Part shown: one piece after another, positions 1 to 33,153 of the stretch
How positions within the stretch are numbered: position 1 is the first letter of the stretch
Layout: each line of letters opens with the position of its first letter
DNA from: Candidatus Omnitrophota bacterium
Lineage (GTDB): Bacteria > Omnitrophota > Gorgyraeia > Gygaellales > Profunditerraquicolaceae
Reading direction: 5' to 3'
Assembly: GCA_025453445.1 (NCBI GenBank)
Contig: JALOQJ010000001.1
Location: forward strand, 73,155 to 106,307
DNA length: 33,153 nt
Notes under the pieces: generated by a model
Database searches by the model: none
What the model saw: the letters and a program-made list of their open reading frames with translations, nothing else
What the model was told of the DNA's origin: nothing
Translations under genes and position numbers: made by a program

Positions 1-380
1 CAGTTAAAGATAATGATCGTTTAGGTCTGCCGGTATTACCTAGTTGCAATACTTTGTGCGGCGCTTTGGTGGACGCCGCAGGTAATTTTTATGAGAAATG
101 CTCTATGTGCGGAGAATGCGTTTTAGGTATTACCGCAGGAATCTGTCCGGTGACGCTCTGTGCGAAAAATTTATTGAATGGCCCATGCGGCGGGATGAAT
201 AAAGGCAAATGCGAGGTGGATTCTGAAAAGGACTGCGCCTGGGTTTTAATTTACAAAGAATTGGAAAAAAGAAAGAAGCTCGACGAGCTGAAGAAAGTTC
301 AACCGCCGAAAGATCATAAAAAAACTCTTAAACCGCGAAAGATAATAATGACAAATGACAAAATTCAAAGCACAAAATAA
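1..380 (+). CDS. MetV-like protein / methylene-THF reductase C-terminal zinc-binding domain (5'-truncated)
   Basis: The reading frame is open from position 3 to a TAA at 378-380, so only the 3' part is present. What is visible is the cysteine-rich MTHFR C-terminal domain (MTHFR_C, as in MetV of acetogens): CSMCGECVLG, then GICPVTLCAK, LLNGPCGG, GKCEV and DCAWVLIYKEL. In acetogens MetV partners MetF to reduce methylene-THF to methyl-THF in the methyl branch of the Wood-Ljungdahl pathway; that role is inferred from family knowledge. An internal TTG at 54 should not be taken as the start, because homologous sequence continues upstream. The last ~10 residues are encoded by the left arm of an inverted repeat (348-471), so the natural C-terminus has probably been replaced. 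It cannot be seen whether the full gene is MetV alone or fused to another domain. Confidence 0.8.
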   Translation, partial: VKDNDRLGLPVLPSCNTLCGALVDAAGNFYEKCSMCGECVLGITAGICPVTLCAKNLLNGPCGGMNKGKCEVDSEKDCAWVLIYKELEKRKKLDELKKVQPPKDHKKTLKPRKIIMTNDKIQSTK

Positions 381-471
381 ATCAAAAATTCAAATAACAA
401 AATTTAAAACTAATGTTTTGTTATTTGGTATTTGTGCTTTGGTATTATTTTGTCATTTGAGCTCTGTCATT
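348..471. repeat. Imperfect AT-rich inverted repeat between metV-like and iscU-like genes
   Basis: The left arm (about 348-408) consists of short blocks such as CAAATGACAAAAT, CAAAGCACAAA and CAAATAACAAAA. The right arm (about 415-471) carries their reverse complements in mirrored order (TTTTGTTATTTG, TTTGTGCTTTG, ATTTTGTCATTTG). The arms match imperfectly and would fold into a long AT-rich hairpin. The left arm codes for the end of the upstream protein including its stop codon. It resembles the unit at 3951-4073 in composition and layout, which suggests a dispersed family; this is inference. Confidence 0.75.
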
Positions 472-482
472 TAAATTTAAAG

Positions 483-935
483 ATGAGTGACTTAAACTAT
501 AGCGATAAGGTGATGGATCATTTCTTGCATCCGCGCAATGTAGGAGAAATTCTTGATGCCAGCGGAATCGGCAATGTTGGGAATCCCATCTGCGGGGATG
601 TGATGAAGATGTACATTAAAGTAGAAAATGATATTATTACCGATGCTAAATTCAAGACCTTTGGCTGCGGCGCGGCAATAGCCACCAGCTCAATGGTTAC
701 TGAAATGGTAAAAGGAAAAAGCATTACCGATGCCCTGAAGATTTCAAACCGGGCAGTGGCAGAGGCCTTAGGCGGCTTGCCGCAGGTAAAAATGCATTGT
801 TCGGTTTTAGGGGAGCAGGCCTTACGCCTGGCTTTGGCAGATTATTACAGAAAAACCGGCCGCGATCCCAGCGCCTTTGAGCCGAAAAATACGGATAATC
901 ATGAGCATAAGATTGACAAAGCAGATAATTCGTAG
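483..935 (+). CDS. IscU/NifU-type iron-sulfur cluster scaffold
   Basis: 150-residue protein matching the NifU N-terminal/IscU family, on which [Fe-S] clusters are assembled in the cytoplasm before transfer to apoproteins. The three cluster-binding cysteines are present: C37 in NPICGD (with D39), C62 in FGCGAA and C106 in KMHCS, plus the conserved N-terminal pattern around YSDKVMDHFLHPRNVG. The start is ATG 483; an in-frame upstream start at 432 lies inside the inverted repeat and would add residues absent from the family. About 28 extra hydrophilic, His/Asp-rich residues follow the domain. No cysteine desulfurase is visible next to it; one may lie upstream of the window. The gene's 3' end overlaps the next CDS by 35 bp. 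Confidence 0.9.
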   Translation: MSDLNYSDKVMDHFLHPRNVGEILDASGIGNVGNPICGDVMKMYIKVENDIITDAKFKTFGCGAAIATSSMVTEMVKGKSITDALKISNRAVAEALGGLPQVKMHCSVLGEQALRLALADYYRKTGRDPSAFEPKNTDNHEHKIDKADNS

Positions 936-1452
936 TAAAATTCTCTTGAAGCTTAAAATACACAAGGAGGAAGACCGAGAGAGGAAAAATCAGGCCATAG
1001 AGAATAAGCTTTACAAAAATTCAGTTTTTAAAAAGGCGAAAACAGTGATGTTTTATCTCTCCTTTGGTGGTGAGGTTAAGACGCAAAAAATGATTAAAGC
1101 AGCGCAAAAATTAGGTAAGATCGTGTCAGTGCCAACCTGTCAAAAAAATAGAATGATTTTCCCCTGTATACTCACGCAGAAGGCCGTTTTCAAAATTGGT
1201 TCTTACGGCGTATGCGAGCCAGCAGCAAAAAATCGGTTAAAAATCAAAGACCTGGATTTAGTAGTTGTTCCGGGTTTGGCTTTTGATAAAAAAGGCAACC
1301 GGCTTGGCCGCGGCAGGGGTTGTTACGACCATTTTTTAAAAAAGCTTTCCGATAAGGTCGCTACAATTGGCTTGGCATATGATTTTCAGGTCTTACCCGC
1401 AATTCCTACCACCAAAACCGACGTCAGCGTCGACAGGGTCATTTTCGCCTAA
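901..1452 (+). CDS. 5-formyltetrahydrofolate cyclo-ligase
   Basis: 183 residues, the usual length for 5-FTHF cyclo-ligase (MTHFS), which uses ATP to turn 5-formyl-THF into 5,10-methenyl-THF. The family signature near the C-terminal third, usually RLGxGxGYYDRxL, appears as RLGRGRGCYDHFL (residues ~134-146), and VVVPGLAFDKKGNRLG just before it is typical. The N-terminus (TKQIIRSKILLKLKI) matches the family's usual first helix, supporting ATG 901 although it overlaps the IscU gene by 35 bp and lacks a clear Shine-Dalgarno. Tyr-Tyr-Asp-Arg has become Cys-Tyr-Asp-His, a mild deviation. Its presence near a MetV-like gene fits one-carbon metabolism on folates. Confidence 0.88.
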   Translation: MSIRLTKQIIRSKILLKLKIHKEEDRERKNQAIENKLYKNSVFKKAKTVMFYLSFGGEVKTQKMIKAAQKLGKIVSVPTCQKNRMIFPCILTQKAVFKIGSYGVCEPAAKNRLKIKDLDLVVVPGLAFDKKGNRLGRGRGCYDHFLKKLSDKVATIGLAYDFQVLPAIPTTKTDVSVDRVIFA

Positions 1453-1507
1453 GAGTTTTTTCTAAAAATCAGCCCCAAGAAACACGAGAAGGAGGTTCAT
1501 AGATCAA

Positions 1508-3064
1508 ATGCCTAACTTGATTATTATAGTTTTGGGTACTGCGGCGTTTTCTTTGGCCGCGGGATATTTATTCAGGCGCTATGTCGCAGAAAAAAAATTA
1601 CAGGATGCCGAAACTCAGGCGAAAAATATTTTAGAGCAGGCTAAGAAAGAAACACAGGATCGCCGCCGCGAAGTTGAACTGGAATCCAAAGATCTTTTAT
1701 ACCGTATGCGCCAGGATTTCGAGCGCCAGACCCAGGAAAGACGGCAGGAAATTGCCAACCTGGAAAAAAGATTGACTCAGAAAGAAGAAAATATTGATCG
1801 CAGGCTTGATCTTCTGGAAGGAAAAGAAAAGGATATTAACCAGAGGCACGAAAACATAAAGAAACAGGAAGAAGCTATCAAAGCCAAGGATGCCCAGCTG
1901 CTTGCTTTGCTTGCTGAAGAAAAAGAAAGGCTGCAGAAAATTTCTTCTTTATCCGCGGAAGAAGCAAAACAGATTTTACTTAACCGGCTGAATGAGGAAT
2001 TAAACAATGAAAAAGCAGTGGTGATTAAAAAGCAGGAAGAAGAGCTGCGTGGGACCTCAGATAAAAAAGCGCGGGAAATTATCAGCCTTGCCATTCAGCG
2101 CTGCGCCGCAGACCATGCAGTTGAGTCAACAGTAAGCGTAGTAACGCTGCCCAATGATGAGATGAAGGGCCGGGTTATTGGCAGGGAAGGCCGCAATATC
2201 CGTGCCTTTGAAATGGCTACGGGTGTGGATGTCATTATTGATGATACGCCGGAAGCAGTGACCTTATCATGTTTTGATACTGTGCGCAGGGAAATCGCGC
2301 GCGCAGCTTTGGAAAAATTAATTTCTGACGGCAGGATACATCCCGGCCGCATAGACGAAGTGGTGGAGAAAGCCAAGAAAGAAGTAGAAGAAAAAATTCG
2401 CGAAGAAGGTGAACGCGCGGCATTTGATTCAGGCATAAATGGGTTGCATCCGGAGATAATTAAGCTTCTAGGAAGATTAAGGTATCGCACCAGTTTTGGC
2501 CAGAATGCTTTGCAGCATTCCAAAGAAGTATCTTTTCTGCTCGGGGTTATGGCTTCGGAAATCGGGCTGGATTTTAAACTTGCCCGCAGAATCGGGCTCT
2601 TGCACGATATTGGTAAAGCTATCGATCATCAGGTTGAAGGCACCCACGCTAAAATCGGCGCGGAGCTGCTGAAAAAATATAATGAGTCAGCAGAAGTCCA
2701 GGATGCGGTTGAGGCGCATCATGAAGAAGCTGAAGCTAAAAGTTTTTATGCGGTTTTGGCAGTGGCAGCAGATGCGATTAGCGCGGCACGCCCGGGCGCA
2801 CGCCGGGAAACACTGGAAACTTATATTAAGAGGCTGGAGAAACTGGAATCTATTGCCAATCAATTTAAGGGCGTAGAAAAGACTTATGCTATTCAGGCAG
2901 GCAGGGAAATCCGGGTGATTGTTCAGCCGGAAAAAATCAGCGATGCCGAAGCAATTAACCTGGCGCGGGAAATCCGTAAGAAAATCGAAGAGGGTATGGA
3001 GTATCCCGGTCAGATTAAAGTGACGGTAATTAGAGAAACTAGAGCAATTGAATATGCAAAGTGA
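1508..3064 (+). CDS. rny: Ribonuclease Y
   Basis: 518 residues with the full RNase Y layout: an N-terminal membrane anchor (residues ~3-20), a long coiled coil (~30-190), a KH domain containing [12 protein letters not shown] (221-232), and an HD domain with LLHDIGK (H366, D367) for metal-dependent endoribonuclease activity. RNase Y starts mRNA decay at the inner face of the membrane. A strong AAGGAGG lies at 1489-1495, 12 bp before ATG 1508, a slightly long spacing, but no alternative start is better. The ymdB-type gene downstream is the same neighbour as in Bacillus subtilis (rny-ymdB), which supports both calls. Confidence 0.97.
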
Positions 3065-3140
3065 AATGAGGGCATAAGTTGCGCGACCAAAGGAAGCGCA
3101 ACTTATATGGCCGAATTTCATCCCGAACGAAGTGAGGGAT
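3061..3140. repeat. Hairpin plus REP-like palindrome between rny and ymdB
   Basis: A perfect 11-bp stem (ATAAGTTGCGC at 3074-3084 with GCGCAACTTAT at 3096-3106) encloses an 11-nt loop. The pairing extends imperfectly outward (TGAAAT at 3062-3067 with ATTTCA at 3115-3120). Directly after it lies ATCCC at 3120-3124 paired with GGGAT at 3136-3140 around GAACGAAGTGA. There is no T-tract, so a rho-independent terminator is unlikely. An RNA processing or stability hairpin, or a REP-like repeat, fits better. Confidence 0.7.
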
Positions 3141-3158
3141 CTCAAAAGAGGATATTTA

Positions 3159-3941
3159 ATGAATATATTATTTATCGGTGATATCGTCGGTTCACCCGGC
3201 AGGGAAGCAATAAATAAGCTTTTGCCGGGGCTAAAAAAAGAATACAAACTTGATTTTGTGATTGCTAATGCTGAGAATGCTGCTGCTGGTTCCGGGATTA
3301 CTTCCCGCGTAGCTGATGAATTGTTTGATTCCGGCATTGACGTGCTTACTTCCGGAGACCATATCTGGAAAAAACGCGAGATCTTTGAGTTTATTAATCA
3401 GGACGAAAGAATCTTACGGCCGTTGAATTTTCCCGCAGGTGCCCCTGGCAGGGGAGCCAAGGTATTTAAAACGCAAAGCGGAAGCAAACTTGCGGTAATG
3501 AATCTTCAGGGCAGGGTATTTATGGAGGCGCTGGAATGCCCTTTTAAAACAGCGGCTGCAGAAGTTGAAAAGCTGGCGCAGGAAACAAAAATTATCATCA
3601 TAGACATGCATGCCGAAGCAACTTCGGAAAAAGTAGCGCTTGGTTGGTATTTAGACGGTAAGGTTAGCGCGATTTTCGGCACACATACTCACATTCAGAC
3701 TGCGGATGAAAAAATCCTCCCTGCAGGGACAGCCTTTATTGCTGATGTGGGAATGACCGGCCCATATGATTCAGTAATTGGCAGGAGGGTAGAGGATGTT
3801 CTGGAGAGGTTTATTACTTGTGTGCCGGTAAAGTTCGAAGTAGCTGATAGTAATATCCAGTTACACGGCGCAGTTGTTGATATTGACGAAAAAACAGGCA
3901 AAGCAAATTCGATTGTAAGAATACAAAAAAAGCTTACTTAA
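3159..3941 (+). CDS. ymdB: YmdB-family metallophosphoesterase (cyclic nucleotide phosphodiesterase-like)
   Basis: 260 residues. The metal-binding motifs of the TIGR00282/YmdB family are visible: GDIVG (D8), NAENAA (E39, N40), SGDHIW (residues ~65-70), a DMHAEATSEK segment, and GTHTHIQT. Members studied in Bacillus hydrolyse 2',3'-cyclic nucleotides and influence RNase Y-linked functions; the substrate here is inferred. In the family the third motif is usually GNH; here it is GDH, a conservative change since Asp can also bind metal. The start is ATG 3159 with an AGAGG upstream; an in-frame start at 3132 lies in the REP-like repeat. The stop overlaps the next ATG by one base (TAATG). Confidence 0.92.
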   Translation: MNILFIGDIVGSPGREAINKLLPGLKKEYKLDFVIANAENAAAGSGITSRVADELFDSGIDVLTSGDHIWKKREIFEFINQDERILRPLNFPAGAPGRGAKVFKTQSGSKLAVMNLQGRVFMEALECPFKTAAAEVEKLAQETKIIIIDMHAEATSEKVALGWYLDGKVSAIFGTHTHIQTADEKILPAGTAFIADVGMTGPYDSVIGRRVEDVLERFITCVPVKFEVADSNIQLHGAVVDIDEKTGKANSIVRIQKKLT

Positions 3942-5725
3942 TGGCTAAACCACAAATTACAATACACAAATCACAAACAATGTCCAAATTCCAAATTCCA
4001 AATTCCAAAATTTGTAATTTTGGAATTGTGATTTGTTTATTGTTTGTAATTTGTAATTTGTTATTTGTGATTTCACCTCTGTTTGCCCAAAATTCGGATG
4101 ACCTGGAGATTACCTTAGATGCAAAATCCAATACAATTGCCCTGCCGGGAATTTTTAAGCCTAATATGGATTTAAGCGGCCGGGGTGTTTGTGCGCAGTC
4201 AAGCTGGCCGCAGACGCTGGCTGCTCCCGAAGTATTGGATATCTGGCAGAAAGATATCGGTTTTAATGGAATTTTCCGCATACAATACAATCTGTGGGAT
4301 ATTTATGAATTAGCCAAATATAAAGAAGAGCAGGATAAATTGCTGGCTAATTACGAAGAGGTAATTAAAAAAATTTCTGACGCCGGAGGTATAGTGATCC
4401 TGGATATTTTCGGTACTCCTGCCGGACTGGGAAAAGTTTTGGATAAAAAAAGCCCCTTTTATGATTACCGCTCATTTAAGGAGCTTATAAAATCCCATAT
4501 GAAGAATTTAAGCTGCGACAAAAGATATAACGTTTGGTATGAAGTCTGGACTGCGCCTGATTTGGATGATTTCTTTCTCGGCCGTAAACAAGAGTATTTT
4601 AATCTCTATAAAGCGGTAGCAGAAAGCGCCAGAGAGCTGGAAGCAGAAACCCGTGTTCATATTCCAGTAGGAGGGCCCGGTGTCAGCTGGTGGTTTCAGA
4701 ATTCAGACGGGAATACCATTGTTACTCCTGAGAAAAGCCTAATCTATGAATTTATCAAGTTTTGCTATAGTTACCGCTTGCCAATAGATTTTCTTACCTG
4801 GCATGCTTATTCTACTGATAGCAAGGCGGAAAAAGAGCTTACCCGTTACAATAAGACTGCGGTGCCGATGATCCGGGATTGGCTGAATTATTTTCGTTTC
4901 GACAGGAATACCCCTTTGATTATTGATGAATGGAATTATGATTCCGGTGCCAATATATTGGCGGCCCGGGGAGAACAGGCATTCATTAACTCCAGTTTTA
5001 TTGTCAGCCGGATGAAAAATATGTATGACGCAGGCCTTGATCATCAGGTGTATTTTTCGCTGGAAGATTTTTATAATAAGAAAGAAAGCATTATCAGGAA
5101 TACCGGCATTTTTTGGTTTGATTCGGAGAGCCAGAAATATAAAGGCGGGGCGAAATCCAGCTACAATGTTTTCCGCATGCTCGCTTCGTTAGGCAATAAA
5201 ATGTTCTTCACTTTTAAAGTCGACGATGAATTTGTCGGGGTAATCCCCACAAAAACTTCGGATGGCATTGCGTTGATTATTTACAACTATATTGATCCTG
5301 CGCTTGCTTTTAATTATGTTTCCCGCAATATCGCCCGCTTTAATGAGAAAGAGAAAAGGTTTATCTTGAGCCTGGTGAAGCGGGATACTTTTGAAAAAAT
5401 TATGCGCCGTGAGCTGGGAATCTCCACTTTGCGTTGCAGCAAAAAAGTGAAAGCATTGCTGCAGAAGGCCCAGGAAATATACGCCAGGGAGGAAAAATTC
5501 AAAACAACCCCGCGTAATATTAAAATTAACCTGAAAAATTTAAAGGATGATTATTTATACCAGCGTTATGCGGTAGATGAGGCCTGTAGCCTGAATTGCG
5601 CTTTTTCCCCCGCAGAAGAAAAAGGCGTGGTTGTTGCAGAAGCATACCAGGAATCCCTCGTGCTAAAGCCTTATTCAGTGAATATGATTATATTGAAGAA
5701 GAAAGTAGCGCAGGAGGCGAATTAG
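3941..5725 (+). CDS. Secreted GH39/PslG-like glycoside hydrolase-fold protein, probably lacking the acid/base residue
   Basis: 594 residues: signal sequence, then a region with the layout of a clan-A (beta/alpha)8 glycosidase resembling GH39. FRIQYNLWD, ILDIFGTPAG, WYEVWTAPDLDDFF, FLTWHAYSTD and PLIIDEWNYD line up with the usual family blocks. The nucleophile Glu (in DEWNYD) is present. The acid/base Glu of the usual W-N-E-P motif is replaced: VWTAPD has Thr-Ala where Asn-Glu is expected. It may be a binding protein or use other chemistry. A C-terminal part (~440-594) probably forms an accessory domain. ATG 3941 overlaps the ymdB stop (TAATG), but ATG 3980 is an in-frame alternative giving a cleaner signal peptide. 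Most of the signal peptide is encoded by an inverted repeat (3951-4073), ending ...SPLFAQ. Confidence 0.7.
   Translation: MAKPQITIHKSQTMSKFQIPNSKICNFGIVICLLFVICNLLFVISPLFAQNSDDLEITLDAKSNTIALPGIFKPNMDLSGRGVCAQSSWPQTLAAPEVLDIWQKDIGFNGIFRIQYNLWDIYELAKYKEEQDKLLANYEEVIKKISDAGGIVILDIFGTPAGLGKVLDKKSPFYDYRSFKELIKSHMKNLSCDKRYNVWYEVWTAPDLDDFFLGRKQEYFNLYKAVAESARELEAETRVHIPVGGPGVSWWFQNSDGNTIVTPEKSLIYEFIKFCYSYRLPIDFLTWHAYSTDSKAEKELTRYNKTAVPMIRDWLNYFRFDRNTPLIIDEWNYDSGANILAARGEQAFINSSFIVSRMKNMYDAGLDHQVYFSLEDFYNKKESIIRNTGIFWFDSESQKYKGGAKSSYNVFRMLASLGNKMFFTFKVDDEFVGVIPTKTSDGIALIIYNYIDPALAFNYVSRNIARFNEKEKRFILSLVKRDTFEKIMRRELGISTLRCSKKVKALLQKAQEIYAREEKFKTTPRNIKINLKNLKDDYLYQRYAVDEACSLNCAFSPAEEKGVVVAEAYQESLVLKPYSVNMIILKKKVAQEAN
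3951..4073. repeat. Inverted repeat supplying the signal peptide of the GH39-like gene
   Basis: The left arm (3951-4011) includes three tandem CCAAATT heptamers at 3984-4004. The core is a perfect 11-bp stem (4001-4011 with 4017-4027) around a 5-nt loop, TTGTA. The right arm continues with T/G-rich blocks such as ATTTGTTTATTG and TTTGTAATTTG to 4073, matching left-arm blocks in inverse order. Translated in the gene's frame the right arm is hydrophobic (CNFGIVICLLFVICNLLFVI), so the repeat has become a secretion signal. Confidence 0.85.
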
Positions 5726-6951
5726 TGCCGGATAAAAACCAGCGCATATTTACTGTAAGCGAAATTACCCAGGATATTAAAATAATACTGGAAAATACTT
5801 TCAGCACTCTCTGGGTAGAAGGGGAAATTTCTAATTTCCGCGCCGCCACTTCGGGGCATTTTTATTTTACCCTTAAGGACAAAGACGCTGTTCTAGGTTC
5901 GGCGATGTTTTCCCGCGCCAACCGTGAAATTAAATTTAAAATTGAAGATGGGTTGAAGGTAATCTGTTTCGGTAAAATCGATGTTTATCCGCCGCGCGGG
6001 CAGTACCAGTTGATTGTAGAAAAAATTGAACCTAAAGGCATTGGGGCACAACAACTGGCTTTTGAACAGCTGAAAAATAAATTAGCCAAAGAAGGCTTGT
6101 TTGACCCGGGGCATAAAAAAACGTTGCCTCTGATGCCGTTTCGCGCCGGGATTGTTACTTCAAGCGCAGGCGCAGCAGTGCGGGATATCCTGCAGATATT
6201 GCAGAAAGGTGCAACTTGTGTGGACGTGGTAATCCGTTCGGTGCGCGTGCAGGGTGAAGGCGCAGCCAAAGAAATTGCCAGTGCTGTCGAGGATTTTAAT
6301 AGATTCGGAGAAGTTGATGCAATCATTATTTGCCGCGGCGGGGGGAGTGTTGAGGATCTTTGGTCTTTCAATGAGGAAGTGGTGGCGCGCGCGATTTATA
6401 ATTCAGCCATCCCTACGATTTCTGCGGTAGGGCACCAGATAAATACGACGTTGTCTGACTTAGTGGCGGATGTATTCGTCGAGACTCCGTCTGCGGCGGC
6501 AAAGATTATTGTGGATAAAAAACACGCCCTCTTATCGGACTTAGACGGCTATAAATATGAATTAGTCGCTGCGCTCTCTGCACTGATCAGCGATTTAAAA
6601 AATACTCTTGTGGCTTTGAAGCACATGCTCAAGAGCCCCTTAGACAGGCTTCTGGAAAAACAACAGCATCTCGATGAATTAAGCGTTGCTTTAAATAATC
6701 ATATGAGGCATTGCCTAAGCATTGTCAAAGAAAGGGCATTTTCTTTAATAAAGAGGCTTGATGCGCTTAGCCCGCTGGCAGTTTTATCGCGTGGTTACAG
6801 TTTAAGTATGCTGGCAGGCGAGGGTACGGTAATTAAAGATGCATCTGGGCTTAAGGCAGGCGATGCAGTGAAGACAATATTGGATAAAGGCGCTTTTATC
6901 AGTACAGTGCAGGAGGTATTAAAAGATGAGCAAAGAAAAACCATCGTTTGA
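5725..6951 (+). CDS. xseA: Exodeoxyribonuclease VII large subunit
   Basis: 408 residues. It has the N-terminal OB-fold (FTVSEITQDIK, LWVEGEISNF, GHFYFTLKD), the catalytic region (RAGIVTSSAGAAVRDIL, IIICRGGGSVEDLW, AVGHQINTTLSD, ETPSAAA) and a C-terminal coiled coil ending with LSRGYSLSM, all typical of XseA. With XseB it degrades single-stranded DNA to oligonucleotides. I choose GTG 5725, which shares one base with the stop of the previous gene (TAGTG) and has AGGAGG at 5712-5717, 7 bp away. The same frame stays open upstream to 5596, but that part only overlaps the GH39-like gene and has no family similarity. Its end overlaps xseB by 26 bp. Confidence 0.96.
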   Translation: MPDKNQRIFTVSEITQDIKIILENTFSTLWVEGEISNFRAATSGHFYFTLKDKDAVLGSAMFSRANREIKFKIEDGLKVICFGKIDVYPPRGQYQLIVEKIEPKGIGAQQLAFEQLKNKLAKEGLFDPGHKKTLPLMPFRAGIVTSSAGAAVRDILQILQKGATCVDVVIRSVRVQGEGAAKEIASAVEDFNRFGEVDAIIICRGGGSVEDLWSFNEEVVARAIYNSAIPTISAVGHQINTTLSDLVADVFVETPSAAAKIIVDKKHALLSDLDGYKYELVAALSALISDLKNTLVALKHMLKSPLDRLLEKQQHLDELSVALNNHMRHCLSIVKERAFSLIKRLDALSPLAVLSRGYSLSMLAGEGTVIKDASGLKAGDAVKTILDKGAFISTVQEVLKDEQRKTIV

Positions 6952-7165
6952 AGAAGACCTGAAGCGTTTACAAAAAATTGTCGAGGAATTATCCAGCGGA
7001 AAGCTCAGCCTTGGGGATTCATTGAAAAAATACGAAGAGGGAATTAAGCTTGCTCAAAGCTGTTCGCAGGTTTTAAATGATTCACAGCGCAAAGTCGAGT
7101 TATTGATGAAGAAAGATTCCAAATTTTCTCTGGAAAAATTTGTTGATGAAGAAAACCCCAGTTAA
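6926..7165 (+). CDS. xseB: Exodeoxyribonuclease VII small subunit
   Basis: 79 residues, the normal size of XseB. The signature FEEDLKRLQKIVEELSSGKLSLGDSL...YEEGIKLAQSC is clear. Several copies of this helical subunit coat the long coiled coil of XseA. It starts inside the 3' end of xseA (26-bp overlap), which implies translational coupling of the two subunits. AGGAGG at 6911-6916 lies upstream of ATG 6926. Confidence 0.95.
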   Translation: MSKEKPSFEEDLKRLQKIVEELSSGKLSLGDSLKKYEEGIKLAQSCSQVLNDSQRKVELLMKKDSKFSLEKFVDEENPS

Positions 7166-7171
7166 GCAGAT

Positions 7172-9034
7172 ATGTTATTAGAAACTATTCAATCTACAGA
7201 GGACTTAAAAAAAATACCCATTGAACAGCTGCCTCCGCTGGCAGCTGAAATCAGGGCGAGGATAATCGAAGTCGTCTCCAAAAACGGCGGGCATCTGGCT
7301 TCCAGCCTCGGGGTAGTGGACTTAACTATCGCCCTGCATTATTGCCTGAATACCCCACATGACAAAATTATCTGGGATGTTGGGCATCAGGCCTATGCTC
7401 ATAAAATACTCACCCAAAGAAACAGTCAATTTGATTCTTTGCGCCAATATCAGGGTTTAACCGGTTTTCCCTGCAAAGACGAATCCATCCATGATCCATT
7501 TACTACGGGCCATAGTTCAACCGCTGTATCATTAGCTTTGGGCCTTGCCTGTGCCCGGGATTCTTCTTTAAGCAAAGAACAATATTTTAAAGTGGCGGCA
7601 GTAATCGGAGACGGTTCTTTAAGCGGTGGATTGTGTTTTGAAGGCCTGAATAACGCCGGCCATTTGAAGAAAGACCTTTTAGTTGTGCTCAATACCAATG
7701 AATTAAGTATTGCTCCGAATGTGGGGGCAATCAGCACATACCTAAATAAACTGATTTCTTTGCCGGTGTATAACCGTTTTAAAGATTCACTGGAAAATTT
7801 TGCCAAATCGCGCCTGCCTAAAGGAACGCGCCTGATAAAAATTGCCAATAGATTTGAAGAAGGCTTGAAAGGTTTATTTATCCCCGGGATGTTATTTGAA
7901 GAACTGGGTTTCAGGTATTTTGGGCCATTTGACGGGCATAATCCTGCCTTATTAATACAAACTCTTAAGAGAATTATCAATATTAAAGGGCCATTGTTGC
8001 TGCACGTGGTGACAAAAAAAGGAAAAGGTTATTTGCCGGCGGAAAATGAACCGGTGAGGTTCCACGGCACAGGGCCTTTTGAAATTGCTACTGGCAAGCC
8101 GGTAGTAAAAACAGGCGCACAAAATATATCTACCTTTACTCAGGTATTTAGCAATAAAATAGTTAGTTTAGCGAAAGATAATTTCAAAATAATTGCAATC
8201 ACCGCTGCTATGCCGGAAGGCACAGGCCTGGATAAATTCCGCGTTGCCTATCCGGAGAGGTTTTTTGATGTTGGGATTGCTGAAGCCCATGCAGTTTGCT
8301 TTGCTGCCGGCCTTGCCAGGCATGGATTAAGGCCTGTAATTGCCCTGTATTCAACTTTTCTGCAGAGAGCGTATGATCAGATTATTGAGGAGATCGCCCT
8401 GCAGGAGCTGCCGGTAGTATTTGCTATCGACCGCGCCGGTATCGTCGGAGAAGACGGAGCAACACACCAGGGTATTTTTGATATTGCTTATTTAAGATCC
8501 ATACCAAACCTGATCATTCTGGCGCCGAAGGACGGCCAAGAATTAGAAGCAATGCTGGAGTTTGCTTTTAATTGTGATAAGCCTGTGGCAATCAGGTATC
8601 CAAAGGCTGGGGCCGCAGAAAAATTACAAACAATCCCTGCGATTAAATTAGGCGAAGCTGAAATGTTAATTGAGGGGAATGATTTTGTTCTGATTGCTAT
8701 AGGCAGCATGGTATTGCCTTGCCTGGAAGCAGCAGAATTGTTAGATAAAGAAGGTTTAAGCGGGACAGTGGTGAACGCGCGTTTTGTTAAACCGCTGGAT
8801 AAAAAATTATTGCATCAGATGGGCAAAAGGTATAAATTTATTTTTACTGCGGAAGAAGGGGTTTTAGATGCTGGTTTTGGCAGCGCGGTGATGGAAGTGA
8901 TAAACAAGCCTGTGATTAGGCTCGGCCTGCCAACAGAATTTATTTGTTGCGGTAAGCGCAATACTCTGCTGGCAGATTATGGCTTGACAGCAGAGCTGAT
9001 TGCTGGAAGAATAAAACAAGAAATTCATTTTTAA
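7172..9034 (+). CDS. dxs: 1-deoxy-D-xylulose-5-phosphate synthase
   Basis: 620 residues, standard DXS length. It condenses pyruvate and glyceraldehyde-3-phosphate to DXP, the first step of the MEP isoprenoid pathway, with thiamine diphosphate. Visible motifs are SSLGVVDLTIALHY, DVGHQAYAHKILT, GHSSTAVS, the TPP motif GDGSLSGGLCFEGLNNAG, DVGIAEAHAV and DRAGIVGEDGATHQG. The usual LNDNEMSI is LNTNELSI here, so the middle Asp of NDN is Thr. The gene follows xseB by 6 bp, the common xseA-xseB-(ispA)-dxs arrangement, though no ispA-like prenyltransferase sits between. The ferredoxin gene starts 2 bp after its stop. Confidence 0.96.
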   Translation: MLLETIQSTEDLKKIPIEQLPPLAAEIRARIIEVVSKNGGHLASSLGVVDLTIALHYCLNTPHDKIIWDVGHQAYAHKILTQRNSQFDSLRQYQGLTGFPCKDESIHDPFTTGHSSTAVSLALGLACARDSSLSKEQYFKVAAVIGDGSLSGGLCFEGLNNAGHLKKDLLVVLNTNELSIAPNVGAISTYLNKLISLPVYNRFKDSLENFAKSRLPKGTRLIKIANRFEEGLKGLFIPGMLFEELGFRYFGPFDGHNPALLIQTLKRIINIKGPLLLHVVTKKGKGYLPAENEPVRFHGTGPFEIATGKPVVKTGAQNISTFTQVFSNKIVSLAKDNFKIIAITAAMPEGTGLDKFRVAYPERFFDVGIAEAHAVCFAAGLARHGLRPVIALYSTFLQRAYDQIIEEIALQELPVVFAIDRAGIVGEDGATHQGIFDIAYLRSIPNLIILAPKDGQELEAMLEFAFNCDKPVAIRYPKAGAAEKLQTIPAIKLGEAEMLIEGNDFVLIAIGSMVLPCLEAAELLDKEGLSGTVVNARFVKPLDKKLLHQMGKRYKFIFTAEEGVLDAGFGSAVMEVINKPVIRLGLPTEFICCGKRNTLLADYGLTAELIAGRIKQEIHF

Positions 9035-9036
9035 TT

Positions 9037-9240
9037 ATGGCTAAAATTACGATTAACCAAGAAAAATGCAAGGGTTGCCTTTTATGTATTGCCGTCTGCC
9101 CTAAAGGATTAATCAGCGCGGACAAAAAATTAAATTCCAAAGGCGTGAAGCCAGCGAGGTTTACTGAGGATCCAGCGTGCCTTGGCTGTATGATGTGTGC
9201 AGTGATTTGTCCGGATTGTTGTATTGAGGTTTATAAATAG
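9037..9240 (+). CDS. 2x[4Fe-4S] ferredoxin, KorD-type subunit
   Basis: 67 residues with two complete four-cysteine motifs, CKGCLLCIAVCP and CLGCMMCAVICP, each able to hold one [4Fe-4S] cluster. Its place directly before the alpha, beta and gamma subunits makes it the delta/ferredoxin subunit of the 2-oxoacid:ferredoxin oxidoreductase, passing electrons from the TPP-bound intermediate to soluble ferredoxin. It is separated from dxs by 2 bp and from the next gene by 1 bp. Confidence 0.92.
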   Translation: MAKITINQEKCKGCLLCIAVCPKGLISADKKLNSKGVKPARFTEDPACLGCMMCAVICPDCCIEVYK

Positions 9241-9241
9241 C

Positions 9242-10297
9242 ATGAAAACAAAAATTTTACTCAGCGGTAATGAAGCAATTGCCCAGGGTGCGATTGATGC
9301 AGGATGCCAGTTCTATGCCGGATATCCGATTACTCCGCAGAATGAACTGATTGCCTATATGGCATTACACATGCCGCAGCAAGGCAGGGTATTTATTCAG
9401 GCGGAATCAGAATTAGCAGCGATTAATATGGTCTTTGGTGCGTCCGCAGCTGGAGCAAGGGCAATGACATCTTCCTCCAGCCCGGGGGTGAGCCTTAAGC
9501 AGGAAGGGATATCTTATATCGCCGGCGCAGAATTACCAGCAGTAATTGTAAACATGATGCGCGGCGGACCGGGATTGGGAAATATCTGGCCGGCTCAATC
9601 AGATTATTTTCAGGCTACCCGTTCCGGCGGCCATGGAGATTATCATTGCGTAGTATTGGCGCCTGCTTCAGTGCAGGAGGCGTATGAACTAATGTTTTCC
9701 GCGTTTAACTTAGCAGATAAATACCTTATGCCTGTGATGATTTTAGGTGACGGCATGCTCGGGCAGATGATGGAACCACTGCAGCTGTCAGCTGTCAGCT
9801 GTCAGCTGTCAGCTAAAAGCAAAAAACCATGGGCGCTTACAGGTTGTCAAGGCAGGGAACCGAATATTGCTAAGTCATTCCGTATGCTGGAAGGTGATCT
9901 AGAAAAATTAAATCTGAAACTGCAGAAAAAATATCAATTAATTAAAGCCAAAGAACAGTGTTGTGAAAGCTTATTTTTGGATGATGCTAAAATTATTTTA
10001 GTTGCTTATGGTTCAATGGCGCGCATTGCCAAGAGTGTTGTCAATGCGCTAAGAAGCAAAGGCAAGAAAGCCGGTTTAATCCGGCCGATTACACTTTGGC
10101 CATTTCCAAAAAATATATTCAAGCAGGTAGCGCAAAAAAACAAAAAAGCAAAAATTTTAGTGGTGGAAATGTCCTATGGCCAGATGCTGGAAGATGTGAA
10201 ATTGAGCCTGGAAGGTAAATTAGCCGTAGATTTCCTCGGCCGTGCAGGTGGAGGAATTCCTACGGAAGAAGAGATTATTAAGCAAATTTATGGATAA
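9242..10297 (+). CDS. korA: 2-oxoacid:ferredoxin oxidoreductase subunit alpha (KorA/VorB-like)
   Basis: 351 residues. It is the pyruvate:ferredoxin oxidoreductase-type alpha subunit ([65 protein letters not shown]), with a C-terminal transketolase-like domain ([32 protein letters not shown]). In this complex 2-oxoglutarate or branched-chain 2-oxoacids are oxidised to acyl-CoA. The exact substrate (Kor versus Vor) cannot be fixed from sequence alone. ATG 9242 lies 1 bp after the ferredoxin stop and is preferred to an in-frame TTG at 9224. Between GMLGQMMEP and KPWALTG the linker is encoded by a heptanucleotide array (9783-9814), giving [11 protein letters not shown]. The stop overlaps korB by 8 bp. 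Confidence 0.88.
9783..9814 (+). repeat. In-frame AGCTGTC heptanucleotide array within korA
   Basis: AGCTGTC is repeated four times without mismatch, followed by a partial AGCT. Three units make exactly seven codons, so the array keeps the frame and encodes a QLSAVSC-type peptide in an interdomain linker. The unit also holds the small palindrome CAGCTG. Confidence 0.95.
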
Positions 10298-11018
10298 AAT
10301 ATATTCTCATCCAAAATCATTGCGCAATATATCAACGCACTACTGCCCTGGCTGCGGGCATGGCATTGCCCACAGGATTATTGCCGAAATAATTGATGAA
10401 TTGGGGATCAGGGAACGCACAATTGCCCTTGCGCCGGTTGGTTGCGCTGTGATTGCTTATGATTATTGGAATTTTGATTGTTCTGAAGCAGCTCATGGCA
10501 GGGCATTAGCTGTTGCTACCGGCATCAAGCGTATTCATCCGGACAAAATTGTTTTTACTTATCAGGGCGATGGAGATTTGGCAGCTATCGGCACAAATGA
10601 AACCATTCATGCGGCTAATCGCGGGGAGAATCTTACGGTTATATTTATTAATAATGCTATTTATGGTATGACTGGCGGGCAAATGGCGCCGACTACCCTG
10701 GCAGGCCAAAAAACAGCCACAACCCCGCTAGGCAGAGATGTTTCTCTGCAGGGGTATCCTTTAAAAATTTCTGAAATGCTGGCATTACTGCCGGCAGTGA
10801 AATATATTGAGCGGGTATCGCTTCACTCTCCGCAGGAAATCATCAAAACCAAAAAAGCTATTAAACAGGCGTTTGAGAATCAAATTAATAATATCGGTTT
10901 TTCTTTGGTAGAGGTTTTATCCCCTTGCCCGACGTATTGGGGGATGTCTCCGAAGCAGGCATTGGATTGGATTAAAGAAGTAATGGTTAAGGAATTTCCT
11001 CTCGGAAAAATCAAATGA
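10290..11018 (+). CDS. korB: 2-oxoacid:ferredoxin oxidoreductase subunit beta (KorB-like)
   Basis: 242 residues. It is the TPP-binding beta subunit, with the cluster-proximal YCPGCGHG, the TPP/Mg motif [12 protein letters not shown]...NN (ending [13 protein letters not shown]) and a typical C-terminal [11 protein letters not shown] 10290 lies inside the end of korA (8-bp overlap). An in-frame start at 10242 would add residues not seen in the family. The stop overlaps the next start by four bases (ATGA). Together with the genes at 9037, 9242 and 11015 it forms a complete four-subunit enzyme in DABC order. Confidence 0.92.
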
Positions 11019-11551
11019 CAGAAAAAATTATTATCGCAGGCAGCGGCGGGCAGGGGATTATGCTTTTAGGCAAGGTGTTGGCATATGCTGCTATGGAAGA
11101 AAATAAATTTGTCACCTGGCTTCCGGCATACGGAGCAGAGGTGCGTGGCGGCGCTGCGCATTGCACAGTAATTATTTCAGATGAGGAAATCGGTTCTCCC
11201 TGCGCCAGCAAGGCTGATACCATGATTATTATGAACCAGCCGTCATTTGTGAAATTTAAAAAGAGGTTATCCAGCAAGGGCTTGTTAGTTTTAAATAGCT
11301 CCCTGGTTGAGTTTGGCAGAGATAAATTTGTCCGGGCAGTCAAATTTCCTTTTACGGACATTGCCGTTGACTTAGGCAATGTCAAAGTTGCCAATATGGT
11401 TGCTCTGGGTACGTTTGTAGCAAAGAAAAAAACTGTCGGCATAAAAAGTATTTTTACAGCCATGGAAAGAATAGCGCCCGCAAGCAGTAAAGGATTGATT
11501 GAGATTAATCAGCAGGCTTTGTTGAAAGGAGCAGGTTTAATCAATGGTTAG
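11015..11551 (+). CDS. korC: 2-oxoacid:ferredoxin oxidoreductase subunit gamma (KorC-like)
   Basis: 178 residues with the gamma-subunit signature: [19 protein letters not shown] at the N-terminus, [12 protein letters not shown] (substrate/CoA side of the complex), and VANMVALG in the second half. It starts with an ATGA overlap on korB and ends with an 8-bp overlap on gltX, so it is translated as part of the same operon. Confidence 0.93.
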
Positions 11552-12842
11552 AGTTCGCTTCGCCCCCAGCCCGACCGGATTTTTACATATCGGCGGCGGC
11601 CGCACTGCGCTTTTTAACTGGCTTTATGCCCAGTCTAAGCAGGGAAAATTTATTTTAAGGATAGAGGATACTGATAAGCTGCGTTCTAAGCAGGAATACG
11701 TGGATGAGATTCTATTCAGCCTGAAGTGGTTGGGCTTTAACTGGGACGAGGTTTATTATCAGAGCCAGAGGTTTGAGCTTTACAGGGAATACGCGGACAA
11801 ATTATTGCAGCAGGGCAAAGCATATATTGAGAAAAATCCCGAGGGTAAAGAGGCGGTTATTTTTAAAGTCCCGCAGCAGAAGATTAAAGTTAATGATTTA
11901 ATCCGCGGCAGTATAGAATTCGATTCCTCAATTCTTAAAGACCAGGTTCTAATAAAATCCGACGGTACTGCAACTTACAATTTTGCTTGTGTGGTGGATG
12001 ATGCCACTATGAATATCACGCATATTATCCGCGGCGACGATCATATTTCAAATACTCCTAAGCAGATTCTTTTATATGACGCGCTAGGTTTTAAGCTGCC
12101 GGAATTTGCGCATTTGCCTTTGATTATGGGTATGGAAGGCGGCAGGCTTTCCAAGAGGACAGGGGCAACAGCGATTTCTGATTACCGCAAAATGGGTTAT
12201 CTTGCCGGAGCGCTGGTGAATTACTTGTTGCTTTTAAGCTGGTCTCCCGGAGATAATCGTGAAGTAATCGATGCCAAAGAAGCAATTAAGTTGTTTGATA
12301 TTAAAAATGTAAATAAAACCTCGGCTACTTTTGATTTAAAGAAACTTGATTGGATGAATAACCAGTATCTGAAAAAAGAAGACCCTCTGAAATTAACCGA
12401 AGAAATTATTCCGCTTTTGGCAGAGAAGAAATATATTGATAAGGATAATTTTGACAAGGATTATCTTGTTTCAATTGTGCATTTATTCCAGGGCCGGTTG
12501 ACCACCATAAATGATTTTCCGGATTGGGCGGACTTCTTTTTTCTCCCCGAGATTAAAATGGATCCCCTGGCAAAAGAAAAACATTTAGCTAAAGATTTAT
12601 CCAAAGAATTCGCTTTATTTACTGAGAAGCTGGAAGGTTTGGAAAAATTTGATCTTGTTTCTATTGAAGAGGCTTTTAGAGGCATGGTAAAGGATTTAGG
12701 TATTGAAGCCAAAGTATTAATTCATCCTGTGCGCGTGGCTCTTACCGGAAAAACTATCGGCCCGGGGTTGTTTGAAGTAATATATTATTTAGGGCCTGAG
12801 CGTGTAAAAGAACGGCTTGGGTTATGGATAAAAAAGGAGTAA
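11544..12842 (+). CDS. gltX: Glutamyl-tRNA synthetase
   Basis: 432 residues, slightly shorter than the usual ~470-490. The class I motifs are clear: RFAPSPTGFLHIGGGRTALFN (HIGH variant HIGG) and GGRLSKRTGA (KMSKS variant). FACVVDDATMNITHIIRGDDH is typical of GluRS. The zinc-binding cysteine cluster found in some GluRS is absent; the connective region reads YIEKNPEGKEAVIF. The anticodon-binding C-terminal domain is present. GluRS charges tRNA-Glu and, in organisms lacking GlnRS, also tRNA-Gln. The window also holds tRNA-Gln(CTG) and tRNA-Glu(CTC), but specificity cannot be read from motifs alone. It shares an operon with the Kor genes by 8-bp overlap. Confidence 0.95.
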   Translation: MVRVRFAPSPTGFLHIGGGRTALFNWLYAQSKQGKFILRIEDTDKLRSKQEYVDEILFSLKWLGFNWDEVYYQSQRFELYREYADKLLQQGKAYIEKNPEGKEAVIFKVPQQKIKVNDLIRGSIEFDSSILKDQVLIKSDGTATYNFACVVDDATMNITHIIRGDDHISNTPKQILLYDALGFKLPEFAHLPLIMGMEGGRLSKRTGATAISDYRKMGYLAGALVNYLLLLSWSPGDNREVIDAKEAIKLFDIKNVNKTSATFDLKKLDWMNNQYLKKEDPLKLTEEIIPLLAEKKYIDKDNFDKDYLVSIVHLFQGRLTTINDFPDWADFFFLPEIKMDPLAKEKHLAKDLSKEFALFTEKLEGLEKFDLVSIEEAFRGMVKDLGIEAKVLIHPVRVALTGKTIGPGLFEVIYYLGPERVKERLGLWIKKE

Positions 12843-12844
12843 AA

Positions 12845-13039
12845 ATGCTGAAGAAAGCTTGTGCCTTGATGTTATTAGGGACATTACTTGTACTCGGAGG
12901 ATGTGAAACTGCTGTCGGTGCAGGTAAGGGCTTTGCTAACGGGGTAGCTTCTACAGCCGAGGGAGTCGGAAAAGACAGCTGTAATTTGTTCGGGGCAATT
13001 CAGGCAGCAGATGCCTGGATAAGGAAGAACCTTTGGTAA
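12845..13039 (+). CDS. Small entericidin-like lipoprotein
   Basis: 64 residues. A short basic start and hydrophobic stretch are followed by the lipobox LGGC (Cys ~20), then a Gly/Ala-rich, weakly amphipathic tail (ETAVGAGKGFANGVASTAEGVGKD). This resembles small entericidin-type membrane lipoproteins in size and style, but similarity is weak and no function is claimed. The start is ATG 12845 with AAGGAG at 12834-12839. An in-frame start at 12824 overlaps gltX and would spoil the signal peptide. The stop overlaps the next gene by 7 bp. Confidence 0.75.
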   Translation: MLKKACALMLLGTLLVLGGCETAVGAGKGFANGVASTAEGVGKDSCNLFGAIQAADAWIRKNLW

Positions 13040-13518
13040 AAAAGCCTAAGCCAGCTATCGGGATTATTATTTTTGGGATATTCCTCGTGATTACCTCTTT
13101 TTTGCAGATACAGAAATTCAGTTCTTTTAATAATTACCGCATTATTTTTCAGCATTTGCCGGACAACCTGATTATTGTGCGCTATTTTATTTCTATTGGC
13201 CTGAGGATATTGGGCTTTATTGCTGGTTGCGGGTTATTATTCCGTAAGGAATTCGCCAGAAAACTATCCATCTATCTAGCAATTTTTACAATTTGCACTA
13301 TTTACTGGAAACATCCTTATCCGGTTGTTGCTAATTCCTGCAGGATTGTTTACTACACTATGTATAACTCAAGCGGAGCAACGCAATTTGTCCTGCCCGC
13401 AGAAGTTAAGACTGTTACCTTATTGGCATTAATAGTGTTTTATCTGATAGACATTATTTTTTTCTCAGTCCTGATTTATTATTTTACCCGTCCCAGAGTA
13501 AGAGAACAATTTAATTAA
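13033..13518 (+). CDS. Four-helix integral membrane protein of unknown function
   Basis: 161 residues with about four hydrophobic segments (roughly residues 8-25, 48-70, 78-95 and 125-150). A short basic tail (TRPRVREQFN) suggests a cytoplasmic C-terminus. The likely start is TTG 13033, 7 bp inside the lipoprotein gene, with AAGGAAG at 13021-13027. I do not recognise the family. The overlap suggests co-expression with the lipoprotein before it. Confidence 0.65.
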   Translation: MVKKPKPAIGIIIFGIFLVITSFLQIQKFSSFNNYRIIFQHLPDNLIIVRYFISIGLRILGFIAGCGLLFRKEFARKLSIYLAIFTICTIYWKHPYPVVANSCRIVYYTMYNSSGATQFVLPAEVKTVTLLALIVFYLIDIIFFSVLIYYFTRPRVREQFN

Positions 13519-13532
13519 GGCTGCTTTTGTTT

Positions 13533-14027
13533 ATGATAAAGTTCCCTGGGAAAATAATTTTATTATTGTTATTAAGTTTTATGCTGCAGGCTGAGTCGTC
13601 TGCCGCGGAAAAAACAAATTTTAACCAGAAAGTTATTGGTTCAACTTTTAAAAGCCTGGCCAGGGCATTTGTTGCTGTCTCTGACATAGATAAATTAAAA
13701 GCCAATAATATCCGTAGGCTGGAAAAGTTGAACGATACTAAGTTTAAAAAACAGCTTGCCAAGGTTTATCCGGTATTGCAGGATTTGCCGCAGACGTTAA
13801 AGGCCCAATATGGCGTAAAAGAGGATATGTCCAGGGAGCAGGTAATTAAAAATATAGAATCTTTGGATAAAAAGAAAATCTATGGGATAATCGAAGCTGT
13901 CCCTGATGCAACCATTACACGGCTTTTTAAAGAAGAGCTGGTTAAAACTAAAGAGGGGATAATGAAAAGCGATGCGGTAGGAAGCGTAAAAAAATTCTGG
14001 AACAAGATTATCCGCAAAGCCAATTAA
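13533..14027 (+). CDS. Secreted helical protein of unknown function
   Basis: About 164 residues: a signal peptide (IILLLLLSFMLQAESSAA) followed by a Lys-rich helical region (SLARAFVAVSDIDKLKANNIRRLEKL...). ATG 13533 is my choice; TTG 13527 in the same frame is closer to a TAAGG at 13516-13520 and is possible. No cysteine, repeat or catalytic motif stands out in the mature part. It is the last gene before the tRNA-Gln promoter. Confidence 0.65.
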   Translation: MIKFPGKIILLLLLSFMLQAESSAAEKTNFNQKVIGSTFKSLARAFVAVSDIDKLKANNIRRLEKLNDTKFKKQLAKVYPVLQDLPQTLKAQYGVKEDMSREQVIKNIESLDKKKIYGIIEAVPDATITRLFKEELVKTKEGIMKSDAVGSVKKFWNKIIRKAN

Positions 14028-14033
14028 AAACCC

Positions 14034-14062
14034 TTGATTTTATTTTTTCGCCGGGATATACT
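14034..14062 (+). promoter_or_regulatory. Sigma70-type promoter for tRNA-Gln
   Basis: TTGATT at 14034-14039 and TATACT at 14057-14062 are separated by 17 bp. The expected transcript start is near 14069, leaving an ~80-nt 5' leader to be removed before the mature tRNA at 14149. Confidence 0.65.
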
Positions 14063-14148
14063 TTAACACGCAATTTGCCCTGCCCTCCTGTGCTCTAAGG
14101 CTGGCAATAAATAGTAGAGCTTCGGAGGACTGTAGCAAGCAAAATAAT

Positions 14149-14223
14149 TGCCCTGTCGTCTAATTGGTAGGACTTCAGATTCTGGATCTGACTATCATGG
14201 TTCGATTCCATGCGGGGCAACCA
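14149..14223 (+). tRNA. tRNA-Gln(CTG), CCA encoded
   Basis: The cloverleaf can be folded by hand. The acceptor is TGCCCTG/CGGGGCA (one T-G pair). The anticodon stem TCAGA/TCTGA holds loop TTCTGGA with anticodon CTG. The T-arm is CATGG-TTCGATT-CCATG. Discriminator A is followed by an encoded CCA at 14221-14223. The first T of the acceptor is usual for tRNA-Gln. Confidence 0.93.
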
Positions 14224-14233
14224 ATCTAAAAAT

Positions 14234-14542
14234 ATGGGAAAACCACTTTCTGCACTCAAAAAAACTTTGATTTTAGCCGCAGGCATGGCCAGCGCAAGCG
14301 GGTACACGGCGTATAATATCCAAGCCACGGCAAATAAAAAAGTTTCCGGCTGCAGTTATCTTGATCCGATTACTATTGATATTGTTGCTTTTCTTGCCGG
14401 TGTATTTTTAATCGTGGAAAGTTTAGTGGATATCTTCAAGCATAAAGACAGCCTTATCCACAGCCAGCTCATCCGTTGCCTGAGGCTGTGCTTTGGCACA
14501 AGCATCGTGGTTATTCATGTTATGCAATTTATTCATAAATAG
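14234..14542 (+). CDS. Small two-helix membrane protein, unknown
   Basis: 102 residues with hydrophobic stretches at about residues 9-27 and 48-68 and perhaps a third near the C-terminus (LCFGTSIVVIHVMQFI). An upstream in-frame ATG at 14210 lies within the tRNA-Gln T-arm/acceptor, so ATG 14234 is preferred. It starts 10 bp after the tRNA and may be read from the tRNA promoter, which would be unusual. I recognise no family. Confidence 0.5.
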   Translation: MGKPLSALKKTLILAAGMASASGYTAYNIQATANKKVSGCSYLDPITIDIVAFLAGVFLIVESLVDIFKHKDSLIHSQLIRCLRLCFGTSIVVIHVMQFIHK

Positions 14543-14571
14543 GAAGTGCCCCCCTTTCAATAAATTCTAAA

Positions 14572-15102
14572 ATGCTAAAAAAAAGTGCGTGGTTGCTGAT
14601 GGTCATTCTTTTATCGCTTCCTACGATCTGCCTGGCGCGGCAAGTAGAAGATGTAGCTTCTTTTATTCATTCTCCGGAGGAGCTTTCCGAGTGGCTTCCC
14701 CAGAATGTGCAATACGAACTTGAAATGCCTGACTATTGGCAGTCTGCAGAAGAGACGCTTAAGCGGCATAAAGGGGATTGCGATGATTTTGCAATTCTTA
14801 GCAGCGCAATTTTAAGCGAACTAAAAATACCCAACCAGGTACTGATTATAAAATTCAGGGGAATTAGCCTGTCTCATGCCGTATGCGCATTTAAGTCAGG
14901 TGAATTCTGTGCTTTTGTTTCCAACGGGCAAATTATTTCTACAAAGGCATACTTAATCAGGGGAGCGGTTGAAGAGGCATACCCTGACTGGGAAACGATA
15001 GTATTTACTAATGCCAATAAAGACCGTTTAAAAGTAGTCAGCCGCAATAAAGTAGATAGAGCTGTCGAAGTCGGGTTGGAGACCGCACTGCGCAGCAGAT
15101 AA
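14572..15102 (+). CDS. Secreted transglutaminase-like cysteine protein
   Basis: 176 residues: signal peptide ending near CLARQ, then a compact transglutaminase-like fold. HKGDCDDFAILSSAIL carries the nucleophile Cys (C70), and SHAVCAF the His (H102). The third residue of the triad is not certain; N118 in SNGQ is a candidate. Proteins of this type act as periplasmic proteases or adapters, or only bind peptides. The substrate is unknown. A clear rho-independent terminator follows 25 bp after the stop. Confidence 0.72.
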   Translation: MLKKSAWLLMVILLSLPTICLARQVEDVASFIHSPEELSEWLPQNVQYELEMPDYWQSAEETLKRHKGDCDDFAILSSAILSELKIPNQVLIIKFRGISLSHAVCAFKSGEFCAFVSNGQIISTKAYLIRGAVEEAYPDWETIVFTNANKDRLKVVSRNKVDRAVEVGLETALRSR

Positions 15103-15127
15103 AAAACAGAGGATGTTTTTTTAAAAC

Positions 15128-15154
15128 AGCACCGGAAACTGCGGTGCTTTTTTT
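15128..15154 (+). terminator. Rho-independent terminator
   Basis: A 7-bp stem, AGCACCG (15128-15134) with CGGTGCT (15142-15148), encloses a 7-nt loop and is followed by an uninterrupted T-tract. It ends the transcript of the transglutaminase-like gene and precedes a new promoter. Confidence 0.9.
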
Positions 15155-15155
15155 G

Positions 15156-15184
15156 TTGCAGGGTATGAGAAGACAGGATATAAT
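15156..15184 (+). promoter_or_regulatory. Sigma70-type promoter for the Fn3-like gene
   Basis: TTGCAG at 15156-15161 and a perfect TATAAT at 15179-15184 have a 17-bp spacer, just after the terminator. The predicted start near 15191 precedes GTG 15207 and its purine-rich AAGAAGG. Confidence 0.65.
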
Positions 15185-15206
15185 AGATTTAAGAAGGGCG
15201 GCAAAG

Positions 15207-15635
15207 GTGAACAAAAACAGAATCGTTTTTTTTGTTATAATTTGCGTTTTAATTTATGTGCCGGTAGTATTCAGCCGCGGTACAGGCGACATAACAAAAA
15301 AAGGGCTCTATGGTTATCTTGCTCCGCCGCGGTTAATCCAGCCGATCTCAGATAAGGTGACTTTAAAAGAGAATGCGCCCCTGGAATTTCAGTGGGGCGC
15401 TAATGATTCGGCAGGTATTGACTATTATGATTTTAGGCTGTATAAAGGTTATAATACTTATGCCGATAATCTGATTCTAAAACAAAGAGTCCCCGGAGAT
15501 ACGGGTTCATTTAAAGCAGAAGCAAAATTATTTGAAAACAATCAGGCCTATACCTGGGTTCTGAAGCAGGTTTCCCTCGGCGGGACAAAAAGTGATCCCA
15601 GTTTTAATTCCTTTACGGTACTTAAGGAAAAATAA
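15207..15635 (+). CDS. Secreted Fn3-like domain protein
   Basis: 142 residues: signal peptide (NKNRIVFFVIICVLIYVPVVFS) and one beta-sandwich that looks like an Fn3/Ig-like domain. PRLIQPISDKVTLKENAPLEFQW, YYDFRLYKGY and AYTWVLKQVS resemble the A-B, C and F strands. GTG 15207 is chosen because it gives a proper signal peptide and lies just past a promoter. Earlier in-frame starts (15144, 15165) are upstream of or within the promoter. The function is probably surface or matrix association; this is inference. Confidence 0.65.
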   Translation: MNKNRIVFFVIICVLIYVPVVFSRGTGDITKKGLYGYLAPPRLIQPISDKVTLKENAPLEFQWGANDSAGIDYYDFRLYKGYNTYADNLILKQRVPGDTGSFKAEAKLFENNQAYTWVLKQVSLGGTKSDPSFNSFTVLKEK

Positions 15636-15651
15636 TTTTTTATTTGATTAC

Positions 15652-15732
15652 GCGCGGGTGGTGGAATGGCAGACACGCTACTTTGAGGGGGTAGTGGGGC
15701 AACCTGTGAGGGTTCAACTCCCTCCCCGCGCA
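15652..15732 (+). tRNA. tRNA-Leu(GAG), CCA not encoded
   Basis: The acceptor is GCGCGGG/CCCGCGC and the anticodon stem CTACT/GGTAG holds loop TTGAGGG with anticodon GAG. The T-arm is GAGGG-TTCAACT-CCCTC, with discriminator A at 15732. A variable arm is present but short for a class II tRNA. TAT follows instead of CCA. The last 18 bases plus following T-run are duplicated 142 bp downstream. Confidence 0.9.
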
Positions 15733-15882
15733 TATTTTTTTCAATATCTAACCTTGGAGTTGAACGCCAAGTTCGCGCCGAGCGAATAGCGAGGATGAGG
15801 CCTCTGGCCGAAAGCGAAATTGGCCGGCCTGGAGCGAGCCTTTGGCGAGCGGAAGGCAACTCCCTCCCCGCGCATATTTTTT
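15715..15882. repeat. 26-bp direct repeat of the tRNA-Leu 3' end flanking a 116-bp insert
   Basis: The last 18 nt of tRNA-Leu with its trailing CATATTTTTT region (15715-15740) recur exactly at 15857-15882. The 116 bp between are rich in GC palindromes (GGCCTCTGGCC, TTGGCCGGCC, GCGAGC...GGCGAGC). At 15756-15765 lies an inverted copy of the T-loop (GGAGTTGAAC versus GTTCAACTCC at 15712-15721). The layout is that of an attachment-site duplication or a small repeat element targeted to tRNA 3' ends. No integrase is present. Confidence 0.85.
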
Positions 15883-15893
15883 CCGCGCACTTT

Positions 15894-16826
15894 TTATTCG
15901 TCTTTGCGTTTATCTTTAATGTAGTTGCTGCGTTCGAGGCTTTTTGCGTATGATTTTAATTCTGCACCGATTTCGCCTATCTGCGCTACGTGGTCTATCC
16001 GCCGTGTTTCGTTGGTAACTACTCCGATGGAGATTGAAAGCAAGGGAATATGTTGTTCTTTGCCGCTGCGGTCCTTGGCAATAACAAACCCTTTTTTGCG
16101 GTCTGTTTCATTGTAAAAACCCGGGACTTTTTTCTCAAAATTTTCGATGATTTTGTTGCAGAGATTATCCGCCTTGTCAGGCGTGGTTACAATTACGAAA
16201 TCATCGCCGCCGATATGGCCGATAAAATCTTCCGGGTTTCCGCATTGGCCTGTTGCAGCGATTAAGGTGCGGGCGGTTTCCCGGATCACTTCATCGCCAT
16301 GTTCAAAGCCGTATTTATCGTTATAGGCTTTGAATTTATCAAGGTCGCAGTAGCAGACAGCGAATAAACTGCCGTGTTCCAGGCGCTTGGTAAGTTCGTT
16401 AATGATAGAAACATTTCCCGGCAGCCGGGTGAGTGGGTTCGCTTCCAGGTCGCGCTCAGTGCGCCGGATAGCCATACGGATGCGCGCCAGTAATTCTTTC
16501 GGCTCAAAAGGTTTTACTACATAATCATCCGCGCCGGCATCCAGCCCGTTTACCTTATCATTGATATCGCCTTGTCCGGTCACCATAATAATAGGCAGGT
16601 GGCTGAGCAGCAAATCTTTTTTTACCCGGCGGCAGACTTCCCTGCCATCCATTTTAGGCATTTTATAGTCAACTAATACTAAATCCAGAGGCTTACTTGC
16701 GATGATTTTCAGTGCTTCTTCGCCGTTAGCAGCCTCGGTAACCTCGTAATTTTCTTCTGAAAGGGTGATTTTTAAAATATCCCTGATATCAGGATCATCA
16801 TCAACGATGAGAATTTTTACTGCCAT
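15894..16826 (-). CDS. Receiver-GGDEF(GGDDF) response regulator
   Basis: 310 residues. The N-terminal receiver domain has acidic D10/D11, phospho-acceptor D53 (LVDYKMP), T83 and K105 (VVKPFEPKE). The C-terminal GGDEF-type domain begins NPLTRLPGN, where typical cyclases have D-x-LTGLxNR. It has the metal-site CDLDKFKAYND, and its signature is GGDDF (206-210) instead of GGDEF. No RxxD inhibitory I-site precedes it. It could make c-di-GMP like PleD, or be a degenerate binding/dimerisation domain. The histidine kinase 15 bp upstream in the same operon is the likely phosphodonor. The gene ends 11 bp from the tRNA-Leu 3' repeat. Confidence 0.9.
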   Translation of the reverse strand: MAVKILIVDDDPDIRDILKITLSEENYEVTEAANGEEALKIIASKPLDLVLVDYKMPKMDGREVCRRVKKDLLLSHLPIIMVTGQGDINDKVNGLDAGADDYVVKPFEPKELLARIRMAIRRTERDLEANPLTRLPGNVSIINELTKRLEHGSLFAVCYCDLDKFKAYNDKYGFEHGDEVIRETARTLIAATGQCGNPEDFIGHIGGDDFVIVTTPDKADNLCNKIIENFEKKVPGFYNETDRKKGFVIAKDRSGKEQHIPLLSISIGVVTNETRRIDHVAQIGEIGAELKSYAKSLERSNYIKDKRKDE

Positions 16827-16841
16827 TCATACTCCATTCTT

Positions 16842-18335
16842 CTAAGCCGCAGGCAGGGTAAAGCTGAAGGCCGAACCGTGCCCGAGCCTGCTTTTTACCC
16901 GTATTTTTCCGTTGTGCGCTTCAATAATGCGTTTTACCAGGGATAACCCAAGGCCAGTGCCCCGCACATCCTGGTTAATAACATTATCTACCCGGTAAAA
17001 TTCTTCGAATATAGCATCCAGCGCTTCTTCGGGAATGCCGCAGCCGGTATCTGTGACAGCGATTTCAATTTGCTCCCCGGATCTTTGGCTGGATACGGAA
17101 ATTTTTCCCTCCTGCGGTGTAAATTTCATGGCATTGCCGATTAAATTAATGAATACGCGGTTTAGCTGCGTTGCATCGGCAAGTACGGACGCGGCATCTG
17201 CGGGGATATCCGTGGAAAATTGAATTTGCTTTTCTTTTAACTGTACCGAGAGTAAATCTAGAACGCCTTCCAGCGTTTTCTTTAAGTCTATTGGCTCGTG
17301 TTTCATTGCTACTTTTCCGGATTCAATGCGTGATATATCCAGCAGGTCATTGACAAGATGCGCCAGTTCATCGCTGTGGCGGTTGATTTTTTCCAGGCGC
17401 AGGCGGATCTCTTCCGGCACATCCCCGAGTTTTCCGGCGAGCAGTATCGCGGCATAGCCCTTGATCGAAGTAAGCGGGGTTCTTAATTCGTGGGCAACCG
17501 CAGAGATAAAATCGCTTTTCCTGCGGCTGACGATTTTTACTTCTGTCAAGGCCATCTGTAGGGCGTGTGTTCTTTCTTCGACTTTCTTTTCCAGCTCTTG
17601 CTGTGCGCGCCAGGTTTGTTCAAAGAGCTGAGCATTTTCCAGCGCCTGGCCGATTTGATTGCTGAAAATTGTGATTAATTCTTCGTCTCCTTCGGTAAGA
17701 GTAACATCCGGGTTAAGTGTGCCGGTAAAGATAAATCCTTTTGCTCCTTCCTTGGGCAGAATTGGCGAAATTACGAATTCGCTTACCTTGAAGATATCAT
17801 TCAATTTTTCCCGCAGCAGCGTGCCGTGGGGAATAGAGACTGAGGAAATTGTTTTTTCATTCCTGATTAAATCGAGATAAGTCAATTTATCCGAGCCGAC
17901 AAACGCCCGGATAGTCTTAATTTCATCTTCAAAATAACCGATGTTTAATTTAAGCATGAAATTTTGTTCCTTATCATTATATAGGAAAGCGCAGGCTTTT
18001 TCAAAACCGAGGTCCTCTAAGTGTGACGGGCTGATCATCTGGAAAATCCGGCTTTCTTCCAGGCTGCTCGAGATGGAGCGAGAAAGCCGCTGCAATGCAT
18101 AGAGGCCGGTAATTTTTTTATCCAGCTCTTCCTGGGTTTTATTCAATTCCATGTCAGTGCGCACGATTAATTTTGCCTGTTCGTCCATTTCATCAAGGGA
18201 TTTTTTTAAGGTATCAACCAAAGCCCGCAGCTGTTTTACCTTTTCTATTTTAAACATATAGGCAGTAATCAGCGCGAATATTACCGCTACTGTGGTAATA
18301 CCTAAAATATTCATCAAAGTTTCGCTAATTGCCAT
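16842..18335 (-). CDS. Membrane-anchored GAF-type sensor histidine kinase
   Basis: 497 residues: one N-terminal transmembrane helix (~8-28), a coiled coil (~30-95), a GAF-like sensor region (~75-235), HisKA with [18 protein letters not shown] (phospho-acceptor H282), then HATPase with N401 (NLIGNAMKF), DTGCGIP (429-435) and GTGLGL (459-464). All catalytic boxes are intact. Lacking a periplasmic domain, it should sense a cytoplasmic or membrane signal through GAF. It lies between the FIST gene (2-bp gap) and the response regulator, so the three probably form one pathway. Confidence 0.94.
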
Positions 18336-18337
18336 AG

Positions 18338-19528
18338 TTATGTGCTTATCCCTAAAATGCTGATGGTTTGATTATGCACGCGCGTCATTCCCTGATAATT
18401 AACCGCTCTTAATGGCGCCTGTTCTCCGAAGGTATAAAGGCCGATTATCTGCGTATCTGCGCCAAGCATTTCCCGCGCAATCTTTAATTCCTGCTCTGCT
18501 TTTCTTCCCAATAGAATATATCTTGAAACCGAATCAAATACAAGCGCAAAATTAGCCTTGCGGCCAAAAAGGCCGTTCTGTACTTCTTCCAGCGCTTGGC
18601 GGGTGGCCAGCAAACAAGAATCTTTGGTGCCGATCATCAGCCTGATTTGTGCGCCTTTCGGGATAGCATCCTGAAAAATCAAAGAGCCGTCGTCATGGAC
18701 AGAGACGAGATTTCTTAACAGGTATTCTTCTTCGCCGGATAGGTATATACCGATGGGGTACAGTATGGAGATACGTTTTAATTCTTTTTTCAGGCCCGAT
18801 AAATCAAGTGCGAAATATTCCTCGTAAATATTTACTGCCGGTTTATTGTCTATTTCGTAAACGGTATTAGCAGCTGCTCTTGTTACCTGCCGCGGTTTAC
18901 CCAGAGGCTTCCAGCCATGCTTGGTGCCGATGCCGAAATTTAATTTTCCTCCCAAAATGACAGCAGCCACAGCATCCAGAAGCTGTTCCCGATTAAAATA
19001 AATAAAGGTTTTCTTAAAAGCGAAATTATCAGAAGCGCAACCGCCGATCAGAGGAAAGCTTTTCCCCAGCCTTTCCTGCAGGCCGAGAATAAATCCCGGG
19101 CTGTCTTCCAGTGGCCCTGCCGAGAAAATAATCCCTAAATCCCGGCGCACATCCTGAAAGCCATAAAGCAATTTTTCACCCAATTCTTCTCCCGCGGCAA
19201 GCGAGCCTTTATTTTTGATTTCTTTAACGCAGGATGTAGTAAAGAATGCTTCCTTGGAAAAGCTTAAGAGCATTATGATGATTCCGTTTTTATAAATGCC
19301 CTGATTGCAGATAATTGCCAGGCCGGAACAGCCTATCAGGGGTATGTCGCCTAAATTTGCCGAGATGGTCTTCAGGGCTATGGGGTATGCCAGGCTTACC
19401 GAGCTGAGGACAATCGCCAAGTCAATTTTTTCGCTGCTTAAGTTATTCCTTGCCCGCCTGAGCGCGTCCTTGGCAGCCAAGACAGGTTCGTGTTCTATGC
19501 TTAAACCGACACCTATTTTAATAGACAT
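18338..19528 (-). CDS. FIST domain sensory protein
   Basis: 396 residues with FIST_N (KIGVGLS..., [27 protein letters not shown]) and FIST_C ([10 protein letters not shown]-like segment, [23 protein letters not shown]...). FIST domains are thought to bind small ligands such as amino acids and usually feed signalling proteins, which fits the kinase and regulator encoded right after it. I choose ATG 19528, where family similarity starts. A TTG at 19555 in the same frame lies inside the promoter. The promoter -10 ends only 6 bp before this ATG, so translation may be leaderless. Confidence 0.88.
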
Positions 19529-19534
19529 ATTAAT

Positions 19535-19563
19535 AGTATATACTTCCCTGTACAAAGGGTCAA
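19535..19563 (-). promoter_or_regulatory. Near-consensus promoter of the FIST-kinase-regulator operon
   Basis: On the minus strand TTGACC (19563-19558) and TATACT (19540-19535) are separated by exactly 17 bp. The predicted transcription start, ~7 nt past the -10, coincides with the A of ATG 19528. Confidence 0.75.
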
Positions 19564-19578
19564 TAATTTTATACGTTC

Positions 19579-19653
19579 GCGGCCTTAAATTATATCATAA
19601 TTAAATATGGCCGCTCAGTATCAATTTCAACCGTCTATACGGGAGAAATTGAT
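19579..19653. repeat. Two hairpin-forming palindromes between divergent promoters
   Basis: GCGGCC (19579-19584) pairs with GGCCGC (19609-19614) around AT-rich sequence that is itself partly self-complementary. A second hairpin pairs ATCAATTTC (~19620-19628) with GAAATTGAT (~19645-19653) and has an inner CCGT/ACGG stem. They separate the minus-strand FIST promoter from the tRNA-Glu promoter and may insulate transcription or bind a regulator; the role is inferred. Confidence 0.55.
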
Positions 19654-19681
19654 TGACCTATTTTCCGATTTATATTACAAT
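19653..19681 (+). promoter_or_regulatory. Sigma70-type promoter for tRNA-Glu
   Basis: TTGACC (19653-19658), a 17-bp spacer and TACAAT (19676-19681) place the transcript start about 8 bp before the tRNA at 19696. Confidence 0.75.
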
Positions 19682-19695
19682 AATGAAACAATTTT

Positions 19696-19770
19696 GGCCC
19701 CATCGTCTAGCCTGGTCTAGGACGGATGGTTCTCAGCCATTAAACACCGGTTCAAATCCGGTTGGGGCTA
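19696..19770 (+). tRNA. tRNA-Glu(CTC), CCA not encoded
   Basis: The acceptor is GGCCCCA/TGGGGCT with a G-T first pair. The anticodon loop TTCTCAG gives CTC. The T-arm is ACCGG-TTCAAAT-CCGGT, with discriminator A at 19770. TGG follows, so CCA must be added after transcription. Confidence 0.92.
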
Positions 19771-19808
19771 TGGTTCGACGCGAAGCAGGAAAAAATAAAA
19801 AAAATTTC

Positions 19809-19837
19809 TTGCAATTTGAGTGAATTTAAATTAAGAT
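19809..19837 (+). promoter_or_regulatory. Probable promoter of the Tad-type operon
   Basis: TTGCAA (19809-19814), a 17-bp spacer and TAAGAT (19832-19837) are followed by the Shine-Dalgarno AAGGGAGG just before ATG 19859. Both boxes match consensus at 4 of 6 positions. Confidence 0.5.
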
Positions 19838-19858
19838 AAATAAAATAAGGGAGGCTTG

Positions 19859-20101
19859 ATGCGTGAACACCTAGGATTTTTAAAAATATCCAGCGTAGCT
19901 GTAAAAGTTGCTGCCTGGATTTTTTTATTTCTCGGCGTCCTTGGGGGCACATCGGCGATTTTCGGCCTGGTGCCGGGAAGTCCGCGCTGGACAGGTATTA
20001 TTATTTTGGCAATTTACGCCTTCTTTTTCTTCTTTCTTTATTTAATTGCCAAGATTGCGGATTTACTGATTAAAATTATAAACGAAATTAAGAAGGAATA
20101 A
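19859..20101 (+). CDS. Small two-helix membrane protein at the head of the Tad-type operon
   Basis: 80 residues with two hydrophobic helices (about 14-36 and 45-68) and a charged C-terminal tail (LIKIINEIKKE). ATG 19859 follows a good AAGGGAGG; a TTG three bases earlier is less likely. I recognise no family. It is first in a same-strand run leading through the parvulin-like lipoprotein into cpaB, so it may belong to the pilus/secretion apparatus, but this is only positional. Confidence 0.6.
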   Translation: MREHLGFLKISSVAVKVAAWIFLFLGVLGGTSAIFGLVPGSPRWTGIIILAIYAFFFFFLYLIAKIADLLIKIINEIKKE

Positions 20102-20118
20102 GCCGGAGGCTTAATAAG

Positions 20119-21039
20119 ATGCCAAGGAATAAAATACTATTAGCGATAATTTGCTTAAGCGTATTAACCCTGCTGGGTTGTGATAAGCTGAATTTTTTTA
20201 AGCCTAAAAAAGAATCCGGCACTGTAGTTAAGGGCACGGTAATCGCCAAGATAGCTAATATGCCGATTACCTTAGAAATGCTTAACCGTGAAATCGATGC
20301 CTATAATACCAGTATTGACCTTTCTAATTTAACCAACGACGAGAAGAAGAAGGCAAAGATCGACAATCGCGAGAAAAAACTCGATTACCTGAAAAATAGC
20401 CTTATCCGCAGGATGGTATTTTATCAGGCTGCTCTTGACCGCGGCCTTGACCGCAGGGACGATATTAGTGAAATTCTGGAGAGGAATAGAGCAACCATAC
20501 TTGCGCAGGCAATGGAAGAAGAATTGACGAAAAATATTAATGTTACTGCCTCAGAAGTGGACGAGGCATATAAAAACGTGAAAGACCAGCTGAAAGAACC
20601 GGATACGCGCAAGGTGCGTGAGATTATGATGAAGACCGAATCAGAAGCAAAGCAGGCATTATTGGAAATATTGCAGGGTGCGGATTTTGCTACGCTTGCC
20701 CGGGAACGTTCTGCTGCAGATTCTGCTAAGGCCGGAGGCGATTTAGGAAATATTAAAAAAGGCCAGCGCGGCGAGAAATTTATTACTTTTGATGATGTGG
20801 TTTTTTCACCTGCCCTGCAGGTAGGTTCTGTCAGCAGTGTATTTAAAGGCCCTGATGGGTTTTATATTGTTAAGATAGAGGGGATCAGAGAAGGTAAGCA
20901 GTCTACTTTGTCGGAAGTACAGGATAGGCTGAAAGAATTATTATCATTGAGAAAAAGCCAGGAAGAGCTGGATAAATTTTATGCGCAGGTCAGCCGTGAT
21001 AATATAAAAGTAGAGATTTACGAAAGCGAGATAAAATAA
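20119..21039 (+). CDS. Parvulin-type peptidyl-prolyl isomerase lipoprotein (SurA/PrsA-like)
   Basis: 306 residues: lipoprotein signal with lipobox LLGC (Cys ~21), a SurA-like N-terminal helical region (~40-150: ITLEMLNREIDAYN, LIRRMVFYQAALDRGL), then a PpiC/rotamase domain (~155-255: VREIMMKTESEAKQAL, DFATLARERSAADSAKAGGDLGNIKKGQ, GFYIVKIEG). Such proteins chaperone outer-membrane or secreted proteins in the periplasm. It lies 3 bp before cpaB, so it may help fold or insert the secretin or pilus parts. The lipid anchor replaces the soluble form of SurA. Confidence 0.88.
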   Translation: MPRNKILLAIICLSVLTLLGCDKLNFFKPKKESGTVVKGTVIAKIANMPITLEMLNREIDAYNTSIDLSNLTNDEKKKAKIDNREKKLDYLKNSLIRRMVFYQAALDRGLDRRDDISEILERNRATILAQAMEEELTKNINVTASEVDEAYKNVKDQLKEPDTRKVREIMMKTESEAKQALLEILQGADFATLARERSAADSAKAGGDLGNIKKGQRGEKFITFDDVVFSPALQVGSVSSVFKGPDGFYIVKIEGIREGKQSTLSEVQDRLKELLSLRKSQEELDKFYAQVSRDNIKVEIYESEIK

Positions 21040-21042
21040 ACA

Positions 21043-21939
21043 ATGCAATTACAAAAACAACAGATTTATTTGATTAGCGGCGCAGTGCTGGCTTTGGCTG
21101 CACTTTTGATGATCAAGGTTTTTCTTGATCAGCAGCGTAAAGCCGCAGAGCAGCAGGCTGCTACTAAGTTCAGAAAGATGCAGGAGAATCAGACTTCCGT
21201 TTTAGTAGCTACAAAGGATATTGTTAAAGGCGCCAGTATTGAAGGAGATAACTTTGAGGCGAAAATCATACCCAATCAGTTTGTTCAGCCGGGCGCGGTT
21301 ACTTCTTTAGATAGGATTTCCGGGATGATGACTGTTGCTCCGGTTTCCAAGGGCGAGCAGATTACTTTAAATAAGCTTAGTTATAGCCGTCAGGTAGGAG
21401 GATTAGCAGAAGTAACTCCTGCCGGCAAAAGGGCAATTACTATTTCTATTGATAACATCGCTTCTTTGGCCGGAATGATTAAGGCAGGGGATTACGTGGA
21501 TGTGATTGCTTTGATTCCTCAGATGGTTTCTATTGGTGAAGGCAAAACCGCCCAACAGCTGGCAGTCCTGCCGATATTTCAAAATGTATTGGTTCTGGCA
21601 GTAGGCCAGGATACCCGGCCTGCTCCAGCTAAAACTGATTTAAGGTTCAGAGGCATAGGCACAGAAGAGAAAAAAGAAACCGTGCCTTTAATTACTTTGG
21701 CGCTTACTCCCAAAGAAGCAAATTTAATTGCTTTTGTGCAGGAGCAGGGAAAAATTAAATTAACTATGCGTTCGCCCGCTGATTCCAAAGTAGAAGAAGT
21801 CCAACCGGCAAGCTGGGATGCTCTGTTGCAATACGTCTATCCAAGGCCGCCGGCAAAAGTTGAAGAAGAACCCAAGCCAGGCGATTATGTCGAGGTTTAT
21901 CGCGGCTTGAATAAAGAAAGAGTGCTTTTTAATAAATGA
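21043..21939 (+). CDS. cpaB: Flp/Tad pilus assembly protein CpaB (RcpC)
   Basis: 298 residues: N-terminal membrane helix (~8-27), SAF domain (~48-115: VLVATKDIVKGASIEGDNFEAKII, GMMTVAPVSKGEQIT), and the RcpC/CpaB domain (RAITISIDNIASLAGMIKAGDYVDVIAL). CpaB is a periplasmic component that works with the secretin of Tad systems. A long C-terminal Pro/Glu-rich tail ends VEVYRGLNKERVLFNK. The stop overlaps the secretin start by four bases (ATGA). Confidence 0.92.
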   Translation: MQLQKQQIYLISGAVLALAALLMIKVFLDQQRKAAEQQAATKFRKMQENQTSVLVATKDIVKGASIEGDNFEAKIIPNQFVQPGAVTSLDRISGMMTVAPVSKGEQITLNKLSYSRQVGGLAEVTPAGKRAITISIDNIASLAGMIKAGDYVDVIALIPQMVSIGEGKTAQQLAVLPIFQNVLVLAVGQDTRPAPAKTDLRFRGIGTEEKKETVPLITLALTPKEANLIAFVQEQGKIKLTMRSPADSKVEEVQPASWDALLQYVYPRPPAKVEEEPKPGDYVEVYRGLNKERVLFNK

Positions 21940-23567
21940 AAAAAATAATTATAATTCTTTTACTTATTACCGTAAGTTTCTTAGGGTTTCCCCTGACGGA
22001 TTATGCTTTAGATGAGGCGCAGGAAGTATTGAGATTATATCTCGGCCAAGTAACAATCATTCCTGTGAGCCATCCCAGCCGTGTAGCTGTGGGTAATCCC
22101 AATATTGCCGACATCGCCGCAGTTACTAAAACCGAAATTACCCTTGCTCCGAAAGCTGTTGGTTCGACGACGCTCGCCTATTGGGATAATTTCGGTGAGC
22201 AATCTTTTAAACTCAAGGTCTTTGCAGAAAATATTCAGGACATTAAGTTACGCGTAGATAATTTATTAAAACAGCTTGAGTTGCCTGAAGTTGCTACTAA
22301 GGCAGAGGAAGACGAAGCAAAAGTCCTGCTTTTAGGCAGGGTGAAGACTGCGCAGGAAAGAGAGAAAATCCTGCTTGCTTTGGGCCCATTAAAAGATAAG
22401 GTCCTTGACCTGACTAAATTAAAAGAAGAAGAAACGATTATTGAAATTGATGTGCAGGTGCTGGAGTTAAATAAAGATGCTACCGATACTTTAGGGTTGA
22501 CCAATCCTTTAAGTACGACTTCCGGTATTACTATTACAGAAGTTGGCAGTCCCGGTATTTCTGCGCTTGGCTCAAAATGGTCCACATTATTTAAAGTGCA
22601 AAATTTATTGCGTGGGACTTCTTCTACAGCAACAACGCCTTTTAGCTGGACTTTGTATGCTTTAATTCAGGAGGGAAAAGCACGCGTGCTTTCCCGTCCG
22701 CGCTTAGCCTGTCAGAGCGGTAAGGAAGCGGAATTATTAGTCGGCGGAGAAAAACCGGTTTTTACCACTACTGTTGCTGCCACAACCGGCGCAGAAGGCA
22801 CAGAAGTTGAATATAAGGAATACGGGATTAAACTAAAAATAAAACCTACTGTTAATGAAGACGAAAGAATTAAATTAGGCTTAAATGTTGAAGTAAGCGA
22901 AGTTGGCACTGCGGAATTTATCGGCTCAACTACTGACCGCACGGCTCAGGCATATCCTTTAAGCAAGCGTACTGCTGTAACTGAGCTATTCTTAAATGAC
23001 GGCCAGACTATGGCTATCGGCGGCCTGATGAAACAGAAAGAAGAAGAAGATGTAGTGCGTACTCCGTGGCTGAGCAATTTGCCTTTAATCGGCGGCGCTT
23101 TCAGAAAGAAACAGACTAAAACCGGCGGCGGAGCCGGAGAAAGAGGCGATGTAGAATTATTTATTACGCTTACTCCCAAGATTATCAGTAAAGATAATGG
23201 CACAGTGCAGGCAAAAAAAGATTTACAGCCTGCAGCTGTTGCGGTTACGCCGGCTGCAAATGTTGAAACTCCCGCTACTGCTGAAACAAGTTATGCCCGG
23301 CTTATCCAGCAGCAGGTTTTAAAAAACCTGACATATCCTCCTCAGGCAAAAGAATCAGGTTTTGAAGGTAAAACCAATTTAAGTATGCGCCTTTCATATT
23401 TAGGCGAGCTTATGGACGTAGCAATCAAGTCTTCCTCAGGTTATAAAATCCTCGACGATAATGCTGTGGCGGTAGCGCGTGAAATTACGTATTATCCGCC
23501 ATTTCCCCCTACGATCACACAAAAAGAACTCTGGATAGAAATACCGATTGATTACCGTTTAAATTAG
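21936..23567 (+). CDS. cpaC: CpaC/RcpA secretin fused to a C-terminal TonB domain
   Basis: 543 residues. In order: signal peptide (1-23); pilus secretin N-terminal domain (~28-95: LRLYLGQVTIIPVSHPSRVAVGNP); an intermediate domain (~100-165); secretin core (~168-420: EIDVQVLELNKD, ARVLSRPRLACQSG, LNDGQTMAIGGLM, LPLIGGAFRKKQT, DVELFITLTPKI); a Pro/Ala-rich linker; and a TonB C-terminal-like domain (~451-543: YARLIQQQVLKNLTYPPQAKESGFEGKT..., ending WIEIPIDYRLN). The secretin forms the outer-membrane pore of the Tad system. The added TonB_C domain is unusual; it may bind peptidoglycan or another envelope protein. No frameshift separates the two parts. Confidence 0.9.
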   Translation: MKKIIIILLLITVSFLGFPLTDYALDEAQEVLRLYLGQVTIIPVSHPSRVAVGNPNIADIAAVTKTEITLAPKAVGSTTLAYWDNFGEQSFKLKVFAENIQDIKLRVDNLLKQLELPEVATKAEEDEAKVLLLGRVKTAQEREKILLALGPLKDKVLDLTKLKEEETIIEIDVQVLELNKDATDTLGLTNPLSTTSGITITEVGSPGISALGSKWSTLFKVQNLLRGTSSTATTPFSWTLYALIQEGKARVLSRPRLACQSGKEAELLVGGEKPVFTTTVAATTGAEGTEVEYKEYGIKLKIKPTVNEDERIKLGLNVEVSEVGTAEFIGSTTDRTAQAYPLSKRTAVTELFLNDGQTMAIGGLMKQKEEEDVVRTPWLSNLPLIGGAFRKKQTKTGGGAGERGDVELFITLTPKIISKDNGTVQAKKDLQPAAVAVTPAANVETPATAETSYARLIQQQVLKNLTYPPQAKESGFEGKTNLSMRLSYLGELMDVAIKSSSGYKILDDNAVAVAREITYYPPFPPTITQKELWIEIPIDYRLN

Positions 23568-23568
23568 T

Positions 23569-25728
23569 ATGGCCAGAATAATTACCATCTTTAGCACAAA
23601 AGGCGGAGTGGGTAAAACTTTGGTTGCCACGAGCCTTGCTGTCAGCCTTGCCCAGGATGAAGCAAAAAAAACCTGCCTGATCGATCTTGATTTGCAGGTG
23701 GTCGGCGATATGGCACGCATGCTCGATTTACATCCACAGAAGGCAATGGTAGATTTAATCGGCCTCATAAAGAAGAAGCCGCAGGAGGTAAAAATTAAAG
23801 ATTTCCTTCTGCATAGCCCCGCCCTAGGGATTGATTTTATCCCCGCGGTTTTAAAGCCTCAGTCCAGCCCGCACTTAGACGCAGATAAAATTAAAGACGT
23901 CATGGAATTACTGGAAAAAAATTATGACTATATTATTATTGATGCCGGCAAGAGCTTCAGCGAAGTCTTTATCAATGTACTGAATCAATCCAACCTGATA
24001 CTGTTGGCAGTTACTCCGGATGTGCTTTCTATTTACCAGACCAAATGGGCGCTGGATACTCTGCAATTCCTGCATTTTCCTATGGCGATGATCCGGATTA
24101 TTTTAAATCGCGCTGAATCAGTATCTGGTATCAGCTGGCAGGAGGTACGGGTAAGTATCCCTGCTGATATTATTGCCCGCATCCCCTCGGAAGGAAGAGT
24201 GGCAGTGCAGGCAGTTAACCGCGGGGTGCCGATAGTTATTGATAACCCGAAAGCAAAAATTTCACAGGCGATAAAGGCTTTTGCCCATGACATAGCCACG
24301 CAGGATAAATTATTCCTTGAACACCATCAGATTGGGGAGCTGGGGATTAAAGAGGCGCCTGTTGAAAGAAATGGTAATTTCTGGCAATCCCAGGGTATGA
24401 CCGAGCCTCTGGCAGAGCCGTCAATTTCTGAAGAAATCGACGAGATATTATTATTGAAACGGCGCATTCACAGCCGGCTGATTGAAGAATTAAATTTAAA
24501 ACGCATGGACTCTAAATTCTTCAGCGATAGCAAGAAAACTAAAGAATTAAGGCTGAAAGCAGAAATAATGGTGGCGAATTTTCTTGCTGAAGAAGCAGGC
24601 AGCCTGATTTCTTCCTCTGATGTGCGCAGGAAATTAGTCAAAGAGATATTGGATGAGGCTTTAGGCCTGGGGCCGCTGGAAGATTTATTGGCAGAGCCCG
24701 GGATAACCGATATTATGGTGAATAATAAAGACGAAATTTATATTGAACGCGGCGGTAAAATTGAGCTGACCAGTAAAAAATTTATTTCTAATGATCAGGT
24801 AAAGACGATTATCGAGCGGATTATCGCCCCTATCGGCAGGCGTATTGATGAATCAGTGCCGATGGTTGATGCCCGGCTTCCTGACGGCTCGCGCGTCAAT
24901 GCGATTATCCCTCCGCTTTCTTTGACCGGGCCGTCGCTAACCATCCGTAAATTCCGCAAAGAACGTTTTAAGACCGAAGAATTAATTGAGCTGAATACCT
25001 TAAATCAGCCAATGGCGGATTTTATTAAGGCTTGTGTTGTGGCGAGAAAGAATATTATTGTTTCCGGCGGTACAGGAAGCGGTAAAACTACTATTTTAAA
25101 TGTGCTTTCTGCCTTTATCCCCGATAATGAGCGTATTGTGACGATAGAAGATGCCGCAGAATTAAAATTACATCAGGAGCATTGGATCAGGCTTGAGTCG
25201 CGGCCTCCGAATATCGAAGGACGGGGGGCGATTACTATCAGGGATTTATTCAGGAATACTTTAAGGATGCGTCCGGACAGGATTCTTATCGGCGAATGCC
25301 GCGGCATTGAGACACTGGATATGTTACAGGCAATGAATACCGGCCATGACGGCTCAATGACTACTGTGCATGCCAATTCCACACAGGATGTTTTTTCCCG
25401 GCTTGATTCGATGATTTTAATGGCCGGAGTGGAGTTACCGATTAGGGCAATCCGGGAAATGATTGCTTCGGCCATTGATATGGTCGTGCATACTGCCCGC
25501 CTTTCCGACGGAACACGTAAAATAATACAGGTTACCGAAGTCGCCGGAATGAAAGACGAAATGCATATTGACTTAAGGGATGTATTTACTTTCCGTCAAA
25601 GCGGCATTGATACCAAAGGTAATATTCTGGGTAATTTTACTGCCACCGGATACGTTCCCTCATTCATCGAAGAAATGAACATGAAGGGTATCATTCTCTC
25701 CAAGGATATTTTTAAAGCCAGCCAGTGA
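23569..25728 (+). CDS. CpaE-CpaF fusion: ParA/MinD-like ATPase joined to Tad secretion ATPase
   Basis: 719 residues in one uninterrupted frame. Residues ~1-245 are a CpaE/TadZ-like ParA ATPase with deviant Walker A KGGVGKT (11-17), DLDLQVVGD and IIIDAGKS. They lack the receiver-like N-terminal domain of classical CpaE. After a linker, ~290-719 are CpaF/TadA: GLGPLEDLLAEPGITDIMVN, VDARLPDGSRVNAI, Walker A GGTGSGKTT (500-508), RILIGECRG (Walker B, E576) and TTVHANST. CpaE normally positions the system and CpaF powers it by ATP hydrolysis. Here both sit in one chain, forcing 1:1 stoichiometry. The start is ATG 23569, 1 bp after cpaC; the stop overlaps the next start (GTGA). Confidence 0.93.
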   Translation: MARIITIFSTKGGVGKTLVATSLAVSLAQDEAKKTCLIDLDLQVVGDMARMLDLHPQKAMVDLIGLIKKKPQEVKIKDFLLHSPALGIDFIPAVLKPQSSPHLDADKIKDVMELLEKNYDYIIIDAGKSFSEVFINVLNQSNLILLAVTPDVLSIYQTKWALDTLQFLHFPMAMIRIILNRAESVSGISWQEVRVSIPADIIARIPSEGRVAVQAVNRGVPIVIDNPKAKISQAIKAFAHDIATQDKLFLEHHQIGELGIKEAPVERNGNFWQSQGMTEPLAEPSISEEIDEILLLKRRIHSRLIEELNLKRMDSKFFSDSKKTKELRLKAEIMVANFLAEEAGSLISSSDVRRKLVKEILDEALGLGPLEDLLAEPGITDIMVNNKDEIYIERGGKIELTSKKFISNDQVKTIIERIIAPIGRRIDESVPMVDARLPDGSRVNAIIPPLSLTGPSLTIRKFRKERFKTEELIELNTLNQPMADFIKACVVARKNIIVSGGTGSGKTTILNVLSAFIPDNERIVTIEDAAELKLHQEHWIRLESRPPNIEGRGAITIRDLFRNTLRMRPDRILIGECRGIETLDMLQAMNTGHDGSMTTVHANSTQDVFSRLDSMILMAGVELPIRAIREMIASAIDMVVHTARLSDGTRKIIQVTEVAGMKDEMHIDLRDVFTFRQSGIDTKGNILGNFTATGYVPSFIEEMNMKGIILSKDIFKASQ

Positions 25729-26066
25729 AAATAATCAATCAAAGCAAAAATACTTTATTAGCAGACAAGGCAGTTATTGCCTGCACGCCTCTGGCAAGAA
25801 TGCGCGGTTTGTTGGGAAGGGCTGAATTAAAGCTTGGTGAAGCGCTTATCTTAAAACCCTGCAATTCAGTGCATACTTTTTTTATGCGCTTTGCTATCGA
25901 TGTACTGTTTTTGGACAAAAACAATAGAGTAAATAAAATCATTAGTGTTATGAAGCCTTTTTGTATCAGTGGAATATATTTAAGATCTCATTCAGCTATC
26001 GAATTACCTGCCGGTATGATTAAATCCAGCCTGACTACGCAAGGCGATACCCTTTTGTTAGAATAA
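25725..26066 (+). CDS. DUF192 family protein
   Basis: 113 residues with the DUF192 core: LMRGLLGR-like segment (ARMRGLLGRAELKLGEAL), CNSVHTFFMRFAIDVLFLDKNNRV, and a C-terminal ELPAGMI. The family's function is not established. The GTG start overlaps the CpaE-CpaF stop by four bases (GTGA), so it is coupled to the Tad ATPase. TadB/TadC membrane proteins and prepilin genes do not follow; the operon ends here at a perfect palindrome. Confidence 0.88.
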   Translation: MKIINQSKNTLLADKAVIACTPLARMRGLLGRAELKLGEALILKPCNSVHTFFMRFAIDVLFLDKNNRVNKIISVMKPFCISGIYLRSHSAIELPAGMIKSSLTTQGDTLLLE

Positions 26067-26093
26067 ACACCGCAAGATTTAATTCTCCTTCAG

Positions 26094-26127
26094 GGCCGTA
26101 GCGGAGGTTTAAACCTCCGCTACGGCC
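26094..26127. repeat. Perfect 34-bp palindrome (17 + 17, no loop)
   Basis: GGCCGTAGCGGAGGTTT is followed directly by its exact reverse complement. Weaker pairing extends outward (TTCTCCTT with AAAGAGAA). It lies 28 bp after the DUF192 stop and upstream of the TPS promoter. With no T-run after it, it is not a standard terminator. A REP-like repeat or a dimeric protein site is more likely. Confidence 0.95.
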
Positions 26128-26175
26128 TAAAGAGAATGCCAAAAAATGGAGAAATGCCACTTTTTTAGAATTATA

Positions 26176-26204
26176 TTGACAAAAAAACCATTCGAGGGTA
26201 TAAC
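26176..26204 (+). promoter_or_regulatory. Strong sigma70-type promoter of the TPS locus
   Basis: TTGACA (26176-26181) is a perfect -35 box. After 17 bp comes TATAAC (26199-26204). The start is expected near 26211, leaving an AT-only ~24-nt leader without a Shine-Dalgarno before ATG 26235. Confidence 0.85.
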
Positions 26205-26234
26205 TAAAATAGTATCATTATAATTATAATAATA

Positions 26235-28331
26235 ATGCCCTCATACTCTCGAAAAAATTTACTTCAATTAGCTATCTTTTTAGCCTCGCTTTTTATCACC
26301 CAACCCCTTTATTCCCAATCAGCTGTAGAAAGAGCCACCCGCGAAGCAGATATTTTAGGTGACCGCGAGAAAATTCAGGAAAAATTAAGAACAGTTCCTG
26401 ATAAACCGCCTGCGCCCAAAGTAAAAGATGTGCCTTTAAGGGAACCGGGTGAAAAATTTTTCGTGAAAAAGATAAATTTGGTAGGTTGCGAATATATTTC
26501 TGCCAAGGAATTAGAGCCGTTTTTGGAGAAATACCAAAACAGGGACGTAACCTTGGCGGAAATTGAGACTTTAGCTAAAGAAATCGAGCGCGAATATTTA
26601 AGGCGGGATGTGATTGCCGCGGTAATTATTCCGGCGCAGGAACTTAAGGATCAGCTTGTAACTTTGCAGGTTATTGAAGCTAAAATGGGTGAGTTAAAAA
26701 TTCAGGAGCATAAGTATTTCAATAAAGACCGGCTGATGTATTATTGGAAAGTTCCTACCGGCACAATTATGCGTTATGATAGGATTTCCAAGAGCATACA
26801 GATGATGAATAAAAATCCCGACCGCGAAGTAAAAGCTGCGCTTGCTGCCGGTAAAAAACCCGGAACAACCGACGTAATTTTAACTCCTACTACGCGTTTT
26901 CCGATGCACGCCACCTATTCTTGGGATAATGAAGGAGTGCTCTCTAGCGGTAAAAAAAGATTAGGTTATGGCCTGCGCTACAATAATCTTTTTGGCTTAG
27001 ATGATACTTTTATCGGTGGTGCCAGTGTCGGAAGGTCATTCGGAGGCACATATTTTTACCATACTCTGCCGGTGAATTTTGAGGGAACGAGCATTATGTA
27101 TGGCTACAGCCGCAGCTGGTCAAAGCCTTTAGGAGACTATGCCGGTACCGGCCTGAAATCCGAAGCAGTAAACAGCAATATTTCTCTCCGGCAGGACTTA
27201 TATCGCAAAGATGAATATGTGGGCGAAGTATTTTTAGGTTTTGATTCTAAGGACAAAGTGATTAAGACCAGCACCCAGTTGATTAACCGCGACCGGCAGC
27301 GTATGTTTAGCATAGGGGCAAATCTCGTGGACCGGCGCGTAGGAAGCAGTACCTATATTTCTCCGGAGTTTGAGCAGGGCGTCAGCGCATTTGGCGCAAC
27401 TACTCATAATAATGTTTTTGCCTCCAGAAACGCATATCCGGTATTTAGCAAATTTAATTTAAGCGTTCAGCATAAGAGGGCGCTGCCTTATAATTTACAA
27501 GCAAATTTAAAGTTTAAAAGCCAGGTAACTTCCAGAAAATTAGTGCCGCAGGAACAATTCGGCTTAGGCGGTATTGATTCAGTGAGGGGCTATCCTGCCA
27601 GTGATTATTTGGCGGATAATGCCTTAAACACCAGCGCAGAAATCCTCATTCCGGCGTTTTTTATCCCTCAGGACTGGAAAATACCTTATGCCGAGGATAC
27701 TTTAAAAAACCAAACTACTGCTTTGGGCTTTGTGGATTATGGCTGGGGTATGCGCAGAGGGGCTTTACCTACGGAAAAAGGAAAAATTAATTTATTAGGT
27801 ATCGGCGCGGGCGTGCGTTTCAGCCTTTTTAATCAGGCGCTGCTGCGTTTAGAATGGGGGTTTCCTGTAGGCGCGAATAACCCCGAGACCGAAGGCGGAA
27901 GGGGAAGGTTTCATTTTGCCGTAGATGTTCAGGAAAAGACACCTGAGGAAATAGAGCGTATCCGTAAATTAGTCGAGGAAGAACATATCAAACAATGGGC
28001 ATGGAAACTGGTCAACGAAGAACTCTCCCGGCCGCTTAGCCCGATCAGGAAAAAAATAGACGGGCTTATGCAATTAGCTCATACTGCCGGGGAAAAAAAC
28101 AAGCAGGAAGAAGTGAGGATCATTAAACAAAAAATCAGCAGCCTGCAAGCTTCTTTATACCGGCAGGCAGAAGAATATGTGCGCGGCTGCATTCTGCAGG
28201 AAAAAGAGCTGCGTGAATACCGTAAGCTTGCCGAAGTAAGTTATAAAGAAGGCGATATTGATAAAGCAAAGCAGTTGTGGCAGAAGATTGTCGTTGAAGC
28301 AAAGCCCAAGCCTTTAATCCTTGAGTTTTAA
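26235..28331 (+). CDS. Two-partner secretion outer-membrane transporter (TpsB/ShlB-like) with a helical C-terminal extension
   Basis: 698 residues: signal peptide (to ~28), N-terminal linker with Pro-rich segment, POTRA domain (~75-150: FFVKKINLVGCEYISAKELEPFLEKY, TLQVIEAKMGELKI), then a beta-barrel (~220-565: THATYSWDNEG-like strands, QEQFGLGGIDSVRGYPAS as the VRGY/F motif of the family, FVDYGWG, LLGIGAGVRF, LRLEWGFPVG). Barrels of this family normally end at the last strand. Here RFHFAVDVQ is followed by ~130 mostly helical residues ending KAKQLWQKIV, a TPR-like hairpin, and a final Phe. TpsB proteins export large beta-helical adhesins. The promoter at 26176 starts the transcript; the next gene is 11 bp downstream. 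Confidence 0.9.
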   Translation: MPSYSRKNLLQLAIFLASLFITQPLYSQSAVERATREADILGDREKIQEKLRTVPDKPPAPKVKDVPLREPGEKFFVKKINLVGCEYISAKELEPFLEKYQNRDVTLAEIETLAKEIEREYLRRDVIAAVIIPAQELKDQLVTLQVIEAKMGELKIQEHKYFNKDRLMYYWKVPTGTIMRYDRISKSIQMMNKNPDREVKAALAAGKKPGTTDVILTPTTRFPMHATYSWDNEGVLSSGKKRLGYGLRYNNLFGLDDTFIGGASVGRSFGGTYFYHTLPVNFEGTSIMYGYSRSWSKPLGDYAGTGLKSEAVNSNISLRQDLYRKDEYVGEVFLGFDSKDKVIKTSTQLINRDRQRMFSIGANLVDRRVGSSTYISPEFEQGVSAFGATTHNNVFASRNAYPVFSKFNLSVQHKRALPYNLQANLKFKSQVTSRKLVPQEQFGLGGIDSVRGYPASDYLADNALNTSAEILIPAFFIPQDWKIPYAEDTLKNQTTALGFVDYGWGMRRGALPTEKGKINLLGIGAGVRFSLFNQALLRLEWGFPVGANNPETEGGRGRFHFAVDVQEKTPEEIERIRKLVEEEHIKQWAWKLVNEELSRPLSPIRKKIDGLMQLAHTAGEKNKQEEVRIIKQKISSLQASLYRQAEEYVRGCILQEKELREYRKLAEVSYKEGDIDKAKQLWQKIVVEAKPKPLILEF

Positions 28332-28342
28332 GAGCATATTTA

Positions 28343-31300
28343 ATGAATAACAGAAAGCCGAAAAAATATTTTATTATTTTTTTAACCGGGGTGTTTATTT
28401 CTTCGCATCTGGCTGCGTTTGCTCAGAATGCTGCGCCTGCTACCAAGCCTGCATCAGGCAGTATTGTTCCGGCGCCGGCTGTGCAAACCTTAAAGCCTGA
28501 GGAGAAAAAAGAAGAGCAGGTAGTTAAAGATGAAGTAGAAGTTGATGCGGAGTTTATTGAAAAAACATTGGCCGATTACAAACATAACCTGAAACAACTT
28601 ATTGAAACAGCAAAGCAGCATTTAGCCACCATAGATAAAGAAATAGTGGATGCCGAAGTTTTAGTTCGTAATAGAGAGAGAGAAAAGAAATTCCTGGTGC
28701 ATTTTTATAAAGCTGACAAATATTATTCTCAGGGGAATTTAAAAGATGCCAAGAAGGAATGGATGGAGGCGTTAAAGTATACTGAGGATCCTGAAATGCA
28801 GGGTTATATCCGGCAGGCAGAACAAATTGCTGTGCAGGAAGATGCTGCCCGGAAGAGAAAAGAAATTAAAGAGAAACAGGCGCGTGAAGCAGAAGCAAGG
28901 GAACAGGAAAAACAAGAAAAAGAAAGGAAGCGCCAGGAAATGCTCGCGCAGCAGGAGCAGGCTCGTTTAGATGCTGAAAAGAAGCGCCAGGAGGATCTCT
29001 TGCGTCAGGAAGAGGCGCGTAAACAGAAAGAAGAAAAAATCCGCTTAGAAAGAGAACGCCTGCAACAGGAGATTGAACAGAAAAAGGCTGAGATAGAATT
29101 ACAAAAAAGGCTGGCGGTTGAGAGGAAAGAACAGCTGCGCTTAGAAGTAGAAAAGCGCAAACAAGAAGAGTTGGCGCAAAAAGAACAAGCCCGTATCGAA
29201 ACAGAGCAAAAGCGCCAGGCAGCATTAGCGCGTCAGGAAGAAGAACGTAAATGTAAAGCCGAAGAATTACGCCAGAAAGAAGAGCAAGCCAGGCTAGAGA
29301 AACAACGCCAGGAAGAAGAGATTGCTCAGAAAAAAGCCGAAGAAGAAAAGAAGCGCCAGGCAGCATTAGCGCGTCAGGAAGAGGAGAAAAAACAAAAAGA
29401 AGAACAGCTAAAAAGAGAGGCTGAAGAGAAGCGGCAGGATGAACTATCCAAAAAACGGGTTGAAGCTGGATTAAAAGAACAAATTGAAGCTGAGCGCAGA
29501 GAAAAAGAAGCGCTTGCGCAGGAAGAAAAAGAGCAGGCGCGCCTTGCTGCAGAGAAACTTCGTCAGCGGGAGCTTAAACAACAGGAAGAAGCGGGTATAG
29601 AATCTGTTAAGAAAGCCCAAGAAGAAGCTGGCCGGTTGGAAGAAGAGCGTAAAAAAGCAGAAGAGCAAGTTAGATTAGGGAAGCAACGTAAAGAAGAAGA
29701 GCTCACACGTAAAGAACAGGAGCTTAAGCGTAAGGAAGAAGAATTACGCCAGAAAGAAGAGCAGTTAAAATTAGAGAAAGAACGCAAAGAGCAGGAACTT
29801 GCCCAAAAACAGGCAGAAATAGAATTAAAACAAAAAGAAGCAGCAGATAAGCTTGCACAAGTCCGTCTTGAGGCTGAAAGAAAACATCAGGAAGAGATCA
29901 GTCAACGCGAGGAGGCACGTAAGTTAAAAGAAGAGGAGCGTAAACAAAAAGAAGAAAAAATAAGATTAGAAAAAGAGCGGCGCCAGGAAGCGGCTCGGAT
30001 AGAGCAACAAAAGAGAGAAGAAGGTATCGCGAAAAGACAAGCTGAAGCCGAAGAAAAATTAAAACAACAAATTGTTGCAGAAACTAAACAGGTTAAAGAA
30101 GAGCTGGCGCAAAAAGAACAAGCCCGTATCGAAGCTGAAAAGAAACGTCAGGAAGGGTTGCAGCGTAAAGAAGAAATTCAACGTCAAAAAGGAGAGAAGC
30201 TTCGGTTGGAGAAGGAACGTAAAGAGGCAGAACTTGCTGAACAAGAAGCTGCGCTTGAAGAGAAAAGAAAACTGGAAGTTGATAAAAAAGCTGAGGTTGA
30301 AAGGAAACAACAAGAAGAATTCAACCGTAAAGAAGAAGCGCGCCGTGCTAAAGAAGAACAAATAAGATTAGAGAAACAGCGTAAAGAGGAAGAACTGGCT
30401 CAAAAAAAAGCCGAAGCAGAAAAACAGCGGCTGCAGGAATTTGTGATTAAAGAACAAGAGCGCCGCCAGAAAGAAGAGCAGGTAAAATTTGAAGCTGCGA
30501 AAAAAGAACAGGCTCGTCTTGAAGCTGAGAAAAAGCGCCAAGAAGAATTGCAGCGTAAAGAAGTTATTCGTCAACAAGAAGAGCAGCAGCGACAGGCAGA
30601 GTTTACTAAACGAAAAGAAGAAGCAGAGCGTAAAAAACAATTAGAGGCCGAGCAAAAAGAGCAAGCTCGTATTGAAGCCGAACAAAAACACCGGGAAGAA
30701 TTACAACGTAAAGAAGCTGAACGTCAGGCGAAAAAGGAGCAAGTTAGGATAGAAAAGCTTCGTAAAGAAGAAGAGATTGCTCAGAAAAAAGCCGAAGCAG
30801 AAAAACAGCGGATGCAGGACGCGGTTATTAAAGAACAAAAACAAAAATTAGAAGCTGAGAAAAAAGAGCAGCTGCGTTTAGAAGCAGAAAAGCGCAGGCA
30901 GGAAGAACTAGCGCAAAAAGAGCAAGCCCGTATTGAAGCCGAAGAAAGACGTCAAGAGGAGTTAGCTCAGCGGGAAGCTGAACGTCAGGCAAAAGAGGAA
31001 CAGGCTAGGATAGAAAAGCTTCGCAAAGAAGAAGAGCGGCAGCAGAAAGCAGTGCAGGCCAAAATAGAGAAAGAGCGCAGAGAAGCCGAACTTGCTCAGA
31101 AAAAAGCTGAAGCCGAAGAAAGACGTCAAGAGGAGTTAGCTCAGCGGGAAGCTGAACGTCAAGTAAAAGAAGAAGAGCAGCGGCAGAGAGAAGAGCAGGT
31201 TCGCTTAGAGAGACAGAGAAAAGCAGAAGAATTAGCGGAGAAGAAAGCTGAGGCAGAAGCAAGGCGTCAGGAAGAGCTTGCCCGGAAGGAAGAAGAGCGT

Positions 31301-31675
31301 AGGATAAAAGAGGAAGAGCTCACCCGGCAAAAAGCCGAAGCAGAACGTAAACGGCAATTAGAAATTGCCCGCCGACAAGAGGAGCAGAGGTTAAAAGAAG
31401 AACAGGCAAAAGTAGAAAACGCCATGCGTCAGCAGGAAATTTCCCGCAAAAAAACTGAAGCAGATTTAAGGAAAAGATTAGAGAATGAGCAAAAAGAACA
31501 GGCCCGGTTAGAAGCAGAACGTCTTCGTATAGATGAAGCAAAACAGGCCCGCCTGGAAGCCGAACGCAAATATAAAGAAGAATTGGCACAGCAAGAATCA
31601 GACCTCGCCCGCCGTCAGGAAGAACTCCAGAGAAGTAAAGAAATGCAGGAACAACTTCAAGGTTTAGAAGAGTAA
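28343..31675 (+). CDS. Giant secreted, highly charged single-helix/coiled-coil protein
   Basis: 1110 residues: signal peptide (~1-28, ending AAFAQN), a Pro/Ala-rich stretch (~29-50), a helical part with a TPR-like hairpin (~112-150: FYKADKYYSQGNLKDAKKEWMEALKY), and then ~940 residues almost only of Glu, Lys, Arg, Gln, Ala and Leu. Phrases such as KRQEELAQKEQARIEAE recur with variation. Such E/K/R patterns form stable single alpha-helices or coiled coils; fully extended, 900 residues would be about 135 nm. There is no known catalytic motif, cysteine pair or C-terminal anchor. It resembles no named family I can assign; similarity to TolA-like or caldesmon-like sequences is compositional. The frame is intact. 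It is co-transcribed with TpsB. Confidence 0.85.
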   Translation: MNNRKPKKYFIIFLTGVFISSHLAAFAQNAAPATKPASGSIVPAPAVQTLKPEEKKEEQVVKDEVEVDAEFIEKTLADYKHNLKQLIETAKQHLATIDKEIVDAEVLVRNREREKKFLVHFYKADKYYSQGNLKDAKKEWMEALKYTEDPEMQGYIRQAEQIAVQEDAARKRKEIKEKQAREAEAREQEKQEKERKRQEMLAQQEQARLDAEKKRQEDLLRQEEARKQKEEKIRLERERLQQEIEQKKAEIELQKRLAVERKEQLRLEVEKRKQEELAQKEQARIETEQKRQAALARQEEERKCKAEELRQKEEQARLEKQRQEEEIAQKKAEEEKKRQAALARQEEEKKQKEEQLKREAEEKRQDELSKKRVEAGLKEQIEAERREKEALAQEEKEQARLAAEKLRQRELKQQEEAGIESVKKAQEEAGRLEEERKKAEEQVRLGKQRKEEELTRKEQELKRKEEELRQKEEQLKLEKERKEQELAQKQAEIELKQKEAADKLAQVRLEAERKHQEEISQREEARKLKEEERKQKEEKIRLEKERRQEAARIEQQKREEGIAKRQAEAEEKLKQQIVAETKQVKEELAQKEQARIEAEKKRQEGLQRKEEIQRQKGEKLRLEKERKEAELAEQEAALEEKRKLEVDKKAEVERKQQEEFNRKEEARRAKEEQIRLEKQRKEEELAQKKAEAEKQRLQEFVIKEQERRQKEEQVKFEAAKKEQARLEAEKKRQEELQRKEVIRQQEEQQRQAEFTKRKEEAERKKQLEAEQKEQARIEAEQKHREELQRKEAERQAKKEQVRIEKLRKEEEIAQKKAEAEKQRMQDAVIKEQKQKLEAEKKEQLRLEAEKRRQEELAQKEQARIEAEERRQEELAQREAERQAKEEQARIEKLRKEEERQQKAVQAKIEKERREAELAQKKAEAEERRQEELAQREAERQVKEEEQRQREEQVRLERQRKAEELAEKKAEAEARRQEELARKEEERRIKEEELTRQKAEAERKRQLEIARRQEEQRLKEEQAKVENAMRQQEISRKKTEADLRKRLENEQKEQARLEAERLRIDEAKQARLEAERKYKEELAQQESDLARRQEELQRSKEMQEQLQGLEE
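30934..30987 (+). repeat. 54-bp exact repeat within the giant helical gene, copy 1
   Basis: The block beginning TGAAGCCGAAGAAAGACG is identical over 54 bp to 31108-31161, 174 bp (58 codons) away. Exact identity at synonymous positions points to recent duplication or gene conversion instead of protein-level constraint. Confidence 0.9.
31108..31161 (+). repeat. 54-bp exact repeat within the giant helical gene, copy 2
   Basis: Second copy of the block at 30934-30987, in the same frame. Shorter near-identical blocks also occur, for example around 30405-30430 and 30785-30815 (AAAGCCGAAGCAGAAAAACA), so the gene appears to grow and shrink by internal recombination. Confidence 0.9.
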
Positions 31676-31684
31676 GAGCAGGGT

Positions 31685-33153
31685 TTATCCGGGGCTGAGG
31701 GTAATTGCTTCTTCAGTTTCTTCTTGCCTCTTCTCCGGTACAATCGTAGTATCTTTAGCTGCTTTATCTTTGATTGCCTTAGTTTTATCTTCTTCTTCCA
31801 TTTTTATTGTAGTTGTAGCAGGCTTTACTATATCTTTTATTGGTTGCGTTATTTCTTTAACTGTTACAGGTGTTTCTTGTATTGTACGTACTGCCGTCGG
31901 TGCTGGCGCTGGTTTAGCCGCCGGTAATTCGACCATAGATACCAGGTTAGTCCCGCTGGCAATTGAAACATTACTTAGCATAAGATTATCAAGTGCCGCA
32001 GCCATATTGTTATTGGCAATAGTATTGGCTGATGGATTGATTGTATCTGTGCCTTGGGTGGCTTCTTCAGCCTGTCTTGGCCCCATCTGTGCCCAGCCAA
32101 TACAATTATGGAATATGCTGCTCATGCTGTAAATTATTGGCCCGAGGTTATGGCTGTTATTGACGCAGAGGAAATTTACATTTACACTGCCTTTTGGCCA
32201 GATATTCCATGATTGGCCAGTGAGGGTTAATAAGTTTCCTGCTGTGCCGTAGAAAGTCATATTCCCCATAACCGACTGGGTAGTGTTGGTTGCGAAGACA
32301 ATATTTTTCCCAGCTATTGTGCAGGCCAAGTTATAGAAAGTATTGGAATTGTAGATATTGCTTATGTTCGCAGCATTATTGAAGATAACAGTGTTATTGC
32401 CATGGATAAAGGTTCCATAATTGGCCCAATCGCCTGCCAAGGTAATTGTTTTTCCGGAAGCATTCAGGGTGTTGCCGGATGCAATGGTTAAATCTCCGCT
32501 AATATTAATGGCATCCAGCAGTACGCAGCTGCCGCTGGATTTATTAATCGTGACATTGTAGAATGTCGCATTGCCTGAAGTAATATTCTGTCTGCCGCTG
32601 CCACGGAAGAATACAGTATATCCGTTTGCGTTAAAGATACCGCAGGAATTAGTGAAATCATTATTGATATAGAGATCATGCATTAGTTTTAATATACCGC
32701 TGCCAGAATGGGTTAAATTATACAATGCGGAATCCCCGGCATTCAAATTTTGCGTGCCTGTTCCGTTGAATGTCACGGTATATGCGCCGGCAGACAAGTT
32801 ACTATTGTTAATAAAGTTGCCGGAAAGCGCCATATTGCCTGTCAAGTGATGAGTTGTAGTTAAGCTTGGATCAAGAATCAAATGGTGATATGCCACAGCC
32901 GCAATATACGTATCACTGCCTGATCCGGTATAGACGACAGTTGAGCCAGTGCCTTTGTTGAAGTTAGCCACAGCCAAAGGTGTGCCAGTACCGGTAAGGG
33001 TTAAGGTATAATTATTATTACCTAAATTAAGTGTGCCGCTGCCACTGTTAGAAATCATTGTAATATCAGAATCTAAGGTTACTGTTCCGGTAATTGCTAC
33101 TGCGTTTAAGCTTGCGGCATTGCTTGAGCTGTTGGTTAAAGTAGTTGTACCAT
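31685..33153 (-). CDS. Beta-helical adhesin/TpsA-like protein, C-terminal part (5' end beyond window)
   Basis: The frame is open from the window edge to a TAA at 31687-31685, so at least 488 residues; an internal ATG at 33058 is not the start. The first ~340 residues form beta-solenoid repeats of about 45-50 residues, e.g. YTVTFNGTGTQNLNAGDSALYNLT, then YTVFFRGSGRQNITSGNATFYNVT, with Gly/Asn/Thr-rich strands. A segment SWNIWPKGSVNVNFLCVNNS...HNCIGW closes the solenoid. It is followed by a Pro/Ala linker and a Lys/Glu-rich tail (~60 residues: KMEEEDKTKAIKDKAAKD...). It is convergent with the helical protein gene (9-bp gap) and is a natural cargo candidate for the TpsB at 26235. The N-terminal TPS signal domain cannot be seen. 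Confidence 0.8.
   Translation of the reverse strand, partial: GTTTLTNSSSNAASLNAVAITGTVTLDSDITMISNSGSGTLNLGNNNYTLTLTGTGTPLAVANFNKGTGSTVVYTGSGSDTYIAAVAYHHLILDPSLTTTHHLTGNMALSGNFINNSNLSAGAYTVTFNGTGTQNLNAGDSALYNLTHSGSGILKLMHDLYINNDFTNSCGIFNANGYTVFFRGSGRQNITSGNATFYNVTINKSSGSCVLLDAINISGDLTIASGNTLNASGKTITLAGDWANYGTFIHGNNTVIFNNAANISNIYNSNTFYNLACTIAGKNIVFATNTTQSVMGNMTFYGTAGNLLTLTGQSWNIWPKGSVNVNFLCVNNSHNLGPIIYSMSSIFHNCIGWAQMGPRQAEEATQGTDTINPSANTIANNNMAAALDNLMLSNVSIASGTNLVSMVELPAAKPAPAPTAVRTIQETPVTVKEITQPIKDIVKPATTTIKMEEEDKTKAIKDKAAKDTTIVPEKRQEETEEAITLSPG

Follow-up and report, generated by a model that had tools for sequence, protein, structure and literature searches.

The two-partner-secretion transporter encoded by tpsB in the window (the whole stretch of 33,153 nucleotides of Omnitrophota DNA analysed here) continues past the last strand of its β-barrel into a conserved helical domain. 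The explanation that we prefer, to which we give a probability of about 0.65, is that this tail is a periplasmic docking domain for the protein encoded by the next gene, the two most likely being used as an anchor or scaffold. The window comes from a genome of 1.29 Mb, whose close matches are Omnitrophota metagenome-assembled genomes (MAGs). The features concerned are collected in Table 1.

Table 1. Coordinates of the tpsB locus, numbered from the first nucleotide of the window
Feature	Position	Strand	Basis
tpsB gene, 698-aa outer-membrane two-partner-secretion transporter with C-terminal tail	26235..28331	+	ORF, Pfam
POTRA_2 domain of TpsB, residues 75-148	26457..26678	+	Pfam
16-strand β-barrel of TpsB, residues 224-566	26904..27932	+	AlphaFold2/DSSP; Omp85 structure alignment
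Predicted last strand 16 of TpsB, RFHFAVDVQ, residues 558-566	27906..27932	+	AlphaFold2; tailless relatives
Tail domain, residues 567-698, four helices, TPR-like, predicted periplasmic	27933..28328	+	Models, alignments, profile match
C-terminal peptide KPLILEF (consensus KPLxLEF) of TpsB-type tails	28308..28328	+	Alignments
Partner gene, 1110-aa secreted KREQ-rich protein, 11 bp past the tpsB stop	28343..31675	+	ORF, family alignment, phylum search
Candidate docking segment of partner, VDAEFIEKTLADYKHNLKQLIETAKQHLATIDKEI	28541..28645	+	Element found in every partner
TPR hairpin of partner, HFYKADKYYSQGNLKDAKKEWMEALKYTE	28700..28786	+	Alignment; relation to tail hairpin
Charged rod of partner, ~940 residues, predicted single-α-helix type	28853..31672	+	Charge-pair statistics
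3' part of convergent β-repeat exoprotein gene, probable TpsA substrate, cut by contig end	31685..33151	-	Composition; relative L063

By the defining protein features that we examined, the window protein is a TpsB/Omp85 transporter. Pfam assigns a ShlB-type barrel domain (PF03865, residues 210–529, E 3.3e-27) preceded by a ShlB-type POTRA (PF08479, residues 75–148, E 3.1e-12). In an AlphaFold2 model built with nine homologues, with strands assigned by DSSP, the barrel has 16 strands, of which the last comprises residues 558–566, with helices beyond it. The closest solved structure is CdiB (6wim; Foldseek 1.9e-22; VIA Z 25.5 over 440 residues, rmsd 4.0), and the VIA alignments of solved Omp85 structures to the model stop at residues 563–569. 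The initial annotation had ended the barrel near RFHFAVDVQ and had looked to structure prediction to locate strand 16; taken together, the model, the Omp85 alignments and the ability of the tail to fold alone show that this boundary is right. They also rule out the tail as a plug or as part of the barrel, the helices all coming after strand 16. At L040 / L069 (G290:C9), a TpsB lacks ~65 barrel residues (query 378–441) in frame and retains a full tail.

The fragment of the convergent exoprotein that lies in the window consists of 43% G, N, T and S. Pfam gave no match on this fragment, whose N-terminus lies beyond the contig end, and the equivalent convergent gene of a related locus, L063, encodes a TPS secretion domain (PF05860, 4.4e-26). 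The C-termini of the TpsA-like convergent exoproteins of L056, L063 and L155 share a motif of the type YKTVVIVFEGRVVVAPYDERG.

The interval originally marked as the tail, 27930–28331, corresponds to codons 566–698 plus the stop of the 698-aa ORF at 26235–28331, and our tail profile matches the window at precisely 27933–28328 (E 4.8e-53). That this region forms a distinct helical domain is borne out by structure prediction. AlphaFold2 places four helices at residues 570–598, 603–620, 624–671 and 675–688, and the tail modelled alone has a mean pLDDT of 93.4. The TPR-like hairpin suggested in the same annotation also finds support, since 14 of 18 Omnitrophota tails match Pfam TPR_2 at E<=0.1 (best 1e-6); the window tail's own match, at 15.4 bits, is under the 27-bit gathering cut-off. 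When the tail model was compared with the PDB, Foldseek returned no match at E<=0.001, and the best VIA match (Z 6.7 over 41–49 residues) covered short helix pairs only. The ClpB middle domain showed a partial resemblance (116–125 residues, rmsd 7–9) and was discarded as the tail fold. The models thus describe a TPR-like domain which, taken whole, matches no solved structure. Its placement in the periplasm, as first proposed, is what the topology would predict, because the number of strands is even (16) and the POTRAs are periplasmic.

The alignment of the 18 Omnitrophota tails spans all 132 columns and contains no internal stops; its mean column identity is 55%, and it has positions at which R, Q, Y, A, G or W is invariant. 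This conservation rules out a chance extension or read-through. Mean pairwise identity is 40% for the tails versus 50% for the rest of the protein. Absence from every homologue, which the initial annotation had named as a refutation, is itself refuted. In the nearest relatives (44–67% identity) the tail is complete to the final residue, as it is in many Omnitrophota TpsBs, but it is missing from a substantial set of relatives at 40–51% identity, which end at the same last strand or retain only the first ~20 residues of the tail. A paralogue in the window's own genome (G000:C42, 28% identity) likewise ends at the same last strand, tailless. Since it is absent from some close relatives and from the same-genome paralogue, the tail is a domain that has been gained or lost, and not a part of the barrel; five such changes are needed on the barrel tree. 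Two other TpsBs, in L081 (G262:C209) and L073 (G109:C4), have C-terminal extensions of other kinds, one a TPR-like hairpin (...YKHTNYYLKRI...) resembling the C-terminal repeats of partners, and the other charged and of low complexity.

TpsB tails conserve the peptide KPLxLEF at their C-terminus or close to it. With its aromatic end and alternating hydrophobics this peptide could be read as a displaced BAM assembly signal, for which the helices would mainly act as a spacer, and it is this conservation that speaks for such a reading. We nevertheless judge it very improbable. Strand 16 retains its own normal motif, RFHFSVDF in the alignment, in tailed and tailless forms, four TpsB tails run on for 1–11 residues beyond KPLxLEF, and most of the tails found on giant proteins (see below) are without it. 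In addition, the helical part is itself conserved and has a high-confidence predicted fold. Because the normal strand-16 motif is kept with or without a tail, a C-terminal assembly signal is not obviously needed.

The relatives of the partner protein have in common a segment of ~40 residues, with the consensus ...MPSYxLxLKxLIKEAExNIKKVDxEL..., and a TPR hairpin. This segment, the candidate docking segment, is the sole constant element, present even in partners without TPR or rod, and its 44-position profile matches only partners and one giant protein to which it is fused (in G248). According to hhalign (probability 91.5, E 8.5e-7), the partner hairpin and the tail's second hairpin are related. 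Partner lengths range from 84 to about 2270 aa, and what follows the conserved part is charged helix, further TPRs, or both. In the rod of the window partner, 266 i,i+4 pairs of opposite charge are found, compared with 154.6 +/- 9.2 in shuffles, and the net charge of the protein is +4; no heptad signal was found in the rod, which speaks against a heptad coiled coil. The excess of i,i+4 pairs, the lack of a heptad pattern and the near-zero net charge are together as expected of a single α-helix, which, fully extended, would measure ~140 nm. The sequences of the partners examined carry signal peptides and show no membrane or lipid anchor, features that point to a periplasmic protein. Against a use as an anchor, a scan of partners revealed neither a peptidoglycan-binding nor a membrane domain, and versions of 84 and 139 aa are without the rod, so that not every partner has one with which to anchor.

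A search of 384 Omnitrophota genomes with the tail and partner profiles gave 56 tail matches. For 50 of these, a partner match lies on the same strand, 99–680 bp downstream or overlapping (one a fusion). The six exceptions are two tails at a contig edge (G139 and G164), the fusion in G248, a fragment in G133, a weak case in G053, and G027, where the tailed TpsB is followed directly by TpsA and a partner lies at the edge of another contig. At the TpsB loci that were inspected, the partner adjoins 18 of 19 tailed genes versus none of 12 tailless ones (Fisher p 9e-8). Tailless relatives that retain the first ~20 tail residues have no partner, and, on inspection by eye, none of the contigs on which a tailless TpsB is listed carries an unattached partner match. 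The gap between tpsB and the partner gene, 11 bp in the window, is mostly below 65 bp elsewhere; a promoter and terminator scan gave chance-level signals only. In one locus (L155, G118:C27, near 8720–8800) the partner gene is intact, and of the tpsB before it only 25 residues, from the end of the tail, are left.

Each time the presence of the tail flips on the barrel tree, the presence of the partner follows, with only two of the five independent contrasts lying on well-supported branches. Once the barrel is accounted for, tail and partner distances correlate only weakly (partial r 0.28, p 0.04), and coevolution measured in this way was dropped as support. Most of the co-occurrence falls inside related lineages, as it would if the tail were a drifting extension and the rod gene an unrelated gene of low complexity, the two staying together through shared locus ancestry. 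This by-product account is nonetheless very improbable, given the conservation of the docking segment and TPR in partners, the co-loss of tail and partner, the recurrence of the gene pair behind a giant protein of unrelated type, and fusions of tail and partner in three genomes.

In the first of these (G184), the TpsB tail is followed, within one protein, by the partner core (profile positions 6–93 of 118, E 3.7e-8), and no separate partner is present downstream of the fused tpsB. In the second (G248), the docking segment RDYPYNLDKLIKMSEKSIKRIDRKL follows the tail of a giant protein without a break (E 4e-5), and a docking-segment search among 770 proteins put nothing unrelated above threshold. 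In the third (G330), the tail continues into the TPR and rod of the partner; this ORF is short and is perhaps a copy in decay. Whilst sequence and prediction show the barrel, the tail and the pairing of the genes, we infer the interaction between tail and partner from their co-occurrence, their co-loss and the three fusions. The initial annotation had supposed that the tail could recruit a partner, and the adjacent gene, found beside tailed but not tailless TpsBs, is a specific candidate.

Approximately two thirds of the tail matches are not in TpsB at all, being the C-termini of giant ORFs, mostly of 2000–4300 aa, which contain DUF11 and bacterial Ig domains. The combination of tail and partner thus recurs behind a second type of protein. 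In these giants the last strand-like segment, GPFIRLTGKFY, precedes the tail in exactly the way that RFHFSVDFQ of TpsB does. Pfam recognises no known barrel family at the C-terminus of the giants, and it is this sequence pattern, together with the equivalent position of the tail, that suggests that their conserved C-terminal region is barrel-like. In the tail tree, the TpsB and giant tails form separate clades with 99/99 support, which rules out frequent swapping of tails between the two, so that one old transfer or a common origin is enough to explain their distribution. The long partners of giants (L145, L147, L150, L154 and L158) end in a similar motif, A-[LI]-D-x-[IF]-E, for example AIRSALDSIEQRL.

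From these patterns, the tail is likely to be a periplasmic docking platform for the partner, and the pair probably acts, we tentatively suggest, as an anchor or scaffold for the proteins by which huge surface proteins are exported or displayed. The domain appended past the last TpsB strand would dock, as its dedicated ligand, the secreted periplasmic protein of the next gene, which carries the ~40-residue segment and the TPR hairpin and in most cases continues into a long charged helix, additional TPRs or both. The partner would then stretch from the outer membrane towards the cell wall or other parts of the envelope, and would hold or stabilise transporters and giant surface proteins that bear large extracellular loads.

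The same domains could instead handle substrate, the TPR-like groove, aided by the partner, keeping the giant TpsA or the passenger unfolded in the periplasm and feeding it to the POTRA domains, so that the tail would be a chaperone and not an anchor. TPR-like domains often bind extended peptides, the tail and partner accompany export systems for very large proteins, and partners may consist of many TPRs, as in G262. However, close relatives without a tail export the same class of TPS protein (the L063 TpsA has a TPS domain), a feeding role is less natural in the giants, where the tail shares a polypeptide with the passenger, and the rod is rich in charge and without hydrophobic periodicity. 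We therefore regard substrate handling as unlikely. The anchor or scaffold reading can also be widened, though here we are tentative and would put it somewhat below even odds, to a portable two-gene envelope module of Omnitrophota, in which the docking domain and a partner with a long single-helix rod or a TPR array would give the export and display of very large surface proteins a tether on the inside of the envelope. The docking domain of such a module would be placed after the last strand of differing outer-membrane proteins, namely TpsB and giant surface proteins.

Two-partner secretion has been described as a system of two proteins, and a conserved third, predicted periplasmic component, with a putative docking site on the transporter, extends that description. 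With the known TpsB proteins CdiB (6wim) and FhaC (4ql0) the window TpsB shares a POTRA, a 16-strand Omp85 barrel and a VRGY loop motif, and its own gene lies beside a probable TpsA gene. The alignment of these solved proteins to the model goes no further than residue 567, whereas the window TpsB adds a predicted periplasmic domain of 132 residues and a dedicated third gene. In Slam, BcsC and PgaA an outer-membrane barrel is joined to a periplasmic TPR domain that serves to recruit periplasmic partners. In these, the TPR is N-terminal to the barrel, whereas in the window TpsB, according to Pfam and AlphaFold2, the N-terminal domain is the POTRA and the tail is C-terminal. OmpA-type proteins have a folded periplasmic domain past the barrel, with an anchoring role, so that the protein does not have to end at its last strand. 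OmpA, however, binds peptidoglycan directly through an α/β domain, in contrast to a helical domain and a separate protein here.

The closest published architecture that we found is that of the FadL-like porins of Treponema pallidum, which are similarly described as having a barrel followed by a C-terminal, presumptively periplasmic, helical TPR bundle (PMC8407342). The barrel there is of the FadL and not the Omp85 type, and the parts of that account available to us make no mention of an adjacent partner gene (PMC8407342). The HMW1/HMW2 two-partner systems do have a dedicated third partner, HMW1C, but this is a glycosyltransferase (PMC3983070), whereas the third protein of the window is predicted to be periplasmic and helical. 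Within the literature searched, of which coverage was incomplete, we found no description of C-terminal extensions of TpsB or of two-partner secretion in Omnitrophota. The near-constant pairing of the tail with a matching charged, rod-like protein points to a docking system that has not been described before and that giant surface proteins would use as well; as the candidate docking pair recurs on these, the sequences are suggestive of a docking module that can be transferred and is carried by outer-membrane proteins of two kinds. Giant ORFs and traits of adhesion and predation are known in Omnitrophota and are mechanically unexplained (PMC10066038). If the interaction is real, it would give a testable handle on how mostly ultra-small cells hold or export very large surface proteins, and would show a route by which periplasmic domains can be added past a barrel without loss of assembly.

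Several other genes at these loci are of note. FecR-domain and CHASE2-GGDEF proteins are encoded divergently, upstream of tailed tpsB, in L034 (5646–7795), L035, L036, L038, L040 and L044; these genes are not upstream of the window tpsB. A transglutaminase-like (DUF553 / Transglut_core) secreted protein lies between tpsB and the partner gene in L033 (10057–10581; assigned by Pfam) and in L040 (9159–9725; by resemblance), and a DUF553 protein is encoded elsewhere in the window, at 14572–15102. At 21936–23567 the window encodes a secretin-family protein (PF00263) of a Tad/Flp pilus cluster with a C-terminal TonB_C domain (PF03544, residues 464–542, 4.8e-14), an unusual combination. This is followed at 23569–25728 by a single 719-aa ORF in which a CpaE/TadZ-like ParA ATPase is fused to a TadA-type T2SSE ATPase, and an ORF similar to this fusion adjoins tpsB in L032 and lies near tpsB in L034.

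What the first reader, a model, noticed from the sequence alone, without database searches (positions are those of the whole stretch)
26235..31675. Possible new envelope system: TPS transporter plus giant helical protein sharing a TPR-like module
The hairpin at the end of the transporter (VSYKEGDIDKAKQLWQKI) resembles one near the start of the 1110-residue helical protein (KYYSQGNLKDAKKEWMEAL): same spacing of Y, G, D/K-A-K and W. The genes are co-transcribed from one strong promoter. I infer that the tail of the transporter docks the N-terminal module of a rod-like protein, which could span the envelope, act as a ruler, or project from the cell.
Basis: partly seen in the sequence, partly recalled or inferred. 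Interest (0 to 1): 0.8.

Follow-up and report, generated by a model that had tools for sequence, protein, structure and literature searches.

The report
Secretion pore with docking stalk partner
In the uncultured bacterial phylum Omnitrophota, some outer-membrane secretion pores carry an extra tail inside the envelope that appears to clasp a helical partner protein made by the next gene, and the same tail-plus-partner set also serves a second, unrelated kind of giant surface protein.

Summary
Observation confirmed. 26235-28331 is a TpsB-type two-partner-secretion pore (ShlB, POTRA_2, VRGY and FxDxG motifs intact) with an extra ~130-residue TPR tail after the barrel. 28343-31675 encodes a signal-peptide protein: N-terminal module plus a 935-residue proline-free charged helix. 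The shared hairpin is real, but it is the generic TPR consensus.

Docking has better evidence. Of 55 tail genes found in 384 phylum genomes, 53 can be judged: 49 have the partner gene directly downstream, 2 have it fused in one reading frame, 2 lack it. Twenty-five tail-less TpsB loci have none. The tail+partner set also sits on 2,200-4,300-residue giant barrel-like proteins. AlphaFold2 of a natural in-frame read-through (tail plus partner) gives pLDDT 88.6, pTM 0.74 and a strand pair between the two proteins. The most constant partner element is a helix (YxxNLKxLI...) upstream of the hairpin; one partner is only 84 residues.

A fixed ruler is excluded (partners 84 to >2,200 residues). Best reading: a periplasmic docking partner, probably a tether, for a TPS pore. 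A TpsA-like repeat gene lies convergently next door; TPS-domain TpsA is confirmed in two relatives. New variant of a known kind. The stalk's far end is unexplained.

The parts
26176..26204 (+). sigma-70-like promoter TTGACA-17-TATAAC
   Evidence: only match in the window, 0.01 expected; not listed by the stricter generic scan
26235..28331 (+). TpsB-type outer-membrane translocator, 698 aa, with an extra C-terminal tail
   Evidence: ShlB 3.3e-27, POTRA_2 3.1e-12; VRGY and FxDxG motifs
26457..26678 (+). POTRA_2 domain (residues 75-148), periplasmic
26862..27821 (+). ShlB beta-barrel (residues 210-529)
27939..28328 (+). TPR tail (residues 569-698), inferred periplasmic; tail profile A4
   Evidence: absent from 25 tail-less TpsB loci
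   Evidence: TPR_2 match
28311..28328 (+). C-terminal strand PLILEF; its counterpart LILEF in G007 is predicted to pair with the partner
   Evidence: AlphaFold2 strand E127-130; motif table
28343..31675 (+). partner protein, 1110 aa, Sec signal peptide (AFA|Q)
   Evidence: no Pfam family for the whole protein
28535..28546 (+). partner strand VEVD (residues 65-68)
   Evidence: counterpart of AlphaFold2 strand E187-190 in G007
28577..28648 (+). conserved docking helix YKHNLKQLIETAKQHLATIDKEIV
   Evidence: position-specific score 25.9 against 12.6 for the best unrelated ORF
28577..28861 (+). N-terminal module: docking helix plus TPR hairpin (profile A5)
   Evidence: TPR_2 match E=2e-4
28868..31672 (+). 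stalk, residues 176-1110: no proline; opposite charges at i+3/i+4 and like charges at i+7, as in single alpha-helices; 140 nm if one straight helix
31685..33151 (-). C-terminal part of a TpsA-like beta-repeat exoprotein, probable cargo; cut by the contig end
   Evidence: contig ends at the window end; homologous repeats in four relatives; convergent exoprotein genes in relatives

Best explanation
This is a two-partner-secretion (type Vb) pore with a built-in periplasmic docking tail. The TpsB barrel sits in the outer membrane; after its last strand the chain continues into the periplasm as a short TPR tail. The next gene makes a Sec-exported partner whose first ~100 mature residues dock on that tail through a conserved helix and, in the TpsB class, by adding a strand to the tail's C-terminal strand. 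The rest of the partner is a variable stalk: a long charged single helix in this family, TPR-rich chains in others. Shown: gene pairing, modularity, loss together with the tail, fusions. Predicted: the docked structure. Inferred: periplasmic location (signal peptide plus Omp85 topology), and that the stalk tethers the pore, and through it the large surface protein it secretes or carries, to the inner parts of the envelope.
For: Tail profile in 54 and N-module in 67 of 384 phylum genomes; 47 of 55 tails have an N-module hit within 740 bp downstream on the same strand. Three of the remaining eight have an adjacent partner that keeps only the helix. G282 carries the helix in cis on the end of the tail (score 35.5 against 12.4 for the best unrelated ORF); G355 fuses tail and partner in one ORF. 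25 tail-less TpsB loci, including one in this genome: no N-module nearby. The tail sits on two barrel types, separated by one branch (99/95) of the tail tree. AlphaFold2 of G007's in-frame read-through: pLDDT 88.6, pTM 0.74, only two strands, one in each protein; giant-class pair: pLDDT 83.6, pTM 0.67. TpsB-class tails end in a PLVLEF-like strand and their partners have a VEVS-like strand, while almost all giant-class pairs lack both. Confirmed TPS-domain TpsA genes convergent to the partner in G104 and G167.
Against: No PAE or coordinates were available, so the interface is read from pTM and secondary structure alone; there was no negative-control prediction. The alignment was shallow (37-41 rows). 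The strand correlation reflects one branch of the tree, hence one event. Nothing identifies what the far end of the stalk binds, and in the TpsB class its C-terminus is not conserved. Partners as short as 84-139 residues exist, so a rod cannot be essential everywhere. G084 has a tail without an adjacent partner.
Confidence: 0.6

Rival explanations
1. The partner is an accessory subunit that stabilises or helps assemble the barrel, as BamD or BamE do for BamA; the stalk is a dispensable low-complexity expansion.
For: Smallest partners are signal peptide plus docking strand and helix (G241, 84 aa) or little more (126-139 aa); the conserved part is the docking part.
Against: Stalks of hundreds to 2,000 residues are kept in most genomes, and giant-class partners often end in a common motif, LDxxE, which suggests a second contact.
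Confidence: 0.22
2. The partner is a periplasmic chaperone or escort that keeps the huge passenger unfolded and feeds it to the pore.
For: TPR proteins often bind unfolded or extended peptides; the partner is coded next to an exoprotein gene.
Against: The same partner serves giants whose passenger-like part is on the same chain as the barrel, so recruiting a separate substrate cannot be its general task.
Confidence: 0.12
3. TolA/TonB-like force transducer coupling the inner-membrane motor to the pore.
For: Long charged helix like TolA domain II (PMC12204202).
Against: The N-terminus reads as a cleavable signal peptide, not an anchor; no TolA or TonB domain is found; the docking part is at the N-terminal end, opposite to TolA.
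Confidence: 0.03
4. The two genes are chance neighbours that share a generic TPR motif.
Against: Pairing across many families, none at tail-less TpsB, fusions, and the AlphaFold2 pseudo-complex.
Confidence: 0.03

Closest known systems
Two-partner secretion, TpsB/FhaC family (type Vb)
   Same: POTRA_2, ShlB barrel, VRGY and FxDxG lid-lock motifs; TPS-domain TpsA next to the tailed TpsB or its partner in relatives
   Different: C-terminal periplasmic TPR tail and a dedicated docking partner. A survey of 12,869 Omp85/TpsB proteins reported no further domain profiles with the TpsB barrel (PMC4104836).
HMW1/HMW1B/HMW1C, a TPS system with a third partner
   Same: A third gene added to a TPS pair (PMC3983070)
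   Different: HMW1C is a glycosyltransferase; this partner is an exported helical protein that appears to bind the pore
BamA with BamD/BamE
   Same: Omp85 barrel with helical periplasmic accessory proteins (own knowledge)
   Different: There the accessories bind the POTRA side and are lipoproteins; here binding is to a tail behind the barrel and no lipobox was noticed
TolA
   Same: Long charged helical periplasmic stretch
   Different: No membrane anchor apparent, no TolA domain; docking end is N-terminal
Omnitrophota giant surface ORFs (PMC10066038)
   Same: Same phylum; giant barrel-like proteins of 2,200-4,300 residues carry the same tail
   Different: That paper's passages that I searched do not describe the tail, the partner or two-partner secretion

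Membership tests
TpsB / two-partner secretion | POTRA_2 domain | tested here: met
   E=3.1e-12, over cut-off
TpsB / two-partner secretion | ShlB barrel (PF03865) | tested here: met
   E=3.3e-27
TpsB / two-partner secretion | (V/I)RG(Y/F) on loop L6 and (F/G)xDxG on strand 13 (PMC4490367) | tested here: met
TpsB / two-partner secretion | partner TpsA with a TPS domain coded nearby | tested here: inconclusive
   Window ORF 31685-33151 is cut before its N-terminus. TPS domain met in relatives G104 (3.5e-22) and G167 (9.6e-25)
TpsB / two-partner secretion | chain ends with the last barrel strand (customary, not strictly defining) | tested here: not met
   130-residue tail follows
TPR proteins | TPR motif in both modules | tested here: met
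   TPR_2 below Pfam's cut-off in single sequences, but profiles match designed consensus TPRs at 3e-11 and 5e-18
TolA | TolA or TonB C-terminal domain | tested here: not met
   no Pfam family in the 1110-aa protein
TolA | N-terminal inner-membrane anchor | not testable with these tools
   sequence reads as a cleavable signal peptide (AFA|Q); cleavage not tested
Coiled-coil OM tethers of the Omp-alpha/OmpM type | SLH or other cell-wall-binding domain | tested here: not met
   no Pfam family found in the partner

The most novel reading that the evidence does not exclude
A transferable barrel-tail/docking-stalk cassette: Omnitrophota have a dedicated periplasmic anchoring device that is attached to unrelated outer-membrane barrels (TPS pores and giant autotransporter-like proteins) and ties their huge surface proteins to the inside of the envelope.
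Probability: 0.4. Interest if true: 0.75.

Novelty: new variant of a known kind. Interest (0 to 1): 0.6.

Why it matters
Two-partner secretion is generally taken to need just a pore and its cargo. Here a large uncultured phylum adds a periplasmic clasp with a long stalk to the pore, and uses the same clasp on another class of giant surface protein. It gives a concrete, testable handle on how tiny host-associated Omnitrophota might hold giant surface proteins in place, and a tail/partner pair small enough (about 130 and 100 residues) to express and test in E. coli.

Tried and rejected
Fixed ruler: rejected, partner length 84 to >2,200 residues. Hairpin likeness as evidence of docking: rejected as generic TPR. 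Known fold for the complex: no PDB match with E<=0.001 (collected). Alignment A7 (giant class only) misaligned tail against N-module and was replaced by A8. A first beta-moment script timed out; its replacement worked. My strand-motif patterns were written after seeing the sequences and give only 8 of 15 TpsB pairs with both motifs; by eye all 15 have both, so that table is illustrative. Literature search found no paper holding both 'Omnitrophota' and 'two-partner secretion'.

Full report
What is there. The window is the end of contig 40 of a 1.29-Mb genome, and the contig stops at the window's last base. All 18 relatives found by name are Candidatus Omnitrophota. ORF 26235-28331 is a TpsB-type pore: ShlB 3.3e-27, POTRA_2 3.1e-12, and both Omp85 signature motifs (motifs defined in PMC4490367). 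Its barrel match ends near residue 529 and the chain then runs on into a helical tail, residues 569-698. ORF 28343-31675 starts 11 bp later and has a signal peptide (AFA|Q), an N-terminal module and a 935-residue stalk with no proline. In the stalk, charge correlates at i+3 (-0.32), i+4 (-0.43) and i+7 (+0.31), as in single alpha-helices.

The hairpin likeness. Tail and N-module match profile to profile over 34 columns (82%, E=1e-5). Both match designed consensus TPRs (3e-11 and 5e-18).

Pairing. I searched 384 phylum genomes with each profile. The tail is in 54 and the N-module in 67. Of 55 tail hits, 47 have an N-module hit within 740 bp downstream on the same strand; one of these, G355, is a single fused ORF. 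Of the other eight, two are cut by contig ends (G186, G206); G348, G229 and G241 have an adjacent partner gene that the profile missed; G282 carries the partner's helix on the end of the tail itself; G084 and G180 have no adjacent partner. That makes 49 adjacent, 2 fused and 2 without, of 53 that can be judged. At 25 tail-less TpsB loci, including the second TpsB of this genome, no N-module is nearby. That second TpsB has its own TPS-domain TpsA. Several N-module genes without an adjacent tail lie at contig edges; in G167 a Mutator transposase lies where the pore gene would be.

What is conserved. A profile of the helix YxxNLKxLIxxAxxxIKxVDxxI, built without the window, G348, G229 and G241, scores these at 25.9, 64.9, 32.0 and 35.2; the best unrelated ORF of 2,851 scores 12.6. 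In the 23-column version G282's fused copy scores 35.5 against 12.4. Three partners keep the helix and lack the TPR hairpin, and G241's partner is only 84 residues, with no remnant in other frames. The docking helix is therefore the core, the hairpin comes second and the stalk is variable: 84 to >2,200 residues overall, helix-like in the TpsB class of the window's family, TPR-rich in the giants. A fixed ruler is excluded.

Two kinds of barrel. In G042 and many other genomes the tail ends a 2,200-4,300-residue protein instead of a TpsB. Three such giants carry DUF11 and carboxypeptidase-regulatory-like matches, and G042 begins with beta repeats reminiscent of the window's convergent ORF (my reading of the sequence; the homology search did not link them). 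The region before the tail has beta amphipathicity at least as strong as the TpsB barrels (z mostly 2-5 against 0.4-2.8); no barrel family matches, so 'barrel' is inferred there. In the tail tree all 17 TpsB tails fall on one side of a branch (99/95), so the swap happened once, and the partner followed.

Predicted docking. In G007 the two genes are in frame with two TAA stops between. Reading these through gives one 302-residue chain of tail plus partner N-terminus. AlphaFold2 with 41 rows gave pLDDT 88.6 and pTM 0.74, with 244 residues at 90 or more. The only two strands are the tail's LILEF (127-130) and the partner's VEVS (187-190), separated by a largely low-confidence linker, so they must pair with each other. 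My estimate is a pTM near 0.5 for undocked modules and 0.75 for docked ones. The giant-class pair from G178 gave pLDDT 83.6, pTM 0.67 and no such strands. This agrees with the sequences: by eye all 15 listed TpsB-class tails end in a PLVLEF-like strand with a VEVS-like strand in the partner, while 24 of 26 giant-class pairs have neither. That correlation is one evolutionary event. No PAE, coordinates or negative control were available.

Cargo and neighbours. ORF 31685-33151 on the minus strand is the C-terminal part of a beta-repeat protein, with homologous repeats in G084, G104, G229 and G317. Convergent exoprotein genes lie next to the partner or pore in G151 and G070 (YDG domains), G096, G084, G104 (TPS domain 3.5e-22) and G167 (TPS domain 9.6e-25). 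FecR and CHASE2-GGDEF genes recur beside the tailed TpsB.

Mechanism. Omp85 barrels have their N-terminal POTRA domains and C-terminus on the periplasmic side (family knowledge), so the tail should be periplasmic, where the partner's signal peptide would deliver it. I infer that the partner docks there and that the stalk tethers or spaces the pore and its surface protein. Docking I hold at about 0.85; the tether role at about 0.5 given docking. The partner is not needed to recruit a separate cargo, since giants with their passenger-like part on the same chain use it as well.

Novelty. [quoted passage not shown] It remains two-partner secretion by every defining feature that could be tested, with an added tail and partner: a new variant of a known kind.

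Noticed in passing
21936-23567 (+): Tad-type secretin fused at its C-terminus to a TonB_C domain (4.8e-14); an unusual combination.
   Followed up: no
23569-25728 (+): CpaE-like ParA ATPase fused to a CpaF-type secretion ATPase; the same fusion is seen in G007 (L037 5469-7625) and probably G151 (L103).
   Followed up: partly
26094-26127: Perfect 34-bp palindrome GGCCGTAGCGGAGGTTTAAACCTCCGCTACGGCC between the DUF192 gene and the TpsB promoter.
   Followed up: no
L039 1151-1720 (G006), L107 4235-4765 (G377): Transglutaminase-like gene (weak match to the BTLCP peptidase family) beside the partner gene in two different families.
   Followed up: partly
L105, L108, L109, L103, L039, L038, L112: FecR gene, mostly with a CHASE2-GGDEF gene, beside the tailed TpsB; suggests c-di-GMP control.
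   Followed up: partly
C-termini of giant-class partners, e.g. L116, L117, L124, L127: Shared C-terminal motif of the form LDxxE, possibly a second docking site at the far end of the stalk.
   Followed up: no
L142 3827-4846 (G355): Tail and partner joined in one 339-aa ORF through their TPR hairpins; real fusion or assembly collapse not resolved.
   Followed up: partly
G000:C42:4294-6952 (L035): Second, tail-less TpsB with its own TPS-domain TpsA in the same genome.
   Followed up: yes
L039 1680-3536 (G006): Tailed TpsB of 618 aa that lacks the VRGY stretch; part of the barrel appears deleted.
   Followed up: no
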